From the NCBI RefSeq assembly GCF_023721715.1, contig NZ_JAMDLG010000001.1, positions 62,001-126,000 on the forward strand: a DNA stretch of 64,000 nt, written 5' to 3'. Source of the stretch: Parasegetibacter sp. NRK P23 (GTDB lineage: Bacteria > Bacteroidota > Bacteroidia > Chitinophagales > Chitinophagaceae). Below the pieces are notes generated by a model, which had not been told where the DNA came from, did not search any database, and saw only the letters and a program-made list of their open reading frames with translations. A program made the position numbers and the translations under genes. Below are positions 1-64,000 of the stretch, piece after piece (within the stretch, counting starts at the first letter, position 1; each line of letters opens with the position of its first letter).

Positions 1-91
1 CGCTCATGCCGATGTATACTTTGAATTTGCCACGCCGTGATTGGCGGATCAGTTCCAAAAAATGCTGTGCGGAGGTTTCTTTTGATGGCAT
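1..91 (-). CDS. kdpD: KdpD sensor kinase, N-terminal fragment cut by window edge
   Basis: Only about 30 codons are inside the window. Read on the minus strand from the ATG at 91, the peptide begins MPSKETSAQHF and continues with RRGKFKVYIGMSA. This is the beginning of the KdpD N-terminal domain, just before its Walker-type GVGKT loop. The gene follows the porin by 59 bp and is the last visible member of the kdp locus. KdpD senses potassium limitation or turgor in known systems and phosphorylates a response regulator. Here the likely partner is the sigma-54 activator at 5984-7321, because no OmpR-type KdpE is seen; this pairing is inferred from context. The identification rests on a short sequence plus strong context. 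Confidence 0.8.
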   Translation of the reverse strand, partial: MPSKETSAQHFLELIRQSRRGKFKVYIGMS

Positions 92-150
92 AATAGTAGG
101 GTGAATAATGAGGTATAAATGGTTGTTCCCGGAGCATAAGTTGTGTACTG

Positions 151-1218
151 TCAGAATGCAACGGCTATACTGAAGTTGAGCATGCCGTTCCCTGAAACCG
201 GTTCTCCGTTCCGCTCAAAAAGCTTATCCTTCGAAGTGAATCCTCTTCCTTCCAGGCGCACAATGGCATTGGGAACCGGTGAAAAATCCATTCCAACAGA
301 ATAACCGAAGGTTTTAAAACCGCCTGGCGTGTTGGCGGCAACGATCACCCCTTTTTGGTCCGAATAATATTCTCCACGCGCATTCAGGCTCCATTGTTCA
401 TTCAGGGTATACCGCGCAATGATAACCGGGGCATACCATATTTGGAAGTCGTTGCTGCCTTTGGTACGTTGCTGCGCGCCAATATCGAAACCGGTGGTAA
501 TACTTGTTTTTCCTGATGTTACAACGGCATAAAGGTTGTGAAAATAGCGCATCAGTCGGGTAGTGTCGGGTTGGTCGGTACCGATAAATGTACTGGAATT
601 GAGTAAGGTATTGGTATTGGGTTTGAACTGCACCTGGGTGCCGAAGCTCATCAACGAATTGCTTTCTACTCTTTGGATGCGTTGCCACCCATTTAATGCC
701 AGTACGCTCAGCAGCCATTTTCCATTCGGGGTATTGTAACTGAGTTTAGCGCCGCTTTGATAATAGGGCGAATTTTCAGCGAGGATGCTCCGGGTAAGGG
801 TTGGACAATCTTTGGAGATCGCGCTTTCAAACCCGATATGGGAGGGAAATATCCCCACGTCCAGCCAGAGCTCATATTGTTTAGACAATTTCATGCCCGC
901 ATTGGCTTCGAAAACATTTTTCAGTACGCCCGGTTCCGCCGCGTAATTAGCGTTCATGTAAGTGCCTGCCGCAATGGCCAGGTTGGCCCGCACTTTATTG
1001 GTCTGATAATTGGCTTTCAGGAAAGCGAGGTTGATGTTGAATTCGTTGTGCCTGTTGTGGCTGTACAGGAAGGAAGGCTTTGTGTTGGAAGCGGGTTTGT
1101 TCAGATCGTAACTATAATAGGCCTCTACATAACCGCTTACTGAAAACCGGTTCGTGGAATCCTGTGCGTAAAGGGCGCTGCCGGCAAACAGGCAGGCAAA
1201 GAAAAGAAATGGTCTCAT
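151..1218 (-). CDS. outer-membrane porin within the kdp operon
   Basis: A 355-residue protein with a clear signal peptide (hydrophobic core FLFFACLFAGSALYAQ, cleavage after AQ). It contains alternating aromatic and hydrophobic strands and ends in FSIAVAF, a terminal-phenylalanine beta-signal typical of outer-membrane barrels. It resembles the putative porins (BBP2-like) annotated in Bacteroidota. It starts 12 bp after kdpC, so it is probably cotranscribed with the potassium pump. The inferred role is letting K+ cross the outer membrane to reach KdpFABC. The substrate is not shown by the sequence. Confidence 0.75.
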   Translation of the reverse strand: MRPFLFFACLFAGSALYAQDSTNRFSVSGYVEAYYSYDLNKPASNTKPSFLYSHNRHNEFNINLAFLKANYQTNKVRANLAIAAGTYMNANYAAEPGVLKNVFEANAGMKLSKQYELWLDVGIFPSHIGFESAISKDCPTLTRSILAENSPYYQSGAKLSYNTPNGKWLLSVLALNGWQRIQRVESNSLMSFGTQVQFKPNTNTLLNSSTFIGTDQPDTTRLMRYFHNLYAVVTSGKTSITTGFDIGAQQRTKGSNDFQIWYAPVIIARYTLNEQWSLNARGEYYSDQKGVIVAANTPGGFKTFGYSVGMDFSPVPNAIVRLEGRGFTSKDKLFERNGEPVSGNGMLNFSIAVAF

Positions 1219-1230
1219 TGGGGAATTGAT

Positions 1231-1794
1231 TTATTGAATTTGATCCAGTGCGATGTTGAGTTGCAATACATTGATGGTGGGGGTTCCAAACAGGTTGAAC
1301 AACGGAGCTTGGGTATGTTTTTTCACCAGTTCCGTGATCGTTTTTTCCGGGATATCTCTTGCCGTGGCTACTCTTTTCACCTGTACCAGGGCCGAAGCGG
1401 GGGAGATGTGAGGATCCAGTCCGCTTCCCGAAGCGGTAACCAGTTCCGAAGGAATTTCGTTCACACGGATACCGGGATTATGGGCCAGGAAAGTGTCGAT
1501 TCTTTCCTGCACTGTTTTCAGGTAGTCGGGGTTCGATGGGCCTTTGTTGGAACCACCGGAACCGGCTGCATTGTAATTTACGGCTGAAGGCCTTCCGTGG
1601 AAATACCGGTCCTGCCGGAATTGCTGACCGATATTCGCGTAGCCGACGGTTAGGCCATTGTTTTGGATGGTTGCGCCATTACCTTTTCCCGGTGCCAGCA
1701 GGGCGATGCCGGAGATCAACAGCGGATAAAGTACGGAACAGATCAATATAAGCACAATGGTTAATTTTATGGAGGGAAGCAAATACTTTTTCAC
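1231..1794 (-). CDS. kdpC: KdpC subunit of the K+-transporting ATPase
   Basis: 187 residues with one N-terminal membrane helix (about residues 9-32) followed by the periplasmic KdpC domain. Visible family hallmarks are GQQFRQDRYFHGRPSA (the FxGRPS motif), SNPDYLKTVQERI and SGSGLDPHISPASAL. KdpC stabilises the complex and is thought to support ligand binding by KdpA and KdpB. Length is normal for the family. It lies 18 bp downstream of kdpB and 12 bp upstream of the porin, which indicates one operon. Confidence 0.97.
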   Translation of the reverse strand: MKKYLLPSIKLTIVLILICSVLYPLLISGIALLAPGKGNGATIQNNGLTVGYANIGQQFRQDRYFHGRPSAVNYNAAGSGGSNKGPSNPDYLKTVQERIDTFLAHNPGIRVNEIPSELVTASGSGLDPHISPASALVQVKRVATARDIPEKTITELVKKHTQAPLFNLFGTPTINVLQLNIALDQIQ

Positions 1795-1812
1795 TTGCTG
1801 ATGTTTTAATTG

Positions 1813-3861
1813 TTAGATAAATAAGGAAAGGAACAGGTCGATGAGTTTGATGCCGATGAAGGGGATCACCATACCGCCAAGTCCGTACACCAGCAGGTTC
1901 CGTCTCAGCAGGGCGCTTGCGCCGATCGGTTTATAGGCCACACCTTTTAAGGCCAGCGGGATCAGCGCCGGAATGATGAGCGCATTAAATATGACCGCGG
2001 AGAGGATGGCGCTTTCCGGGCTGTTGAGCCGCATGATGTTGAGTCCCTGTAAAGCGGGTATGGAAGCGATGAACAGGGCCGGAACGATGGCGAAGTATTT
2101 GGCCACGTCGTTGGCGATGGAAAAAGTGGTGAGGGTACCGCGGGTCATCAGGAGTTGTTTCCCGATTTCCACGATCTCAATGAGTTTGGTGGGGTCATTA
2201 TCGAGGTCCACCATGTTGCCCGCTTCTTTGGCGGCCTGGGTTCCGCTGTTCATGGCAACGCCCACATCGGCCTGCGCGAGTGCCGGCGCATCGTTGGTAC
2301 CGTCGCCCATCATCGCGACCAGTTTTCCGGCTTCCTGTTCTTTCCGGATATAGATCATTTTATCTTCCGGTCTGGCTTCCGCGATAAAATCATCCACACC
2401 CGCTTTTTCTGCGATGTATTTTGCGGTGAGGGGATTATCACCGGTAACCATCACCGTTTTTACACCCATTCTGCGCAGCCTTTCAAACCGTTCTGTGATA
2501 CCAGGTTTTATGATGTCCTGTAATTCTATGACACCGATCACCTCGTTGTTCCGGCTCACCACAAGTGGTGTTCCACCATTCGATGATATTGCTTTTACTT
2601 TTTCTTCGGTTTCAACCGGGAATCCGTTTCCTGATTGTATGGCCTGCTTCCTGATGGCATCGAAAGCGCCTTTCCTGATTTGGGTGCCCGCGAAGTCGAT
2701 ACCGCTGCTCCTGGTTTCTGCCGTGAAGGGAATAAAGCGCGCATCCTCTTTGCGCAGCGTGCTGGTTTTTACACCCGCAGATTGTGCGAGTTCCACGATT
2801 GATTTGCCTTCGGGGGTTTCATCGGCGAGTGAAGAAAGCGCGCAGGCCTCCATGAAATCAGTTTCGGTAATGCCGTTTACGGGCCAGAAGTGAGTGGCCT
2901 TTCTGTTCCCGATGGTGATGGTGCCGGTTTTGTCGAGCAGCAAGGTATCGATATCCCCGGCGGTTTCCACGGCCTTACCACTTTTGGTGATCACGTTGGC
3001 ACGAAGCGCCCTGTCCATACCGGCGATGCCGATGGCGCTCAGTAATCCACCGATGGTGGTGGGGATCAGGCATACAAACAACGATACAAAGGCTGCTATG
3101 GTGATGGGCGTTTGCGCATAGTCGCCGAAAGGTTTCAGCGTCACGCAAACGATGATAAATACGAGGGTGAAGCTGGCGAGCAGGATGGTAAGCGCGATCT
3201 CATTGGGTGTTTTCTGCCTGCTGGCACCTTCCACCAGGGCGATCATTTTATCGAGAAAACTTTCGCCGGGATCGGTGGTTACACGCACTTTGATATGGTC
3301 GCTCAATACCTTGGTGCCGCCAGTTACTGAGGACTTGTCGCCGCCCGCTTCGCGGATCACGGGAGCGGATTCTCCCGTAATGGCCGATTCATCAATGGTG
3401 GCCAGTCCTTCGATGATTTCTCCATCCATCGGGATGATGTCTCCCGCTTCACAGATGAATACGTCTCCTTTCCGAAGTGAAGAGGAGGGAACCGTCTTCA
3501 CTTCATCGGTGTACATTTCACCGACGGGGAACACTTTTTTGGCCGGTGTTTCCTCCCGTGTTTTCCGCAGGCTTTCGGCCTGGGCCTTTCCTCTCGCTTC
3601 AGCGATGGCCTCCGCGAAATTGGCGAACAGAAGGGTGAGGAAGAGCACAATGAATACGGCCAGGTTGTAGCCGAAGGAACCTTGTGTGGTATCGCCTGTA
3701 AAGCCACTGTAGCAGGTCACAAACAGCATAATGGCGGTACCTATTTCTACGGTGAACATCACCGGATTCCGGAACATCAGCGCGGGGGATAATTTAATGA
3801 AGGCCTGTTTGAGCGCGGTACTTACCAGCGAAGACTCCAACAGTTTATGTTGCTTTTGCAT
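1813..3861 (-). CDS. kdpB: KdpB, P-type ATPase subunit of the K+ pump
   Basis: 682 residues, full length. It carries the actuator TGES motif (residues 162-165), the phosphorylation motif DKTGTIT with Asp310, TGDNPLTA and the hinge [11 protein letters not shown]. Several membrane helices are recognisable at about 35-52, 66-83, 225-245 and 252-285, with more at the C-terminus. KdpB hydrolyses ATP to drive K+ uptake through KdpA. In E. coli the serine of the TGES motif is an inhibitory phosphorylation site, and it is present here (Ser165). It lies 24 bp downstream of kdpA. Confidence 0.98.
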
Positions 3862-3885
3862 GGTGTTATTATTGAGAAAAAGTGG

Positions 3886-5598
3886 TTAATTCAGTTGGAA
3901 AAATTCAGCTATCGGACCTAGCGTGAGCGCGGGGAAAAACGCCAGTGCCGCGAGGACCATGATCACGGCATAGGTCATGATTCCGAAGGTGGCCGTGTCC
4001 GCTTTCAGCGTCCCGGCTGATTCAGGAATGTATTTTTTCTTTGCCAGCAGTCCGGCGATGGCCACCGGTCCGATAATGGGGATGAACCTTCCGAAAAGCA
4101 TCACCAGCCCCGTGCTTATGTTCCAGAAGATATTGTTGTCGCCAAGCCCCTCGAACCCGGAACCATTGTTGGCCGAAGCCGAAGTGTATTCATACAGCAT
4201 TTCTGAGAATCCATGACTGCCCGGGTTATTCAACCAGTTGGCCGGTTGTACGGACCAATTGATTTGCGGGTGATGCACGGCGAAATAAGCGGACAGCGCG
4301 GTTCCAATCAGTACCAGGAACGGGTGTAATAACGCGATGAGCGCCGCTATTTTCACCTCCCGTGCTTCTACTTTTCTACCAAGAAATTCCGGTGTTCTCC
4401 CCACCATCAATCCGGAAATAAACACCGCGATGATGAGGAAGATAAAGTAGTTCAGCAATCCAACACCTTTACCGCCGTAAAAGCAGTTCGTCATCATGCC
4501 GAGCATTTGCATGGCGGCGGAAAGGGGCATGGAGCTGTCATGCATTGAATTGACGGAACCTGTTGATATGATGGTGGTCATGACCTGCCAGTAAGCGGAG
4601 GCGGCAACGCCGAAGCGCACCTCTTTGCCTTCCATCGCGGTGGAATCAGAAAGTCCGAGCTGGTGGAAAGCCGGGTTGCCGTTCAGTTCACTCAACATGT
4701 TCGGAACCATGAAGGTGAGCATGCCCAGCGTCATTACACCGAATATCACATAGCCAAGTTTCTTCCGGCGTATGTAGAAGCCGAAGGCGAAAATAAGCGC
4801 CATGGGAAGGACCACCTGGGCGATCACTTCCGCCATATTCGTAAGATAGTTGGGGTTCTCCAACGGGTGCGCCGAGTTTACGCCGAACCAGCCGCCCCCA
4901 TTGGTGCCGAGGTGTTTGATCGCGATCATACCGGCTGCCGGGCCTCGGGAAACCTGTACCTTGTCTCCTTCCAATGTGGTGATGCTGTCTTTGCCGGCGA
5001 AGCTGGCCGGTGTGCCGTTGAATACCAGCAATGTGGCCAGTACGATGGAAAGCGGCAGCAGTATACGGGTGATGGTGCGCGTGAAAAAGAAATAGAAATT
5101 ACCCAGTTTTTCCGTCGTTCTTCCCGCGAATGCACGGAACAACACAGCTACTGCGGCTACGCCTGTGGCGGCGGAAACAAACTGTAGAAAAGTGATCACC
5201 ATCAGCTGTGTAAAATAGGTAAGGCCCGATTCACCCGAGTAGTGTTGGAGGTTACAATTCACCAGGAAACTGATGGCTGTGTTGAAGGAAAGATCAGGGG
5301 ACATACCAGGATTTCTGTCGGGGTTTAAAGGAAGTTGCCCCTGGAACAACAACAGGAAGAAGGCATACACCAGCCATACCAGGTTGATGGAGAGCAGGGC
5401 CGCGAGGTGTTGCTTCCAGTTCATTTCCCGGTTCGGATCAATGCCTGAGACACGGTAGATGAACTTTTCTAAGGGCAGCATGAAATCAGAGATGGTCCTT
5501 TCCCCGTGGAAAACTTTCGAAATGTATTTACCCAGTGGAAAAGCCAAGAGTACACTCAGGAAAAAACAGAGCAGTACGCCGTATAATTCGGTTCGCAT
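3886..5598 (-). CDS. kdpA: KdpA, K+-channel-like subunit of the K+ pump
   Basis: 570 residues, highly hydrophobic, belonging to the superfamily of K+ transporters. The selectivity-filter stretch TNGGGWFGVNSAHP is present, as are the family segments NREMNWKQHLAALL and GRTPEFLGRKVEAREVK. KdpA selects and conducts K+ across the inner membrane and passes it to KdpB. It starts 16 bp after the stop codon of kdpF. Length and motifs are complete, so the pump should be functional. Confidence 0.98.
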   Translation of the reverse strand: MRTELYGVLLCFFLSVLLAFPLGKYISKVFHGERTISDFMLPLEKFIYRVSGIDPNREMNWKQHLAALLSINLVWLVYAFFLLLFQGQLPLNPDRNPGMSPDLSFNTAISFLVNCNLQHYSGESGLTYFTQLMVITFLQFVSAATGVAAVAVLFRAFAGRTTEKLGNFYFFFTRTITRILLPLSIVLATLLVFNGTPASFAGKDSITTLEGDKVQVSRGPAAGMIAIKHLGTNGGGWFGVNSAHPLENPNYLTNMAEVIAQVVLPMALIFAFGFYIRRKKLGYVIFGVMTLGMLTFMVPNMLSELNGNPAFHQLGLSDSTAMEGKEVRFGVAASAYWQVMTTIISTGSVNSMHDSSMPLSAAMQMLGMMTNCFYGGKGVGLLNYFIFLIIAVFISGLMVGRTPEFLGRKVEAREVKIAALIALLHPFLVLIGTALSAYFAVHHPQINWSVQPANWLNNPGSHGFSEMLYEYTSASANNGSGFEGLGDNNIFWNISTGLVMLFGRFIPIIGPVAIAGLLAKKKYIPESAGTLKADTATFGIMTYAVIMVLAALAFFPALTLGPIAEFFQLN

Positions 5599-5614
5599 GT
5601 TCGGTGTTTTAAGG

Positions 5615-5695
5615 TTAGAATTTTTCTGGTTTCAGCAACACGTAAACCAGGTAGATAAAAACAAGGATCGATACGATCAGTAATACCGTCATCAT
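5615..5695 (-). CDS. kdpF: KdpF small membrane subunit
   Basis: A 26-codon ORF translating to MMTVLLIVSILVFIYLVYVL followed by LKPEKF. It is a single membrane helix with the YLVYVLLKPEKF ending seen in KdpF (Y-x-L-x-x-P-E-x-F). KdpF is a lipid-like stabiliser of the KdpABC complex. It lies directly upstream of kdpA, as in other bacteria. Either of two adjacent ATG codons could start it. Confidence 0.92.
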   Translation of the reverse strand: MMTVLLIVSILVFIYLVYVLLKPEKF

Positions 5696-5712
5696 GGTGT
5701 TAAAATTGAAGG

Positions 5713-5796
5713 TTAGATGTTTTCGAAAAAGCTGATGCATTTGAAGAGGAGCCAGAAGCCCAAAAGGCAGGTGAGCAATAGTGTGATGGTGAGCAT
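5713..5796 (-). CDS. 27-residue membrane micro-protein upstream of kdpF
   Basis: An ATG-initiated ORF of 27 codons. It encodes a hydrophobic segment (MLTITLLLTCLLGFWLLFKC) followed by a short amphipathic tail ISFFENI and a TAA stop. It ends 17 bp before kdpF and is the first ORF after the predicted sigma-54 promoter at 5815-5830. One transmembrane helix with a C-terminal acidic/aromatic tail is all that can be seen. It may be a second small pump subunit or a leader peptide. I do not recognise a named family and coding is inferred from position and composition. Confidence 0.6.
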   Translation of the reverse strand: MLTITLLLTCLLGFWLLFKCISFFENI

Positions 5797-5814
5797 AATG
5801 TTTATTTTGATTTA

Positions 5815-5830
5815 CGCAGCGTATCAGCCA
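5815..5830 (-). promoter_or_regulatory. predicted sigma-54 (-24/-12) promoter of the kdp operon
   Basis: On the minus strand the sequence is TGGCTGATACGCTGCG. GG and GC are separated by exactly 10 bp, as required for the -24/-12 elements (consensus TGGCAC-N5-TTGC). It lies about 20 bp upstream of the first kdp ORF and downstream of the gene for a sigma-54 activator, so the match agrees with context. Transcription would start near 5804. Assignment is by eye. Confidence 0.6.
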
Positions 5831-5930
5831 AATGGCATACCTGTTTGGCGTATCCAAAATGAGATTTTCATGTAATCCAATACAGATAAGGACTTGAGGA
5901 CTTATTCCTGCTCAGGTATCCATGCGCCGG

Positions 5931-5964
5931 AAAATAAAAACCCTCTCAAAATGAGAGGGTTTTA
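5931..5964 (-). terminator. intrinsic terminator of the sigma-54 activator gene
   Basis: The arms CCCTCTC (5941-5947) and GAGAGGG (5953-5959) form a perfect 7-bp stem with a 5-nt loop. The flanking A/T runs extend it and give a U-rich tail on the minus strand. It lies 20 bp after the activator stop codon and separates that gene from the kdp promoter. Confidence 0.85.
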
Positions 5965-5983
5965 TCAAAATGATGCGGTCGGT

Positions 5984-7321
<1,338 letters not shown>

Positions 7322-7338
7322 GGGTGTTGTATATTTTT

Positions 7339-7346
7339 CAAAGCTA
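7339..7346 (-). promoter_or_regulatory. -7 promoter element for the sigma-54 activator gene
   Basis: TAGCTTTG on the minus strand matches the Bacteroidota housekeeping -7 consensus TAnnTTTG. It lies 17 bp upstream of the activator ATG. No clear TTG at -33 is seen. Confidence 0.5.
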
Positions 7347-7399
7347 GTAATTTACTGTTCAGCGGGATGGTATAAGTGTAATTTTCTTACATTCGCAAT

Positions 7400-8089
7400 A
7401 TGTCTGAAGCAATCTTATACCTGAAAAAGGCCAATATATACCAGGGGAAATCACTGATCCTGGAAGATGTGAATATTTCGATCGGTCGTGGAGAATTCGT
7501 GTACCTCGTGGGAAAAACCGGATCCGGTAAATCTTCCTTGTTGAAAACACTGTATGGCGATCTCACCCTTAAGGAAGGAGAAGGCCAGGTAGTGGGTTTC
7601 GATCTCCGGAAAATGGACTGGAAAAAAGTGCCCTTCCTCCGCAGGAACCTGGGCGTGGTATTCCAGGATTTCCAGTTGCTCACCGATCGAAACGTGAACG
7701 ATAACCTGAAGTTCGTGCTGCGCGCTACCGGGTGGACCGATGATAAACTGATGAACGAAAAGATCGCCGACGTGCTGGATAAAGTGGGCCTCAAATCGAA
7801 AGGCTTTAAAATGCCCTTCGAAATGAGTGGCGGCGAACAACAAAGGGTGGACATCGCCCGCGCGCTCCTCAATTCCCCTAAACTTATCCTGGCCGATGAG
7901 CCTACGGGTAACCTCGATCCGGAAACTTCCGACGAGATCATGCAGCTGCTTTTCCATATCGCGAAAGATTATGGAACCGCCATCATCATGGCCACACACG
8001 ATTATATGGTGATCAATAAGTATCCGGCGAGAACGTTGCGTACCGAACGCGGCAAGGTGATCGACAATGCATCTATAACCATGTTATGA
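7400..8089 (+). CDS. ftsE: FtsE-like ABC ATPase
   Basis: 229 residues forming a single ABC ATPase domain. Walker A is GKTGSGKSS (38-46), the Q-loop VFQDFQLL, the signature MSGGEQQRVDIARAL, and Walker B LILADEPTGN. Length and sequence fit FtsE, which with FtsX controls septal peptidoglycan hydrolases at the divisome. The FtsX partner is not adjacent, so LolD-like or other small exporters remain possible. Its TGA overlaps the ATG of the following GT2 gene (ATGA), which implies coupled translation. Confidence 0.85.
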   Translation: MSEAILYLKKANIYQGKSLILEDVNISIGRGEFVYLVGKTGSGKSSLLKTLYGDLTLKEGEGQVVGFDLRKMDWKKVPFLRRNLGVVFQDFQLLTDRNVNDNLKFVLRATGWTDDKLMNEKIADVLDKVGLKSKGFKMPFEMSGGEQQRVDIARALLNSPKLILADEPTGNLDPETSDEIMQLLFHIAKDYGTAIIMATHDYMVINKYPARTLRTERGKVIDNASITML

Positions 8090-8973
8090 TCTCCGTTTGC
8101 ATCCCGGTTTTCAACAGGGATATTGCCGGGCTGGTTGAACAACTCCGGCCAGGTCTGCAAACCGCTGGTGTGCCGGTTGAGTTGATCGTCGCTGAAGATG
8201 GAAGTTGCGATAAAGAGCTGGTAGCGAAAAATAAGGCGGCGGTGCAGAACGTGGATGGCATATTCATAGTGTATGCTGAAAACCTGGGCAGAAGCCAGAT
8301 CCGGAAAGAAATTGCCCAAAAAGCATCCTTCCCTTTTCTTCTCTTTATTGATGCGGACTGCGTTCCTGAAAATGAAGGCTTTATTGCGATGTACGTAAAG
8401 TCTCTTCCCGCTGATGTAGTTTGCGGTGGGTTGTTGTACCATACGATGCCCGAAGCACCGGCGCTGCAACTGCATTGGAGGTATGGTACGCAAAGAGAGG
8501 TGCCCGCAGCAAAACATGGGTTACTTACTTCCAATTTTTGTGTCCGGAAAGAACTGATGATTCAGGTGCCCGACCTGCAACTTCCTAAGGGATACGGGCA
8601 TGAAGACAGCTGGATGGAGGCCTGGCTTCGTTCGCAAGGCGCTACATTTCATTTTATAAACAATCCCGTGTACCATCTTGGGCTTAAAAAAGCCGACACC
8701 TTTTTACGGCACCAGGAAGATGCGGTGGAGAACCTGCTCTTCCTGTGTGGGCAGAAGAATGAGGCCGCTGCGTTTCTTTTCAAAAACTCTTCCCTGTTGC
8801 AACTGCTAAAAAAGTTTGAACGGCTTCGACTTACCGGCGCCTTCTCGTTTTTATACCAAAGAAGGGGTAAAGCCTTACGCGAAAAACTTACGAGGGAAAA
8901 CCTTTCATTGTATTGGCTGGACCTTTATAAACTTGGTTATGCCGCCTGGCTCCTTAAGCAGTCGCGGCGGTAG
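8086..8973 (+). CDS. family 2 glycosyltransferase
   Basis: 295 residues with a GT-A fold start (ISVCIPVFNRD). Asp and Glu lie in VELIVAEDGS and the metal-binding DxD-type motif is in LLFIDADCVPE. The acceptor region includes KGYGHEDSWMEAWL, a GxEDxE-like motif. It is a cytoplasmic glycosyltransferase of unknown sugar specificity and probably acts on a surface glycan, because the neighbouring minus-strand operon is glycan-related. It overlaps ftsE by 4 bp. Its last 20 bp overlap the 3' end of the convergent gene at 8954. Confidence 0.88.
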   Translation: MISVCIPVFNRDIAGLVEQLRPGLQTAGVPVELIVAEDGSCDKELVAKNKAAVQNVDGIFIVYAENLGRSQIRKEIAQKASFPFLLFIDADCVPENEGFIAMYVKSLPADVVCGGLLYHTMPEAPALQLHWRYGTQREVPAAKHGLLTSNFCVRKELMIQVPDLQLPKGYGHEDSWMEAWLRSQGATFHFINNPVYHLGLKKADTFLRHQEDAVENLLFLCGQKNEAAAFLFKNSSLLQLLKKFERLRLTGAFSFLYQRRGKALREKLTRENLSLYWLDLYKLGYAAWLLKQSRR

Positions 8974-10123
8974 AAAGTTGTGCTACAAACTGCTTCGCTC
9001 TCTGATCGGAATCATTGAGTGTAACGAAATACTTGTTCCGAAGCGCTATGGCCTCCTCGTGAAACGGGACCTCAAAAAGACTTTTCATCAGTGTTCTTGC
9101 GTCAGCCGCATTTTCAATGTGGTGACAACTTTCCTTAACCAGCGGGCAGGCATAACCATCTCCATAATACAGGCAATGCCGGCCATATAATAAGGCGTTG
9201 TAAATTTCCGATTTCAGGCCCGTTTCAGAAAGAAAGGGCAGGAGCTGAATGTGTGATTTACGGATCAGGTCAATCACTTCTTCTTCAGAAGGGGATTCCA
9301 CCAGACAAGCCAGTTCATTGCGTTCCACCAGTTTTTTGAGCGAAGAGGAGGGTGCCTTCCCGGCCAGCACAAAAGGGAGAGAACTGTGTTCAAATACTTC
9401 CTGCAACAGCCAAATAGCGGAACGTTCATGTTCGGGGAGTGAAAAATCGCCGAAGTAAAAGCAATAATTTCCTGTTCCGGGATTGCTTTCGCATACTTTA
9501 GGCTGAAGCAACATCGGAAACAAAACAGATACAGCGTTCAATTCATTAACGAGATAGTCATGGTCTTTCTGGTGGAGTGCCAGGAAAGAGCAATTGGATG
9601 CTAAATGTTTTTCGTATTGGGTAATCCTGCGTGATTCGTTAAAGTGAAAAAGTTTTTTTCCAAGGCCGTTGCTGAATGACCCTGTTTCTTTTGCCTGAAC
9701 ATTGGGTATGCCCAGCAGTCGCACATAGGTATGCGGTCTGGTACGCCATCCCGGTTGCAGCAACACGCCTGTGCTTTCCCAGTTGTAAAATACCACAGGG
9801 CCATCGTGTATGCGCAGGCGTTCTTCGAGCAAAGGATGTGTTCTCGCCGCAACTTCATAGGGTACTCCGAATGCTACCGCCTTATGGCCCGAACAGATTG
9901 GATAATGATAAATTGCGGCACATAGGGTATGTATACTTTCACTTACAGGATTTTCTCCAAAAAGATGCAGCACAATCGAAATGTCTTTTCCTCCAAGCGC
10001 TTCGAGTTCGAAGCGCAAAAAACTTCCAAGACCGTAAAAACTGTGTTCAACGGAGTCCGGACAAACAATATGTATTTCCTTTTTCACAATTTCTATAACA
10101 GCAATGCTACACTTTTCGTTCAT
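8954..10123 (-). CDS. putative GT-B type glycosyltransferase
   Basis: 389 residues. I do not recognise a specific family. A C-terminal half with FAFxL/GK-like segments (FVLAGKAPSSSLKKLVE, SPSEEEVIDLIRKSHIQLLPF) resembles the nucleotide-sugar domain of GT4-type enzymes. The N-terminal half has HIVCPDSVEHSFYGLGSFLRF, consistent with a first Rossmann-like domain. It is the last gene of the minus-strand cluster, 23 bp after the GT4-like gene, so a sugar transfer role in the same pathway is inferred. Its 3' end overlaps the convergent GT2 gene by 20 bp. Confidence 0.6.
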   Translation of the reverse strand: MNEKCSIAVIEIVKKEIHIVCPDSVEHSFYGLGSFLRFELEALGGKDISIVLHLFGENPVSESIHTLCAAIYHYPICSGHKAVAFGVPYEVAARTHPLLEERLRIHDGPVVFYNWESTGVLLQPGWRTRPHTYVRLLGIPNVQAKETGSFSNGLGKKLFHFNESRRITQYEKHLASNCSFLALHQKDHDYLVNELNAVSVLFPMLLQPKVCESNPGTGNYCFYFGDFSLPEHERSAIWLLQEVFEHSSLPFVLAGKAPSSSLKKLVERNELACLVESPSEEEVIDLIRKSHIQLLPFLSETGLKSEIYNALLYGRHCLYYGDGYACPLVKESCHHIENAADARTLMKSLFEVPFHEEAIALRNKYFVTLNDSDQRAKQFVAQLSTAATA

Positions 10124-10146
10124 TTTAAAAAACTATGGCGGGGATA

Positions 10147-11274
10147 TTAGCCCAGCAAGGGGCCATACACCTCATCCAGCTTCGTTTTTTCCTGGTCCCA
10201 GTTCAGTTCCGTTTTTGCTTTCTGCGCCTGCTCTTTCATTTTGCTATACATTTCTTTATCGGCAAAAATCTGTTCAATGCTGGTGGCCAGGGTTTGTGGG
10301 GTAAGTACGCCAATACATTTGCCCACCCCGTAATTTTCTATAATCTGCTTTACTTCCGGAACATCGGTAGCCAATACCGGGATTTCCGCATGAATGTAGT
10401 CAAAAAGTTTATTCGGCAAACTCAGTATATGGTTGAGGCATACGGGTAACGTAAGACATAACCCAAGTTGGGCACGCCTTGTAATGGCGCTGAGTTGTTC
10501 GAATGGGACGCGTGGTATCATCAGTACTTTCTCCCGGAGCCCCAGTTCATGCACCATGTTTTGCAATTTATCCCATAACAGTCCGCCACCTACAATCAGG
10601 AGCAGGTAATGATCGGGAAGATATTGCATGGCCAGCACCGCTTCTTCATACCCCTGCTCCGGATTGATGCCCCCGCCTTGCATGATCAGTACCGTTTTGT
10701 GCTGCGGAATCGGGATAGAAATCGCGGATGGCGTTGAATATGGGAGTAGTGAGGGTAAATTGCGTACGGCCTTCATGCTTATACCTGTTTCTTTTGCGTA
10801 AAGCGCTGCAATGGAATCATTCACCGTGTAGGCGTGTTTTATGCCGGGGAGCAGCAGTTTTTCCAGGGCCCGCCATACTTTTTTCGTGAAAGGTTTATGG
10901 TCCAGCGTTGGCATACCCGTGAAGTATTCGTGACTGTCATACACCAGTGGTTTCCCTTTTAAAGTTGCGGCTATTCTATTAGGCAACAGCGTGTCGAGGT
11001 CGTTGGAAAGCAGCAGGTCATACCTTGTGAAAAGCAGCCGGAAGAACAGTTTCAGGTTGAATTCGGCATATTGCAACACGCCACGGGTAAAAAAGCAGTG
11101 AATGCGTTTAAAAGCGTAGGGGCGCGGTAGCATTGCAGGCGACCCGGCGACGGATCTGCCCAGCACAAGAACTTCCATGTTCCGCTCCTGCAGGTAAAGC
11201 GCTACCCGGTGGATGCGTTGGTCGGAAACGAGGTCCGACAATACAGAGACGATTATTTTTTTTCTATTTTTCAA
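10147..11274 (-). CDS. family 4 glycosyltransferase
   Basis: About 375 residues with a GT-B fold. Visible are an N-terminal KKIIVSVLSDLVSDQRIHRVA, KPLVYDSHEYFTGMP in the middle, and the C-terminal nucleotide-sugar site (MQGGGINPEQGYEEAVLAM, LLIVGGG, PNKLFDYIHAEIPVLATDVPEV with the E-x7-E-like region). I chose a TTG start at 11274. A longer frame reaches back inside the upstream deacetylase gene in another phase, and the conserved domain begins right after this TTG. The overlap with the upstream gene is then 11 bp. Sugar specificity cannot be read from the sequence. Confidence 0.82.
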   Translation of the reverse strand: MKNRKKIIVSVLSDLVSDQRIHRVALYLQERNMEVLVLGRSVAGSPAMLPRPYAFKRIHCFFTRGVLQYAEFNLKLFFRLLFTRYDLLLSNDLDTLLPNRIAATLKGKPLVYDSHEYFTGMPTLDHKPFTKKVWRALEKLLLPGIKHAYTVNDSIAALYAKETGISMKAVRNLPSLLPYSTPSAISIPIPQHKTVLIMQGGGINPEQGYEEAVLAMQYLPDHYLLLIVGGGLLWDKLQNMVHELGLREKVLMIPRVPFEQLSAITRRAQLGLCLTLPVCLNHILSLPNKLFDYIHAEIPVLATDVPEVKQIIENYGVGKCIGVLTPQTLATSIEQIFADKEMYSKMKEQAQKAKTELNWDQEKTKLDEVYGPLLG

Positions 11275-12598
11275 TATCGATGGAATGACTGAGTTGAAGA
11301 CTGAACTCAAATACTTCTTTCCAGGAGGCCCATTCTCCGAAACCTGAAACTGTATTGTTGTGCCAGATGGAAATGAATGTTCCACCGCAGTTTTTTACTT
11401 CCATAAAAAGGTTGCGGATCATCTTGCGGGCCTCGTCGGCGGTTAATTTCAGCGCCTCGAAAAGTGTTACGTCCATATAACAGAAGGGGTGTACCTGCAG
11501 GGGGGTAACGGTATTGCGTTTCAGATCGAACCAATTGAATGGGAGCGCCGTTCCGGCCCTGAAACCCGGTTGTGTGCTGTAGCCCATAGAGTAATCGTGC
11601 GCGATGTTATTGTTAGCGTAATGGCGGTAGGTTTCTGGGATAGACAACCGGATGTAGTGTTGCCGCGCATTTTCGGCAGCGAAGCCTGAAAACGTTTTGA
11701 AACGGCTGATCTCTTCCTGTAGCAACGCTTCGTTTTGCATCGTATTGTACGATGGGTGAATACCGGTTTCATGCTTTGAGGATATTCTTCTTATTAAAGC
11801 GCGCAGCGCTTCCGGCGCAGGAACACCTTTATCGTAGATGGAGTCTCCGCCAAGCAGAAAGAAAAAGAGTATTTTCTCTTTGGTTTCCTCTGCCATGTGG
11901 AACAGGTAATTATAGGTATCGTATGGATCATTCCTTTTAAGAAAAACCGTTTTTAACTGGCTTCTTAATAGGTGTGATTTACGCAGCATCAGGGAATTGA
12001 AGACTGTTTTGAATTGTTGAAAACATCCACGGTTAAGAAACGCGTAAGCCTGGTCAACATCAATGGTGGTAAGTGCGTGGCAGGCCGGTTTATGGAGTGG
12101 GAATGCGCTGTTCCTTTGTTTGATTTTAGAAAGCAGCTCCTGCATCCAGTACTGTATAATAGGCACGGAAAGAAAGTTGCAGGCATGTGCAATGCTTTCC
12201 CGTGCTTCAAATCTTCCATGTGCATCGGATTGAAAAGGCAGGTATTCTTCCATGCGCGAAAGCAGCCAGAATGCCGCGGAAAAAATATCGAAGCCCATAT
12301 CGTCCTGCCGCGTCGAAGGAAAGAGTATTGCCGAGGTGTGGCTGCCAGCCGTGACCGGTTTTCTTTCCCGGATGGATGATTCGCTGAGCAGCCCCTCGGG
12401 AATGATATGTAGTTCGTTTTTCCTGACTTTTGCCGGACTGTAATTGATGCCAGGTCCCTCCCAGTTTTCAAAATGTGTTTTGTCGGTAGTAATGACATAG
12501 GAGTATGTATACCATTCACCAAAGAGCGTGCGGAGAATGTACGAAAGCCTGAGTGGCTCCGTTTCAGCATATACCAATATTGTTGCAGGTGTACTCAA
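11264..12598 (-). CDS. DUF7033 / polysaccharide deacetylase family protein
   Basis: 444 residues. The N-terminal part (about 1-160) resembles the domain found ahead of polysaccharide deacetylases in Bacteroidota. The C-terminal part has the CE4-like start HALTTIDVDQAYAF, with Asp residues where the metal site is expected. Further on are TGIHPSYNT (a HPS motif) and a late LFMEVKNCGGTFISIWHNN that fits the final beta-strand and histidine. Likely role: removing acetyl groups from a surface or exported polysaccharide. It sits between the sugar dehydrogenase and two glycosyltransferase-like genes. Confidence 0.78.
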   Translation of the reverse strand: MSTPATILVYAETEPLRLSYILRTLFGEWYTYSYVITTDKTHFENWEGPGINYSPAKVRKNELHIIPEGLLSESSIRERKPVTAGSHTSAILFPSTRQDDMGFDIFSAAFWLLSRMEEYLPFQSDAHGRFEARESIAHACNFLSVPIIQYWMQELLSKIKQRNSAFPLHKPACHALTTIDVDQAYAFLNRGCFQQFKTVFNSLMLRKSHLLRSQLKTVFLKRNDPYDTYNYLFHMAEETKEKILFFFLLGGDSIYDKGVPAPEALRALIRRISSKHETGIHPSYNTMQNEALLQEEISRFKTFSGFAAENARQHYIRLSIPETYRHYANNNIAHDYSMGYSTQPGFRAGTALPFNWFDLKRNTVTPLQVHPFCYMDVTLFEALKLTADEARKMIRNLFMEVKNCGGTFISIWHNNTVSGFGEWASWKEVFEFSLQLSHSIDIEK

Positions 12599-12608
12599 GT
12601 GCGGCGCT

Positions 12609-13598
12609 TCAGTTTTTTAAGGTGCAATGCTCGTAGATGAGTGATATTATTTCAACGCATGCCAACGCCTCCATACCATTTGTAATTGACCTGGCGGTTG
12701 CTCCCCGTAGTATATCACCAATCTCTTCATACATTTTTGTATGCACCGAAGCGGGCATGTCTGAGGGAGAAATTTGGCATGACGGATCATTCCATTGTTG
12801 AAACACCAGTTCCTGCATGTTGTTTCCACCTAGTTTCACTGTTGCTTCTTCACCCACCAGCAGCATCGAAATTTCCATGTTCTTATTAGTGCCGTTTACC
12901 GTCCAGTGGATATTGCCTATAGCGCCATTTTCCATTTGCAGCACGGCTACCCCGGTGTCTTCGGTTTCTATAACGCCTTTATGCAGGGTATTGGTACGGA
13001 AGCCGCTCGCCAGAACAGGTTTTCCAGCCAGCCAATACAGCGCGTCAATATAATGACTGAACTGGGTATAAAGAATGCCGCCATCGGGGAATAGCTTGCC
13101 GCGCCAGGTGTTTTCAAAATAGGAAACGGGCCTGTTCCAGGTGCAGTTGAGTTGGAAGCTCAGGAGTTTTCCCATTTTTCCTTCGGAGATGGCTTGCTTC
13201 AGCGCAATCACCGCCGGGAAATACCGGGCCGCTTTCACCACCCATAAATGCCGGTTACACAACCGGGCGGTTTCCAGCATCTGCCATCCGGCCCTGGAAT
13301 CAATACAAAGGGGCTTTTCACACAGCACATGCTTACCGGCCTGTAAGCTTTTGATCGTATGTTCCGCATGATAGCCGTTCGGGGAACAGATAGCCACCAA
13401 CTGAACCTCAGGGTGGGCCGCCAGCATTTCGTCTACAGCAGTATAGGCTTTCGCACCCGTTTCTTCCGCCAGTTTTTCAGCGGCGGCAAAATCATTATCG
13501 CAAACTGCCGAAACGGTGCCGGTCAGTTGCATGGCGGCGGTGTGCCTGCGGCTGATGCGCCCGCATCCTATGATGGCGAAAAAAAAGGTGTTACTCAT
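12609..13598 (-). CDS. Gfo/Idh/MocA family sugar dehydrogenase
   Basis: 329 residues. The N-terminal Rossmann fold has IIGCGRISRRH, the adenine-binding Asp in VCDNDF, and the catalytic-lysine motif CEKPLC. The C-terminal half is the substrate and oligomerisation domain (FSHYIDALYWLAG, with the conserved histidine). Such enzymes oxidise or epimerise a sugar hydroxyl with NAD(P). In a glycan cluster the UDP-HexNAc 3-dehydrogenase type (WlbA-like) is plausible but not proven. It is the first gene of the minus-strand glycan operon, 10 bp ahead of the deacetylase. Confidence 0.88.
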   Translation of the reverse strand: MSNTFFFAIIGCGRISRRHTAAMQLTGTVSAVCDNDFAAAEKLAEETGAKAYTAVDEMLAAHPEVQLVAICSPNGYHAEHTIKSLQAGKHVLCEKPLCIDSRAGWQMLETARLCNRHLWVVKAARYFPAVIALKQAISEGKMGKLLSFQLNCTWNRPVSYFENTWRGKLFPDGGILYTQFSHYIDALYWLAGKPVLASGFRTNTLHKGVIETEDTGVAVLQMENGAIGNIHWTVNGTNKNMEISMLLVGEEATVKLGGNNMQELVFQQWNDPSCQISPSDMPASVHTKMYEEIGDILRGATARSITNGMEALACVEIISLIYEHCTLKN

Positions 13599-13682
13599 AT
13601 TTGTAATGCGCTCAAAATTAAGGGTATTGAGGCAGTTTACGGCACCTGGTAAAATTTGTGCCGATGTTGGTTTTAAATAATT

Positions 13683-13712
13683 TTGCCAAACCGAAATCAG
13701 GGCTTACCTTTG
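13683..13712 (+). promoter_or_regulatory. housekeeping promoter of rpsO
   Basis: TTG at 13683-13685 and TACCTTTG at 13705-13712 are separated by 19 bp. This is a textbook Bacteroidota -33/-7 arrangement. It lies about 40 bp upstream of the rpsO ATG. Confidence 0.8.
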
Positions 13713-13752
13713 CAGACGATTAAAATAGAGAGATTAAATTATTTTTGACAAA

Positions 13753-14025
13753 ATGTCTTACTTAACAACTGAAAAAAGAGCGAATATTTTCGCAGAGTTT
13801 GGCGGGAAAGCTACCAATACCGGTTCAATTGAAGGGCAGATTGCTTTGCTCACTGAGCGTATTTCGCACATTTCAAAGCACCTGCAGGCCAACAAAAAAG
13901 ATTTTTCAACCCACCGTGGTCTGATGAAAATGGTTGGTCAACGTAAAAGGTTGCTTACCTACCTCAGCAAGCACAACCTCCAGGGGTACCGTGCATTGAT
14001 TGAAAAGCTGGGTCTCAGAAAATAA
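13753..14025 (+). CDS. rpsO: 30S ribosomal protein S15
   Basis: 90 residues, the normal S15 length. The core FGGKATNTGSIEGQIALLTERI and the 16S-binding segment DFSTHRGLMKMVGQRKRLLTYL are clear, and the C-terminus LIEKLGLRK is complete. S15 is an early binder of the central domain of 16S rRNA. The gene order rpsO-pnp is conserved widely in bacteria. A strong terminator follows, with pnp transcribed beyond it. Confidence 0.99.
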   Translation: MSYLTTEKRANIFAEFGGKATNTGSIEGQIALLTERISHISKHLQANKKDFSTHRGLMKMVGQRKRLLTYLSKHNLQGYRALIEKLGLRK

Positions 14026-14046
14026 TTCCCATACATGATACTAACA

Positions 14047-14087
14047 ATTCCCAACTGCGCTATGTCCGGTTGGGAATCGTTTTTTTG
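14047..14087 (+). terminator. intrinsic terminator after rpsO
   Basis: The arms ATTCCCAAC (14047-14055) and GTTGGGAAT (14069-14077) form a 9-bp perfect stem, followed by CGTTTTTTT. It may act as an attenuator between rpsO and pnp. Confidence 0.9.
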
Positions 14088-14196
14088 TATATGCACAATT
14101 TTCTGACCGATCCGTTGAATCAGATCCTTCATCCGGAGCCAGTATTGTTCCCGCTTGCCGGAAAATACTGACCACTCCAGTAAACTGAAAAAAGTT

Positions 14197-16368
14197 ATGC
14201 TTTCTCAGCCTATCAGCAAATCCTTCGACCTGGGTGGCGGACGTACCGTTACCATCGAAACAGGTCGCCTCGCCCGCCAGGCGCACGGTTCCGTTACCGT
14301 TCGCGAGGGCAACTGTATTATTCTCGCCACCGTGGTGGCCAATAAAGAACCACGCGAAGGGCAGGAATTCTTCCCCCTTACCGTGGATTATACCGAGAAG
14401 TTCGCTTCCGCAGGACGTATCCCCGGCTCTTTCTTTAAAAGAGAAGGCCGCCTCAGCGATTACGAAGTGCTGGTGAGCCGCCTTATCGACCGCGCATTGC
14501 GCCCCCTGTTCCCGGAAGATTATTTTTGCGATGTACAGGTGCTGGTAACACTCGTGTCTTCTGACCCCGAGGTATTGCCCGACGCTATGGCCTGTCTCGC
14601 CGCTTCCGCCGCACTCGCCGTGTCTGACGTGCCCATTAAAGAAATTATTTCAGAAGTGCGCGTGGCCCGTATTGCAGGTGAATTCAAAGTGAATCCCACC
14701 CGTACCGAACTCGCCACCGCCGATATGGATTTCATCATCGCCGCCACTGAAAAGAACCTGATGATGGTGGAAGGCGAATCCAAAGAATGCTCCGAAGCCG
14801 ACCTCGTGAAAGCACTCGAGATCGCCCACGAAGCCATCAAGATCCAGATCAAAGCGCAACAGGAACTCCGCGACGCAGTGGGCGTTACCACCAAACGCGA
14901 TTACCCCAAGCCTGTTCAGAACGAAGAAGTGAAAGCAAAAGTGGAAGCCTTCGCGAAAGACAGGATGTACCAGATATCCAAAAGCGCTTCCGCGAAGCAT
15001 GACCGTTCCGACGCTTATGCATTGCTGAAAGAAGAAACCATCGCCAGCTTCGGTGAAGAAATTACCGATGTCGATAAAAAACTCGCGAAGAAATATTTCG
15101 AAGACCTCCAGTGGGAAGTGGTACGTAATATGATCCTCGACGACCGTACCCGTTTGGACGGACGTCAGCTCAACCAGGTGCGTCCCCTTGATATGGAAAT
15201 CGATGTATTGCCCACGCCGCACGGTTCCGCACTGTTCACCCGTGGTGAAACGCAGTCGCTCACTACCGTTACACTCGGTACGCCTCTCGATGAGCTGCTG
15301 GTGGAAAGCGCCGCGGTAAGTAACTATACCAAATTCATCCTGCACTATAATTTCCCGCCGTTCTCCACCGGAGAAGCGAAAATGATGCGCGGCCCCGGCC
15401 GTCGTGAAGTAGGACACGGTAACCTCGCCATGCGCTCGCTGAAGCAAATGATGCCGGGCAACGAATATCCTTACACCGTTCGTGTGGTGAGTGATATCCT
15501 CGAATCCAACGGTTCATCTTCCATGGCCACTGTTTGTGCGGGTTCCCTCGCCTTGATGGACGCCGGTGTTCCTTTCCCCAAGCACGTGGGCGGTATCGCC
15601 ATGGGATTGATCACCCGTCCTTCCGATGGCAAATACGCCATCCTGACCGATATCCTCGGTGACGAAGATCACCTCGGTGATATGGACTTTAAAGTAACCG
15701 GTACCCGCGATGGCATCTGTGGTGTTCAGATGGACATCAAAATTGATGGCCTCAGCATGCAGACTATGATGGAAGCGTTGAACCAGGCCAAAGAAGCCCG
15801 GATGCACATCCTGGAGCAGATGTACGCCTGCACGCCTGCACACCGCGAAGAGGTGAAACCACATGCGCCACGCATGATCAAAATGTTCATCGATAAAGAA
15901 TACATCGGTGCGGTAATCGGGCCAGGTGGTAAAGTGATCCAGGAAATCCAACGTGAAACAGGTACTACGATCAATATTGAAGAAGTAGGCAACCAGGGTG
16001 AAGTTAGTGTGTTCAGCCCCGCTAAAGAAGGACTGGATAAGGCGGTTAGATGGCTGAAAGGCATCGTCGCTGTTCCAGAAGTGGGAGAGGAGTATGAAGC
16101 TACGGTGAAGTCTATTATGCCTTACGGCGCCTTCGTTGAATTCATGCCGGGCAAACAAGGATTGCTCCACATCAGTGAAGTATCCTGGAAACGCCTTGAA
16201 ACACTGGAAGGTGTATTGAAAGAAGGTGAATCCATTAAAGTAAAACTGATCGGTCTCGACCAGAAGACCGGTAAGTTTAAACTCTCCCGCAAAGTGCTGA
16301 TGCCGAAACCGGAGCAGGCGCAGCGCGAACCAAGAGAACAAAGAGGCGACAGGCAGCCTGCCGAATAA
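14197..16368 (+). CDS. pnp: polyribonucleotide nucleotidyltransferase (PNPase)
   Basis: 723 residues from the ATG at 14197; a 14-codon TTG extension upstream is less likely because the conserved start MLSQPISKSFDLGGGRTV begins here. Domains in order are RNase PH 1 (about 1-210), an alpha-helical linker, RNase PH 2 (about 300-540), KH (GAVIGPGGKVIQEIQRETG, about 550-610) and S1 (GEEYEATVKSIMPYGAFVEF, about 620-690). The catalytic region DILGDEDHLGDMDFKVTGT is intact. PNPase degrades RNA 3' to 5' by phosphorolysis in the cytoplasm. Confidence 0.98.
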   Translation: MLSQPISKSFDLGGGRTVTIETGRLARQAHGSVTVREGNCIILATVVANKEPREGQEFFPLTVDYTEKFASAGRIPGSFFKREGRLSDYEVLVSRLIDRALRPLFPEDYFCDVQVLVTLVSSDPEVLPDAMACLAASAALAVSDVPIKEIISEVRVARIAGEFKVNPTRTELATADMDFIIAATEKNLMMVEGESKECSEADLVKALEIAHEAIKIQIKAQQELRDAVGVTTKRDYPKPVQNEEVKAKVEAFAKDRMYQISKSASAKHDRSDAYALLKEETIASFGEEITDVDKKLAKKYFEDLQWEVVRNMILDDRTRLDGRQLNQVRPLDMEIDVLPTPHGSALFTRGETQSLTTVTLGTPLDELLVESAAVSNYTKFILHYNFPPFSTGEAKMMRGPGRREVGHGNLAMRSLKQMMPGNEYPYTVRVVSDILESNGSSSMATVCAGSLALMDAGVPFPKHVGGIAMGLITRPSDGKYAILTDILGDEDHLGDMDFKVTGTRDGICGVQMDIKIDGLSMQTMMEALNQAKEARMHILEQMYACTPAHREEVKPHAPRMIKMFIDKEYIGAVIGPGGKVIQEIQRETGTTINIEEVGNQGEVSVFSPAKEGLDKAVRWLKGIVAVPEVGEEYEATVKSIMPYGAFVEFMPGKQGLLHISEVSWKRLETLEGVLKEGESIKVKLIGLDQKTGKFKLSRKVLMPKPEQAQREPREQRGDRQPAE

Positions 16369-16392
16369 GCAGATCGCTTCGCTGAAAATACA

Positions 16393-16428
16393 AGAGGCTG
16401 CATCCGTAACGATGCGGCCTCTTTTTTT
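16393..16428 (+). terminator. intrinsic terminator after pnp
   Basis: The arms AGAGGCTGCATC (16393-16404) and GATGCGGCCTCT (16411-16422) pair with one mismatch and end in a run of Ts. The 240 bp from here to prmA hold no ORF or motif I can support beyond ordinary AT-rich leader sequence. Confidence 0.88.
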
Positions 16429-16667
16429 GATCTTATTTGGGAGCAACTATTCATGTTTTAAAACGGTATTTTCCAGCGCAAAACACGGTAGCACCCCAGG
16501 GAAAACAACGTCGGTGGCACCGGTACTTCAACCCCGGTTTCCCCTGAAACCCTTGCCCTGTTTGAGTTGCAGTAGGTTTTCATTAAAAAATACTGAAAAT
16601 GTTTTTTCACCAGCAATTGAACAGAAAATAACGGATGCCGGCGCCAAACAAGTTTTAATAAATAGAA

Positions 16668-17480
16668 ATGAACTATATCAAATACACCATAAGGACTGCT
16701 GAAGAAACACTACAGCAAATCCTTATCGCGGAGCTTTCGGAATTGAAATTTGAAGGATTTGAAGAACATCCTTCGGAACTGATCGCCTTCATCCCCGAAG
16801 CCGACCTGGCGGCGGAAGCGGTAAAAAGCCTGCTGGAAGAGAAGAACACGCCCTTTACCACGGAAACCATTGAACCTACCAACTGGAATGCGGTATGGGA
16901 ATCCAATTTCGATCCTGTGGTGGTAGGCGACTACTGTGGCATCCGCGCCCATTTTCACGCGCCGTTGCAACATGTGAAACACGAACTGCTGATTACCCCG
17001 AAGATGAGTTTCGGAACCGGGCACCACGCCACTACGTCCATGATGATCGCCCATATGGAAAACCTTCCGCTGAATGGCGCTTCCGTAGTGGATTACGGCA
17101 CCGGCACCGGTATTCTCGCCATTCTCGCCGAAAAAGAGGGGGCCGCACGAATCCTGGCGATCGACAATGATTCGTGGAGCATTGAGAACGCCGCCGAAAA
17201 CCTTGAACGGAACGCCTGCTCCCGCACCGAACTTATCCAGTCGGATAATATTCCGGCCAGCGAAACGTTCTCCATTGTACTGGCCAATATCAACAAGCAC
17301 ATCATCCTCGGAAACCTGGCCGCTATTCAGGCCGCAGCCAATGATTATGTGTTGTTGAGCGGTTTGTTGCAGGAAGACAGGACGGATATGCTCGCTGTGT
17401 TCCCCGAAACCCGGTTCAACTTACAAGCGGAAAAAAGTAAGGATAAGTGGATTTCTTTGCTCTTTTCTGTAAAGAATTGA
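16668..17480 (+). CDS. prmA: ribosomal protein L11 methyltransferase
   Basis: 270 residues. An N-terminal substrate-recognition domain of about 90 residues is followed by a class I SAM methyltransferase. Motif I is VVDYGTGTGILAILAEK, the acidic end of strand 2 is ILAIDND, and the active-site segment is LANINKHIIL. PrmA trimethylates lysines and the N-terminus of L11 in the cytoplasm. Length fits the shorter Bacteroidota form. Confidence 0.94.
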   Translation: MNYIKYTIRTAEETLQQILIAELSELKFEGFEEHPSELIAFIPEADLAAEAVKSLLEEKNTPFTTETIEPTNWNAVWESNFDPVVVGDYCGIRAHFHAPLQHVKHELLITPKMSFGTGHHATTSMMIAHMENLPLNGASVVDYGTGTGILAILAEKEGAARILAIDNDSWSIENAAENLERNACSRTELIQSDNIPASETFSIVLANINKHIILGNLAAIQAAANDYVLLSGLLQEDRTDMLAVFPETRFNLQAEKSKDKWISLLFSVKN

Positions 17481-17527
17481 GCCGGAATTTCTTAACTTAG
17501 AGTTCCTTTAAATTAGTAGTAGCAGGC

Positions 17528-18184
17528 ATGTATCAAATTTTACTCGTCATCGCAGCTTATCTGATAGGCTCTGTTCCCACCTCGGTATGGGTGAGCCGGT
17601 CATTTTTCGGTATCGATATCCGCGATTATGGCAGCGGCAACGCAGGCGCCACCAACACCTACCGTGTACTTGGATCAAAATGGGGCACCCTCGTCATGGT
17701 TATAGATATGCTCAAGGGATTCCTGGCCGTGAAACTGGCCTTCCTGTTACCTGATTACGCCATTGATGAATTTGCACGCACGAACTTCCAGATCGCTTTG
17801 GGAATGTGCGCCGTATTGGGTCATATCTTCCCGATCTGGGCGCAGTTCAGAGGGGGAAAGGGGGTGGCGACGCTCTTTGGACTGGTATTGGGCGTTTCGC
17901 CCTGGACGGCACTCGGTTGTGTGGGCGTATTCCTCTTCGTGCTTTACCTCACCCGCTTTGTTTCCCTCAGCTCTATTCTCGCCAGTCTGGCGTTTCCCGT
18001 ATTTATCCTGATCATTTTTAATGTAGACAACCACGCTTACCGAATCTTCGCCGTAGTAGTGGCATTACTCGTGATACTTACGCACCAGAAGAACATCGGA
18101 CGCATTTTACGTGGAAATGAAAGCAAAGTGCCCATTCTGAAATACAGGGACAAACGCAGGGACAGAAGACGGGGCGAACTTTAA
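17528..18184 (+). CDS. plsY: acyl-phosphate:glycerol-3-phosphate acyltransferase
   Basis: 218 residues, multi-spanning inner-membrane protein. All three PlsY motifs are present: YGSGNAGATNTYRVLG (SGNxGATN), FRGGKGVATLFG (RGGKGVAT), and a later motif near LTRFVSLSSILAS. PlsY makes lysophosphatidic acid from acyl-phosphate in phospholipid synthesis. The basic C-terminal tail (KYRDKRRDRRRGE) is cytoplasmic. It lies 47 bp after prmA and could share its transcript. Confidence 0.97.
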   Translation: MYQILLVIAAYLIGSVPTSVWVSRSFFGIDIRDYGSGNAGATNTYRVLGSKWGTLVMVIDMLKGFLAVKLAFLLPDYAIDEFARTNFQIALGMCAVLGHIFPIWAQFRGGKGVATLFGLVLGVSPWTALGCVGVFLFVLYLTRFVSLSSILASLAFPVFILIIFNVDNHAYRIFAVVVALLVILTHQKNIGRILRGNESKVPILKYRDKRRDRRRGEL

Positions 18185-18271
18185 TACGGCAGTTCAGGGG
18201 CTTGGTACGAAAATTGAATCTGGTAGGATATTATTGGAACGATCAGCATTATTAACGAAGAAACAAAAAGT

Positions 18272-19075
18272 ATGAAACGTATTATACTTCCCCTGGTAGC
18301 CATTTCTTTCCTGGCATCCTGCGCCAAAAACCCAATTACCGGCCGCAACCAGCTTTCACTGGTACCGGAAGCCGAATTGCAGACCATGGCGCAACAGGAA
18401 TACACCACATTTCTTTCCCAGAACAAAGTTGTAGCGCCCTCAGCCAGCAAAGACGCTGAAATGGTGCGTCGTGTGGGGCAGCGTATAGCCAACGCCGTTA
18501 CTTCTTACTATACGCAGCAGGGTTTAGGCGAAGAATTGAGCGGGTATAAATGGGAATACAATCTCGTAAATTCTAATGAAGCGAATGCCTGGTGTATGCC
18601 TGGTGGAAAAATAGTAGTGTACACCGGGTTGCTGCCCATCACACAAAACGAAGCCGCATTGGCTGTGGTAGTGGGGCACGAAGTGGCGCACGCACTAGCC
18701 AAACACGGTTCCGAACGCATGAGCCAGGGACTCTTGCAGCAGGTGGGGGGCGCCGCGCTTTCAGTGGCCATGGCCAGCAAACCTGCTGTTACGCAAAATC
18801 TTTTTATGACGGCATATGGGGTAGGTAGCAACGTTTTCGGCACCCTTCCGCATAGCAGGAAACAGGAGTTGGAAGCCGACAAACTGGGACTTCGGTTCGC
18901 AGCCATGGCTGGTTATAATCCACGGGAAGCCATAGGTTTATGGCAAAGAATGGCCGCGGGTGGAAGTGGTGGTCAGCCCGAATTCCTGAGCACCCACCCT
19001 GATCCTGAACGCCGGATCCAGGAGCTGGAGAAGCAAATGGATGAAGCGCTGAAGTTCTACAAACCCGTAAAATAA
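18272..19075 (+). CDS. M48 family metallopeptidase lipoprotein
   Basis: 267 residues. A lipobox (FLASC, Cys17) marks it as a lipoprotein. The zinc motif HEVAH (136-140) and the third ligand in ELEADKLGLRFAAMAGY identify an M48 peptidase of the LoiP/YggG or BepA type. The C-terminus holds the FLSTHPDPERRI motif typical of this subgroup. These enzymes sit at the outer membrane or in the periplasm and help degrade misfolded envelope proteins. A terminator follows. Confidence 0.94.
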   Translation: MKRIILPLVAISFLASCAKNPITGRNQLSLVPEAELQTMAQQEYTTFLSQNKVVAPSASKDAEMVRRVGQRIANAVTSYYTQQGLGEELSGYKWEYNLVNSNEANAWCMPGGKIVVYTGLLPITQNEAALAVVVGHEVAHALAKHGSERMSQGLLQQVGGAALSVAMASKPAVTQNLFMTAYGVGSNVFGTLPHSRKQELEADKLGLRFAAMAGYNPREAIGLWQRMAAGGSGGQPEFLSTHPDPERRIQELEKQMDEALKFYKPVK

Positions 19076-19094
19076 AAACGATATTTCTCCTGAA

Positions 19095-19129
19095 GGGCCT
19101 GCCAATACTACGGCAGGCCCTCTTTTTTT
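19095..19129 (+). terminator. intrinsic terminator after the M48 peptidase gene
   Basis: The arms GGGCCTGCC (19095-19103) and GGCAGGCCC (19112-19120) form a perfect 9-bp stem followed by TCTTTTTTTC. Confidence 0.92.
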
Positions 19130-19131
19130 CT

Positions 19132-19139
19132 TAAATTTG
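19132..19139 (+). promoter_or_regulatory. -7 promoter element for the YdeI/OmdA-like gene
   Basis: TAAATTTG matches TAnnTTTG. It lies just after the terminator and 30 bp before the chosen ATG, and this decides against a longer TTG-start frame that begins inside the element. Confidence 0.6.
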
Positions 19140-19169
19140 CAGCATCTTATCACTCAAATCTTGTCTGGC

Positions 19170-19835
19170 ATGTCGCAGACCCTTTTCGAAAAGCTACAAT
19201 ACAAGGAAGAAAAGAACGTACTGATTCAGGGGCTTCCTTCCGCCATCGAGAAGTTATTCGTAAAGATGACTTTCTCGAAAAACGTTACCCCATTGCTGAA
19301 AAACAAGAAGATTGATTTCGCGCTTGTTTTCGCATTGAACGGTAACCAGTTGAACACCATTCTGAAGGAAGTGCTTCCCGCTTTGCACAGCGAATCCAAA
19401 CTGTGGATCAGCTACCCGAAGTCTTCTTCCAAAATCGTGTGCGATCTTAACCGGGATTGCAGCTGGGATACCCTGAAAGAAAACGGGTACGAAGCCGTAC
19501 GGCAGGTGGCCATCGACAATGTATGGAGTGCTATCCGTTTCAAAAAGGAAGAAATGATTCCGGTAATGACACGCGCTTCCGCCAACAATGGCGTGGCGGT
19601 TGCCGCCGAAGGTGTAGACGTAAAAAAACGCGCCGTTTCCATTCCCGAGGATCTGCTGGAGGAAATGAAAAAGAATGCCAAAGCGGAGCGGTTCTTTGAA
19701 ACGCTTTCCTTCACCAATAAAAAGGAATTCGTTACCTGGATTAATACGGCAAAAAGGCCCGAAACACGCCTTCGGCGCGTATCGGCCACACTCGAAATGC
19801 TGGTGGAAGGTAAGAAGAATCCTTCCGAAAAGTGA
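19170..19835 (+). CDS. YdeI/OmpD-associated (OmdA) family protein
   Basis: 221 residues from the ATG at 19170. The C-terminal 60 residues (VSIPEDLLEEMKKNAKAERFFETLSFTNKKEFVTWINTAKRPETRLRR, split here as recognisable blocks: AERFFETLS, KKEFVTWI, ETRLRR) match the small OmdA domain. The N-terminal part resembles a DUF3052-like domain: it has ILKEVLPALHSESKLWISYP and two long helices. Biochemical function is unknown. It lies between a terminator and the DinB-like gene. Confidence 0.75.
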   Translation: MSQTLFEKLQYKEEKNVLIQGLPSAIEKLFVKMTFSKNVTPLLKNKKIDFALVFALNGNQLNTILKEVLPALHSESKLWISYPKSSSKIVCDLNRDCSWDTLKENGYEAVRQVAIDNVWSAIRFKKEEMIPVMTRASANNGVAVAAEGVDVKKRAVSIPEDLLEEMKKNAKAERFFETLSFTNKKEFVTWINTAKRPETRLRRVSATLEMLVEGKKNPSEK

Positions 19836-19904
19836 TCGGCTAAAATACCCATTTACGTTGGCGGTAATTACGGATATTGCAGGGAACCCCAAACCACAGT
19901 GCTT

Positions 19905-20477
19905 ATGGTTTTCAGCAAAAACGCGCTGTTGAATGAACTTTCCGACAGGATCGACCTTATCCGTAAATCAGCATCCGCTTTTTCCTCCATGCATCCCACG
20001 CTGTTGAAAAAAAAGCCTGGCGACCAGCAATGGAGCATCATTGAGATATTCGACCACCTCAACATCAGCCACGGCATTTACCTGCGCACCATCGCCAAAA
20101 AGATGGAAAACGCGCCATTGGACCAATCCGATCTTTTCAAACCGGGCTGGCTGGGCAACTGGCTATACCAAAAAACGCTGCCCGGTGAAAACGGGCAGAT
20201 CAGCCGGATGAGAACACCCGGTTTTCTGCAACCCCAACCATCAGATTGGGAAATGGAAGAAATCTTCAATACCTATTACAACCAGTTGGATGAACTGGAA
20301 GACGTGGTGGAGCGCGCCAGAAGAGTGAACATCCAGCAGTTGAAAGTGCCGTTCGCCATGACGGGCATGTTGCAACTCCGTTTAGGAGATAACCTGCGGA
20401 TGATGGTGGCCCACCATGAAAGGCATCTTTTGCAGGCGAATAAAGTGGCGGCCCTATTTAACGATGACGGTGCCTGA
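19905..20477 (+). CDS. DinB-like four-helix putative metal-dependent protein
   Basis: 190 residues from the ATG at 19905; a GTG two codons upstream is an alternative. The sequence shows a DinB/YfiT four-helix bundle with conserved histidines in IIEIFDHLNISHGIYL and in MMVAHHERHLLQANKV. These supply the three-His metal site of the superfamily. Members act in thiol transfer or unknown reactions; no specific reaction can be assigned. Its last 24 bp overlap the 3' end of dnaG on the other strand. Confidence 0.85.
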   Translation: MVFSKNALLNELSDRIDLIRKSASAFSSMHPTLLKKKPGDQQWSIIEIFDHLNISHGIYLRTIAKKMENAPLDQSDLFKPGWLGNWLYQKTLPGENGQISRMRTPGFLQPQPSDWEMEEIFNTYYNQLDELEDVVERARRVNIQQLKVPFAMTGMLQLRLGDNLRMMVAHHERHLLQANKVAALFNDDGA

Positions 20478-22397
20478 ACGGCGGGTGAGTTCGATCTCCA
20501 GTTGTTTGAGGTGCTGGTGCGTTTGCATGAGCGTAAGCTGCTCTTCCAGTGAATGCGGGCGGGCCATATCCTGTTGGTTCATATCTATCAGGCGCTTGAT
20601 CTTCCTTAGTTTGAGGTAGTTGAGTGTGCCTTCCACTTCTTCCCGGTAACGCGCCTCGCGTTCCTGCACGGGCATATCGAATTGTTCTTTCCACTTATCG
20701 CTGAGTTCATAAGGGAAGTCCATCAAACCCACCACCAGCGTACTGATGTCGCGGTCCTCGGCGTAGATAAAGTCTTTCGGAACCGGTTCCTTCCCCGCAT
20801 CGTACCATTGTTTATAAAGGTGGAGAACATTCAGCAGTTGTTTGTTGTCGAACAAATCATCTTCCACGTTTTCGGAGAAGAAATAATCGGCCACTTTTAA
20901 TGTCTCGTCCCATTCTTTTAATCCGAATTCCAGCAGGGCACGCACCACGGCTCTTTCCTGCTGTTCATCTTTGTAGAGGAGCTGGAAGCTGTCGGTTTGT
21001 TCATCCGCGAATACTTCATCAGGCGGCATTTCCGTGTAAGCGGGGCCCTGATCCTGCTGGAACTGTGCTTTTTCTTCTTTGCCGATGCGTTCCCGGATGA
21101 ATTTATTCACCAGGTTGTGCAGCCCTGATTCATCGATCTTCAGGATTTCCGAAGACTGCCGGATATAATCCTGCTGTTTGGTAAAATCTTCTGTTTTGTT
21201 GATCCTGGAAATGGTTTCCGCGATCTGGCTCACCACCTGCGATTTCTTTGCCGCGTCGGCACCCGCGTCTTTCAGGGCCACTTCGAGCTGGAAAAGAATA
21301 AAATCCTTTTTGTTGGTGGCCACGAATTCGCGGAAAGCGGTGGCGCCTACCTTATTGACGTAACTATCCGGGTCCTCTTTGTCAGGAATGAGTACCAGTT
21401 TTACGTTCAATCCTTCTTCCAGGGCGAGGTCCAGTCCGCGCAACGCTGCTTTTACCCCGGCCCCGTCGCCATCGTATACAATGGTAAGGTTTGGGGTGTA
21501 TTTCCTGATGAGCCGGAGTTGGTCCACGGTAAGAGAAGTACCTCCACTGGCCACCACGTTCTCGATGCCGGCCTGGTGCAGGGAGATCACATCGGTATAA
21601 CCTTCCACGAGCAGGCATTCGTTGGCTTTATCAATTGCCTGTCGTGCGAAGTAAGAACCGTAGAGTATCCTGCTTTTTACGTAGATATCGTTCTCTGGTG
21701 TGTTGATGTACTTCGGCGCTTTGTCGTTCTTTTTGATGATACGGGCACCGAAGCCGATTACTTTCCCGGTCTGGTTGTGGATGGGGAAGATGATCCTGCC
21801 CCGGTAGTTGTCGATGGCTTCATCGTTGCGGAATACCACCAGTCCCGACTTCTGTAAAAGTTCGGGGTTGTATTGGTTTTTAAGGGCGTGTTGCGAGAAA
21901 TGCGTCCTGGATTCCGGGGAATAGCCCAGTTGGAATTTCCGGATGATCTCTTCATTGAAGCCCCGTTCTTTGAGGTAGCTCAATCCTATATCCTGGCCTT
22001 CTTCTTCGTTCCATAAAAAATCGGAGAAAAATTTCTGGGCGAAGGTGTTCAGGATGTAAAGACTTTCCGCGGCTTGTTGCTGCAGCAATCTTTCCGGGCT
22101 CACCGCTGTTTCTTCCACCTCAATGTTGTAGCGGTTGGCGAGCCAGCGCAGCGCTTCCACATACGAGTATTTCTCGTGTTCCATCAGGAAGCCGATGGCG
22201 TTGCCGCTTTTCCCGCAACCAAAACATTTGTAAATCTCCTTTACGGGAGATACCGTGAAAGAGGGCGATTTTTCGTTGTGGAACGGGCACAGCCCCATAT
22301 AGTTGGTGCCGCGTTTCTTCAACTTCACGAAACTTCCTACAACATCTATCACATCGATGCGGGAAATGATCTGCTGTATGGTTTCCTGGGTAATCAT
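20454..22397 (-). CDS. dnaG: DNA primase
   Basis: 647 residues from the ATG at 22397. A 60-codon extension upstream was rejected because it has no homology to primases and includes a -7 promoter element. Domains: CHC2 zinc finger (LCPFHNEKSPSF and YKCFGCGKSG), DnaG catalytic core, and TOPRIM (LLVEGYTDV, then VYDGDGAG). The C-terminal helicase-binding domain is diverged. DnaG makes RNA primers for the replisome. Confidence 0.96.
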   Translation of the reverse strand: MITQETIQQIISRIDVIDVVGSFVKLKKRGTNYMGLCPFHNEKSPSFTVSPVKEIYKCFGCGKSGNAIGFLMEHEKYSYVEALRWLANRYNIEVEETAVSPERLLQQQAAESLYILNTFAQKFFSDFLWNEEEGQDIGLSYLKERGFNEEIIRKFQLGYSPESRTHFSQHALKNQYNPELLQKSGLVVFRNDEAIDNYRGRIIFPIHNQTGKVIGFGARIIKKNDKAPKYINTPENDIYVKSRILYGSYFARQAIDKANECLLVEGYTDVISLHQAGIENVVASGGTSLTVDQLRLIRKYTPNLTIVYDGDGAGVKAALRGLDLALEEGLNVKLVLIPDKEDPDSYVNKVGATAFREFVATNKKDFILFQLEVALKDAGADAAKKSQVVSQIAETISRINKTEDFTKQQDYIRQSSEILKIDESGLHNLVNKFIRERIGKEEKAQFQQDQGPAYTEMPPDEVFADEQTDSFQLLYKDEQQERAVVRALLEFGLKEWDETLKVADYFFSENVEDDLFDNKQLLNVLHLYKQWYDAGKEPVPKDFIYAEDRDISTLVVGLMDFPYELSDKWKEQFDMPVQEREARYREEVEGTLNYLKLRKIKRLIDMNQQDMARPHSLEEQLTLMQTHQHLKQLEIELTRRSGTVIVK

Positions 22398-22407
22398 GGT
22401 GAGCCGG

Positions 22408-22415
22408 CAAATATA
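22408..22415 (-). promoter_or_regulatory. -7 promoter element for dnaG
   Basis: TATATTTG on the minus strand fits TAnnTTTG and lies 10 bp ahead of the ATG, giving a very short leader. Confidence 0.5.
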
Positions 22416-22417
22416 GG

Positions 22418-22864
22418 CTAAAAGTCGCCGGTTTTGGCCAGAATATAGCGGTCTTTCAGACTGCTTTGGATTTCCTTTCCTTCCGTATCGAGCATGGTGA
22501 GTTTGCTGATACCGAGTTTGTATTTTTGGGCGGAACCTGTTTGGGAAAGGGTGATGGTGCCGCTTTCCTGGCGCCATTTTCCGCTGGCGGTAAAAGTGGT
22601 GGCATTGGGTTTTCCGAGGTAGAGGCTGTTCTCCACGAAACTACTGTCGGCAAAAAGGTAAATGCGTGTTTCAATTCCGGCGCAATCGGCGCAGGGGAGG
22701 AGTCCTTCATATATCCCTGTTACGCCGCCGCTCGCTACGGTGTTCACGAGTGTGCTGGCTGTTTCTTTGGTTTCTTCCGCGGCACGTTTGGCGGCTTGCT
22801 GCTGGCTTTCGCTACAGGACGAAAGGATGCCTGCGAAGCATACCATTATAAGGAACTTGTTCAT
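22418..22864 (-). CDS. NlpE-like lipoprotein
   Basis: 148 residues. The lipobox GILSSC puts the mature N-terminus at Cys17. An Ala/Glu-rich spacer leads to the NlpE N-terminal domain motif GIYEGLLPCADCAGIETRIYL, including the CxxC pair. The C-terminal half (SGKWRQESGTITL, RYILAK) fits the same small barrel. In E. coli, NlpE signals envelope and copper stress to Cpx. No Cpx system is seen here, so the target is unknown. It ends 20 bp before dnaG starts, on the same strand. Confidence 0.88.
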   Translation of the reverse strand: MNKFLIMVCFAGILSSCSESQQQAAKRAAEETKETASTLVNTVASGGVTGIYEGLLPCADCAGIETRIYLFADSSFVENSLYLGKPNATTFTASGKWRQESGTITLSQTGSAQKYKLGISKLTMLDTEGKEIQSSLKDRYILAKTGDF

Positions 22865-22895
22865 ATAAAAAGGTTTCCTGAAAGGTAGAGCATTT

Positions 22896-24701
22896 TCAGG
22901 AAATGGGCAGACTAACCCTGAGCGTGCATCCTTTTCCCGGGGCCGCGTCCAGGTTGAAATCGCCGTGATAGGAGTCTACCCTGTATTTGATATTGGTGAG
23001 CCCGCTGCTCATTTCCAGTTCGGGTATAAAACCAATACCATCGTCGGCAATGGAAAGCGTTAACCGGCTACCTTTTTGTCGCAATGAAATACGGCAGGAG
23101 GCGGCCTGGGAGTGCCTGGCGATGTTGTTCAATTGCTCCTGGATGATGCGGAGGACGGTGAGTTTTGAATCGATATCGATAGCTGAATCGGCTTCTTCAT
23201 CAATATCAAGTTCTACCATTAGTTTCCCTGTATTGATCAATGGATCGGTGAGTTCACGGATGGAAGCGGTAAGGCCGATGTCGCGCAATACCTGTGGGGT
23301 CAGCGCTCCGGAAAGGAACCTGATTTCCTCGATGGCGTCGCTGAGGTATTTGGTGCTTTTCACCAGCAGGGCTTCGTTTATTTTACCTTCCTGCAACTGC
23401 AGATCAATATAAAGTTTGGTGGTGGAAAGCACCTGGCCCACACTTTCATGCAACTGACGGCCAATTTCAGCCCTTTCTTTTTCCTGGCCTTCTATGGTGG
23501 CGCGTACAATATCTTTCTGGAAGGAAAGCTGTTGGTTGCGCAGCGCCTCTTCCATCTCAAGTTGTTCCGTGATGTCCATACCCGTACCACCAATGGCAAT
23601 GGTATTGTCGTTCATGCGCAGGGGGAATTTCATTACAAGGAAGCTCCGTGTTTTACCCTGCGGGGTGGGGACTTTTTCAACGGCTATAATGGTCCGGTTT
23701 TGTTTGAGTACTTCTTTGTTGTTGCGTTGGAAATCTTCCGCGGCTTCTTTGGGGAAAAGCTCATAAATGTTCTTCCCGATCACATTCGTATCAAACCTGA
23801 ATTCCCGCAGACTTTTCCTGTTGAAGAAGATCATATTACCCTCTGCTGAGGTGATCCAGTTAAGGGAAGGAGTATTGTTCATGAACGATTTGAACATGGT
23901 TTCTCCCTGGTTGAATTTGTTTTCCAGTTCCACCTGGCGGGATATATCACGGAAGCTGATGGCCGCGGCAACTGGGTTGCTGTTGCCCGGATCCAGTACG
24001 GGACTAATGTTGAGCGAAAGCCATTTGATGCGCTCGTTTATTTCAATACCGATCACCTGGTTGCGGAGAGCGGTGCCTGCCAGAAAAGCTTTGTAAATGG
24101 GGTGTTCCGTTAACAGCACCATACTCATGTCTTTCCTGTGCACATGCCATTCTATAGGGGGAAGGAACCATTGCCCCAGTGTGGACTGGTCCATCTCCAG
24201 GATGTATTCCGCATTCCGGTTACAGCTTACCACGGCACCATCCCTGTTGTACAAAACGATGCCTTCACTGATGCCGTCCAGCATCTGCTGATTGTGCGCC
24301 AAAGTCTGCTCAAGTTGGTGCGAGGAAATCTTCAGCGCGGTAATGTCTTTGCTGATGCCTATATAACCAATCTTTTTTCCATCCTTGTAATATTCGTTCA
24401 CACTACTCAGCAGGTGAATCTGTTCTCCGGCGCTATTGATGAAGCTCATCTCACCTTTCCATGACTTTTGTTCCAAAAGGGACTGCATCACTGTATCTCT
24501 GGATCCTTCAGGGTACTCGAAAACATGGAGCTCGGAAAGTCTTTTTCCAAGTCCGTTTTTTGAAATAAGCTCATACAATTTCGCGGCCGCGGCATTGCTG
24601 TAAACGATGCGGAAGTCGTTGTCCAATGCTATTACCGCATCGTTTACCTGGTCCAGCAAATCCCTCGAAAAGCCATCAACAGTGGTAACAAGTGTCAACA
24701 T
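22896..24701 (-). CDS. multi-PAS sensor histidine kinase, HisKA_3 type
   Basis: 601 residues with no membrane helices, so it is cytoplasmic. There are three PAS-like domains (about 10-120, 130-250, 260-380). The HisKA_3 dimerisation region has phospho-acceptor His in EIGRQLHESVGQVLSTTKLY. The HATPase_c domain has VLRIIQEQLNNIARHSQA (N box) and DDGIGF, GLTNI and PGKGCTLRVSLP. The kinase is NarX/DesK-like and normally pairs with a LuxR-type regulator; none is adjacent. Its C-terminus closely resembles that of the kinase at 59883-61211. Confidence 0.9.
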   Translation of the reverse strand: MLTLVTTVDGFSRDLLDQVNDAVIALDNDFRIVYSNAAAAKLYELISKNGLGKRLSELHVFEYPEGSRDTVMQSLLEQKSWKGEMSFINSAGEQIHLLSSVNEYYKDGKKIGYIGISKDITALKISSHQLEQTLAHNQQMLDGISEGIVLYNRDGAVVSCNRNAEYILEMDQSTLGQWFLPPIEWHVHRKDMSMVLLTEHPIYKAFLAGTALRNQVIGIEINERIKWLSLNISPVLDPGNSNPVAAAISFRDISRQVELENKFNQGETMFKSFMNNTPSLNWITSAEGNMIFFNRKSLREFRFDTNVIGKNIYELFPKEAAEDFQRNNKEVLKQNRTIIAVEKVPTPQGKTRSFLVMKFPLRMNDNTIAIGGTGMDITEQLEMEEALRNQQLSFQKDIVRATIEGQEKERAEIGRQLHESVGQVLSTTKLYIDLQLQEGKINEALLVKSTKYLSDAIEEIRFLSGALTPQVLRDIGLTASIRELTDPLINTGKLMVELDIDEEADSAIDIDSKLTVLRIIQEQLNNIARHSQAASCRISLRQKGSRLTLSIADDGIGFIPELEMSSGLTNIKYRVDSYHGDFNLDAAPGKGCTLRVSLPIS

Positions 24702-24958
24702 AGTAACGAACCCGGCTTTGTTTTACAATACAAAAATTAGGGAAAATCGTAAGGTGAGGCGCCTGAATTGGTGGCCTTAACCTGCCATTAACATGTGCCT
24801 TTTACGCAAAGGCTTGCATGATAACCAGCCATTAACGAAATGCCTGAAAATAACGGTGTTTTGAGGATTATATTGGGCAGGACACAATTTTGAAAAGCGC
24901 CTTGCGTTTTATTTTTTTGTATCCTACATACCTTTTGAAAACTAAAATCCGGTTAACT

Positions 24959-25213
24959 ATGAACCAACTGCTACTCAACCAGCAGGATTACATCGCCGAT
25001 CGTTTTATGATCGCGGAATCCTGGGTACAGGAAACCAGTAAAATCGCACTGTATAAAGTGCATTCCTGGCAAAGGGCCTGTGCATTACCACCGCAGCAAG
25101 CGCACCACCAAAAAGAGATCAGGGAGCTGATCAATGAAGCGTTCTTTTCATTTGTTCCTCCCGGCTTCGTATTAAGCGAAGAAGGCTTTTATTTTACCGA
25201 AACCGCCAATTAA
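24959..25213 (+). CDS. hypothetical protein, 84 residues
   Basis: I do not recognise this protein. It is predicted helical and charged, without a signal peptide or membrane helix, starting MNQLLLNQQDYIADRFMIAE. The ATG at 24959 is chosen because the longer frame upstream has no conserved look and includes an AT-rich promoter-like stretch. It stands alone on the plus strand between the PAS kinase and the DUF2452-like gene, with which it converges 3 bp apart. Confidence 0.5.
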   Translation: MNQLLLNQQDYIADRFMIAESWVQETSKIALYKVHSWQRACALPPQQAHHQKEIRELINEAFFSFVPPGFVLSEEGFYFTETAN

Positions 25214-25216
25214 ACC

Positions 25217-26011
25217 TTAAGAAACTTCCATCCATGTATGATCGGCCAATAGCTTCACAGGAGCTATTGGCCTAAGGAATGGGCCGGCTCCACCGCCCCA
25301 TTCCTTAGGACTGATCATGGAAATGGTGTAACTCCCGTCCTTCTTTTCATACAGGTAATACACCTGCCCGATAACGGGTTGAAAACTCAGTTTCGCCCCG
25401 TAAATCATCATCGACAATTCCTTTCTTTTCTGTATTTCCTGTGCCTGCAAGGCCAGCAATTCGATCTGCTTCCTGATTTGTTCCAGCTGCATATTGGTCT
25501 GTTCCTCCATGGCGGTTAACGCCTTGTGGCGGATCATCCCTTCTTCCGTGGGCCTGATCACCGCTCCGGAAACGGATGCTGAATAAGGCAGTACATTCAT
25601 TTGTTTATGGTAATACTCCACATTGGTGAAGACTTCCACTCCCAGGTGTTTGCGGGTGACGCGCAGGTAACCGTTCGGCATAATTTCGTGCCGTATTTCA
25701 ACAACGGGATTTTCGTTTTTATAAAAGATCGTTTCGAAGGTAATACCATCAGGGAAGCGCGCTGAAATTTCATCCGCCATGGCATTGTCTGCCGTGGGAT
25801 AACGTGTTCCATCCGCGGGAACAGTATAGGTTGAAGCGAACGATTGGTTTTCCAATGTTACCCAGCTCATGTTCACCACGATGCTAGGGGTGTCCGTTTC
25901 TTGTCCATTGCTGATGCGGTAGGTCCCTGATTTCGGGCGTTCGCCTTTTTCATAAACACCTTTTTCGGGGAACAATTGCCAGCTTGCGAGGAAGTTATAT
26001 GCCTGGATCAT
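25217..26011 (-). CDS. DUF2452-like protein
   Basis: 264 residues. The C-terminal half has the pattern of DUF2452: a long helix (EEQTNMQLEQIRKQIELLAL), then FQPVIGQVYYLYEKKDGSYT, MISPKEWGGG and VKLLADHTW. The N-terminal 130 residues look like a small beta-rich domain (SGTYRISNG, VVNMSWVTLENQSF). Function is unknown. The last 100 bp encode this conserved region and also contain two perfect hairpins (25244-25272 and 25271-25309). A -7 element lies only 4 bp before the ATG. Confidence 0.7.
   Translation of the reverse strand: MIQAYNFLASWQLFPEKGVYEKGERPKSGTYRISNGQETDTPSIVVNMSWVTLENQSFASTYTVPADGTRYPTADNAMADEISARFPDGITFETIFYKNENPVVEIRHEIMPNGYLRVTRKHLGVEVFTNVEYYHKQMNVLPYSASVSGAVIRPTEEGMIRHKALTAMEEQTNMQLEQIRKQIELLALQAQEIQKRKELSMMIYGAKLSFQPVIGQVYYLYEKKDGSYTISMISPKEWGGGAGPFLRPIAPVKLLADHTWMEVS
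25244..25309. repeat. two adjoining perfect inverted repeats inside a coding 3' end
   Basis: The first has arms GGCCAATAGCT (25244-25254) and its complement (25262-25272), loop 7 nt. The second has arms CCTAAGGAATGGG (25271-25283) and its complement (25297-25309), loop 13 nt. They share 2 bp and lie within the end of the minus-strand gene and just past the convergent plus-strand gene. They may act as a two-hairpin terminator for the latter. No clear T tract follows. Confidence 0.75.
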
Positions 26012-26015
26012 GGCG

Positions 26016-26023
26016 CAAAACTA
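26016..26023 (-). promoter_or_regulatory. -7 promoter element, possible leaderless start
   Basis: TAGTTTTG on the minus strand fits TAnnTTTG. The ATG of the DUF2452-like gene follows after 4 bp, so transcription would begin at or near the start codon. Confidence 0.5.
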
Positions 26024-26098
26024 GGAAGGATTCGGGATTGGCCGCTGCTTATTTCATGGAAAACAGCATTTAATAAAGCATCCTTCCTTTTTGTATAA

Positions 26099-27031
26099 TC
26101 ACATTACAAAATAGTGCTCTTTCTCTTCAACAACAGGCATTTCAGGCTCATGCGGATCTTCTGCTTTTTCAAATTGACAGAGTTGCAGCAGGTTCTTTTC
26201 AATACTCCTTGCGATGGTGGTAACCGGGGTGTCCGTGGGTTTGTTTTCAAATGGATCCTGGAGGTGGATGGCCATTTTCTCTATGAGCAGAAAGCAGGCG
26301 GATATGGCTACTACCAGCGGCACTTCAAACAAGCCGAAATATTCGATCACCCCGAAAGGCAGCAGGCAGATGAACAGCATCAGCGCGAGATGAATGTACA
26401 GGCTGTAAGTACTGGGGAACACGGTATTCTTGATGCGTTCGCATTTGCCCATGGCATCGCAGAGCCGTGAAAGCGTCTGGTCTATTTCCACCTGCTGGTA
26501 ACGGTTGATCCAGCCTTCTTCCAGGGCGAGGGCGAGGTCGCGCCCCTGAAGTTCCAGGAGGGCGGTGGGCACATTGTCAACTTCCCGGATGAATTCGATG
26601 TCTCTTTTGGTGAGGTGCTTTTCCAATCCCCTGGCCGAAGGCTGGTCGCGCAGGTGTTGACCCAGACTGTAGTTCCAGGCAATCTGCCTGCGCACCACGC
26701 GCTCACGGAATCGCGCCACTTCATCGGCCTCATATTGGGCGCGTGTATAATTCATAATCTGACGGGCCAGGGTCCTGGAATCGTTCACGATGGCGCCCCA
26801 GATGTGCCGGGCCTCCCACCACCTGTCGTAGGCCTGGTTGCTCCGGAAACCCAGCAGGAGGGAGATCACCGTGCCCAGGATGGTGGGTACGGCGATGGGA
26901 ATGGAGATTCTTGTGAAATGGTAAGTATCATATACGATCGCGATCAGCGAGGCATACAGGAGTATCACCAGCAGTTCGTACCTTATTTTTCCGAAAGTGT
27001 ATCTGAACGGTATGTTTTTCTTCAATAGCAT
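26099..27031 (-). CDS. bestrophin family (UPF0187) anion channel
   Basis: 310 residues. The N-terminus (FRYTFGKIRYELLVILLYASL) and the segment LGFRSNQAYDRWWEARHIWGAIVNDSRTLARQ are hallmarks of bacterial bestrophins, including the conserved RW. Four membrane helices are visible. Bestrophins form pentameric chloride or ion channels in the inner membrane. A Usp-like gene lies just upstream (35 bp), suggesting cotranscription. Signal and selectivity cannot be read. Confidence 0.92.
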   Translation of the reverse strand: MLLKKNIPFRYTFGKIRYELLVILLYASLIAIVYDTYHFTRISIPIAVPTILGTVISLLLGFRSNQAYDRWWEARHIWGAIVNDSRTLARQIMNYTRAQYEADEVARFRERVVRRQIAWNYSLGQHLRDQPSARGLEKHLTKRDIEFIREVDNVPTALLELQGRDLALALEEGWINRYQQVEIDQTLSRLCDAMGKCERIKNTVFPSTYSLYIHLALMLFICLLPFGVIEYFGLFEVPLVVAISACFLLIEKMAIHLQDPFENKPTDTPVTTIARSIEKNLLQLCQFEKAEDPHEPEMPVVEEKEHYFVM

Positions 27032-27066
27032 ATTTCCTCGGTTTTACTTCTTTGCCCCGGCATGGC

Positions 27067-27561
27067 TCAGTTCTTTACAAACGACAGCGCCGGCTCAATG
27101 GCTTTCTGAATGGTATAGGTCACTTCTTTTTTCCTCGGTTCCAGCGCTGTAAGTACAGGGATACCGGCTTTTTTGAAGAATGTGGTTGGATTGATGCTGC
27201 GTTCGTGCACTTTCCGGTATTGGTAATAGTCCGGACAAACGATCATATCGATCTCGTTGGCATCCAGGAAATTGCGGAAAAGGGATACGGTATCGCCCTG
27301 CATAAAACGGAACTGAATGCGGTGGATGCTGCGGGGATATTGGTCCTTCAATTGTTTGCAGGCGTTCCTGAACTCATCCGTTACCAGGTCGTGATAGGGC
27401 TGTCTTTTCGCGGATCCAACCAGGTCGGAAACGAAAAAAGGCAGTTCGAAGGCATGGAAAAGTATAATGTCTAACTTCTGCCCATCCAGCGTTTTAATGG
27501 CTTGTTCCACCATTTTGAGGGAAGCGGTCGTGAAGTCGGTAGGTACTAAAATATGTCTCAT
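27067..27561 (-). CDS. universal stress protein family, diverged
   Basis: 164 residues from the ATG at 27561 (MRHILVPTDFTTASLKMVEQ), which fits the Usp N-terminal strand and Asp. The C-terminal part (EIDMIVCPDYYQYRKVHERS, then AGIPVLTAL) lacks the GxxG-x9-G(S/T) ATP-binding motif. It is therefore probably a non-ATP-binding Usp. It precedes the bestrophin gene on the same strand. Confidence 0.75.
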   Translation of the reverse strand: MRHILVPTDFTTASLKMVEQAIKTLDGQKLDIILFHAFELPFFVSDLVGSAKRQPYHDLVTDEFRNACKQLKDQYPRSIHRIQFRFMQGDTVSLFRNFLDANEIDMIVCPDYYQYRKVHERSINPTTFFKKAGIPVLTALEPRKKEVTYTIQKAIEPALSFVKN

Positions 27562-27665
27562 TTGCCATTTTTTTATTACCACAAATCTGATGTTGCAACA
27601 TTAGAATGGCTTAAATGAATGGTTAGAGATGGATTATAATGAGATTAGAATGAGATTAGAAATGT

Positions 27666-29036
27666 TTAAATACAGGGGAGGGAAATACGGACGGTGGTGC
27701 CTATTTTTTCCTGCGACTGCACATGAAGTTTCCCTTTGTGGATGCGGATGATGTTGTTGGCGAGGGGCAGTCCGATGCCATAGCCTTCGTAGTTGCCGGT
27801 ATTAGAGGCGCGGAAGAAAGGGTCGTAAATATGCTTGAGTTCCGCGGAAGGGATGCCGATGCCGCTATCGGCCACGGTCACATGGATGAAGCCGTCTTCC
27901 ACTTCCATTTTAACGGACACCTTGCGGTTGCCGGAATATTTACAGGCGTTCATGACGATATTGCCAATGGCGATCCTGAGTAGACTGTAACTGCCCTGCG
28001 TGGTGATTTCGTTTTCATCCGTGGGGAGTTGACCCATGTAGATGTGTACCTTATTGGCCGGATCTATCGCGTCCACATGTTCTTTCACATCGAACAGCAA
28101 TTGGTCCACACGGATGGTTTCCCAATGTTGTTTTTTCCCGTCGAACCCGGATTGTGCGAGCGCGAGCAGGCCGCGGGTCAGTTGTTGCAGTTTCTCCGCT
28201 TCGGAAACGATGGTGGTAAGGCTCTGTCGGTAGGCTTCCGCGTTCCGGTCTTTTGAAAGGGCGTAATCAGCTTCTCCGATAATGGTGGTAAGGGGTGTAC
28301 GGAATTCGTGGGACGCGTTGCTGATGAAATTATTTTGTGTTTCGAAGGCCGTTTGCAACCGGTCCAGCATTTGGTTGAAGGTTTGGGTGAGTTCCGCGAT
28401 TTCGTCGGTATTACCGGTCTCGGGTAAACGAAGGTGAAGGTTGCCCACGCTGATTTCTTTGAAGCGCGCCGTAATGTCGCGGACAGGTTGAAACGTGCGT
28501 CTTGAAAAGAAGAGACCTACGGTGAAAATAAAGATGACGGAAGAAATGAAAGTTACGATCAGGATATCGCGCAGGTGCTCCAGGCTCTCGTTCACGTAGT
28601 TGTTGGTCGCGGATTTGATCACCAGGTAGTCGCCCGTTTCATCCCGGTAGAATATCCCGGCGAAATGGCGGAGTTTCAACTGGTGGTAAACCGTTCCCCC
28701 CTTTGCTTTGATGATGTTCCGCATGTACGACATGGGAAGCGGGTTGTCTTTAGCCGGTTGCGGCTGGCCCGTTTCCCTGTTAACTTTTACGATAAAGGCT
28801 TTTTCTTCGGGCAGTGTTTCCAGGTATTGCTTTTGAATGGTACGGAACGCTTCCGTGGATACCTGGTCCTGTTCAAAACGGAATTTGGCGGAAATACGGG
28901 CGCGCAATTCCAGTCTTTTATAAAAATCGTTGTAAGCGTATTTGTTGGAGAAATAATAAATGGCCATGCTGAGTATGAATACAACAGTGGCGGTAAGCAG
29001 GGTGAACAGTATGGCAGTTTTCGTTTGTATCTGCAT
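27666..29036 (-). CDS. sensor histidine kinase of an OmpR-type two-component pair
   Basis: 456 residues. Two membrane helices (about 8-30 and 163-185) flank a periplasmic sensor domain. HAMP is at about 185-240. HisKA has the phospho-acceptor in NFISNASHEFRTPLTTI, and HATPase has NACKYSGNRK, DSGIGIP, FRASNTGNYEGYGIGLPLA. It is of the CusS type by architecture, but the stimulus is unknown. It begins 4 bp after the response regulator stop codon. Confidence 0.94.
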   Translation of the reverse strand: MQIQTKTAILFTLLTATVVFILSMAIYYFSNKYAYNDFYKRLELRARISAKFRFEQDQVSTEAFRTIQKQYLETLPEEKAFIVKVNRETGQPQPAKDNPLPMSYMRNIIKAKGGTVYHQLKLRHFAGIFYRDETGDYLVIKSATNNYVNESLEHLRDILIVTFISSVIFIFTVGLFFSRRTFQPVRDITARFKEISVGNLHLRLPETGNTDEIAELTQTFNQMLDRLQTAFETQNNFISNASHEFRTPLTTIIGEADYALSKDRNAEAYRQSLTTIVSEAEKLQQLTRGLLALAQSGFDGKKQHWETIRVDQLLFDVKEHVDAIDPANKVHIYMGQLPTDENEITTQGSYSLLRIAIGNIVMNACKYSGNRKVSVKMEVEDGFIHVTVADSGIGIPSAELKHIYDPFFRASNTGNYEGYGIGLPLANNIIRIHKGKLHVQSQEKIGTTVRISLPCI

Positions 29037-29040
29037 GATA

Positions 29041-29715
29041 TCATGCTTTCATCATATAACCCATTCCGATGACGGTATGAATGAGTTTATGATCGCTTTC
29101 CTTGTCTATCTTTTTACGGAGGTAATTTACATAAACATCCACAACATTGGTACCCATATTAAAATCAATGCTCCAGACGTGTTCGAGTATTTCGATGCGG
29201 GATAGTACGCGGTTCCTGTTGCGCATAAAGTATTCGAGTAGTCTGAACTCCGTTGAGGTGAGGGCGATGAAATTGCCGTTCCGGGTAACGGATTTAGCGC
29301 CCATATCCAGTGTAAGGTCGGCTACCTGCAATACATTGGATTCCTGCACCGCAAGGTGTTTGCGTCTTGTAAGGGATTTGATCCTGGCCTCCAGTTCGGC
29401 GAATTTGAAGGGTTTTACGAGATAGTCGTCGCCACCGGCATCCAGGCCGGCCACGATATTTTCGGTGGTACCCAACGCGGTGAGGAACAGGATGGGTGTA
29501 TGCACCTGGTCTTCGCGCAGTCTTTTGCATACTTCCATGCCACTGATGCCGGGCAGCATAATGTCCAGGATAATCACATCAAATTCGTACTGGGAAGCGA
29601 GTGTCAGCCCCATTTTGCCGTCGGGCGCCACGGTGATGCCGTATCCTGCTTCGGTAAGTCCGCGGTTGATCAGGCTGGCTACGTTTGGTTCATCTTCTAC
29701 CAGTAGAACTTTCAT
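29041..29715 (-). CDS. OmpR/PhoB-type response regulator
   Basis: 224 residues. The receiver has Asp51 (in FDVIILDIMLPG), Thr and Lys (KPFKFAEL). The winged-helix domain ends in RIEILEHVWSIDFNMGTNVVDVYVNYLRKKID. It is encoded immediately upstream of the sensor kinase on the same strand, so they are a pair. CusR-like by similarity of the domain ends. Confidence 0.96.
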   Translation of the reverse strand: MKVLLVEDEPNVASLINRGLTEAGYGITVAPDGKMGLTLASQYEFDVIILDIMLPGISGMEVCKRLREDQVHTPILFLTALGTTENIVAGLDAGGDDYLVKPFKFAELEARIKSLTRRKHLAVQESNVLQVADLTLDMGAKSVTRNGNFIALTSTEFRLLEYFMRNRNRVLSRIEILEHVWSIDFNMGTNVVDVYVNYLRKKIDKESDHKLIHTVIGMGYMMKA

Positions 29716-29895
29716 ACATCTGATGTTGAATGTTGAATGATGAATTTTGAATGATGCGGAAAGCGTTTATGGTTTGCAAAACAAAGACGCGGTTGATTAT
29801 TCAGGCGAATGACCGGCCCATGCTTTAAACCACCCTAAAAAAATAGTATCAATGGCGGAACAGTTTTCAAGAAGCTACCACCCTTATAAACAACT

Positions 29896-29936
29896 TTGGA
29901 TTTTGAATTGCAGCAACTACAATCCAAAATCCAAAA
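29896..29936. repeat. inverted repeat downstream of sucC, likely terminator
   Basis: TTTGGATTTTG and CAAAATCCAAA form an 11-bp stem with a loop of about 18 nt. It lies between sucC and the response regulator gene. Nearby (29720-29755) is a series of TTGAATG-type direct repeats. Together these make up most of the 240-bp gap; no gene is seen there. Confidence 0.55.
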
Positions 29937-29959
29937 TTAAACGTTCAAAAATATGCTTT

Positions 29960-31171
29960 CTAAGCTACTGCCTTGTTCACCAGTGCGGCCGCTTCGCTCA
30001 GCAAAATGGCGCTCTGTACTTTCAGTCCGCTTTCTTCAATCAGTTTCTTTGCTTCCTCGGCGTTCGTGCCCTGTAAACGAACGATGATGGGCACTTCAAT
30101 GTTCCCGATGGATTTGTACGCGTCGATCACACCTTGTGCAACACGGTCGCAACGAACGATACCACCGAATATGTTGATGAGGATAGCTTTTACTTTAGGA
30201 TCTTTCAGGATGATGCGGAAACCGGCCTCAACGGTGGTGGCGTTTGCGGTACCGCCTACGTCGAGGAAGTTCGCGGGTTCACCGCCGCTCAGTTTGATCA
30301 TATCCATGGTGGCCATGGCCAGTCCGGCGCCGTTCACCATACAGCCTACGTTACCATCCAGTTTAACGAAGTTCAGGTTAAATTTACCTGCTTCCACTTC
30401 CGTAGGATCTTCTTCGGAAATATCACGGAGCGCTTCCAGGTCGGAATGGCGCATCAGCGCGTTATCGTCCAGTCCCATCTTACAATCCACCGCGATGATT
30501 TTTTCATCGGATGTTTTGAAGAGCGGGTTGATTTCGAGCATGGCGCAATCCAGTCCAACATAAGCGTTGTATAGGTTGGTCACGAATTTTACACAGTTTT
30601 TGAAGGCCTCACCCGAAAGACCGAGGTTGAAGGCGATCTTTCTTGCCTGGAAGGGCAGGAGTCCACCACCGGGGTGTACCCATTCCTTGAATATTTTATC
30701 GGGCGTATTGTGGGCCACTTCTTCAATGTCCATACCGCCTTCGGTGCTGTACATGATCACGTTCTGCCCGTTGCCGCGGTCCATGAGAATAGAGAGGTAG
30801 AATTCTTTAACAGGGTTTGCACCGGGATAATAAACATCCTGCGCAACCAGTATTTTGTTCACCACTTTACCGGCTTCTCCGGTTTGGATGGTCACCAGCG
30901 TGCCACCAAGCAGGTTACCGGCAATGTCTTTCACATCCTGCGCGCTTTTGGCAACTGCCACGCCACGTTGTTCCGTACCACGGATTTTTCCCTTACCACG
31001 ACCACCCGCATGGATCTGTGCTTTTACCACGGCAAAGTTGTTTCCAAACTGAACTTTCAATTGTTTGTAGGCTTCTTCTGCTTTTTCGGGTGTATCCACC
31101 GGTATTCCTTCCTGAACAGGAACATTGTACTTCTTCAGGAGCTCCTTGGCTTGATATTCGTGTAGGTTCAT
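29960..31171 (-). CDS. sucC: succinyl-CoA ligase (ADP-forming) beta subunit
   Basis: 403 residues from the ATG at 31171 (MNLHEYQAKELLKKYNVP). The ATP-grasp region is complete (VVKAQIHAGGRGKGKIRGTE), as are LEINPLF and the CoA-ligase domain with GGIVRCDRVAQGVIDAYK. SucC with SucD makes succinate and ATP in the TCA cycle. SucD is not in the window. A codon-level TTG start two residues upstream was not chosen. Confidence 0.98.
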   Translation of the reverse strand: MNLHEYQAKELLKKYNVPVQEGIPVDTPEKAEEAYKQLKVQFGNNFAVVKAQIHAGGRGKGKIRGTEQRGVAVAKSAQDVKDIAGNLLGGTLVTIQTGEAGKVVNKILVAQDVYYPGANPVKEFYLSILMDRGNGQNVIMYSTEGGMDIEEVAHNTPDKIFKEWVHPGGGLLPFQARKIAFNLGLSGEAFKNCVKFVTNLYNAYVGLDCAMLEINPLFKTSDEKIIAVDCKMGLDDNALMRHSDLEALRDISEEDPTEVEAGKFNLNFVKLDGNVGCMVNGAGLAMATMDMIKLSGGEPANFLDVGGTANATTVEAGFRIILKDPKVKAILINIFGGIVRCDRVAQGVIDAYKSIGNIEVPIIVRLQGTNAEEAKKLIEESGLKVQSAILLSEAAALVNKAVA

Positions 31172-31219
31172 TTCCAAAAAATTTATGCGAAAATAGGGAA
31201 AAATGTAAAGCGGTTGCTT

Positions 31220-33154
31220 TTATCTCACCAGCAGCAGCCAGCCACTCAGCACAGGCATTCCCGGACGCAGGGTGATGACGTAATAATAAGTACCCGCAGG
31301 CAAAGGATTGCCATTCATCCGGCCATCCCAGGGTGTACTGTATTGCCGGGAGGAGAATACCTTTTGCCCGTAACGGTTGAATACTTCAATGTTTGCACCC
31401 GTATAATTTTGCAGTTGTTCAATCACCCAACGGTCATTTACCCCGTCACCATTCGGTGAAAAACTATTGGGTACAATGGGTTTATTCAACACACGGATGA
31501 ATACTTCATCGGAAGCTGCGCCACACCCGGAAACAGAATTTACGTCCAGTTTGTAAGTCAGGTTCCGTGGCGGGAATACAGCTGCTTCCACCTGTGCATC
31601 ATCTACAATAAATGTTGCGGGCACCCACCGTACGATGATGCCTGCTCCTGAAACTTTGGCGCGGATTCGCGCTGTATCCCCTTCCAGTATGGTGAGGTCG
31701 GGACCAGCATCGGCGGTAGGAGATTGGTTCACGTGTATGGCCACGGTATCCGAATCCACGCATCCGAATGAATTGGTAACGGTAAGATAATATTGGGTGG
31801 AGTCGCGCGGGGAAACAGAAAAAACCGGAGATGCAGGAAGCTGATCGCCTGCGGAACTGGCCCATACAAAGGTGCCGTTGCCCGTTCCCGTGAGTGTGGC
31901 GGAACTTCCCGCGCAAATGGTTTGGTCGTTCCCGGCGAAAGGCGCTGGGCCCGGCCTTATCTGCACGGTGGTGGAGGTGGTGGCTTCACAACCTTTATCT
32001 GATATTGCTTTTAAAGTATAAGTACCGGATTGACTGAATGCGCCGGTAAACAATGGGTTTTGTTCCGATGAACTGAAGCCGCCCGGGCCGGTCCAGGCCC
32101 ATGTGCTTCCTCCTGATGCCTGCAGTTGCCATGGTTTTCCGTTGCACAATGGCGTGCTTACCTGGATGGATGGAACAGGGGTGGGATGAATATTTATGGT
32201 GATGGGGGCTGAAGCTACCCTGCATTTACTTAATCCCGCATTCGGCCTTTCGGCTGCGCTTATCCGGTACAGGTACAATCCGGGTAAAGTAGGCTGCACT
32301 GTAGTGGTTACATTTTCCTGACCTGCTATGTCGGTCCATGTTTTCCCGGAATCGGTACTTTCCTGCCATTGCCATACGGGGTCAGTGAAACCGCCGGAGT
32401 TCCCATTGAGTTCCAGCGGGCGTGGCGCTTCAGCACAAAGATCAATGACAGCCGAAGCCGCTCCCGTTACGGAAGTACTGATCTGCGGTCCGCAGGGGCG
32501 GAAGCTGATATCGTCGAGGGCAACATCGTTTCCGCAGCCGCCGGGCGCGTTATTGGTCATTCTAACCACGAGGTCGGTAACGCCTGCCGGGGTGGTGAAG
32601 TAGAAGCCATATTGTTTCCATTGCACCACTGGTGTTTCGGGAATGGAACCGGTACTGTAGTTGCCCAGTACCTGGCCGGTATTGGTTTCGATCCTGAACG
32701 TGATATTGGGGTCGGTGCCGTTCCCGCCACAACTGGAAGCAAGCAGAAGCGTGGCTACCCAGGCCGAGAATTCATACGTGGTGCCGCCACATAAACCTGA
32801 AACGGGATACACGAAAAAATCATCGGGGGTTACCGAAGCGTTCACCACCATCATGTTGCCATTCACATCACCGGGCGTGTGGTCTTCGTTCAGGTTGTGC
32901 CAGGAGTTGCCAAAACAGTTGAATAACGTTGAAGTAATGGTGTAAAGTCCATCGTTCGGACAGGAAGCCTGTTGGTATGACTGATAAGTATACGTGGTTA
33001 CGCCTGCCGCAAGCGGCGCGGGTGTTCCTTTTCCAAAATCAATGAATACCACGGGATCGCCCAGGCTCCCGTTGCAAAGTTGTGCCCGTGTATGGGCGGA
33101 AATCAACAGGAGCAGGCACAGCAGGGCAAAGCAAAAATATCTTCTCATGAGCAT
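31220..33154 (-). CDS. secreted T9SS-sorted protein with Ig/PKD-like repeats
   Basis: 644 residues. Signal peptide FALLCLLLLISAHTRAQ. The first part (about 25-220) is a lectin- or jellyroll-like domain (TYEFSAWVATLL, VVRMTNNAPGGCGNDVALDD). The middle has two Ig/PKD-like modules (VWQWQESTDSGKTWTDI, TWAWTGPGGFSSSEQNP). The end is the gliding-motility C-terminal domain NSFSPNGDGVNDRWVI, ENIEVFNRYG-like IEVFNRYGQKVF, then WDGRMNGNPLPAGTYYYVI. This marks type IX secretion (type B sorting) to the cell surface. Ligand unknown. Confidence 0.92.
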   Translation of the reverse strand: MLMRRYFCFALLCLLLLISAHTRAQLCNGSLGDPVVFIDFGKGTPAPLAAGVTTYTYQSYQQASCPNDGLYTITSTLFNCFGNSWHNLNEDHTPGDVNGNMMVVNASVTPDDFFVYPVSGLCGGTTYEFSAWVATLLLASSCGGNGTDPNITFRIETNTGQVLGNYSTGSIPETPVVQWKQYGFYFTTPAGVTDLVVRMTNNAPGGCGNDVALDDISFRPCGPQISTSVTGAASAVIDLCAEAPRPLELNGNSGGFTDPVWQWQESTDSGKTWTDIAGQENVTTTVQPTLPGLYLYRISAAERPNAGLSKCRVASAPITINIHPTPVPSIQVSTPLCNGKPWQLQASGGSTWAWTGPGGFSSSEQNPLFTGAFSQSGTYTLKAISDKGCEATTSTTVQIRPGPAPFAGNDQTICAGSSATLTGTGNGTFVWASSAGDQLPASPVFSVSPRDSTQYYLTVTNSFGCVDSDTVAIHVNQSPTADAGPDLTILEGDTARIRAKVSGAGIIVRWVPATFIVDDAQVEAAVFPPRNLTYKLDVNSVSGCGAASDEVFIRVLNKPIVPNSFSPNGDGVNDRWVIEQLQNYTGANIEVFNRYGQKVFSSRQYSTPWDGRMNGNPLPAGTYYYVITLRPGMPVLSGWLLLVR

Positions 33155-33213
33155 AACATGGCGGCATTGAAAATACGCCTTTCCTTAATATCTTCCTGAT
33201 AATCCTGAAAACG

Positions 33214-33221
33214 TATCTTTG
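33214..33221 (+). promoter_or_regulatory. -7 promoter element for the purine nucleoside phosphorylase gene
   Basis: TATCTTTG fits TAnnTTTG, 18 bp before the ATG at 33240. Confidence 0.6.
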
Positions 33222-33239
33222 CCCCCATTTACAGCAATC

Positions 33240-34067
33240 ATGGAAAATACCGGAATGAAAGCCAGGTTACAGGACGCAATAGCATACATCAGGACCCAAT
33301 CTTCAGTTACACCCGTTGCCGGCATCGTGCTCGGAAGCGGATTGGGCAATTTTACCGCGAATATGGAGATCGAAGTGGAAATCCCTTATGGCGATATTCC
33401 CAACTTTCCGGTATCCACCGTGGAAGGGCACAAAGGAAGAATGATCCTCGGTAAACTGGACGGTAAACCCATTGTGGTAATGGCCGGAAGGTTTCATTTT
33501 TATGAAGGGTACAGTGTGGAAGAAGTGGTGTTCCCCATCCGTGTATTAAAAATGATGGGCATTCAAACACTTTTTATTTCCAATGCAGCAGGTGGCGTTC
33601 ATCCCGATTTTGAAGTGGGTGACCTCATGATCATCAACGACCATATCAGTTTCTTTACCCCGAATCCGCTCGTGGGACCCAATGATCCTGAAATGGGCCC
33701 CCGTTTCCCGGATATGAGCGAACCTTACAACAAGGAACTGATCGCGAAAGCGAAAGCAATCGGGGCGGAACTGAACATCCGCCTGCACGAAGGCGTGTAC
33801 ACCGGGGTTACCGGCCCAACTTTCGAGACCAGGGCCGAATACAGGCTGATTCAACTGGTAGGTGGCCATGCCGTAGGCATGAGTACCGTGCAGGAAGTGA
33901 TTACAGCAGTGCACATGGGACTGAAGGTGTTCGCGATCAGCGTGATCACCGACCTTGGTATCCGGGAGGAAGACAATGTGATCACCCATGAGGAAGTGCT
34001 GGCAGCGGCCAAAGCAGCCGAACCCAAACTCACCGCGCTGTTCCGCGGACTGATTGCCCGGGGATGA
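33240..34067 (+). CDS. purine-nucleoside phosphorylase
   Basis: 275 residues from the ATG at 33240. The trimeric PNP family motifs are present: IVLGSGLGNF (phosphate site), GRFHFYEGYS, ISNAAGGVHPDFEVGDLMII, and the purine-site region YTGVTGPTFETRAEYRL with HAVGMSTVQEVI. It cleaves purine nucleosides with phosphate for salvage. A promoter element precedes it. Confidence 0.96.
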   Translation: MENTGMKARLQDAIAYIRTQSSVTPVAGIVLGSGLGNFTANMEIEVEIPYGDIPNFPVSTVEGHKGRMILGKLDGKPIVVMAGRFHFYEGYSVEEVVFPIRVLKMMGIQTLFISNAAGGVHPDFEVGDLMIINDHISFFTPNPLVGPNDPEMGPRFPDMSEPYNKELIAKAKAIGAELNIRLHEGVYTGVTGPTFETRAEYRLIQLVGGHAVGMSTVQEVITAVHMGLKVFAISVITDLGIREEDNVITHEEVLAAAKAAEPKLTALFRGLIARG

Positions 34068-34109
34068 CCGGTTTAACGCAACGCTAACGCCGCATCCCAA
34101 TCTAGTTAT

Positions 34110-34117
34110 TACATTTG
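34110..34117 (+). promoter_or_regulatory. -7 promoter element for the large porin gene
   Basis: TACATTTG fits TAnnTTTG, 16 bp ahead of the ATG at 34134. Confidence 0.5.
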
Positions 34118-34133
34118 CTTTCTTTCATAGCGC

Positions 34134-36155
34134 ATGGTACAGAAAATAGCCGGTTTCCTGATCTTACTCTTCTTACTGATCTGCTCCGACGGATTCGGGC
34201 AAAGAAACCCGCTTAGTGGCGTGAGCAGCCGGCTCGGGGGACTGGGCAACATGAGCGCCGGAGGAGGAGGGGATTCCCTGCTGAAAAGAACCTACAGGGA
34301 AGACTCCATCACCATTACCTTCAGGTACCTCGATTCCACCAGGTTGTATTTCATGGATACTTCGGTGAACGATTTCACCAAAAGATACCCCATTCCCGCC
34401 AACCATCTTTTCCTCGGAAACCTGGGCAGCGCTACCCGTTCCCTCACCTTTAACCCTTTCCTGAAACCAGGGTTCGATGCGGGTATGCACGCCTTCGATG
34501 TATACAAATTCACCGTGGAAGAAACGAAGTTCTACAATACCACGCGCCCCTTCACGGAACTGGGCTATGTGATCGGCAGCAAAACGGAGCAGTCCATTTC
34601 TATTCTTCACACGCAGAACATCATGCCCAACTGGAACTTCGCGTTGCAATACCGGATGTTCAGCGCACCAGGCTTCTTCCAGTACCAGAATACCAGTCAC
34701 AACAACTACCGGTTCAACAGCTTGTATCAGTCGAAAGACAAACGTTACTCCAATTATTTCGTCATCCTGAGCAACCAGTTGAAGGCCGGGGAAAACGGTG
34801 GCGTCAGCAAAACGATTGATTACCTCAATAACCCGCTTTACTCCAACAGGTTTACTGTTCCGGTGCGGCTCGGTGGGGAAGAGGTGGGTACCGCAAGTTT
34901 GTTCAGCAGTACCGTAAATACCGGTAATATCTACAACAACACCGGTGTGTATTTGCGCCAGATGTACGATTGGGGGAAGAAAGATTCCTTACAGATCAAC
35001 GATTCCACCACCATCAAATTGTATTATCCCAAATTCAGGGTGCAGCATACTTTTCACCTGAATACGTCCAAATACCAGTACCGCGACTTTGAAGCCAGTT
35101 TCGATTCCGCCCGCCTCTTCTACCAGGATATGTACCAACTGGCCTCCGTTCCCGATACCATCAGCATCGGCGATCAGTTCAGGGATATCCGGAACGAAAT
35201 CTCACTGATCCAGTTCCCGGACTCCAAAAACCAGCAGCAGTTTTTACGAGTGGGGGCCATGTTGCAGAACGTGAACGCGCAGCTCCGCTCCGTAAAACTT
35301 GGTTTCTATAACATAATTCTCCTCGGAGAATACCGGAACAAAACAAAGAACCAGAAATGGGACCTGGAAGCCAATGGGCAACTCTATGCAACAGGCTTCA
35401 ACGCGGGCGATTACCAGGCCCATGCCAGGTTGAAAAGATTCCTTGGTAAGAAAATCGGTAACCTGGAACTCGGTTTCCAGAACGTGAATCGCTCGCCCTC
35501 TTTCATTTTTGATCCCAGAAGCAGTTTCAACTTTACAGGATCAGGTGGATTCAACAAAGAAAACATCTCCCATGCCTACGGTAAAATAGAAGTGCCCGCC
35601 TTGCAATTGGAACTTGGGGGTAACCTGTACCTGGTTGGCAACTATATGTACTTTTCTAACCCCTATACGCCAGCCCAGCATTCGCAGGTATTCAATGTGC
35701 TGAAGATCACCGCGGATAAAAAGTTTAAAGTAGGCAAACATTGGAACTGGTACAACCATATTACCGTTCAGCAAAAGGCCGGAGATGCACCCCTCAATAT
35801 GCCATTGGTATTCACAAGACAGCGCTTCGCTTTCGAAGGACTGTTCTTTAAATTCATGAACCTCAGTACCGGACTCGAACTCAGGTACCATACGCCTTTC
35901 AAAACCGATGGCTATTCACCCATGCTGGGCCAGTTTTATTACCAGGACACCACCACGGTGAACAATCTTCCCGATATCGCGGCATTCTTCCATTTCAGAA
36001 TCAGGACCTTCAACGCATTTGTAAGAATGGAAAACCTGAACGCAGCCACCTTAAACCCCACGTTTGGGTTCACCAATAACAATACGCCCGTGCCTACTTA
36101 TGTTGCACCAGGATTACTCATCCGCGTGGGCATATTCTGGGGATTCGTAAATTAA
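34134..36155 (+). CDS. putative porin (PF14121-like outer-membrane barrel)
   Basis: 673 residues. Signal peptide FLILLFLLICSDGFGQ. The mature start contains a Gly/Asp-rich stretch and SLTFNPFLKPGFDAGMHAFD, LHTQNIMPNWNFALQYRMFSAPGFF, NTSHNNYRFNSLYQSKDKRYS. This pattern is characteristic of the Bacteroidota porin family. Numerous amphipathic strands follow and the chain ends in a barrel-like VAPGLLIRVGIFWGFVN. It probably forms a diffusion pore in the outer membrane; the substrate is unknown. It precedes the metal island on the same strand, but has its own promoter. Confidence 0.88.
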   Translation: MVQKIAGFLILLFLLICSDGFGQRNPLSGVSSRLGGLGNMSAGGGGDSLLKRTYREDSITITFRYLDSTRLYFMDTSVNDFTKRYPIPANHLFLGNLGSATRSLTFNPFLKPGFDAGMHAFDVYKFTVEETKFYNTTRPFTELGYVIGSKTEQSISILHTQNIMPNWNFALQYRMFSAPGFFQYQNTSHNNYRFNSLYQSKDKRYSNYFVILSNQLKAGENGGVSKTIDYLNNPLYSNRFTVPVRLGGEEVGTASLFSSTVNTGNIYNNTGVYLRQMYDWGKKDSLQINDSTTIKLYYPKFRVQHTFHLNTSKYQYRDFEASFDSARLFYQDMYQLASVPDTISIGDQFRDIRNEISLIQFPDSKNQQQFLRVGAMLQNVNAQLRSVKLGFYNIILLGEYRNKTKNQKWDLEANGQLYATGFNAGDYQAHARLKRFLGKKIGNLELGFQNVNRSPSFIFDPRSSFNFTGSGGFNKENISHAYGKIEVPALQLELGGNLYLVGNYMYFSNPYTPAQHSQVFNVLKITADKKFKVGKHWNWYNHITVQQKAGDAPLNMPLVFTRQRFAFEGLFFKFMNLSTGLELRYHTPFKTDGYSPMLGQFYYQDTTTVNNLPDIAAFFHFRIRTFNAFVRMENLNAATLNPTFGFTNNNTPVPTYVAPGLLIRVGIFWGFVN

Positions 36156-36198
36156 AAGGGGTTTAACAAAAAAAAACAGGGGCTTTCAGAAAGATTGA

Positions 36199-36206
36199 TA
36201 CCTTTG
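36199..36206 (+). promoter_or_regulatory. -7 promoter element at the head of the metal island
   Basis: TACCTTTG fits TAnnTTTG. The GTG start codon follows 5 bp later, so the transcript may be leaderless. Confidence 0.6.
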
Positions 36207-36211
36207 TACCG

Positions 36212-36607
36212 GTGAAAAAACTCATTGTAGCCATATCAGCCATTTTCTACCTCGCCATCAGCAGCGGACTGGTGTTCAGTCTGCATTACTGCATGGGCAA
36301 ACTGGCCGGCGTTGAGTTCAAACCCATGGCTTATGCTTCCAAGACCTGCGTATGTGGTTCAGGAGAAGAAGAAAGCGATTGCTGCAAAACCGAACTGAAA
36401 GTGGTGAAGCTGGAACAGGACCAGAAAAATACTCCTTTCCAGACTTTTGATTTCTCTCCCCTTGAAGCAGAAATCTCCTTCTTTTTCCACCTCTCTTCCG
36501 AAAGACCATTCACGGAACCGCAAGGCAATACATTGTTTTGCAACGGTCCACCTGAACAGCAACAGGATAAACCCATCTACCTCCGCAATAACGTTTTCAG
36601 GCTATAG
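36212..36607 (+). CDS. HYC_CC_PP family protein
   Basis: 131 residues, GTG start. An N-terminal membrane helix/signal segment is followed by SLHYCMGK (His25-Tyr26-Cys27), then CVCGSGEEESDCCK and a Pro-Pro near the C-terminus (GPPEQQQDKP). These are the defining features of the HYC_CC_PP family of Bacteroidota, found near metal-related genes. Its function is unknown; Cys and His residues suggest metal binding in the periplasm. It is the first gene of the island and precedes the HMA gene by about 100 bp. Confidence 0.85.
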   Translation: MKKLIVAISAIFYLAISSGLVFSLHYCMGKLAGVEFKPMAYASKTCVCGSGEEESDCCKTELKVVKLEQDQKNTPFQTFDFSPLEAEISFFFHLSSERPFTEPQGNTLFCNGPPEQQQDKPIYLRNNVFRL

Positions 36608-36709
36608 ACAGGATTGTTTCGTTCCCCGGCAGCATCGCTGAAACCGGTTATACCCATTTGTACATGGGTGATCATTATCAATTATTCCACACGTCATCAA
36701 CGAACAATC

Positions 36710-37204
36710 ATGAAACGTTTATTTATAACATTGGCAGTTATCGCCATTTCCTTCTCTTCTTTCGCCCAGGAATCAGCCACCACAACTTTTAAAGTATGGG
36801 GAAACTGCGGCATGTGCAAACAAACCATTGAAAAAGCAGCCAAAACTGAAGGCGTTTCCGCGGCCACCTGGAACGTGGAAACAAAAATGCTGGAACTCAC
36901 TTACCAGCCCGGGAAAACAACACCGGAAAAGGTACAGCAGAAAATCGCTGCCACAGGTTACGATACTGAAAAAGTAACCGGCGACAACAAAGCTTACGAT
37001 AAACTGCACGGCTGCTGCAAGTATGAAAGAAAAGCCGGCGAAGTAAGTAAGGAAAAATGCTGCGAAACAAATGAATGTTGCAAAGATGCTACCTGCTGCA
37101 AAGAAGGAAAATGTTCCGGCAAATGCGACAAAGGGGAGAAAGGCGCTGAGGCATGCTGCGCAACAGCCGGATCATGCTGCAAAAAAGGTACTTCCGCCAA
37201 CTAG
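36710..37204 (+). CDS. secreted HMA-domain protein with metallothionein-like Cys-rich tail
   Basis: 164 residues from the ATG at 36710. Signal peptide ends ISFSSFAQ. The HMA fold (about 23-90) carries GNCGMCKQTIE with the metal pair Cys33 and Cys36. From residue 102 to 159 there are 14 cysteines in paired CC groups (for example ECCKDATCCKEGKC). This is a fusion of a copper-chaperone-like domain to a metal-sponge tail. Likely role: periplasmic binding of Cu(I) or another soft metal. That is inferred, and which metal is unknown. The next HMA gene begins 54 bp downstream. Confidence 0.85.
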   Translation: MKRLFITLAVIAISFSSFAQESATTTFKVWGNCGMCKQTIEKAAKTEGVSAATWNVETKMLELTYQPGKTTPEKVQQKIAATGYDTEKVTGDNKAYDKLHGCCKYERKAGEVSKEKCCETNECCKDATCCKEGKCSGKCDKGEKGAEACCATAGSCCKKGTSAN

Positions 37205-37258
37205 TTCAATCCCGGTATTTATTACAATAACAGCCCCATCGGGGTTAAAATATAATAT

Positions 37259-37798
37259 ATGAAAAAACTACTTTCCATATTTATGCTTTCCATAGTATGT
37301 ATGGCCGTAAAGGCCCAGGTACAGGAAGGCTCCGTGCAGGCGAGCGGACTCACCTGCGCCATGTGCTCCAACGCGGTTAACAAGGCGTTGGAAGCATTGC
37401 CATTTGTTGAATCCGTTGAAACCGACCTGAACGCTTCCGCCTTCGCCATGAAGTTTAAAAAAGATGCGGAGGTGAGTTTCGATGCCATTAAGAACGCCGT
37501 TGAAGATGCGGGATTCTCCGTTGCCGGTCTGAAAATTAAAGCCAGTTTTCAACCCGTTCAGATAGAAAAAGACGCGCATATCCAATTGGGTAAGCTTAAC
37601 CTTCATTTCCTTGATGTACCCAAACAGGAACTGAAAGGCGCACAATGGGTGAACGTGGTAGACAAGAATTTTGTGACCGCAAAAGAATACAAGAAGTTCA
37701 GCAAAAGCACTGCCATGGCCTGTTACGAAACAGGTGTCATGGAAAGCTGCTGCAAGAACGGCGAAGCGAAACAACGGATTTATCACGTAACACTTTAA
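37259..37798 (+). CDS. secreted HMA-domain protein
   Basis: 179 residues. Signal peptide ends in CMAVKAQ. The HMA domain has GLTCAMCSNAVNKALEAL with Cys33 and Cys36 and ends near FSVAGLK. A beta-rich C-terminal domain follows (FQPVQIEKDAHIQLGKLNL, KFSKSTAMACYETGVMESCC), including a second Cys pair. It probably binds the same metal as its neighbour. It lies in the same operon as the barrel gene. Confidence 0.85.
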   Translation: MKKLLSIFMLSIVCMAVKAQVQEGSVQASGLTCAMCSNAVNKALEALPFVESVETDLNASAFAMKFKKDAEVSFDAIKNAVEDAGFSVAGLKIKASFQPVQIEKDAHIQLGKLNLHFLDVPKQELKGAQWVNVVDKNFVTAKEYKKFSKSTAMACYETGVMESCCKNGEAKQRIYHVTL

Positions 37799-37803
37799 TG
37801 CAC

Positions 37804-37837
37804 CCGGTGGTGCCGCTGTAGCGGTCGGCGCCACCGG
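37804..37837 (+). repeat. GC-rich hairpin between two island genes
   Basis: CCGGTGG and CCACCGG arms enclose an inner CCGCTGTAGCGG hairpin. No T tract follows, so this is more likely an RNA-stability element or partial terminator within the operon than an end. Confidence 0.5.
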
Positions 37838-37852
37838 TTCCCGAAACTTACT

Positions 37853-38683
37853 ATGAAACGAATACTCATCGCTTTCTGCCTGCTGGCGACCATGCAGGGG
37901 AAGGCTCAGGAATTATATGTTTTTTCAGAACCGGCTTCCAACATGCCGGCCCGCTCCCTTGCCGTTAAGTATGGCGGAAAACTCGTGGAATCGAAGCACA
38001 CCAACAGGAAAGAAACAAGGCACAATGCGGAACTGCAACTGGGGTTCAATAAAAACCTGATGGTGCACGCCAGCACGGGTTTCTCCGATATGTATTCCAC
38101 CAATATGCGTTGGGAGTCGGCCAGGCTTTACGCCAAGTACAGGTTCTTTTCTTCCGATGCGGTCCATAAACATTTCCGGATGGCTGCATTTGTTGAAGGA
38201 AGCAAAAGCAGGAACGAACTGCATTACGATGAGCTGAGTCTGGAAGGGGATCAGAGCGGTGTACAAACCGGTGTGATCTTCACGCAACTCTGGCACAAGC
38301 TGGCGGTGTCTTCCACCATCGGTTACCTGCAGGTGTTGCAGGAAAGCAACAAAATCTATCCGCAGCAATATCCTTTGCAGGCAGCGAATTATAGTTTGTC
38401 GGCCGGATACCTCTTGTTTCCCCGGACCTACAAAAGTTACAAGCAGACTAACTTTAACCTCTACGCGGAACTGCTCGGGCAGCAAACCCTGGATAAGCGC
38501 AGGTTCTTCGTGGATTTCGCCCCGGCCATACAATTCATTTTTAATTCTACCACGAAATTGAATGCCGGGCACCGCTTTCAACTGAATGGTAACATGAACA
38601 GGATGGCCAACCAGAGCTGGATGTTAAGTATGGAGCATACTTTCCTGAATGCTTTAAAGAAAAAGAAAAACACCGCTTTATGA
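37853..38683 (+). CDS. outer-membrane beta-barrel protein of the metal island
   Basis: 276 residues with signal peptide (FCLLATMQGKAQ). It shows alternating strand patterns (HNAELQLGFNKNLMVHASTGF, WESARLYAKYRFFS) without a recognised specific family. It resembles the small barrel proteins found next to HMA/AraC genes in Bacteroidota. A role in metal passage across or on the outer membrane is inferred from position. Its stop codon overlaps the regulator start (ATGA). Confidence 0.65.
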   Translation: MKRILIAFCLLATMQGKAQELYVFSEPASNMPARSLAVKYGGKLVESKHTNRKETRHNAELQLGFNKNLMVHASTGFSDMYSTNMRWESARLYAKYRFFSSDAVHKHFRMAAFVEGSKSRNELHYDELSLEGDQSGVQTGVIFTQLWHKLAVSSTIGYLQVLQESNKIYPQQYPLQAANYSLSAGYLLFPRTYKSYKQTNFNLYAELLGQQTLDKRRFFVDFAPAIQFIFNSTTKLNAGHRFQLNGNMNRMANQSWMLSMEHTFLNALKKKKNTAL

Positions 38684-39240
38684 TCTTGCACATCAAAAAT
38701 ATGGTATGTAACCGCTGTAAAATGGTGGTGAAGCAGGAGCTTGAAAAGCTAGGGCTGCGGCCCGTTTCAGTAGAACTGGGGGTAGTGGAATTTGACCGCG
38801 CCCCCGGTCCGGCTGAGATGAGCAACATAAAAGATATGCTTGAATCTCTTGGCTTTGAACTGATCGGCGATAAGAACGCCCTGCTGATTGAGCAGATCAA
38901 AGCATTACTGATCCAGTTGGTGAATACGCCCGAACAATTGGAAAAAGAAAATCTCTCTTCCATACTCGCCCGGCATTTTCACAAAGACTACTCCGGCCTC
39001 AGTAAATTCTTTTCTTCCGTGGAAGGCATCAGCATCGAACAATATTTCATTCTCCAAAAAGTGGAGAAGGTGAAGGAACTGCTGGTGTATGGCGAAAAGA
39101 CCACCTCCGAAATAGCCTGGGAATTGGGGTACAGCAGCGTAGCGCACCTGAGCCGGCAATTCAAAAAAATAACGGGCATCACACCGGGCGCTTTCCGTAG
39201 TATGCGCCATCCCAACCGGAAATCCATCGACCAGTTGTAA
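38680..39240 (+). CDS. AraC-family regulator with HMA-like metal-sensing N-terminus
   Basis: 186 residues. The N-terminal part (about 1-70) reads IKNMVCNRCKMVVKQELEKLG, an HMA-like fold with Cys10 and Cys13. The C-terminal part (about 90-180) is an AraC helix-turn-helix (TTSEIAWELGYSSVAHLSRQFKKITG). The fusion suggests a direct metal sensor that controls the island. It overlaps the upstream gene by 4 bp, so it is cotranscribed with it. Metal binding and targets are inferred. Confidence 0.85.
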   Translation: MILHIKNMVCNRCKMVVKQELEKLGLRPVSVELGVVEFDRAPGPAEMSNIKDMLESLGFELIGDKNALLIEQIKALLIQLVNTPEQLEKENLSSILARHFHKDYSGLSKFFSSVEGISIEQYFILQKVEKVKELLVYGEKTTSEIAWELGYSSVAHLSRQFKKITGITPGAFRSMRHPNRKSIDQL

Positions 39241-39246
39241 AAGAAT

Positions 39247-39304
39247 TTGCAAAATCCGGAAGAGATGCTACTTTTGTCTAAATATAAATTTAGACATGTC
39301 TAAA
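39247..39304 (+). promoter_or_regulatory. promoter and overlapping palindromic operators of the TonB receptor gene
   Basis: TTG (39247-39249) and TACTTTTG (39269-39276) with 19 bp between form the promoter. Immediately downstream are two overlapping palindromes: GTCTAAAT-N4-ATTTAGAC (39276-39295) and TTTAGACATGTCTAAA (39289-39304). The second covers the start codon. Its half-site and spacing equal those of the site before the mntR-like gene (54350-54365). TGTCTAAA also repeats directly 22 bp apart, which would suit an AraC-type binder. Confidence 0.7.
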
Positions 39305-41347
39305 AATAAGTTGATAGGATGGGTAAAATATCTTTCAGCAACGCTAAATATATTACTCGTTTCAACAGTATCCGTTTCTGCGCAGGAGGAAAGCCAGGCT
39401 AAAACTGATTCGCTGGAAGAAGTGGTGGTGAGCGGTGGAATGCGGGAAGTAACCCGGATGATGAGTCCGATTCCGGTAGAGCGTTATTCCGCGCAGTTCT
39501 TCAGGAAGAACCCCGTACCCAATCTATTCGAATCGCTCAGCCTGCTCAACGGCGTTCAGCCACAAATCAATTGTAATGTTTGTAATACCGGGGATATCCA
39601 TATCAATGGAATGGAAGGACCTTATACCATGGTATTGATCGATGGAATGCCGATTGTAAGTAGTCTTTCCACCGTATATGGTTTAATGGGTATTCCTTCC
39701 GGGTTAATAAAGAGGATAGAGGTCATCAAAGGGCCATCCAGCACTTTGTATGGTTCTGAAGCAGTGGCGGGATTGATCAATGTGATTACGCAGGAACCTG
39801 GTTCCGCCGGTAAATTCTTTACAGATATAAATGTCACCGGATATAGAGAGTTAAATGCCGATGTAGCCGGAACGATAAGAGCGGGGAAATGGAGCGGTTT
39901 GTTAGGACTGAACGCCTTCACTTTTCAACAAAGAAAGGACATCAATAAGGATAACTTCACCGATATCGCTTTACAGGAAAGGATTTCCTTCTTTCAGAAA
40001 TGGCAATTGCAAAGGGCGAACGTCCTGCCTTTTTCCATTGCCATGCGACTTTTCACGGAAGACCGGTGGGGCGGGGAGATGCAATGGAGCAAGAGGTGGC
40101 GCGGCACCGATAGTATTTATGGCGAAAGCATCCGTACCAAAAGGGCCGAACTCTTCGGGCAATATGGTTTCCGGGTAAAACAACTTCCTTTGCTGTTGGA
40201 ATATTCTTACAATATCCACGATCAGAATGCGGCTTACGGCAACACATTTTACAACGCTTCCCAGCACACGGCTTTCTCCCAGTTCAGGTGGAACGCTTCG
40301 TTGGGGAAACACCATCTTGTAGCAGGTATTCCTTTCCGTTATATCCGTTATGATGACAATACACCTGCTACACAACATGCGGATGGTAGTTCCAGACCCG
40401 ACCATGCCATTACTACCGGGGTATTCTTCCAGGATGAATGGGAGCTGAACCGTGCCTGGACCCTGCTCTCCGGTGTGCGGTCAGAATGGAACAACCGTCA
40501 TGGTTGGATACCATCTCCCCGTGCGGCCCTCCGGTTCAGGCCCGATGGCAGGCAAACCATCAGGTTAAGTGCCGGCAATGGTTTCCGCGTGGTGAATCTT
40601 TTTACGGAAGAGCACCAGGCTTTGAGCGGCGCGCGCGAACTGGAGATACTAGGAAATCTGAAGCCTGAAAAAAGCTGGAACTTCAACCTCAACTACGCCG
40701 GGCAATGGGCCATGAAAAAAGGATTTTTCGGAATAGATGCTTCTGTTTTCTACACCTATTTCACCAACAAGATCATCGCCGATTACGATACGGACCCCGA
40801 TAAAATCATTTACGCCAATCTCGATGGTTCTGCGGTTTCAAAAGGCTTCAGCCTGAACTCGGAAATGAACATCGGCAATAAACTTAAACTGATCACGGGT
40901 TTCAGTGTAATGGAAGTGAGCAGTACAGAAACCGATGCCTCAGGGAAAAAGACCACACAACCCGTGCTTTTTGCCCCTGAATGGACCGCCAACTATGCCT
41001 GGAGTTATATTCCGGGATGGGGGGGGCTCTCCTTCGATATCACCGGGAAAACATATGGTCCCATGCGGCTACCCGTGGTACCCAATGATTTTCGTCCAGC
41101 GTACAGTCCTGTTTTTACCATCCTGAATTTCCAGACCACGAAAAAAATAGGTGAAAAAACGGAGCTATATGGCGGTGTGAAAAACCTCCTCAATTTCTTA
41201 CCGGAAAACCCCATCCTCCGTCCCGAAGATCCCTTCGATAAAAATGTGGATGTAAACAATCCGAACGATTACCGTTTCGATCCTTCTTACAATTATGCGC
41301 CAATGCAGGAGAGAAGATGGTTTGTGGGGATGCGGGTGAAGTTGTAG
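39296..41347 (+). CDS. TonB-dependent receptor
   Basis: 683 residues. A signal peptide ends VSTVSVSAQ, a TonB-box-like EEVVVSGG follows, then the plug with SLLNGVQPQINCNVCNTGDI, MVLIDGMPIVS and KGPSSTLYGSEAVAGLINVIT. A CxxC pair (Cys93, Cys96) lies in the plug. There is no N-terminal carboxypeptidase-like domain. The barrel ends in MQERRWFVGMRVKL. It belongs to the FepA/CirA-type receptors. Location and operator suggest metal or metallophore uptake; the ligand is not known. Confidence 0.93.
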   Translation: MSKNKLIGWVKYLSATLNILLVSTVSVSAQEESQAKTDSLEEVVVSGGMREVTRMMSPIPVERYSAQFFRKNPVPNLFESLSLLNGVQPQINCNVCNTGDIHINGMEGPYTMVLIDGMPIVSSLSTVYGLMGIPSGLIKRIEVIKGPSSTLYGSEAVAGLINVITQEPGSAGKFFTDINVTGYRELNADVAGTIRAGKWSGLLGLNAFTFQQRKDINKDNFTDIALQERISFFQKWQLQRANVLPFSIAMRLFTEDRWGGEMQWSKRWRGTDSIYGESIRTKRAELFGQYGFRVKQLPLLLEYSYNIHDQNAAYGNTFYNASQHTAFSQFRWNASLGKHHLVAGIPFRYIRYDDNTPATQHADGSSRPDHAITTGVFFQDEWELNRAWTLLSGVRSEWNNRHGWIPSPRAALRFRPDGRQTIRLSAGNGFRVVNLFTEEHQALSGARELEILGNLKPEKSWNFNLNYAGQWAMKKGFFGIDASVFYTYFTNKIIADYDTDPDKIIYANLDGSAVSKGFSLNSEMNIGNKLKLITGFSVMEVSSTETDASGKKTTQPVLFAPEWTANYAWSYIPGWGGLSFDITGKTYGPMRLPVVPNDFRPAYSPVFTILNFQTTKKIGEKTELYGGVKNLLNFLPENPILRPEDPFDKNVDVNNPNDYRFDPSYNYAPMQERRWFVGMRVKL

Positions 41348-41358
41348 CCTCATCCCGC

Positions 41359-41380
41359 CCCCTCTCCCCGGGGAGAGGGG
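41359..41380. repeat. perfect 22-bp GC-rich palindrome
   Basis: CCCCTCTCCCC is followed directly by its complement, 12 bp after the TonB receptor stop codon. No loop and no T tract. Confidence 0.8.
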
Positions 41381-41415
41381 CATTGTTCGTGGTATTCGAA
41401 TTATTTAACGCGCAT

Positions 41416-41462
41416 AAAAAGACGAATGCACGAGGTTGTAATTACTCCGTGCATTCGTTTTT
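41416..41462. terminator. bidirectional intrinsic terminator
   Basis: ACGAATGCACG (41422-41432) pairs perfectly with 41448-41458. A run of As precedes and a run of Ts follows, so it can end the TonB receptor transcript on the plus strand and the synthase transcript on the minus strand. Confidence 0.8.
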
Positions 41463-41564
41463 ACTGGTAGCATCAGTACTTTTTCTGATGTATGGTAACA
41501 AGGTTGTAAAATGCTTTTACCACAAAAATAACACCTCACAAAATCAGCCTTCCAAACGCCGCGT

Positions 41565-41820
41565 CCTGCGAACTGCGAGGAACGAAGCAGTGAAGCAGGC
41601 TCCTGCGAGGAACGAAGCAATCTTGAGAAAGTCTTACTCACCCCCTTTCGTTCTTCTAATAACTTCTAGTGAAAATAACCCCAACAAAAAAGGAACAAGC
41701 ACGCAGCAGTTTCAACCACTCCTTGCGTCCTTGCTCCCTGCGAACTGCAAGGAACGTGCAGTGAAGCAGGCTCCTGCGAACTGCAAGGAACGTGCAGTGA
41801 AGCAGGCTCCTGCGAAGCAC
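41565..41820. repeat. REP-like 36-bp repeat, two identical tandem copies plus two diverged
   Basis: Two identical 36-bp units are in tandem at 41737-41772 and 41773-41808, starting CCTGCGAACTGCAAGG and ending GTGAAGCAGGCT. A diverged 37-bp copy lies at 41565-41601 with a partial copy at 41602-41619, and a partial copy at 41809-41820. Each unit holds ACTGCA-N7-TGCAGT, and each junction holds GCAGG-CT-CCTGC, so each unit can fold. Confidence 0.8.
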
Positions 41821-41838
41821 AAACCAGCCGCATGAAAC

Positions 41839-43092
41839 CTAAGCCTCCGCCATATCCGGAATAGCCTCCGCCTTATAGCTTCCCGCATCCAGCTTCTCTT
41901 TTGTTTCTTCAAAAGCTTTCAGCGTAAGCTCGATATCTTCATCCGTATGCACCGCGGTAGGAATCAGCCGGTAAATAATATGTCCTTTAGGAATAACGGG
42001 ATATACCACGATAGAGCAGAAAATATTGTAGTTCTCGCGCAGGTCCATCACCATCGCCGTTGCTTCTTCCACACCACCTTTCATGTACACGGGGGTAACT
42101 ACGGAGTCGGTTTTTCCGATATCGAACCCTTTTTCTTTCAGGCCGTTCTGCAGTTTTAAAGCGTTCTCCCACAACTTCGCTTTCATTTCCGGATGTTTGC
42201 GCATCAATTCCACCCTTTTCAGGTGACCGATCACCAGTGGCAGGGGAACGGACTTCGCAAAGATTTGTGAGCGAAGGTTATAGCGGAGGTAATCGATGAT
42301 GGCTTTATCGCCGCTGATGAATGCGCCGATAGAAGCACCAGACTTCGCGAAAGTATTGAACAGCAAATCTATTTTATCCTGGATACCTTGTTCTTCACCG
42401 GTTCCCGCACCTGTTTTACCGAGGGTACCGAAGCCGTGCGCGTCGTCCACCAGCAGGCGGAAATCAAACTTTTCTTTCAGGGCGGCGATCTCTTTCAGTT
42501 TGCCCTGGTCGCCCGCCATACCGAAAACACCTTCGGTTACCACGAGGATACCACCACCTGAGGTTTTGATCATTTCGGTGGCGCGTTTCAGTTGCTTTTC
42601 GCAATCCTCGATATCATTGTGTTTGAATACATAACGGTGTCCCTGGTGTAGCCGGAGTCCGTCGATGATGCTGGCGTGGCATTCCGCGTCGTATACGATC
42701 ACGTCGCGGCGGGTACAGATGGCGTCGATGGTACTCATGACGCCCTGGTAGCCATAGTTCAGGAGGCAGGTATCTTCCTTGCCCATGTAGTCGGAAAGTT
42801 CTTTTTCGAGTTGCTCGTGGTAATTGGTATTACCGCTCATCATGCGGGCGCCCATGGGGGAGGCCAGTCCATAATCAGCGGCGGCCTTCGCGTCGGCTGC
42901 GCGCACTTCGGGATGGTTAGCGAGACCGAGGTAGTTGTTCAGGCTCCAAACGATCTTTTCTTTGCCGCGGAAAAACATCCGGGTGCCGATTTCCCCTTCC
43001 AGTTTCGGGAAGGCGAAATAACCATGTGCTCTCTCTCGGTGCTGGCCAATAGGGCCCTGGTTACTCAGTAAGCGCTCAAAAATATCTGCCAT
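41839..43092 (-). CDS. alpha-oxoamine synthase family PLP enzyme
   Basis: 417 residues from the ATG at 43092; a longer frame was rejected because it includes a -7 promoter element. The class II aminotransferase fold is clear: SLNNYLGLANHP, GARMMSGNTNYHEQLE, DDAHGFGTLG, and the PLP-lysine region NTFAKSGASIGAFISG. The family covers 2-amino-3-ketobutyrate CoA ligase, 8-amino-7-oxononanoate synthase and serine palmitoyltransferase. In Bacteroidota, serine palmitoyltransferase or the cysteate-using sulfonolipid enzyme is likely. Sequence alone does not decide. Confidence 0.85.
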   Translation of the reverse strand: MADIFERLLSNQGPIGQHRERAHGYFAFPKLEGEIGTRMFFRGKEKIVWSLNNYLGLANHPEVRAADAKAAADYGLASPMGARMMSGNTNYHEQLEKELSDYMGKEDTCLLNYGYQGVMSTIDAICTRRDVIVYDAECHASIIDGLRLHQGHRYVFKHNDIEDCEKQLKRATEMIKTSGGGILVVTEGVFGMAGDQGKLKEIAALKEKFDFRLLVDDAHGFGTLGKTGAGTGEEQGIQDKIDLLFNTFAKSGASIGAFISGDKAIIDYLRYNLRSQIFAKSVPLPLVIGHLKRVELMRKHPEMKAKLWENALKLQNGLKEKGFDIGKTDSVVTPVYMKGGVEEATAMVMDLRENYNIFCSIVVYPVIPKGHIIYRLIPTAVHTDEDIELTLKAFEETKEKLDAGSYKAEAIPDMAEA

Positions 43093-43122
43093 ATGCTCCT
43101 GTTGATTAATTGAAAATTTGTG

Positions 43123-43130
43123 CAAAGGTA
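43123..43130 (-). promoter_or_regulatory. -7 promoter element for the alpha-oxoamine synthase gene
   Basis: TACCTTTG on the minus strand, 30 bp upstream of the chosen ATG at 43092. No clear -33 TTG. Confidence 0.6.
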
Positions 43131-43303
43131 AAAAAAACTGTTGTAAAGGGCGGTTTTCGTGGAAACGGTTCATGGGAAAACTGTATCGGAATCTGGTATT
43201 ATTCACGTTATGTTAAAACACATAGTTCGGGAGATGTAGTAGCTTTACGCCTTCATTTTAAGTAAGTTGACCTTTTAAGAATGCCAAAAACATACAGCAA
43301 AGC

Positions 43304-44941
43304 ATGAAAAGAGCCGTTTTTACCGGGGTCCTGGCGGCCCTCTCTGTATTAGGTTTCACTCAGAAGCCCGCTCCGGCAGGTATTGCCCGTCCTAAACTGG
43401 TGGTGGGTATCGTGGTGGACCAGATGCGTTGGGATTTTCTCTACCGTTATTACGACCGTTATGAAGCGAACGGCGGCTTTAAAAGACTGGTTAACCAGGG
43501 ATTTACCTGTGAAAATACTTTTATCCCTTATGCGCCCACCATTACAGCCTGCGGACACGCCTGCGTGTATACGGGTTCCGTGCCCGCCATCAACGGAATC
43601 ACAGGGAACGGCTGGTGGGACAGGGCCGAGGGCCGCTCGATTTATTGCGTGGAAGATAAATCCGTGCAAACCGTTGGCGCAACCGGCTCCGCAGGAGAAA
43701 TGAGCCCCAGGAACCTGCTTGCCACCACCATCACCGACGAACTCCGGCTGGCCACCAACTTCAGGAGCAAAACGATTGGCGTGGCCATTAAGGACCGTGG
43801 CGCCATTCTTCCTGCCGGACATGCCGCCAACGGCGCTTTCTGGTACGATGGTAAATCAGGCAAATGGATCAGCTCCACCTATTATGGGAAAGAACTGCCT
43901 TCCTGGGTGAATGCTTTCAACGATAAAAAACTGCCCGATCAGTATTTCGAAAAGGGATGGAATACGTTGTACCCTATCAATACTTATGTGCAGAGCACAG
44001 CCGATCAGAAAGCATATGAATCCAGGCCCCTGGGTTCCTCGGCCGCAGGATTTCCTTACGAGTTGAAACGCTTTATTGGCAACAATTACGGCGCGATATC
44101 TTCTACTCCTTATGGCAATACGTTCACCCTTGAAATGGCCAAAGCCGCCTTGCAGGGCGAACAACTGGGTAAAGGAAACTTTACGGATTTCCTGGCCGTA
44201 AGTCTTTCTTCCCCGGACTATATCGGACATGCTTTCGGACCGAATTCCATTGAAACTGAAGACGGCTACCTCAGGCTGGATAAAGACCTGGGCGCTTTCC
44301 TGAACCACCTCGACCAGCAGGTAGGGAAGGGGCAGTACCTCGTTTTTCTTACCGCCGATCATGGTGTGGCGCATGTGCCTGGTTTCATGAACGAAAACAA
44401 ATTGCCAGGCGGTACTTTCGACGACGGGGCCTGGATGAAAAAAATGAACGCGGACCTCAAAGAAAAGTTCGGGCAGGATAAGCTGATCCTCAGTACCTAC
44501 AACTACCAGGTACACCTCAATTATTCGTTAATGGATTCCGCTGACATCGATGAAGAGGATGTAGTGGAAATGATTACCCTGGCGCTGAGGAAAGAAGACG
44601 CTGTCGCTAACGTGTTTGAAACGGCGGACATCAGTGAAACAACACTCAACGCCACCGTGAAAGAACGCATCACCAACGGGATATTTTACCCCCGCAGCGG
44701 CGACATACAATTCGTATTGAAACCAGGGTACATCGATGGCGGAAAAACCGGTACCACACACGGTTTATGGAATCCTTACGATGCCCATATTCCCCTGGTG
44801 TTCTATGGCTGGAACGTGAAGCCCGGGAAAACCAACCGCGAAACCTACATGAATGATATCGCGCCCACCATCGCCGCTATGCTGCGCATTCAGATGCCAA
44901 GCGGCTCCGTCGGGAAAGTGATCACTGAAATCGGTTTCTAA
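43304..44941 (+). CDS. pafA: PafA-type alkaline phosphatase
   Basis: 545 residues with signal peptide. Metal-binding Asp39 lies in VGIVVDQMRWDF and the catalytic Thr79 in YAPTITACGHACVYTG. Substrate-binding Lys163 and Arg165 lie in AIKDRGAILPAGH. LSSPDYIGHAFGP and FLTADHGVAHVPG supply further zinc ligands. This is the phosphate-irrepressible PafA family of Bacteroidota, which hydrolyses phosphomonoesters in the periplasm. A terminator follows. Confidence 0.94.
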   Translation: MKRAVFTGVLAALSVLGFTQKPAPAGIARPKLVVGIVVDQMRWDFLYRYYDRYEANGGFKRLVNQGFTCENTFIPYAPTITACGHACVYTGSVPAINGITGNGWWDRAEGRSIYCVEDKSVQTVGATGSAGEMSPRNLLATTITDELRLATNFRSKTIGVAIKDRGAILPAGHAANGAFWYDGKSGKWISSTYYGKELPSWVNAFNDKKLPDQYFEKGWNTLYPINTYVQSTADQKAYESRPLGSSAAGFPYELKRFIGNNYGAISSTPYGNTFTLEMAKAALQGEQLGKGNFTDFLAVSLSSPDYIGHAFGPNSIETEDGYLRLDKDLGAFLNHLDQQVGKGQYLVFLTADHGVAHVPGFMNENKLPGGTFDDGAWMKKMNADLKEKFGQDKLILSTYNYQVHLNYSLMDSADIDEEDVVEMITLALRKEDAVANVFETADISETTLNATVKERITNGIFYPRSGDIQFVLKPGYIDGGKTGTTHGLWNPYDAHIPLVFYGWNVKPGKTNRETYMNDIAPTIAAMLRIQMPSGSVGKVITEIGF

Positions 44942-44958
44942 AACAAAACATTCCATAA

Positions 44959-44999
44959 AGCGGGGGTACATCAAATATTGGTGTGCCCTCGCTCTTTTC
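44959..44999 (+). terminator. intrinsic terminator after pafA
   Basis: AGCGGGGGTACA and TGTGCCCTCGCT form a stem with minor mismatches, followed by CTTTTC. The remaining 150 bp before the M16 gene show nothing definite. Confidence 0.65.
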
Positions 45000-45149
45000 T
45001 ATACTATGCCCAAATTCATCAATTCCTATTGCCGTTCGTAAATATGCCGCTGAAATCTGCTCTACAAAACACAGCTTGTTGCTGAAATTGGGCTATCCTT
45101 GCAGCAGCTAAAGCACCAGCCCGGTTACCGGGAAAAAACCTGACACATT

Positions 45150-47939
45150 ATGCGCAAAACACTGAGTACACTTATCCTGGTATTCACCAGCACCTTTGCC
45201 TCCTTCGCACAAAACGGAGAACCTTTGCCCTTAGATCCCTCAGTGCGGAAAGGCACCTTGCCCAACGGACTTACTTATTACATCCGCGCCAACAAAATTC
45301 CTGAAAAGCGCGCTGAACTCTACCTGGTGAATAAGGTGGGGTCCATTCTTGAAGACGAGAACCAGCGTGGGCTGGCGCATTTCGTGGAACACATGGCCTT
45401 TAACGGTACCCGTGATTTCCCTAAAAACACCTTGATAGATTACCTTCAGAAAGCGGGGGTGAAATTCGGCGCCGATATCAACGCGTACACCAGCTTCGAT
45501 GAAACGGTGTACCAGTTGCCCATCCCCACCGATACGCTTGCGGTTTTCGAAAGAGGGTTTGATATGCTCCTGAACTGGGCTGGTTTCATTTCTTTCGATC
45601 CGGAAGAAGTAAACGCGGAAAGAGGCGTGATCCTGGAAGAATCGAGGCAGCGTGGAAAGAACGCCCAGGAAAGAATCCAACAACAGGCGTTGCCTATTCT
45701 TTTCAACAATTCCCGCTATGCGGAACGGATTCCCATCGGGAAGGAAGATATCCTGAAATCCTTTACGGTGGAAACGATTAAGAAGTTTTACAAAGACTGG
45801 TACCGTCCCGACCTCCAGGCCATCATCGCCGTTGGTGATTTTGATGCCGACCAGGTGGAACGCTGGATCAAAGAGAAATTCACGGTGCTGAAAAATCCCG
45901 CCCAACCACGTCCACGGGTAAAATACGAAGTGGGCGATCATGCGGAAACCTTCGCGAAAGTGATCACCGACAAAGAGTTTCCTTACACCGTGGCGCAGGT
46001 AGTGTACAAATCCAAAACCACACCCATCACCACCGCAGCGGGTTTCCGCGAGCAAATTCGGACCGAGTTGTTCAACACCATGATGGCCGCAAGGATCCAG
46101 GAAGCTACCCGCAAACCGGAAACACCGTATTTCTTCGCCCAGAACGCCATATCACCATTCCTTGCGGGACTACAGGCTTATCTTTCTATCACCGTTGCGA
46201 AGAATGGCCAGCTTGATAAAGCCGTGACCGCCGTACTGGAAGAAAATGAAAGGATCCGCCGTTTCGGGTTTACCCAAACGGAGCTGGATCGCGCAAAAAA
46301 GGACCTGCTCACCCAAAGGGAAAGCGCTTTTAAAGAGAGGGACAAAACGAAATCAGCCGCTTATGTGGCAGCCTACCAGGGCAATTTCCTGACGGGAACT
46401 GCGGTGCCGGGTTCGGAATATGTCTACAATTTCTACAAAAAAACAGTGCCCGAAATCCAACTGAAAGAGGTGAACGAACTGATCAATACATTCGACCAAA
46501 AGAAGAACAGGGTGGTATTGGTGCAGGCCCCTTCTAAAGACAGCGCCGGCCTTCCTTCGCAACAGCAACTACTGGATTGGGTAAATACAGACCTCAGTTA
46601 TGTAAAAGCCTACGAGGATCAAAGCACTAATGAGCCTTTGCTCGCCACAATACCCACAGGCACTAAAGTTACTGGCACCAAAGCTTTCAGCGCAATTGGC
46701 GCGGAGTTGATCACATTGGGTAACGGCGTGCGCGTATGGCTGAAGCCCACTGATTTCAAGAACGATGAGGTCAGGTTCAGTTCCTACAGTTTTGGGGGGA
46801 CCTCGGTTGTGGATGAAAAGAAATTGCCTTCAATTCTGATGGCGGCAAATATTATGGGACAAAGCGGTGTGGGTAAATTTGATCCTACCGTTTTGGGTAA
46901 GATGCTGACCGGGAAAAACGTGTCAGTATCCGCTTACGTTTCCGAAATAAGTGAAGGCGTTTCAGGTATAGCCACACCTGCCGATATTGAAACTGCCCTT
47001 CAACTTGTTTACCTCTATTATACCGCTCCGAGGAAAGATACCACTGCTTTCAGAACAGCCATTGCTGAAACGAAGTACATGCTGCAGAACAGGGCGCTTG
47101 ATCCTACCGCTGTTTTTTCAGACACGCTGGAAGCCATTATGAGTGGGTATCATCCCCGCAGAACCAATCCTACCATGCAGATGCTGGATAAAGTTTCCCT
47201 GGATGAAGTTGTGGATATGTACAAAGATCGTTTTGCCGACGCCTCAGATGCAGTATTTGTATTTGTGGGCAACTTTGATAAAGCGAAACTGCTGCCGTTG
47301 CTTGAAAAATACATTGGCGGATTACCTGCCACCAACAGGAAAGAAAGCTTCAGCAACCTGGGCATCCGCCCATTGCCGGGGGCTGTGAAAAAGACCGTGT
47401 ACAAAGGACAGGACGATAAAAGTGCCGTGGAACTTATTTTCAATGGTCCGTGGAAATGGTCCCCGGCCAATAACCTGCGCCTCAGCGCGCTTACCGAAAT
47501 CATCAACATCAAGATGGTGGAGCGCCTGCGGGAAAAAGAAGAAGGCGTGTATTCGCCCTCCGTTTCCGAAAGCTACTCCAAGTTACCCGAGCAACGTTTT
47601 ACACTTTCCATCTCCTTCACCTGTGATCCTAAGAATGTGGACAGGCTGATTGAAGCCGCATTGGATGAGATACGGAAAATCAAAAAGGATGGTCCTTCCG
47701 CTACCGATTTGCAGAAGTTCAAGGCGGAAGAAAGAAGGGCACATGAAGTGCGGGTAAAAGAGAATGGTTATTGGTTGAATTACCTCCTCCAGCAGTCGAG
47801 GAATGGTGAACCGGTGGAGGAGATGAACAATTACCTCACGGAACTGGAACAACTCACACCTGCGGTGTTGAAGCAAACGGCACAGTTACTGAATGAGCAG
47901 CAACTGATCAAAGCTGTGCTGATGCCGGAGAAAAAATAA
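45150..47939 (+). CDS. M16 family zinc peptidase, two-domain-pair form
   Basis: 929 residues. Signal peptide ends TFASFAQ. The inverted zinc motif HFVEH (77-81, in RGLAHFVEHMAFNGT) and the third ligand in EEVNAERGVILEE identify an active N-terminal M16 domain. An inactive second half follows (RVWLKPTDFKNDEVRFSSYS). The full length matches the pitrilysin-like periplasmic enzymes of Bacteroidota. It cleaves small peptides; the substrate is unknown. It converges on the LacI gene with a 5-bp gap. Confidence 0.94.
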   Translation: MRKTLSTLILVFTSTFASFAQNGEPLPLDPSVRKGTLPNGLTYYIRANKIPEKRAELYLVNKVGSILEDENQRGLAHFVEHMAFNGTRDFPKNTLIDYLQKAGVKFGADINAYTSFDETVYQLPIPTDTLAVFERGFDMLLNWAGFISFDPEEVNAERGVILEESRQRGKNAQERIQQQALPILFNNSRYAERIPIGKEDILKSFTVETIKKFYKDWYRPDLQAIIAVGDFDADQVERWIKEKFTVLKNPAQPRPRVKYEVGDHAETFAKVITDKEFPYTVAQVVYKSKTTPITTAAGFREQIRTELFNTMMAARIQEATRKPETPYFFAQNAISPFLAGLQAYLSITVAKNGQLDKAVTAVLEENERIRRFGFTQTELDRAKKDLLTQRESAFKERDKTKSAAYVAAYQGNFLTGTAVPGSEYVYNFYKKTVPEIQLKEVNELINTFDQKKNRVVLVQAPSKDSAGLPSQQQLLDWVNTDLSYVKAYEDQSTNEPLLATIPTGTKVTGTKAFSAIGAELITLGNGVRVWLKPTDFKNDEVRFSSYSFGGTSVVDEKKLPSILMAANIMGQSGVGKFDPTVLGKMLTGKNVSVSAYVSEISEGVSGIATPADIETALQLVYLYYTAPRKDTTAFRTAIAETKYMLQNRALDPTAVFSDTLEAIMSGYHPRRTNPTMQMLDKVSLDEVVDMYKDRFADASDAVFVFVGNFDKAKLLPLLEKYIGGLPATNRKESFSNLGIRPLPGAVKKTVYKGQDDKSAVELIFNGPWKWSPANNLRLSALTEIINIKMVERLREKEEGVYSPSVSESYSKLPEQRFTLSISFTCDPKNVDRLIEAALDEIRKIKKDGPSATDLQKFKAEERRAHEVRVKENGYWLNYLLQQSRNGEPVEEMNNYLTELEQLTPAVLKQTAQLLNEQQLIKAVLMPEKK

Positions 47940-47944
47940 GACAA

Positions 47945-48973
47945 TCAGGGCCTGTTGCGCAGGGAGGATTCCCTGATCAGCAGGTCCGATTTCAGAATGA
48001 TGGAAGAAGTGGCTGAAAGTGAGCTCACTCCTTTGAGGTGGTTGATGAGGTTCCGGGCGGCCACTTCGCCCACTTCCACACCCGGATAGTTGATCGTACT
48101 GAGACGTGGCTCCATGAGGGTGCTGATCTCGTCGTTGTTGAAGCCGATCACCGCAATATCTTCAGGAATACGGAAGCCGAGTTGTTTCAGGGTTTGCATA
48201 CAAACGGCAGCAGTGAAATCGCCTGCGGCGAACAGCCCGTCGGGGCGGGGATTCATTTCCGCGATGCGCTTGCTTACATTTACGGCATCATCCCGGTCCA
48301 TATCTGTTGTAAAAACGAATTCATCGTTGAACGGGATACCATGGTCCTCCAATGCTTTCCGGTAGCCTTCATAACGCAGCGCGTATACGTTCCGGGTATT
48401 ACTTCCGGTAATGTGCACAATTCGTTTACAGCCCTGTTCAATAAGGTGGCGGGTGGCGGTATATCCTGCTTTAAAGTTGTCGATGATGATCTTGGTGCCC
48501 GCGCTGCTTTCTTCCACGCGGTCGAAGAATACGACGGGGATATTTTTCTGAAGGAAACAATCGAAATGAGAAAGATCAGGGGTATCGAAGGCGAGTGAAG
48601 CGATCAGGCCATCCACTCTTTTATGGAAAAGGTTTTCCACGTTCGCCACTTCTTTGGCCCCGCTTTCCGCGGAGTGGCCGATCAGGATATCATAGTTTTC
48701 CGCTGCAGCGATCTTTTCGATGCCGGCCAGTACGGAAACCATAAAGTAGCTGTGCAATTCGTGCATCAATACGCCGATGGTATGGGTCTTTTGCTTGCGT
48801 AAGTTACTGGCGAAGGCATTGGTACGGTAGCCCATTTCCCGGGCCTTGGTTACAATTTTTTTCTTGGTGGCCTGCTTCACCGCCGGATGATCGCTGAGGG
48901 CGCGGCTCACCGTGGCGGAAGAAAGTTTTAACTCCCTGGCAATATCGTATATGGTTACTTCCCGTTGGATCAT
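47945..48973 (-). CDS. LacI-family transcriptional regulator
   Basis: 342 residues from the ATG at 48973. The N-terminal helix-turn-helix is VTIYDIARELKLSSATVSRALSDHP with the hinge region KKKIVTKAREMGYRTNAFAS. The periplasmic-binding-like effector domain follows (TIGVLMHELHSYFMVSVLAG, IIDNFKAGYTATRHLIEQG). It probably controls sugar-related genes elsewhere; no sugar operon is adjacent. Effector unknown. Confidence 0.95.
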   Translation of the reverse strand: MIQREVTIYDIARELKLSSATVSRALSDHPAVKQATKKKIVTKAREMGYRTNAFASNLRKQKTHTIGVLMHELHSYFMVSVLAGIEKIAAAENYDILIGHSAESGAKEVANVENLFHKRVDGLIASLAFDTPDLSHFDCFLQKNIPVVFFDRVEESSAGTKIIIDNFKAGYTATRHLIEQGCKRIVHITGSNTRNVYALRYEGYRKALEDHGIPFNDEFVFTTDMDRDDAVNVSKRIAEMNPRPDGLFAAGDFTAAVCMQTLKQLGFRIPEDIAVIGFNNDEISTLMEPRLSTINYPGVEVGEVAARNLINHLKGVSSLSATSSIILKSDLLIRESSLRNRP

Positions 48974-48991
48974 CTTTGGCTGAATATGGGC

Positions 48992-48999
48992 CAAATGTA
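48992..48999 (-). promoter_or_regulatory. -7 promoter element for the LacI-family gene
   Basis: TACATTTG on the minus strand, 18 bp before the ATG at 48973. It excludes a longer TTG start, which would fall inside it. Confidence 0.6.
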
Positions 49000-49103
49000 G
49001 TTAAAACCCGCTTTGATATAACAGAATACCTTGTTTGATCCTCTCACCCTTTACGTTTCTGTTCTTTGAGAGGAATTTAGAAAGTCTTTAGGTAGTTGGT
49101 CAA

Positions 49104-49682
49104 TTATTTTACTTCACACCTGAAAGCACCTTCAGTAATGTTTTTACTTGTACCGTTTTCATCACTGAGTTTCCCGCTGAAGGTTCCGGTTATTTCGGTG
49201 GCTGTCACAGAAGAAATGGTTGCCTGAAATGAATTGGGTGGAAGGTCTTCTGCACTCCAGTCTTCATCACCTTTCAAATAATTGGCCGCCATAATGTAAC
49301 TGTTGACGGTTGCTTTTGTTTTGTATGTACCCGTGGTGAGCGCATTACTATTTGTCAGGTTAACGAAAGTCAATGTTAATGAGTTATCAGCATTTACATC
49401 TTCTAATCCAACTAGAAAGTAACTGGTCAAACCTGCCGCAGATACTTTATTTGCCGTTACGGAGTATTTGATCTCCCTGGTTTGGCCATCTTCCTTAAAA
49501 ATCATGTGAAACCCTGCCGGAATACTGGTTGAGCCACCGCCCGTGTTACTACCTCCGCCACCTGTATTGGTTCCACCTCCTCCACTATTATCCACGGGAT
49601 CACCAACTTCGAAACTCTCTTCTTTTCCACAGGAAGCGGCGATAAGGCTAACAAAAAACAGGGCTGCAAGAATGGAACGCAT
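49104..49682 (-). CDS. hypothetical lipoprotein with Gly-rich linker
   Basis: 192 residues. Lipobox IAASC (Cys18) and a short acidic region are followed by a Gly/Thr/Ser linker (GGGGTNTGGGGSNTGGGS) at about 34-52. The rest is a beta-sandwich-like domain (FHMIFKEDGQTREIKYSVTA, ITGTFSGKLSDENG). I do not recognise a function. It looks like the small surface or periplasmic lipoproteins common in Bacteroidota. Confidence 0.75.
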   Translation of the reverse strand: MRSILAALFFVSLIAASCGKEESFEVGDPVDNSGGGGTNTGGGGSNTGGGSTSIPAGFHMIFKEDGQTREIKYSVTANKVSAAGLTSYFLVGLEDVNADNSLTLTFVNLTNSNALTTGTYKTKATVNSYIMAANYLKGDEDWSAEDLPPNSFQATISSVTATEITGTFSGKLSDENGTSKNITEGAFRCEVK

Positions 49683-49723
49683 TGTTTATAAGGTTTGAAT
49701 GAGGGCAAAATAATCAATTTGAA

Positions 49724-49769
49724 TAAAAAACAGGCAACGGCTATGGAAAATACCCATATCTGTTGCCTG
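49724..49769 (-). terminator. intrinsic terminator after icd
   Basis: CAGGCAAC and GTTGCCTG form an 8-bp stem; on the minus strand a run of Ts follows. It lies 26 bp after the icd stop codon. Confidence 0.85.
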
Positions 49770-49794
49770 TTGGAATATTGGAAGTAAACCGGCC

Positions 49795-51027
49795 TTATTT
49801 TGCCAGTTTCGCTTTCAGGTTCTGGTCCAGTGCATCGAGGAACTCTTCGGTGTACAGGTAATGCTCACCGTGGTTCACCTTGTTGCCATGGATACAAACG
49901 GCGAGGTCCTTGGTCATTTTACCGCTTTCCACGGTTTCAATGCACACTTGTTCCAGGGCCTGGCAGAAATCGATCAGTTCCTGGTTGTTGTCCAGGCGGC
50001 CACGGAATTCCAGTCCACGGGTCCATGCGAAAATAGACGCGATGGGGTTGGTGGAAGTGGGTTTTCCTTTCTGGTGTTCGCGGTAGTGGCGGGTAACAGT
50101 GCCGTGTGCGGCTTCTGCTTCCATGGTTTTACCGTCGGGCGTAACCAGCGTGGAGGTCATGAGGCCCAGAGAGCCGAAGCCTTGTGCCACGGTATCACTT
50201 TGTACATCGCCATCGTAGTTCTTACAGGCCCATACGAAGTTGCCGTTCCATTTCAGGGCGGAGGCTACCATGTCGTCGATCAGGCGGTGTTCGTAAGTGA
50301 GTTTTTCCGCGTCGAACTGCGCTTTGAACTCGTTCTCATATACTTCCTGGAAGATATCTTTGAAACGGCCATCGTATTTTTTCAGGATGGTGTTCTTGGT
50401 GCTGAGGTAGAGGGGCCATTTTTTGATGAGGGCCTGGTTGAAGCAGGCGCGGGCGAAGCCACGGATGGATTCGTCGGTATTGTACATGGCCAGGGCCACA
50501 CCGTCACCTTTGAACTGATATACTTCGTGCTCGATCACTTCTCCATTCTCGCCTTCAAATTTGATGGTGAGTTTGCCTTTTCCCTTCACCACGAAATCGG
50601 TGGCGCGGTACTGGTCGCCGAATGCGTGGCGGCCAATGCAGATGGGCGCGGTCCAGTTAGGAACAAGGCGGGGAACATTGGAAGTAACGATGGGCTCACG
50701 GAACACCGTTCCATCAAGGATATTACGGATCGTACCGTTGGGGGATTTCCACATTTGTTTCAATCCGAACTCCTTTACGCGTTCTTCATCCGGCGTAATG
50801 GTGGCGCATTTGATGCCCACACCGTATTGCTTGATGGCGTTGGCCGCGTCAATCGTAACCTGGTCGTTGGTCTGATCGCGGTATTCCATGCCAAGATCAT
50901 AATATTTGATGTCCAGTTCCAGGTAAGGAAGGATCAGCTTATTCTTGATAAAGGACCAGATGATCCTCGTCATTTCATCTCCATCCAGTTCTACAACGGG
51001 ATTTGCTACTTTGATTTTTTGTGCCAT
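49795..51027 (-). CDS. icd: NADP-dependent isocitrate dehydrogenase
   Basis: 410 residues from the ATG at 51027 ([20 protein letters not shown]). A 53-codon extension was rejected because it runs through the icd promoter. Family motifs: [20 protein letters not shown] (substrate site, Ser of SPNG), [16 protein letters not shown], and [13 protein letters not shown] (cofactor site). This is the eukaryote-like homodimeric type. It makes 2-oxoglutarate and NADPH in the TCA cycle. Confidence 0.97.
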
Positions 51028-51065
51028 AGCAGTGGTTTTTTTAATGTTGTTCAAACAAAAGTCTG

Positions 51066-51095
51066 CAAATCTAATGGATAATCTAACACGAACAA
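51066..51095 (-). promoter_or_regulatory. housekeeping promoter of icd
   Basis: On the minus strand, TTG (51095-51093) and TAGATTTG (51073-51066) are spaced by 19 bp. This is a full -33/-7 match, about 40 bp ahead of the ATG. Confidence 0.8.
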
Positions 51096-51162
51096 CCCCG
51101 AAGCTTATGGCACAAACCGGGTAAAACTTTGTAAAAAATACACATTCATGGGGCCAATAGTC

Positions 51163-51170
51163 TATTTTTG
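51163..51170 (+). promoter_or_regulatory. -7 promoter element for the Crp-like gene
   Basis: TATTTTTG fits TAnnTTTG and is followed 21 bp later by the chosen TTG start. A longer frame beginning at 51168 starts inside it. Confidence 0.5.
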
Positions 51171-51191
51171 TTTTACCTAAAGCCAAAACTA

Positions 51192-51785
51192 TTGAACCCT
51201 ACTGAAGCGATATTCCAGTTCATCAGGAGGTTCATAAAGATCTCCGAAGAAGAAATGCACGAGATAACACCCTATCTTCAGGTGCGCTATTTCAACAAAC
51301 GGTCTATTGTGGTGAATAAAGGCGAGATAGACCGTTATTTCAATTTTGTGATGGAAGGCCTGGTGAGGAAGTACTTCGTCCACAACAACAAAGAAATCAA
51401 CCTGTACTTCGCGCGGGAAGGAGAAATCATCAGCAGTACCCGTTCTTTTATTCAGCAACAGCCTTCCGATGTGATCCTGGAAACCCTGGAGGCCACTTCG
51501 CTGATCTCCATCCGTTTTGAGGACCTGGAAACGATCTATGCGCGTCATCCTTTTTTTGAAAGAATCGGGCGACTGGTACTTGCCGACCAGCTCATCATGA
51601 AAGATGACTGGGAGATGAGTTTGCTGAAAGAAACCGTGCGGGAAAGGTTTGTGAACTTTGTAAAGCACCATCCCGATCTGTTGCAGCGTGTGCCACAGAA
51701 AATGCTTGCCTCCTTCCTGAACATTGAACCGGAAACGTTCAGCAGACTGAAACACCTGCTGATGAAGCCCCCGGCAACGGAGTAA
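51192..51785 (+). CDS. Crp/Fnr-family cyclic-nucleotide-binding regulator
   Basis: About 197 residues. The N-terminal cyclic-nucleotide-binding barrel is visible ([26 protein letters not shown]). The C-terminal helix-turn-helix is short and diverged ([21 protein letters not shown]). A TTG start at 51192 is chosen because the -7 element overlaps the longer version; this is uncertain. Typical of small Bacteroidota Crp-like proteins. Its ligand is unknown. Its 3' end faces the Nramp gene across 5 bp. Confidence 0.8.
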
Positions 51786-51790
51786 AGCTT

Positions 51791-53680
51791 TTAAGGCAGG
51801 TTCACCACCAATACCGGCACCTTCAACTCATGCCGCACGGCGTTCACGGTTTCCCCGTAGAGAATGTCTTTAATACCGGAATGCCCGTGCGCCCCAATCA
51901 CCAAAGCGCTCGCATGGTGCAAGTGCACCAGCCTTACGATTTCCCCGGCCCGCATGTTGAAACCGAGTTCGTGTTTCGCTTCCAGTCCCATATTCGTAAA
52001 GCGTTCAGTGTATTGTTGCAGCCTCAGTTCATCTTCCCTCGTTTCATAATCATCCGTAACGGCGCCGTGTATACGCGCAGAAACGCTTTCCACCACGTGA
52101 ATCAGAATGTAAGACGCGTTTTTTCCGCTGCCTAACCCAATAGCATGGGATAATAATTTTTCATCGTTCGAACTGAAATCCAGTGCGATGGCAATACGGT
52201 CATATACCGGTGCCAGTAGCGGCGCTCCATGGGTGGCATCATGTATCTGGATGCTGTTTTCTTTTTTCTTCCTGGAATACATTAACGGGTACACCACGGC
52301 GATCACCAGCAGTACGGCGAAAAGAATGGTGCCCGTAATGGCAAGCGCCTGCATGGGTAAACTCGCATTGCTCTGAACATAATCCCACACCATTTCGATC
52401 ACCATCCGCAGGTTCAGGTATACGAGTACCGCCGTAATGAGCCAGGAGAAAAACTGTGTGAATGGTTTAATGGCGAAACTGCCCATCTTTTTTTTATCGC
52501 TCACGAAATGGATGAGTGGAATGATGGCGAAGCCCAGTTGCAGACTCAGCAGCACCTGGCTGAACACGAGCAGGTTGTCCACTTCATTTTCTCCTGAGAT
52601 AAGGATCACGGCTACTGCGGGACCAATTGCCAGTAAGCGCGTGAGTAACCGCCGCGCCACCGGGTTGATGCGCAACCTCAGGTAGCCTTCCATCACGATC
52701 TGGCCCGCCAGTGTGCCGGTGATGGTGGAGCTTTGTCCTGCGGCGATCAACGCCACGGCGAACAATACCGGCGCTACGCCTGAGCCCAGTAAAGGCGCCA
52801 GCAATTGGTGGGCATCGCGAATCTCGGCCACATCGGTGCGCCCGGTTTTAAAAAACACGGTGGCGGCCAGTACCAGTATCGCCGCGTTCACCAGGAAGGC
52901 CAGGTTAAGCGCAATAGCGCTGTCGATAAAATTCAGTTTGAGGGCCTTTTTAATACCGGCAGGATCTTTCCCGATCTTACGGGTTTGCACCAGCGCCGAA
53001 TGGAGGTAGAGGTTATGGGGCATTACCGTGGCACCAATGATGCCGATGGCGATGTACAGGGCTTTCGTATCCGGAATAGTTGGGATAAGTCCGCCGGCCA
53101 CTTCGCCCAGGTCCGGCTTTGCGAGTATGATCTCGCCAAGAAAGGAGAGCCCGATTACGGCCACGAGTCCGATGATGAAAGCCTCCATTTTCCGGATGCC
53201 CGCTTTCTGCAGGAAGAGCAGCAGAAAAGTGTCGAGCACAGTGATGCTTACGCCCCAGATCAAAGGGAGACCGGTAAGTAACTGGATACCGATGGCCATC
53301 CCCAGCACTTCGGCCAGATCGGTTGCGGCGATGGCGAGTTCCGCCAGGATATAGAAGATAAAGTTCAGTCCTTTCGGGTACATCTCCCTGTTGGCCTGCG
53401 CCAGGTCGCGGCCGCGTACGATGCCCAGCCTTGCGGAAAGACTTTGCAGCACCAGCGCCATGATATTACTCATCAGCAGTACCCATACCAGGGAATAGCC
53501 ATATTGGCTGCCTCCGGCGATATCGGTGGCCCAGTTGCCGGGGTCCATGTAGCCCACGCTTACAAGATAGGCGGGGCCGAAGAAGGCGAATATCTTTCTC
53601 CAGCGGGTTTTGCGTTGGGAGGGGTCAACACTGGCATGTACTTCGCTCAGCGATACATCGTCTTTGGTTCTCTGCATCAT
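51791..53680 (-). CDS. mntH: Nramp-family Mn2+/Fe2+ transporter fused to a Usp domain
   Basis: 629 residues. The N-terminal part (about 30-450) is an Nramp transporter with the metal-site motif DPGNWATD and the helix 6 motif MPHNLYLHSALV. From about 480 to 629 lies a universal stress domain with the ATP-binding motif GAHGHSGIKDILYGE. The start codon overlaps the mntR stop by 4 bp, so the two are cotranscribed. It imports divalent metal with H+. The Usp domain may regulate it; this is inferred. Confidence 0.94.
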   Translation of the reverse strand: MMQRTKDDVSLSEVHASVDPSQRKTRWRKIFAFFGPAYLVSVGYMDPGNWATDIAGGSQYGYSLVWVLLMSNIMALVLQSLSARLGIVRGRDLAQANREMYPKGLNFIFYILAELAIAATDLAEVLGMAIGIQLLTGLPLIWGVSITVLDTFLLLFLQKAGIRKMEAFIIGLVAVIGLSFLGEIILAKPDLGEVAGGLIPTIPDTKALYIAIGIIGATVMPHNLYLHSALVQTRKIGKDPAGIKKALKLNFIDSAIALNLAFLVNAAILVLAATVFFKTGRTDVAEIRDAHQLLAPLLGSGVAPVLFAVALIAAGQSSTITGTLAGQIVMEGYLRLRINPVARRLLTRLLAIGPAVAVILISGENEVDNLLVFSQVLLSLQLGFAIIPLIHFVSDKKKMGSFAIKPFTQFFSWLITAVLVYLNLRMVIEMVWDYVQSNASLPMQALAITGTILFAVLLVIAVVYPLMYSRKKKENSIQIHDATHGAPLLAPVYDRIAIALDFSSNDEKLLSHAIGLGSGKNASYILIHVVESVSARIHGAVTDDYETREDELRLQQYTERFTNMGLEAKHELGFNMRAGEIVRLVHLHHASALVIGAHGHSGIKDILYGETVNAVRHELKVPVLVVNLP

Positions 53681-54333
53681 GTTCTTACGAATAAGTTTCT
53701 CGCCACCTGCTCACTCACGGTAAAAGAGGGGAGGTTGCGTATTTTCACTTCCAGCGAATTGTCGAATCCGAATCTTTTTTTCACTTCCAGCTTTGTACCG
53801 AGTTGAATGCTTTTGTGGGTGAGGAGTTCCAGCATATCGCTGGATTGGTCGCCCACATTACAGATTTCGGCGGAAACGTTGAGGGGGAGGTCCAGCAAAC
53901 TAAGTTGGCAGGTGGTTTCCACGTTGCCTTCTTTGTCGGGGATAGGGTCTCCGTGTGGATCCACTTTTGGAAAACCGAGGTACTCATCAAGCCGGTCCAC
54001 CAGTTTACGGCTGGTCACATGTTCCAGTTCTTCCGCGATTTCGTGTACCTCATCCCAGGTAAATTGTAGTTTCTCTACCAGGAAATACTCCCACAACCGG
54101 TGCCGCCTGATCACGAGCAAAGCAAGCTTACTCCCTTCGCCGGTGAGGCGGAAGCCCTGGTAACGTTCATAATGTACCAGTTTCTTCGCCTTCAGCTTCT
54201 TCATCATATCCGTTACGCTCGCCGGTTTGGTGGCCAGTTCCTGTGCCAGTTCATTCGTGGTAACATTCCCTGCTTCCTGCTGCAGGTGGTAGATCGCTTT
54301 AATGTAATTCTCCTCGCTTACTGAATAATTCAC
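53677..54333 (-). CDS. mntR: DtxR/MntR-family metal-dependent repressor
   Basis: 218 residues. The N-terminal winged helix (VSEENYIKAIYHLQQEAGNVTTNELAQELATKPASVTDMMKKLK, seen as its blocks NYIKAIYHLQ and PASVTDMMKKL) is followed by the dimerisation and metal-binding domain (LWEYFLVEKLQFTWDEVHEIAEELEHV, with the H-x-x-E-x-x-E-H pattern). A C-terminal FeoA/SH3-like domain (about 150-218) completes it. It likely represses mntH when Mn2+ or Fe2+ is sufficient. A palindrome lies 17 bp upstream of its ATG. Confidence 0.93.
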   Translation of the reverse strand: MNYSVSEENYIKAIYHLQQEAGNVTTNELAQELATKPASVTDMMKKLKAKKLVHYERYQGFRLTGEGSKLALLVIRRHRLWEYFLVEKLQFTWDEVHEIAEELEHVTSRKLVDRLDEYLGFPKVDPHGDPIPDKEGNVETTCQLSLLDLPLNVSAEICNVGDQSSDMLELLTHKSIQLGTKLEVKKRFGFDNSLEVKIRNLPSFTVSEQVARNLFVRT

Positions 54334-54349
54334 GTGCTTTAAAAAAGGT

Positions 54350-54365
54350 TTTAGACAAATCTAAA
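54350..54365 (-). promoter_or_regulatory. putative MntR operator overlapping its own -7 element
   Basis: On the minus strand TTTAGATTTGTCTAAA is a palindrome (6-bp arms, 4-bp spacer). It contains TAGATTTG, a match to the -7 consensus, so binding would block the promoter. The same half-site and spacing occur at 39289-39304 in the TonB receptor promoter region. Confidence 0.7.
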
Positions 54366-54493
54366 AAATATTTCTGTTATATGCGCCGCTAAAAGATGGG
54401 GCTTTGCGGGAAAATTATATTTTTAGCCCCTGTTTACAGGTTCAGGAACGAAGTGCAATGGTTCGTTCCGGCTGACCACCTAAAAAAAATCGG

Positions 54494-55435
54494 ATGAAAA
54501 ACTGTGCCTGGTTATTAGTGTTCGTTGCGTGGATGGCCATTGGATGTAAGGATAAAAAGAAAAGCCTGTCGGGAGAGGAAGAAATGACCATCTCCGACTT
54601 CATCACTTCTTTCGATGAAAGAGCGCTCCCCTTTAACCTGGAAGATACCTCACTCAATAAAAAGGAGCCGGATTCCCTCAAAATCGGCTATTCGCTTTTC
54701 ACAGGGTTCGTTCCAGATACTATTTTCAGAAAAGAATTCGGCAAAGGTGTGAAACCCACGTTGTTTCCATTGGGGCGAATCAGCGTGAAGGATAAAGAAA
54801 CTTATGTGATGATTAAAGCGGTAACCGCTAAAAGAAGGGCAGCCTACATTCTTGCCTTCAATGAACTCGACAGTTTTGTTACCGCCATGCCCCTGCTTAC
54901 TGGAGAACGTGTTGCCAATACAGGCTTCAGCGCCGCTATCGATAAACGCTACACCATCACGAAAACAAAGCTGCGCCGTCAATCTTCCGGAGAGATGCTT
55001 TACACGAAGGATGCCTACGTTTTCAACAGTGCCGGCGTTTTTACCCTGATACTTACGGAATCTAACGATGTTTCCAAAGTCCAGGAAATGGTGATCAATC
55101 CCATCGATACCTTTCCAGCCAAACACAAATGGGCAGGCGATTACATACAGAATAAGAAAAACTTTGTTTCCGTCCGTGATGGCAGGAACGATAAGGAAGT
55201 CGATTTCTTCATTCATTTCGAAAAATCAGGCGATTGTAATGGTGAACTGAAAGGTACCGCGAAGTTCATCGCCCCCAACATTGCCCAGTTCTCCGAGCCC
55301 GGAGATCCCTGCGTACTTCAACTTAAATTCTCCGGTTCTTCCGTTACGTTAAAAGAAGAAAAAGGCTGCGGCGCTTACCGCGGCATCAAATGTTTCTTCG
55401 AAGGAAGCTACACCCGGAAGAAGAAAAAGAAGTGA
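54494..55435 (+). CDS. hypothetical lipoprotein
   Basis: 313 residues. Lipobox MAIGC (Cys18). The rest is a mostly beta protein with a basic C-terminal tail (RKKKKK). A Cys-rich region near the end (GDCNGELKGTAKFIAPN, GDPCVLQLKFSGS, GCGAYRGIKCFF) is recognisable but I do not know the family. No neighbour gives a function; it stands alone on the plus strand ahead of the GT35-like gene. Confidence 0.7.
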   Translation: MKNCAWLLVFVAWMAIGCKDKKKSLSGEEEMTISDFITSFDERALPFNLEDTSLNKKEPDSLKIGYSLFTGFVPDTIFRKEFGKGVKPTLFPLGRISVKDKETYVMIKAVTAKRRAAYILAFNELDSFVTAMPLLTGERVANTGFSAAIDKRYTITKTKLRRQSSGEMLYTKDAYVFNSAGVFTLILTESNDVSKVQEMVINPIDTFPAKHKWAGDYIQNKKNFVSVRDGRNDKEVDFFIHFEKSGDCNGELKGTAKFIAPNIAQFSEPGDPCVLQLKFSGSSVTLKEEKGCGAYRGIKCFFEGSYTRKKKKK

Positions 55436-55495
55436 TGCCGGATGACGGGATTGAATTATGTTTGCGTACTAAATACACATTAAATTTTTAAGATA

Positions 55496-57151
55496 ATGAG
55501 TTTCAGAAATTACCGCGTTCCCTACACAACAGATGAAAGATATTCTAAAAAGATAGCCTACTTTTCCAGTGAGTTCGCGGTACACCAGCCCCTGAAGATA
55601 TACAGTGGTGGCCTGGGGTTCCTCGCCGGATCGCATCTCCGCAGCGCTTATGAACTGAAGCAGAACATGATCGGCATTGGCATCCTCTGGAAATACGGGT
55701 ATTATGACCAGTCGAGGAACCAGGACCAGACCCTGCAGGTTACCTTCATGGAAAAGCAATACAGTTTCCTGGAAGACACGGGCATCCGTTTCCAGATCAA
55801 CATCCACGACCACCCGGTTTGGGTAAAGGCGTATTACCTGCACCCGGATACTTTTAATACCGCGCCGCTGTTCCTGCTCTCCACGGATTTGCCGGAGAAC
55901 GATTATGTTTCGCAGACCATCACGCACCGTTTGTACGATGCCAACACCGCCACGAAAGTGGCGCAGTACATTCTTTTGGGAGTGGGTGGCGCCAAATTGC
56001 TGGATGAGATCGGCTTCAACCCCGACCTGCACCACCTCAATGAAGCACATGGCCTGCCGGCGGCTTTCTACCTGTACCGCAAGTACTACAACAATATCGA
56101 AGAAGTGCGGAAGCGCCTGGTGTTCACCACACACACACCAGAAGAAGCGGGCAATGAGCGGCACGACATTTACCTCTGCCACAAGATGAGTTATTTCTGT
56201 GGACTGAACATCGAAGAAGTGCGCGCGCTCACCGGTATCAACGACGACCAGTTCAACCATTCGCTCGTGGCGCTGCGCTTCGCGAAGCTGGCCAACGGCG
56301 TATCACAACTGCATGGCAGGGTTTCCCGCGAAATGTGGAGCAAATATCCCGGCATCTGTAACATCATCTCCATTACCAACGCGCAGAACTGGAAATACTG
56401 GGCCGATAAGCAATTGTACCGCGCGGTGGATGAAAGCAACGATTTCATTTTCGACGACCGGAAGCGTTACCTCAAAAAACGCGCGTTCGATATCGTGGCC
56501 GATCAAACCGGAAAACTGTTTAACCCCGATGTATTCACGATTGTATGGGCACGCCGTTTCGCGGGTTATAAACGCGCCGATTTCTTTACAAGAAACGAAG
56601 AACGTTTCCGCGCGTTGATGAACAATACGAAATACCCCGTGCAATTCATCTGGGCCGGAAAGCCTTACCCGCTGGACTATCCCGCGATCGGTGAGTTCAA
56701 CAACCTCGTGCACATCAGCAAGCAATACCGCAATATGGCCGTAGTGATCGGGTATGAACTGAGTTTGTCGAAACGCCTGAAACAGGCCGCAGACTGCTGG
56801 CTGAACAATCCCCGTGTGCCCCGCGAAGCTTCGGGCACAAGTGGTATGACCGCCGCCATGAACGGAGCCGTGAACTTCTCTACGGATGATGGATGGATTC
56901 CGGAATTCATTAACCACGGTAACAATGGTTTCGTGGTGCCCAAGGCCGATTACGCCAATATGCACGTGCAGGAACAGGACCAGTACGACCTGGATAAACT
57001 GTACGAAATACTCGAAAAACAAATACTTCCCCTTTATTACGAAAACAAAGATACCTGGCGCCAGATTTCCAAAAACGGTATGCGCGACGTGCGTTTCCAG
57101 TTCGATTCCAACCGGATGGCACACGAGTATTACGAGCAGTTGTATAAGTAA
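55496..57151 (+). CDS. alpha-glucan phosphorylase-like protein lacking the PLP lysine
   Basis: 551 residues, shorter than classical GT35 enzymes, of the 'alpha-glucan family phosphorylase' type. Recognisable motifs: IAYFSSEFAVHQPLKIYSGG, HHLNEAHG, WARRFAGYKR (the phosphate-binding Arg/Lys region) and PREASGTSGM. At the next position, Lys (the PLP Schiff-base residue of GT35) is replaced by Thr452, read directly from codon ACC at 56849. It may therefore be a non-PLP glycosyltransferase or inactive. It is followed closely by an ABC-F gene. Confidence 0.85.
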   Translation: MSFRNYRVPYTTDERYSKKIAYFSSEFAVHQPLKIYSGGLGFLAGSHLRSAYELKQNMIGIGILWKYGYYDQSRNQDQTLQVTFMEKQYSFLEDTGIRFQINIHDHPVWVKAYYLHPDTFNTAPLFLLSTDLPENDYVSQTITHRLYDANTATKVAQYILLGVGGAKLLDEIGFNPDLHHLNEAHGLPAAFYLYRKYYNNIEEVRKRLVFTTHTPEEAGNERHDIYLCHKMSYFCGLNIEEVRALTGINDDQFNHSLVALRFAKLANGVSQLHGRVSREMWSKYPGICNIISITNAQNWKYWADKQLYRAVDESNDFIFDDRKRYLKKRAFDIVADQTGKLFNPDVFTIVWARRFAGYKRADFFTRNEERFRALMNNTKYPVQFIWAGKPYPLDYPAIGEFNNLVHISKQYRNMAVVIGYELSLSKRLKQAADCWLNNPRVPREASGTSGMTAAMNGAVNFSTDDGWIPEFINHGNNGFVVPKADYANMHVQEQDQYDLDKLYEILEKQILPLYYENKDTWRQISKNGMRDVRFQFDSNRMAHEYYEQLYK

Positions 57152-57153
57152 CG

Positions 57154-57161
57154 TACCTTTG
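57154..57161 (+). promoter_or_regulatory. -7 promoter element, possible leaderless start of the ABC-F gene
   Basis: TACCTTTG lies 2 bp after the phosphorylase stop codon. The ABC-F ATG follows 4 bp later. Confidence 0.65.
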
Positions 57162-57165
57162 CGCC

Positions 57166-59091
57166 ATGCATTACGTTTCAGCTGAAGGATTAACGAAGAG
57201 TTACGGTATCAATCCACTGTTCAGGAACATTTCGTTCCACATTAACGAAGGAGACAAAATAGCTTTGATCGCACGCAACGGGGTGGGAAAATCCACCCTG
57301 TTGCGCATTTTAAGCGGTACGGAAACACCCGATGAAGGAAAACTCTTCATCCACAAAGATGTTACCGTGGCGCTTTTTGAGCAGGATCCAAAATTCGATG
57401 AGGAAAAAACGGTACTGGAAAATATCTTCCATACCAATCACCCTGTATTAAATGTAATCCGGGAATATGAAGCCGCCGCCGAAAGTGAAGACGGGGAAGC
57501 CCTGGCTGAATTGTTCGGGAAAATGGATGACCTCAACGCCTGGGAATTTGAGGTGAAAGTGAAACAAATCCTCACCAAACTGAATGTGCACCACCTGCAA
57601 CAAAAGGTGAGCGCATTGAGCGGTGGTCAGCGCAAGCGCGTGGCGCTCGCGAAAACCCTGATCGATATCGGCTTCGACCATAAGCACACGCTCCTGATGA
57701 TGGATGAACCCACCAACCACCTGGATGTGGAAATGATCGAATGGCTAGAGAATTACCTCAACCAGGAGAATGTAACCCTGTTGCTGGTGACCCACGACCG
57801 CTATTTCCTGGACGCTGTATGCGAAGAGATATGGGAGCTGGAACGCGAGAACATGTATGTGTACCGCGGCGATTACGAGAATTACATGGAGCGGAAAGCC
57901 GCGCGTATCGACAGTGAACTCGCCAGCATCGATAAAGCCAAAAACGAATACAGAAAGGAACTGGAGTGGATGCGCAAACAGCCCAAGGCGCGTACCACCA
58001 AAAGCAAGAGCAGGCAGGACAATTTCTATGAAGTGGAATCCCGCGCCAAACAAAAGATTACGGATGCACAGGTACAGCTGGAAGTGAAAATGAGTCGCCT
58101 GGGCGGAAAAATCATTGAAGCGAAAAAAGTATATAAAAGTTATGGCGATCTTACGATCCTGAAAGGATTCGACCATACATTCGCGAAAGGTGAACGCGTT
58201 GGCGTGATCGGGAAGAATGGCGTAGGGAAGAGTACATTCCTCAATATATTACAGCAACTGGAGCCTGCGGATAGCGGAAAAATCAATGTGGGGGATACGG
58301 TGGTGTTCGGGAACTTCTCCCAGCAGGGGTTGGTAATCAAAGAGAATCTTCGGGTGATCGAGTACGTGAAAACATTCGCGGAAAGTTTCCCGCTCGCTAA
58401 TGGCGGTAGTCTGAGCGCGGCGCAGTTCCTCGAATTGTTCCTTTTCTCTCCCGATAAGCAATATACCTACCTCAACTCACTGAGCGGTGGCGAAAAGAAA
58501 AGACTGCAACTGCTGACGGTGCTGTTCAGGAACCCCAACTTCCTGATCCTGGATGAGCCGACCAACGACCTTGATCTTCCCACGCTCAGCGTACTCGAAA
58601 ACTTCCTGAGCGAATACCGTGGATGCGTATTGATTGTTAGCCACGACCGTTATTTCATGGACCGGTTGGTGGACCATCTTTTTGTTTTTGAAGGCGATGG
58701 CGTGGTGCGCGATTTTCCCGGGAACTACAGCAATTACAGGATCTGGCTGAAAGAAAATGAGAAGAAAGACAACAAATGGAGCGACCTGGAAGCGCACAAA
58801 AGAAAAGGAGGTTCCATTGAAGAGGTGGCCGTGAAAGCATCAACTGCTGAAAAGCCGGCAGATGCCACATCGAAAAGAAAGCTGAGTTTTAAGGAGAAAC
58901 GGGAATTTGAAATGCTGGAAGCGGAGATTGCCACCCTCGAAAAGGAAAAAGCGGAAATTAACGAAAAATTGGCCGCCGGTTCCATGCAATATGAGGAACT
59001 TCAGGCGTTGTCTGAAAGGATCGGCACGATCTCTGAACTGATAGAAATCAAAGAGATGCGCTGGCTGGAGCTGAGTGAAATGAATTCCTGA
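57166..59091 (+). CDS. ABC-F family ATPase (Uup-like)
   Basis: 641 residues with two ABC domains and no membrane segments. The first domain has Walker A ARNGVGKST, signature LSGGQRKRVALAKTL and Walker B LLMMDEPTNHLD. The second has GKNGVGKST, LSGGEKKRLQLLTVL and LILDEPTNDLD. A linker with basic helix (KEYRKELEWMRKQPKARTTKSK, seen as YRKELEWMRKQPKA) lies between. The C-terminus is a coiled coil (about 570-641). These are ribosome-associated factors; Uup-type is most likely because of the C-terminal coiled coil. Confidence 0.94.
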   Translation: MHYVSAEGLTKSYGINPLFRNISFHINEGDKIALIARNGVGKSTLLRILSGTETPDEGKLFIHKDVTVALFEQDPKFDEEKTVLENIFHTNHPVLNVIREYEAAAESEDGEALAELFGKMDDLNAWEFEVKVKQILTKLNVHHLQQKVSALSGGQRKRVALAKTLIDIGFDHKHTLLMMDEPTNHLDVEMIEWLENYLNQENVTLLLVTHDRYFLDAVCEEIWELERENMYVYRGDYENYMERKAARIDSELASIDKAKNEYRKELEWMRKQPKARTTKSKSRQDNFYEVESRAKQKITDAQVQLEVKMSRLGGKIIEAKKVYKSYGDLTILKGFDHTFAKGERVGVIGKNGVGKSTFLNILQQLEPADSGKINVGDTVVFGNFSQQGLVIKENLRVIEYVKTFAESFPLANGGSLSAAQFLELFLFSPDKQYTYLNSLSGGEKKRLQLLTVLFRNPNFLILDEPTNDLDLPTLSVLENFLSEYRGCVLIVSHDRYFMDRLVDHLFVFEGDGVVRDFPGNYSNYRIWLKENEKKDNKWSDLEAHKRKGGSIEEVAVKASTAEKPADATSKRKLSFKEKREFEMLEAEIATLEKEKAEINEKLAAGSMQYEELQALSERIGTISELIEIKEMRWLELSEMNS

Positions 59092-59115
59092 CCGTTAAAA
59101 ATTAAATATCCGGAT

Positions 59116-59832
59116 ATGAAAAAAGTAATCTTTACCCTCGCTGTATGTACGGTAACCCTGGGCGCTGTCGCGCAGAATCCGCTTAAAAAACTGGGTGATA
59201 TCGCCAACTCTGTGAAAAGTAATAAGGGCGCGGGATTGAGCACGGAGGAAATCGCGAATGGATTGAAAGAAGCTTTGAAAGTGGGGGCGGAGAACAGTAC
59301 CGGAAAGTTGTCTTCGGTGGATGGTTTCCTGAAAGATGCCGCGGTAAAGATTCTGATGCCGGAAGAAGTGGTGGCCGTGGAAAAAAAGATGCGTGCGTTG
59401 GGAATGGGTAAACTCATCGATAATGCCATCACCAGTATGAACCGCGCGGCGGAAGACGCATCCAAACAAGCCGCGCCTATCTTCCTGAACGCCATCAAAT
59501 CCATGAGCATCACCGATGCCCTGGGCATCCTGAAAGGAAGTGACCTCGCCGCTACTGAATACCTGAAAAAATCAACTACCAATCAGTTAACGGAAGCATT
59601 TAAACCAGTGATTGCCGCTTCTCTTGAAAAAGTGGAAGCTACCAAATACTGGAAAGACGTGTTCACCGCTTACAATAAATTCTCTTCTAAACCTGTAAAC
59701 ACTGACCTCACAGCATATGTCACCGGTAAATCGCTGGATGGCATCTTCTATTACGTGGGCCTCGAAGAACAAAAGATCAGGAAAGACCCTGCTGCTCGGG
59801 TAAACGACGTACTGAAAAAAGTTTTCGAATAG
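59116..59832 (+). CDS. DUF4197 family secreted protein
   Basis: 238 residues. Signal peptide VCTVTLGAVAQ. The pattern LSTEEIANGLKEALKVGAEN, then IKILMPEE, followed by SITDALGILKGSD and TEAFKPVI, is typical of DUF4197. Helix-rich, periplasmic, with no known activity. It follows the ABC-F gene by 24 bp and may be cotranscribed. Confidence 0.9.
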   Translation: MKKVIFTLAVCTVTLGAVAQNPLKKLGDIANSVKSNKGAGLSTEEIANGLKEALKVGAENSTGKLSSVDGFLKDAAVKILMPEEVVAVEKKMRALGMGKLIDNAITSMNRAAEDASKQAAPIFLNAIKSMSITDALGILKGSDLAATEYLKKSTTNQLTEAFKPVIAASLEKVEATKYWKDVFTAYNKFSSKPVNTDLTAYVTGKSLDGIFYYVGLEEQKIRKDPAARVNDVLKKVFE

Positions 59833-59882
59833 TTTAACATTTTTTTTAGGGGTTTTCGTAAATATCATTAAATTAAAGTGAT

Positions 59883-61211
59883 ATGAAGCCCCGCTTTGCA
59901 AACTCACTCATCACTGCACTCACTTTCACGGCCTTCGGGCTGATCTGGATTTATTTTACAGATGACCTCTTCCTGGGATTGGCGGGTTCCGATATGGAGC
60001 GATACCATACCTTTCAGCATTACAAGGGAACGCTCTTTGTAGTATTGGCATCCATCCTGGTATTCTGGGTAAGCTTCGGCCTCAGTAAGAGCCTGCATAA
60101 GGTGAACAAGGAGGTGAGCGCCAATAATGCCGAATTGCAAAGGCTTTATACCCAAACGCTGGAGCAGGAAAAAGCACTTAAATTATCTTATGAAAGGTTC
60201 GCGCTGTTAAGCAAAGCTACAGGCGATGCAATATGGGAATACAATTTCGCTGATGGCAGTTCCTATGCGAATGAGGCCCTGAAAGACCTGTTCGGATACG
60301 AATCAACGGAGTTGCGTGACAATTTCAACTGGTGGACGAGCAATCTTCATCCAGATGATAAGTTGAGGGTGATCGCCAGGACGGAAACAGCATTGAATGG
60401 TAAAGAAATCGTGTGGCACGATGAATACCGTTTCCGTGCTAAAGACGGCTCCTACAAAGTGGTTTTCGACCGCGGCTTTATCCTGCGCGATGAACAGGGA
60501 AAGCCACGTAAACTGATCGGCGCCATGCAGGACGTAACACTCCAGCGCAGGTTACAGCAGGAACTGATCAACGAAAAAGTGGCCCGTCAGAAAGAGATCG
60601 CCCAAGCCACCATCCAGGCGCAGGAAGCGGAACGGAAACAGTTGGGGGAGGAATTGCACGACAACATCAACCAATTACTGGCCACCACAAAACTTTACCT
60701 CGATCATTCGCTCAATAACCCCCAGTTCGCGGAGGAATTCACCCGGAAAAGTATCGGCAACATCGTCATGATCATTGAAGAAATCCGGGCGTTGTCGAGG
60801 TCACTCACACCGCCGAGCCTGGGAGACCTGGGGCTGAAAGACGCGTTGCAGGACCTCTGTACCAATATTGAAGTGGCGGGTACCATCGAATTCGATCTCC
60901 AGCTCAAAGGTATTTCCGATTCAGAAATTTCAAATGAAAAAAAGATCAGCCTTTACAGGATCGTACAGGAGCAACTCAACAATATCCTCAAACATGCCAA
61001 TGCCAGTCTCGTGAAAATTATCCTGGAAAAACAAGATGAGGAAATCGTGCTTGTCATAAAAGACAACGGCAACGGGTTTGATCCCAAAACTGCACGATAT
61101 GGACTGGGTTTACACAATATCCGGAACCGCGCCGAACTTTATGGCGGCAGTATGGAACTCTCCACCGCCCCGGGAAAGGGCTGTACTTTACGTGTTTGCC
61201 TGCACATCTGA
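59883..61211 (+). CDS. membrane PAS sensor histidine kinase, HisKA_3 type
   Basis: 442 residues. Two N-terminal membrane helices (about 8-27 and 48-68), a coiled coil, then a PAS domain (about 100-220, SKATGDAIWEYNFADGSSYA). HisKA_3 has the phospho-acceptor in EELHDNINQLLATTKLYLD. HATPase_c has IVQEQLNNILKHANA and KDNGNGF. The C-terminus APGKGCTLRVCLHI mirrors the kinase at 22896-24701. A LuxR-type partner is not adjacent. Confidence 0.9.
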   Translation: MKPRFANSLITALTFTAFGLIWIYFTDDLFLGLAGSDMERYHTFQHYKGTLFVVLASILVFWVSFGLSKSLHKVNKEVSANNAELQRLYTQTLEQEKALKLSYERFALLSKATGDAIWEYNFADGSSYANEALKDLFGYESTELRDNFNWWTSNLHPDDKLRVIARTETALNGKEIVWHDEYRFRAKDGSYKVVFDRGFILRDEQGKPRKLIGAMQDVTLQRRLQQELINEKVARQKEIAQATIQAQEAERKQLGEELHDNINQLLATTKLYLDHSLNNPQFAEEFTRKSIGNIVMIIEEIRALSRSLTPPSLGDLGLKDALQDLCTNIEVAGTIEFDLQLKGISDSEISNEKKISLYRIVQEQLNNILKHANASLVKIILEKQDEEIVLVIKDNGNGFDPKTARYGLGLHNIRNRAELYGGSMELSTAPGKGCTLRVCLHI

Positions 61212-61308
61212 CCATTTTCATGATAAGATTCCGCATAAAAAAAGGACAGGCGGTTACCATCTTACAGCTATTTGTGTAATTTTAATAGAAATACCAAACC
61301 TGCGCCAA

Positions 61309-61590
61309 ATGAAACGGATATTCCTTATCACCTGCCTGGCCGCCGGGCTTTATGCTCAGAAAGCCGCAGCCTGCGAAGCAAAACCTGTTGTTCCTCCATT
61401 GGATGAACAACATAAGACCACTGCGGTTCCACCTGCAACTGAACAGGCGAAAACAGATTCCTGCCCCGATAAAAAAGAGGTGAAGAAGAAAACCGGCAAA
61501 GAGGCTATTCTTCCTAAAAAGACCGCGGTAAAAGAGGAGGAAGTAACGGAGTTTCGTATTCACCCCTTCAGCCGGATGGAAAGATCCTGA
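61309..61590 (+). CDS. small secreted Lys/Glu-rich hypothetical protein
   Basis: 93 residues from the ATG at 61309. Signal peptide FLITCLAAGLYAQKAAA. The mature part is charged and low-complexity (KKEVKKKTGKEAILPKKT). No family recognised. Its stop codon faces the ClC gene across 4 bp. Confidence 0.6.
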   Translation: MKRIFLITCLAAGLYAQKAAACEAKPVVPPLDEQHKTTAVPPATEQAKTDSCPDKKEVKKKTGKEAILPKKTAVKEEEVTEFRIHPFSRMERS

Positions 61591-61594
61591 TCGC

Positions 61595-63349
61595 TTATTC
61601 GTACAGGTCCTTCTTTTCCCGGATCGCCTCCCGGTACTTTTCGAGCAGCAGGGTGGGTGAAATAAAACCCATGGGTTCATATTTTTTATTCACGACCGGT
61701 AATGGTAACGGTTGTTGTGCATCGAATTGCTCCATGATTTCCGTTACGGATGCGCCAAGTACAACAACAGTTGAAGAGACGGCCATTTTTTCAGCTATAC
61801 TTCCTTCCGCGATCAACTCTTTCCAACTGATCCATCCCAGGTAATGTTGGTCATCTCCTGTCACCATCGCTTTATCTTTTCCTGAGTTTCTCAAAATTTC
61901 CTTTACCTCTTGTGTGCTGCAATGCATGGATACAACCGGAAAACCTCTTTCCAGGATATCTTCCGTTTGTAAGGCGTTCTGGATATTTTTCTCTTTCTCG
62001 TGCGTAAGCATTTTCCCGCTCAGCGCCAGATCGATGGTATCCATGGAATAAGGACGGTAATGTTTTACAATGAAGAAAGACAGGGAGGAAACCAGCATTA
62101 ACGGAATGATGAGTTCATAGCCATTGGTGATTTCAGCGATCAGGAAGATAGCCGTTAACGGGCAATACATGACGCCACTCAGGATAGCGGCCATGCCCGT
62201 AAGGGTGAAATTACTTTCGGGCAATCTTACCAGCCCCATGTTGTTGATGGTTTTTGAAAAGAAGTACCCCCAGAAAGCGCCTGTGAACAGGGAAGGCGCG
62301 AAATTACCTCCATAGCCGCCGCCGCCCAGCGTAACGCCTGCGGCAACGGGCTTCATCAACATTACCAGTCCGGTGAACACCAGTATTTCCCAGTTGTCGG
62401 GTAAACGGCCGAACAAAAATGAGTTGCGTGTGAGCGTATCCGTTTGTCCGTACGCAAGACTTTTAATGCTGTTGTATCCTTCACCGAAGAGTGGGGGAAA
62501 TAGGAAATACAGCCCGATCAGTAATGCGCCCGCAATCACGGCCCGCCAGATGTAATTGGCGCGCATACCATGCAAACGGTGTTCCGTTCCCCGGAACGCA
62601 TAAGCATAATAGAGCGACAGGAAGCCGCCCCCGATCCCCATCAGCATGTAAAAGGGAACATTATGGTAGTCGAAGGTTTCCTTCAACGCGAAATTGAACA
62701 ACACCGATTCATTCAGTATAATCTTGGAGCAAAGGACGCCGGTAACCGAAGCGATGATCAGCGGAATAAAATAACTGACCACCGTCTCCGTAAGCAGTAT
62801 TTCAATGGCGAAAATCACCCCGGCTATGGGCGCGTTAAATACAGACGCGATTCCTGCTGCTGCGCCACAAGCGATCAGTAATGTGCGTTCCTGGTAAAGC
62901 ATGAAATGAAACCTGCCCACCGTTGAGCCGATGGAAGAACCCGTTGCCACGATCGGTGCTTCCAGACCGGCGGAACCGCCCATCCCAACGGTAAGTGAAC
63001 TGGCGATGATGTGCATATAGTTATGCCGGAAACCAATATAGGAAGATCTTTTGGCGATGCTTTTCAGCACCATACCTACCCCTTTTTCAAAACTATCTTT
63101 GTAGAACCGGTGTACCACCAGCGCGGTAAGTACCAGTCCCAGCATGGGGAACAGCAGAAAAAACGCATGGAACCTGTACCTGTCGGCCAGAAAAGTCTGC
63201 AATTCGTGCACCATCAGTTTGAGCAATACGGCGGCCAGACCGGCGATGAGACCCGTCATAATGGCCAGTAATATCATAAACTGAACGCGGCTGATCCTGG
63301 TTTTTACCTGCCTGCTGATCCTGTGATAGTAGTATCTGAGCTGTTTCAA
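61595..63349 (-). CDS. ClC-family chloride channel/transporter with CBS domains
   Basis: About 584 residues. The ClC core has SLTVGMGGSAGLEAPIVATG (gating glutamate in GLEAP), GVIFAIEILLTE (internal glutamate of the proton path) and GGGGYGGNFAPSLFTGAFWG. The region expected to read GSGIP reads GVGMV, so the chloride-coordinating Ser is absent. Two CBS domains occupy the C-terminal 130 residues. The TTG start at 63349 is chosen because a terminator and a -7 element lie inside the longer frame; an ATG at 63277 is an alternative. Confidence 0.88.
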   Translation of the reverse strand: MKQLRYYYHRISRQVKTRISRVQFMILLAIMTGLIAGLAAVLLKLMVHELQTFLADRYRFHAFFLLFPMLGLVLTALVVHRFYKDSFEKGVGMVLKSIAKRSSYIGFRHNYMHIIASSLTVGMGGSAGLEAPIVATGSSIGSTVGRFHFMLYQERTLLIACGAAAGIASVFNAPIAGVIFAIEILLTETVVSYFIPLIIASVTGVLCSKIILNESVLFNFALKETFDYHNVPFYMLMGIGGGFLSLYYAYAFRGTEHRLHGMRANYIWRAVIAGALLIGLYFLFPPLFGEGYNSIKSLAYGQTDTLTRNSFLFGRLPDNWEILVFTGLVMLMKPVAAGVTLGGGGYGGNFAPSLFTGAFWGYFFSKTINNMGLVRLPESNFTLTGMAAILSGVMYCPLTAIFLIAEITNGYELIIPLMLVSSLSFFIVKHYRPYSMDTIDLALSGKMLTHEKEKNIQNALQTEDILERGFPVVSMHCSTQEVKEILRNSGKDKAMVTGDDQHYLGWISWKELIAEGSIAEKMAVSSTVVVLGASVTEIMEQFDAQQPLPLPVVNKKYEPMGFISPTLLLEKYREAIREKKDLYE

Positions 63350-63402
63350 ATAATTCCTTTTGAAGTTACGTCTCAGTAGTGCGGAAATGAGCCTTAAAGG
63401 GG

Positions 63403-63410
63403 CAAAGGTA
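63403..63410 (-). promoter_or_regulatory. -7 promoter element for the ClC gene
   Basis: TACCTTTG on the minus strand, just downstream of the terminator of the preceding gene. It fixes the ClC start to lie beyond it. Confidence 0.6.
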
Positions 63411-63411
63411 G

Positions 63412-63453
63412 GTAAAAAAATGGCCGGCCATCCCTGGAAAGGGAAGCCGGCCC
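63412..63453 (-). terminator. intrinsic terminator of the small secreted protein gene
   Basis: GGCCGGC (63422-63428) pairs with GCCGGCC (63446-63452); a run of seven Ts follows on the minus strand. It lies about 27 bp after the stop codon of the gene at 63480. Confidence 0.85.
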
Positions 63454-63479
63454 ACACATTATACTTATTAATACTAGCC

Positions 63480-63791
63480 TTAGCGGGTCCGAAGCACGTA
63501 GGCTTCGGGTGATTTGTTCCAGGAATAACGTTTCATCGCTTTCTTTAACCTTCGTTGTACAACCGGCCTGGACGCGTTGATGGACTTCCCTTCTGTACGG
63601 TGCTCGTACACTTTACCGTGCGCTTCGTTGTAAAAACGGATCACGGTATAGGGCGTTGCGGCCGGTCCTGTTTCCACCACCCAGTAACTGGGTTTGTCGA
63701 GGTCAGGTATTTTCACCGGCGGCGTCTGTGTTTTTCCGCCGAAAGGAAGGGCGGCAATACACAGTAAAAGAAATGGTTTAAAGGTATTCAT
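63480..63791 (-). CDS. small secreted hypothetical protein
   Basis: 103 residues from the ATG at 63791 (MNTFKPFLLLCIAALPFGG). Signal peptide followed by a short folded part (SYWVVETGPAATPYTVIRFY, HGKVYEHRTEGKSI) and a basic C-terminus. No family recognised. A 33-codon upstream extension was not used because it lacks any conserved look. The 209 bp to the right edge show no gene I can support. Confidence 0.65.
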   Translation of the reverse strand: MNTFKPFLLLCIAALPFGGKTQTPPVKIPDLDKPSYWVVETGPAATPYTVIRFYNEAHGKVYEHRTEGKSINASRPVVQRRLKKAMKRYSWNKSPEAYVLRTR

Positions 63792-64000
63792 GGCTTTTTT
63801 CTTTAAAATTAAACCCAGGATAAACCCGGAAAAATGATTTGCGCCGTGCGGACAACGTACTGCGGCATACGATGAATCACGCGTGTTCAAAGCCGTTCGT
63901 CATGCCTTGCTGCTTTCTATCGTGCTTTTCCTGCTGTTGGGCGATAATTGCATTCATTCAGCGCAAATCTTGATAGCTTTAAAGAACAGATTTCATGAAA

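Follow-up and report, generated by a model that had tools for sequence, protein, structure and literature searches.

Passages of two papers describe the acid-base chemistry on the substrate phosphate in phosphorylases as being done by the 5'-phosphate of PLP (PMC11046441, PMC6411801), and one of them presents the linkage of PLP to its lysine as the rule in GT35 (PMC11046441). In the window analyzed here, a stretch of 64,000 nucleotides from Parasegetibacter sp. NRK P23, a GT35 gene encodes threonine at the position of this lysine. This raises the question of whether its product is a decayed phosphorylase, a protein with another cofactor, reaction or role, or an enzyme that works without the tether.

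A GT35 Protein with Threonine at the Cofactor Position

The gene is an ORF running from ATG to stop at positions 55496..57151 of the forward (+) strand, encoding a protein of 551 aa. It scores 430.7 bits against the NCBIfam profile TIGR02094 (alpha-glucan family phosphorylase; cut-off 191.7) and, more weakly, 49.3 bits against Pfam PF00343 (GT35 carbohydrate phosphorylase; gathering score 27), which bears out its first-pass annotation as GT35-like; against TIGR02095 (GT5 glycogen synthase) it reaches 40.5 bits, far below the cut-off of 328.45. The translation contains the phosphate-binding motif RRFAGYKR (residues 353-360; 56552..56575, +) and the motif EASGTSGM (residues 444-451; 56825..56848, +), followed by codon 452 (56849..56851, +), which reads ACC. 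The alignment column of this codon is lysine in all 30 lysine-bearing rows, which lie on the other side of one tree branch, in line with the earlier claim that Thr452 stands in place of the PLP lysine. ACC lies two base changes away from either AAA or AAG, and the threonine is kept in relatives, so the first-pass annotation was also right that this is no single-base error.

The known relatives fall into several forms. The short lysine-bearing TIGR02094 proteins (~560 aa) are represented by Indioceanicola, Microvirga and Criblamydia plasmid genes, and the long TIGR02094 form by GlgP of Segatella copri (PDB 9l6i), the nearest solved structure. With the lysine-bearing TIGR02094 proteins the lysine-less form shares homology over its whole length, the GT-B fold, RRFxxYKR, EASGTSG, the glucose and phosphate contacts and, in two members, a gene island. 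It differs in the absence of the PLP lysine (T/S/A instead), in 21 switched positions, in a new Lys429 and in an identity of only ~28-40% over the best match. Canonical GlgP/MalP of the TIGR02093 type (rabbit muscle, E. coli) carry the GT35 active-site residues in homologous positions, but are about half as long again, have EASGTGNMK with the PLP lysine, and show 23-24% identity where they align. In the same bacterial family, GT3-GT35 fusions (ORFs of 1410 and 1426 aa; locus L168 of genome G033 and locus L159 of G104) also contain a TIGR02094-type GT35 part, but retain the lysine and are fused to a GT3 glycogen synthase. Further ORFs of ~1340-1430 aa were seen in the class sample described below, the GT3 part being tested in G033 and G104 only.

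Conservation and Origin of the Lysine Loss

The first-pass annotation had proposed checking the conservation of the threonine in homologues. Among the first 112 loci (L001-L003 all being the Parasegetibacter gene itself), 112 of 112 matches have Thr at 452, encoded by ACG in 36, ACT in 29, ACC in 24 and ACA in 23; because all four Thr codons are in use, it is the amino acid rather than the DNA that is held. A nearer group, which includes the Parasegetibacter gene, has Thr452 in 129/129 rows (118 distinct over the last 500 residues, the other 11 repeating another row), and a farther, second group of 19 rows, 53-59% identical, has Thr in 14, Ser in three and Ala in two. The Ser or Ala in five members of the second group speaks against a catalytic part for Thr itself in that group. 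Left out of these counts and of the 30 lysine-bearing rows were L001 and L002 (the same Parasegetibacter gene again), L172 (10 bases), L173 (a fragment with lysine), L170, L171 and L176 (long GlgP with lysine, L176 being the same gene as L171), and L174, L175, L177-L180 and L182-L184 (other genes); no further row among L003-L194 was dropped for absence of the motif. The reading of Thr452 as a sequencing error, pseudogene or chance substitution, already at odds with the intact frame and the two base changes from a Lys codon, is refuted by a residue that is the same in 129/129 rows through four different codons, and we give it a negligible chance.

Carriers of the gene are mostly labeled as Chitinophagaceae genera or as unspecific Bacteroidetes (80 named contigs), and two carrier contigs labeled as Williamsia and as a Sphingomonadales metagenome bin are probably mislabelled. 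Further carriers are genomes of the same family and of other families of the class, and the second group was found on plasmids of Pontibacter and Runella, where both members are annotated as glgP. The Schiff-base lysine expected of a PLP-dependent glycogen phosphorylase is thus replaced by T, S or A in 148/148 rows of the subfamily against Lys in 30/30 others, for which reason the lysine loss is old and, in the rows read, fixed in a Bacteroidota subfamily.

The division into groups uses residue 452 itself, and its independent part is the agreement with a tree built with this residue masked. In this quick tree of 81 rows, all lysine-less rows lie on one side of a single branch (SH-aLRT 100; stem length 1.55 changes per column), and one change of state at 452 suffices; the tree program flagged the long row L148, the nearest lysine-bearing relative (37-39%), whose placement is unsure. 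A second tree including GT5 and long GlgP rows again placed the lysine-less rows on one branch, with an SH-aLRT of only 80, and leaves the branching order inside GT35 without resolution. We also considered whether the lysine-less form is ancestral instead of derived, predating the use of PLP, and disfavor this: the lysine-bearing form agrees with long GlgP against the lysine-less form in 32 columns, and 14 columns point the opposite way. These column counts favor, without proving, a derived loss.

Active-Site Positions Kept and Switched

As a reference we took the 107 positions conserved in at least 93% of the 30 lysine-bearing rows. More than 90% of the 148 lysine-less rows keep 71 of these positions, and 36 are not kept to this degree. 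The statement of the first-pass annotation that all other hallmarks are present therefore stands for the 71 and fails for the 36, among which 21 are switched throughout, with the lysine-bearing residue in fewer than 10% of both lysine-less groups: D46S, L63, G78Q, Q80, P93, D129S, G149, E158, D221, F223H, M255H, L258, G296A, H298N, W320, G350, A390P, K452T, L464, W468I and W479 (replacing residue given for examples). The kept positions include 38-41 (GGLG), 213, 295, 302, 353, 354, 358, 359, 420, 444 and 446-450. Within RRFAGYKR, columns 353, 354 and 358-360 are kept in the lysine-less rows, with K at 353 in roughly one in four farther rows.

We take H213, N295, W302 and Y420 to be the equivalents of His377, Asn484, Trp491 and Tyr648 in the rabbit enzyme, R353/R354/Y358/K359 those of Lys568/Arg569/Tyr573/Lys574, and E444/S446/G447/T448 those of Glu672/Ser674/Gly675/Thr676. 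In rabbit phosphorylase, the positions just listed contact glucose, the substrate phosphate and the PLP phosphate. The glucose His and Asn, the Arg/Lys phosphate pair and the Glu/Ser/Gly/Thr of EASGT are accordingly all present (columns 213, 295, 354, 359, 444 and 446-448), in the roles that they have in phosphorylases. With 71 positions kept and 21 switched in both groups, the site has not decayed, nor has it stayed as it was, and the 21 joint switches could reflect a different reaction just as well as a different grip on the cofactor.

Constraint on the whole protein points the same way with regard to decay. Compared with five genomes of the family, the Parasegetibacter protein is 69-79% identical, against 58-66% for GlgA, 67-76% for GlgC and, in four of the five genomes, 66-73% for GlgB (the GlgB of G123 falls outside the stretch compared); in G108, GlgC is slightly more conserved than the lysine-less protein. 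Such tight conservation would be surprising in a non-functional relic, and since the protein is conserved about like GlgC and GlgB, decay appears unlikely and the earlier suggestion of an inactive form is disfavoured. The same evidence weighs on the idea that the protein binds glucan without catalysis, be it as the regulator suggested in the first-pass annotation or as a chaperone or scaffold, with glycogen synthase or branching enzyme as its partner. This would agree with the loss of the cofactor lysine, with the co-presence of glycogen synthases, and with the drift away from phosphorylase models (best PF00343 E-value 9e-20, vs. 9e-37 for lysine-bearing proteins). However, R354, K359 and T448 are retained in the rows examined, none of which glucan binding alone needs, and the identity between genera exceeds that of GlgA and is close to the values for GlgB and GlgC, so we regard such a non-catalytic role as unlikely.

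A New Invariant Lysine at Position 429

Besides losing one lysine, the subfamily has another. Lys429 (codon AAA, 56780..56782, +) is lysine in 148/148 rows lacking Lys452 (129/129 nearer, 19/19 farther), and the same column holds no lysine in the 30 lysine-bearing rows (V in 22, T in four, I in four) or in seven GT5 and three long GlgP rows, where it is Y. It sits in the helix after Y420, one helix turn past the residue that we take to be equivalent to rabbit Ala653, and its gain falls on the same tree branch as the loss of Lys452. Lys429 is our best candidate, judging by the alignment, either as a second anchor or as a residue newly contacting phosphate. A PLP phosphorylase whose Schiff-base lysine has moved to Lys429 would explain both its invariance in the lysine-less rows and its absence from lysine-bearing, GT5 and long GlgP rows, as well as its origin on the branch where Lys452 was lost. 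But this is a single event on a long branch where much else changed as well, which gives the coincidence little weight, and we consider a relocated Schiff base quite improbable.

Likeness to Nucleotide-Sugar Enzymes

GT5 glycogen synthases (GlgA) share with the lysine-less form the GT-B fold, the GGLG loop, the R/K phosphate pair and the lack of a lysine at the 452 position, at an identity of ~17%. A rival reading, in keeping with the other donor suggested in the first-pass annotation, makes the lysine-less form a nucleotide-sugar-dependent alpha-glucan glycosyltransferase, newly evolved or by reversion, in which the base and ribose of ADP- or UDP-glucose would occupy the room of PLP, and R354 and K359 would hold the diphosphate as in glycogen synthases. 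A review proposes that GT35 originated by the opposite exchange, with PLP replacing a nucleoside monophosphate (PMC11046441).

The tests of this likeness disagree, the Pfam contrast speaking for it and the columns, identities and profile comparison not. In the Pfam contrast (E up to 0.1; 30 lysine-less vs. 30 lysine-bearing proteins), the GT5 model PF08323 matches 24 vs. two, PF00534 14 vs. none and PF13692 13 vs. none, but when scanned singly, four out of five lysine-less proteins fall under the PF08323 cut-off. There is a local resemblance to GT5 at G419 and S425 (GYELxLS vs. GYNExLSH), and the GT5 rows compared carry no lysine at 452; against this, in a symmetric column test the lysine-less form sides with GT5 against the lysine-bearing form in 12 columns, and the lysine-bearing form against the lysine-less one in 19 (two vs. 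five with a stricter consensus), the mean identity to GT5 is 17.3% for lysine-less and 17.8% for lysine-bearing proteins, and profile comparison with GT5 scores 26.1 vs. 23.1, both with hhalign probability <2%. The predicted fold is equally near to both sides: an AlphaFold2 model of the lysine-less protein, of moderate confidence (pLDDT 74.7, several active-site loops under 50), has 9l6i (Z 26.9) and the GT5 starch synthase 3vue (Z 26.0) as tied fold neighbors, and Foldseek with the predicted model ranks 9l6i first; absence of a family from such a neighbor list excludes nothing. Finally, most genomes tested already have a GT5 or GT3 glycogen synthase. We thus find a nucleotide-sugar transferase doubtful, and judge similarly the broader idea of a GT35 branch that swapped PLP for a nucleotide, be it as a cofactor of phosphorolysis or in such a transferase. 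If true, it would reverse the step from nucleoside monophosphate to PLP proposed for the origin of GT35.

Glycogen Genes and Gene Neighborhoods

In the Parasegetibacter genome, GlgA adjoins GlgC and GlgB is on another contig; a search of this genome found no other GT35 match, leaving the lysine-less protein as the sole GT35 found. Of 147 family genomes, 107 contain the short form (identity of 53% or more; residue 452 read only where the locus was fetched), nine a lysine-type or long GT35 (G009, G033, G054, G061, G075, G104, G108, G143 and G144; lysine read in all except G009), and five both kinds (G009, G054, G075, G108 and G144). GlgA (GT5, E <1e-40) is present in 110 of the 147: 105 genomes have GlgA and the short form, five GlgA only, two the form only, and 35 neither. 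We dropped this co-occurrence (Fisher p 5e-26) as proof of function, because in a SecA tree covering 110 of these genomes a single clade holds 30 of the 31 double negatives, the remaining one being G092 (of the 37 genomes outside the tree, 11 lacked a SecA match above the threshold and 26 were not fetched). No test of GlgA co-occurrence reaches significance on this tree, where the independent-pairs test has only four pairs, and the link to glycogen at the family level is weak, resting on few independent events. Branching enzyme exceeds the cut-off in 114 of the 147 genomes, some of them without GlgA.

In a sample of 198 genomes from the class, 17 contain the lysine-less form (residue 452 not read in G530, G602 and G630) and 15 of these also a glycogen synthase, which is a full GT5 in eight and a GT3 in seven others; neither type was found in form-bearing G219 and G253. 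GT5 without the lysine-less form occurs in 12 of the other 181 genomes, and GT3 was looked for in 31 chosen genomes, which provide no GT3 base rate. This pattern would be consistent with a part in glycogen metabolism alongside either type of synthase.

Two side observations concern the synthases. Loci L120, L121 and L123 (from G253, G219 and G334, all of one genus) hold Thr452 members of the nearer group with neither a GT5 nor a GT3 synthase found. Further, many of the genomes sampled, including some where full GlgA is absent, have an ORF of ~275 aa that matches only the N-terminal half of GlgA (e.g., G080:C143:43951-44649); a conserved GlgA-GT5 fragment in Bacteroidetes is mentioned in a passage of PMC11046441.

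A lipoprotein-like ORF (54494..55435, +) ends 60 bases before the GT35 ORF on the same strand, and its family is present in 104 of 147 loci (L001-L003, the Parasegetibacter gene itself, included), immediately preceding the GT35 gene in 102. It has no Pfam match and was not seen next to the lysine-less gene in loci of families beyond the Chitinophagaceae type, so that a shared operon with this lipoprotein was set aside as a functional clue. A scan for promoters and terminators gave sites no more numerous than in shuffled sequences. Elsewhere in the window, an ORF at 51791-53680 (- strand, 629 aa) encodes an Nramp metal transporter (PF01566) with a universal stress protein domain (PF00582) fused to its C-terminus, each scoring above its cut-off, and adjoins a Fe/Mn-dependent repressor ORF (53677-54333).

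In the second group, the member on the Pontibacter plasmid adjoins genes for a type II GAPDH and a DUF1622 protein, and the L145 locus carries phosphoketolase. Lysine-bearing glgP genes have, in different loci, type II GAPDH with phosphoglucomutase, phosphoketolase (two loci, one of the long form) or GlgX as neighbors. This shared type of island is no more than a hint that the lysine-less form fills the role of lysine-bearing glgP; the likeness is limited to two of the 19 second-group members, and none was seen for the others, Runella included, nor in the nearer group. The lysine-less gene is directly followed by a PF12900 gene (pyridoxamine 5'-phosphate oxidase-like) in L186 (7642-8082, on the Runella plasmid) and L137 (3145-3585), which count as one case because their GT35 genes are near-identical.

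A Phosphorylase with an Untethered Cofactor?

The first-pass annotation held that without PLP the classical mechanism cannot operate, but losing the Schiff-base lysine is not the same as losing PLP: the 5'-phosphate does the chemistry, and Lys429 is a candidate anchor. The Schiff base of phosphorylase can be reduced with much activity retained, and phosphorylase reconstituted with pyridoxal has reportedly been studied with phosphate analogues, going by the title of a work cited in PMC6411801. Because the acid-base chemistry belongs to the PLP 5'-phosphate and the enzyme with a reduced Schiff base stays active, the tether is in principle dispensable, and with the phosphate-binding residues retained, an untethered phosphate-bearing cofactor is the simplest reading.

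We therefore prefer, tentatively and at somewhat less than even chances, an active alpha-glucan enzyme in the role of GlgP whose phosphate-bearing cofactor is not tethered at 452, all functional steps of which we infer. A GT35 phosphorylase of the TIGR02094 type would have lost its PLP-tethering lysine once, before a Bacteroidota subfamily diversified, and the members of this subfamily would be conserved, working alpha-glucan enzymes at the GlgP position of glycogen metabolism. They would likely catalyze alpha-1,4-glucan + Pi = glucose-1-phosphate, the second phosphate coming from a cofactor that is not covalently held, either non-covalent PLP or a different small phosphorylated compound that occupies its pocket.

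The sequence family itself (TIGR02094/GT35) is known, and what appears to be new is a conserved branch without its defining lysine, of which we found no description in the literature searched, a scope that left out most subscription journals. As this subfamily is often the sole GT35 of a genome that makes glycogen, either the PLP tether is dispensable, or the cofactor has been exchanged, or a set of annotated GlgPs are not phosphorylases. The subfamily may thus serve as a natural experiment on what phosphorylase needs PLP for and on the proposal that the family arose by exchanging a nucleotide for PLP; it is also relevant to glycogen use in these bacteria.
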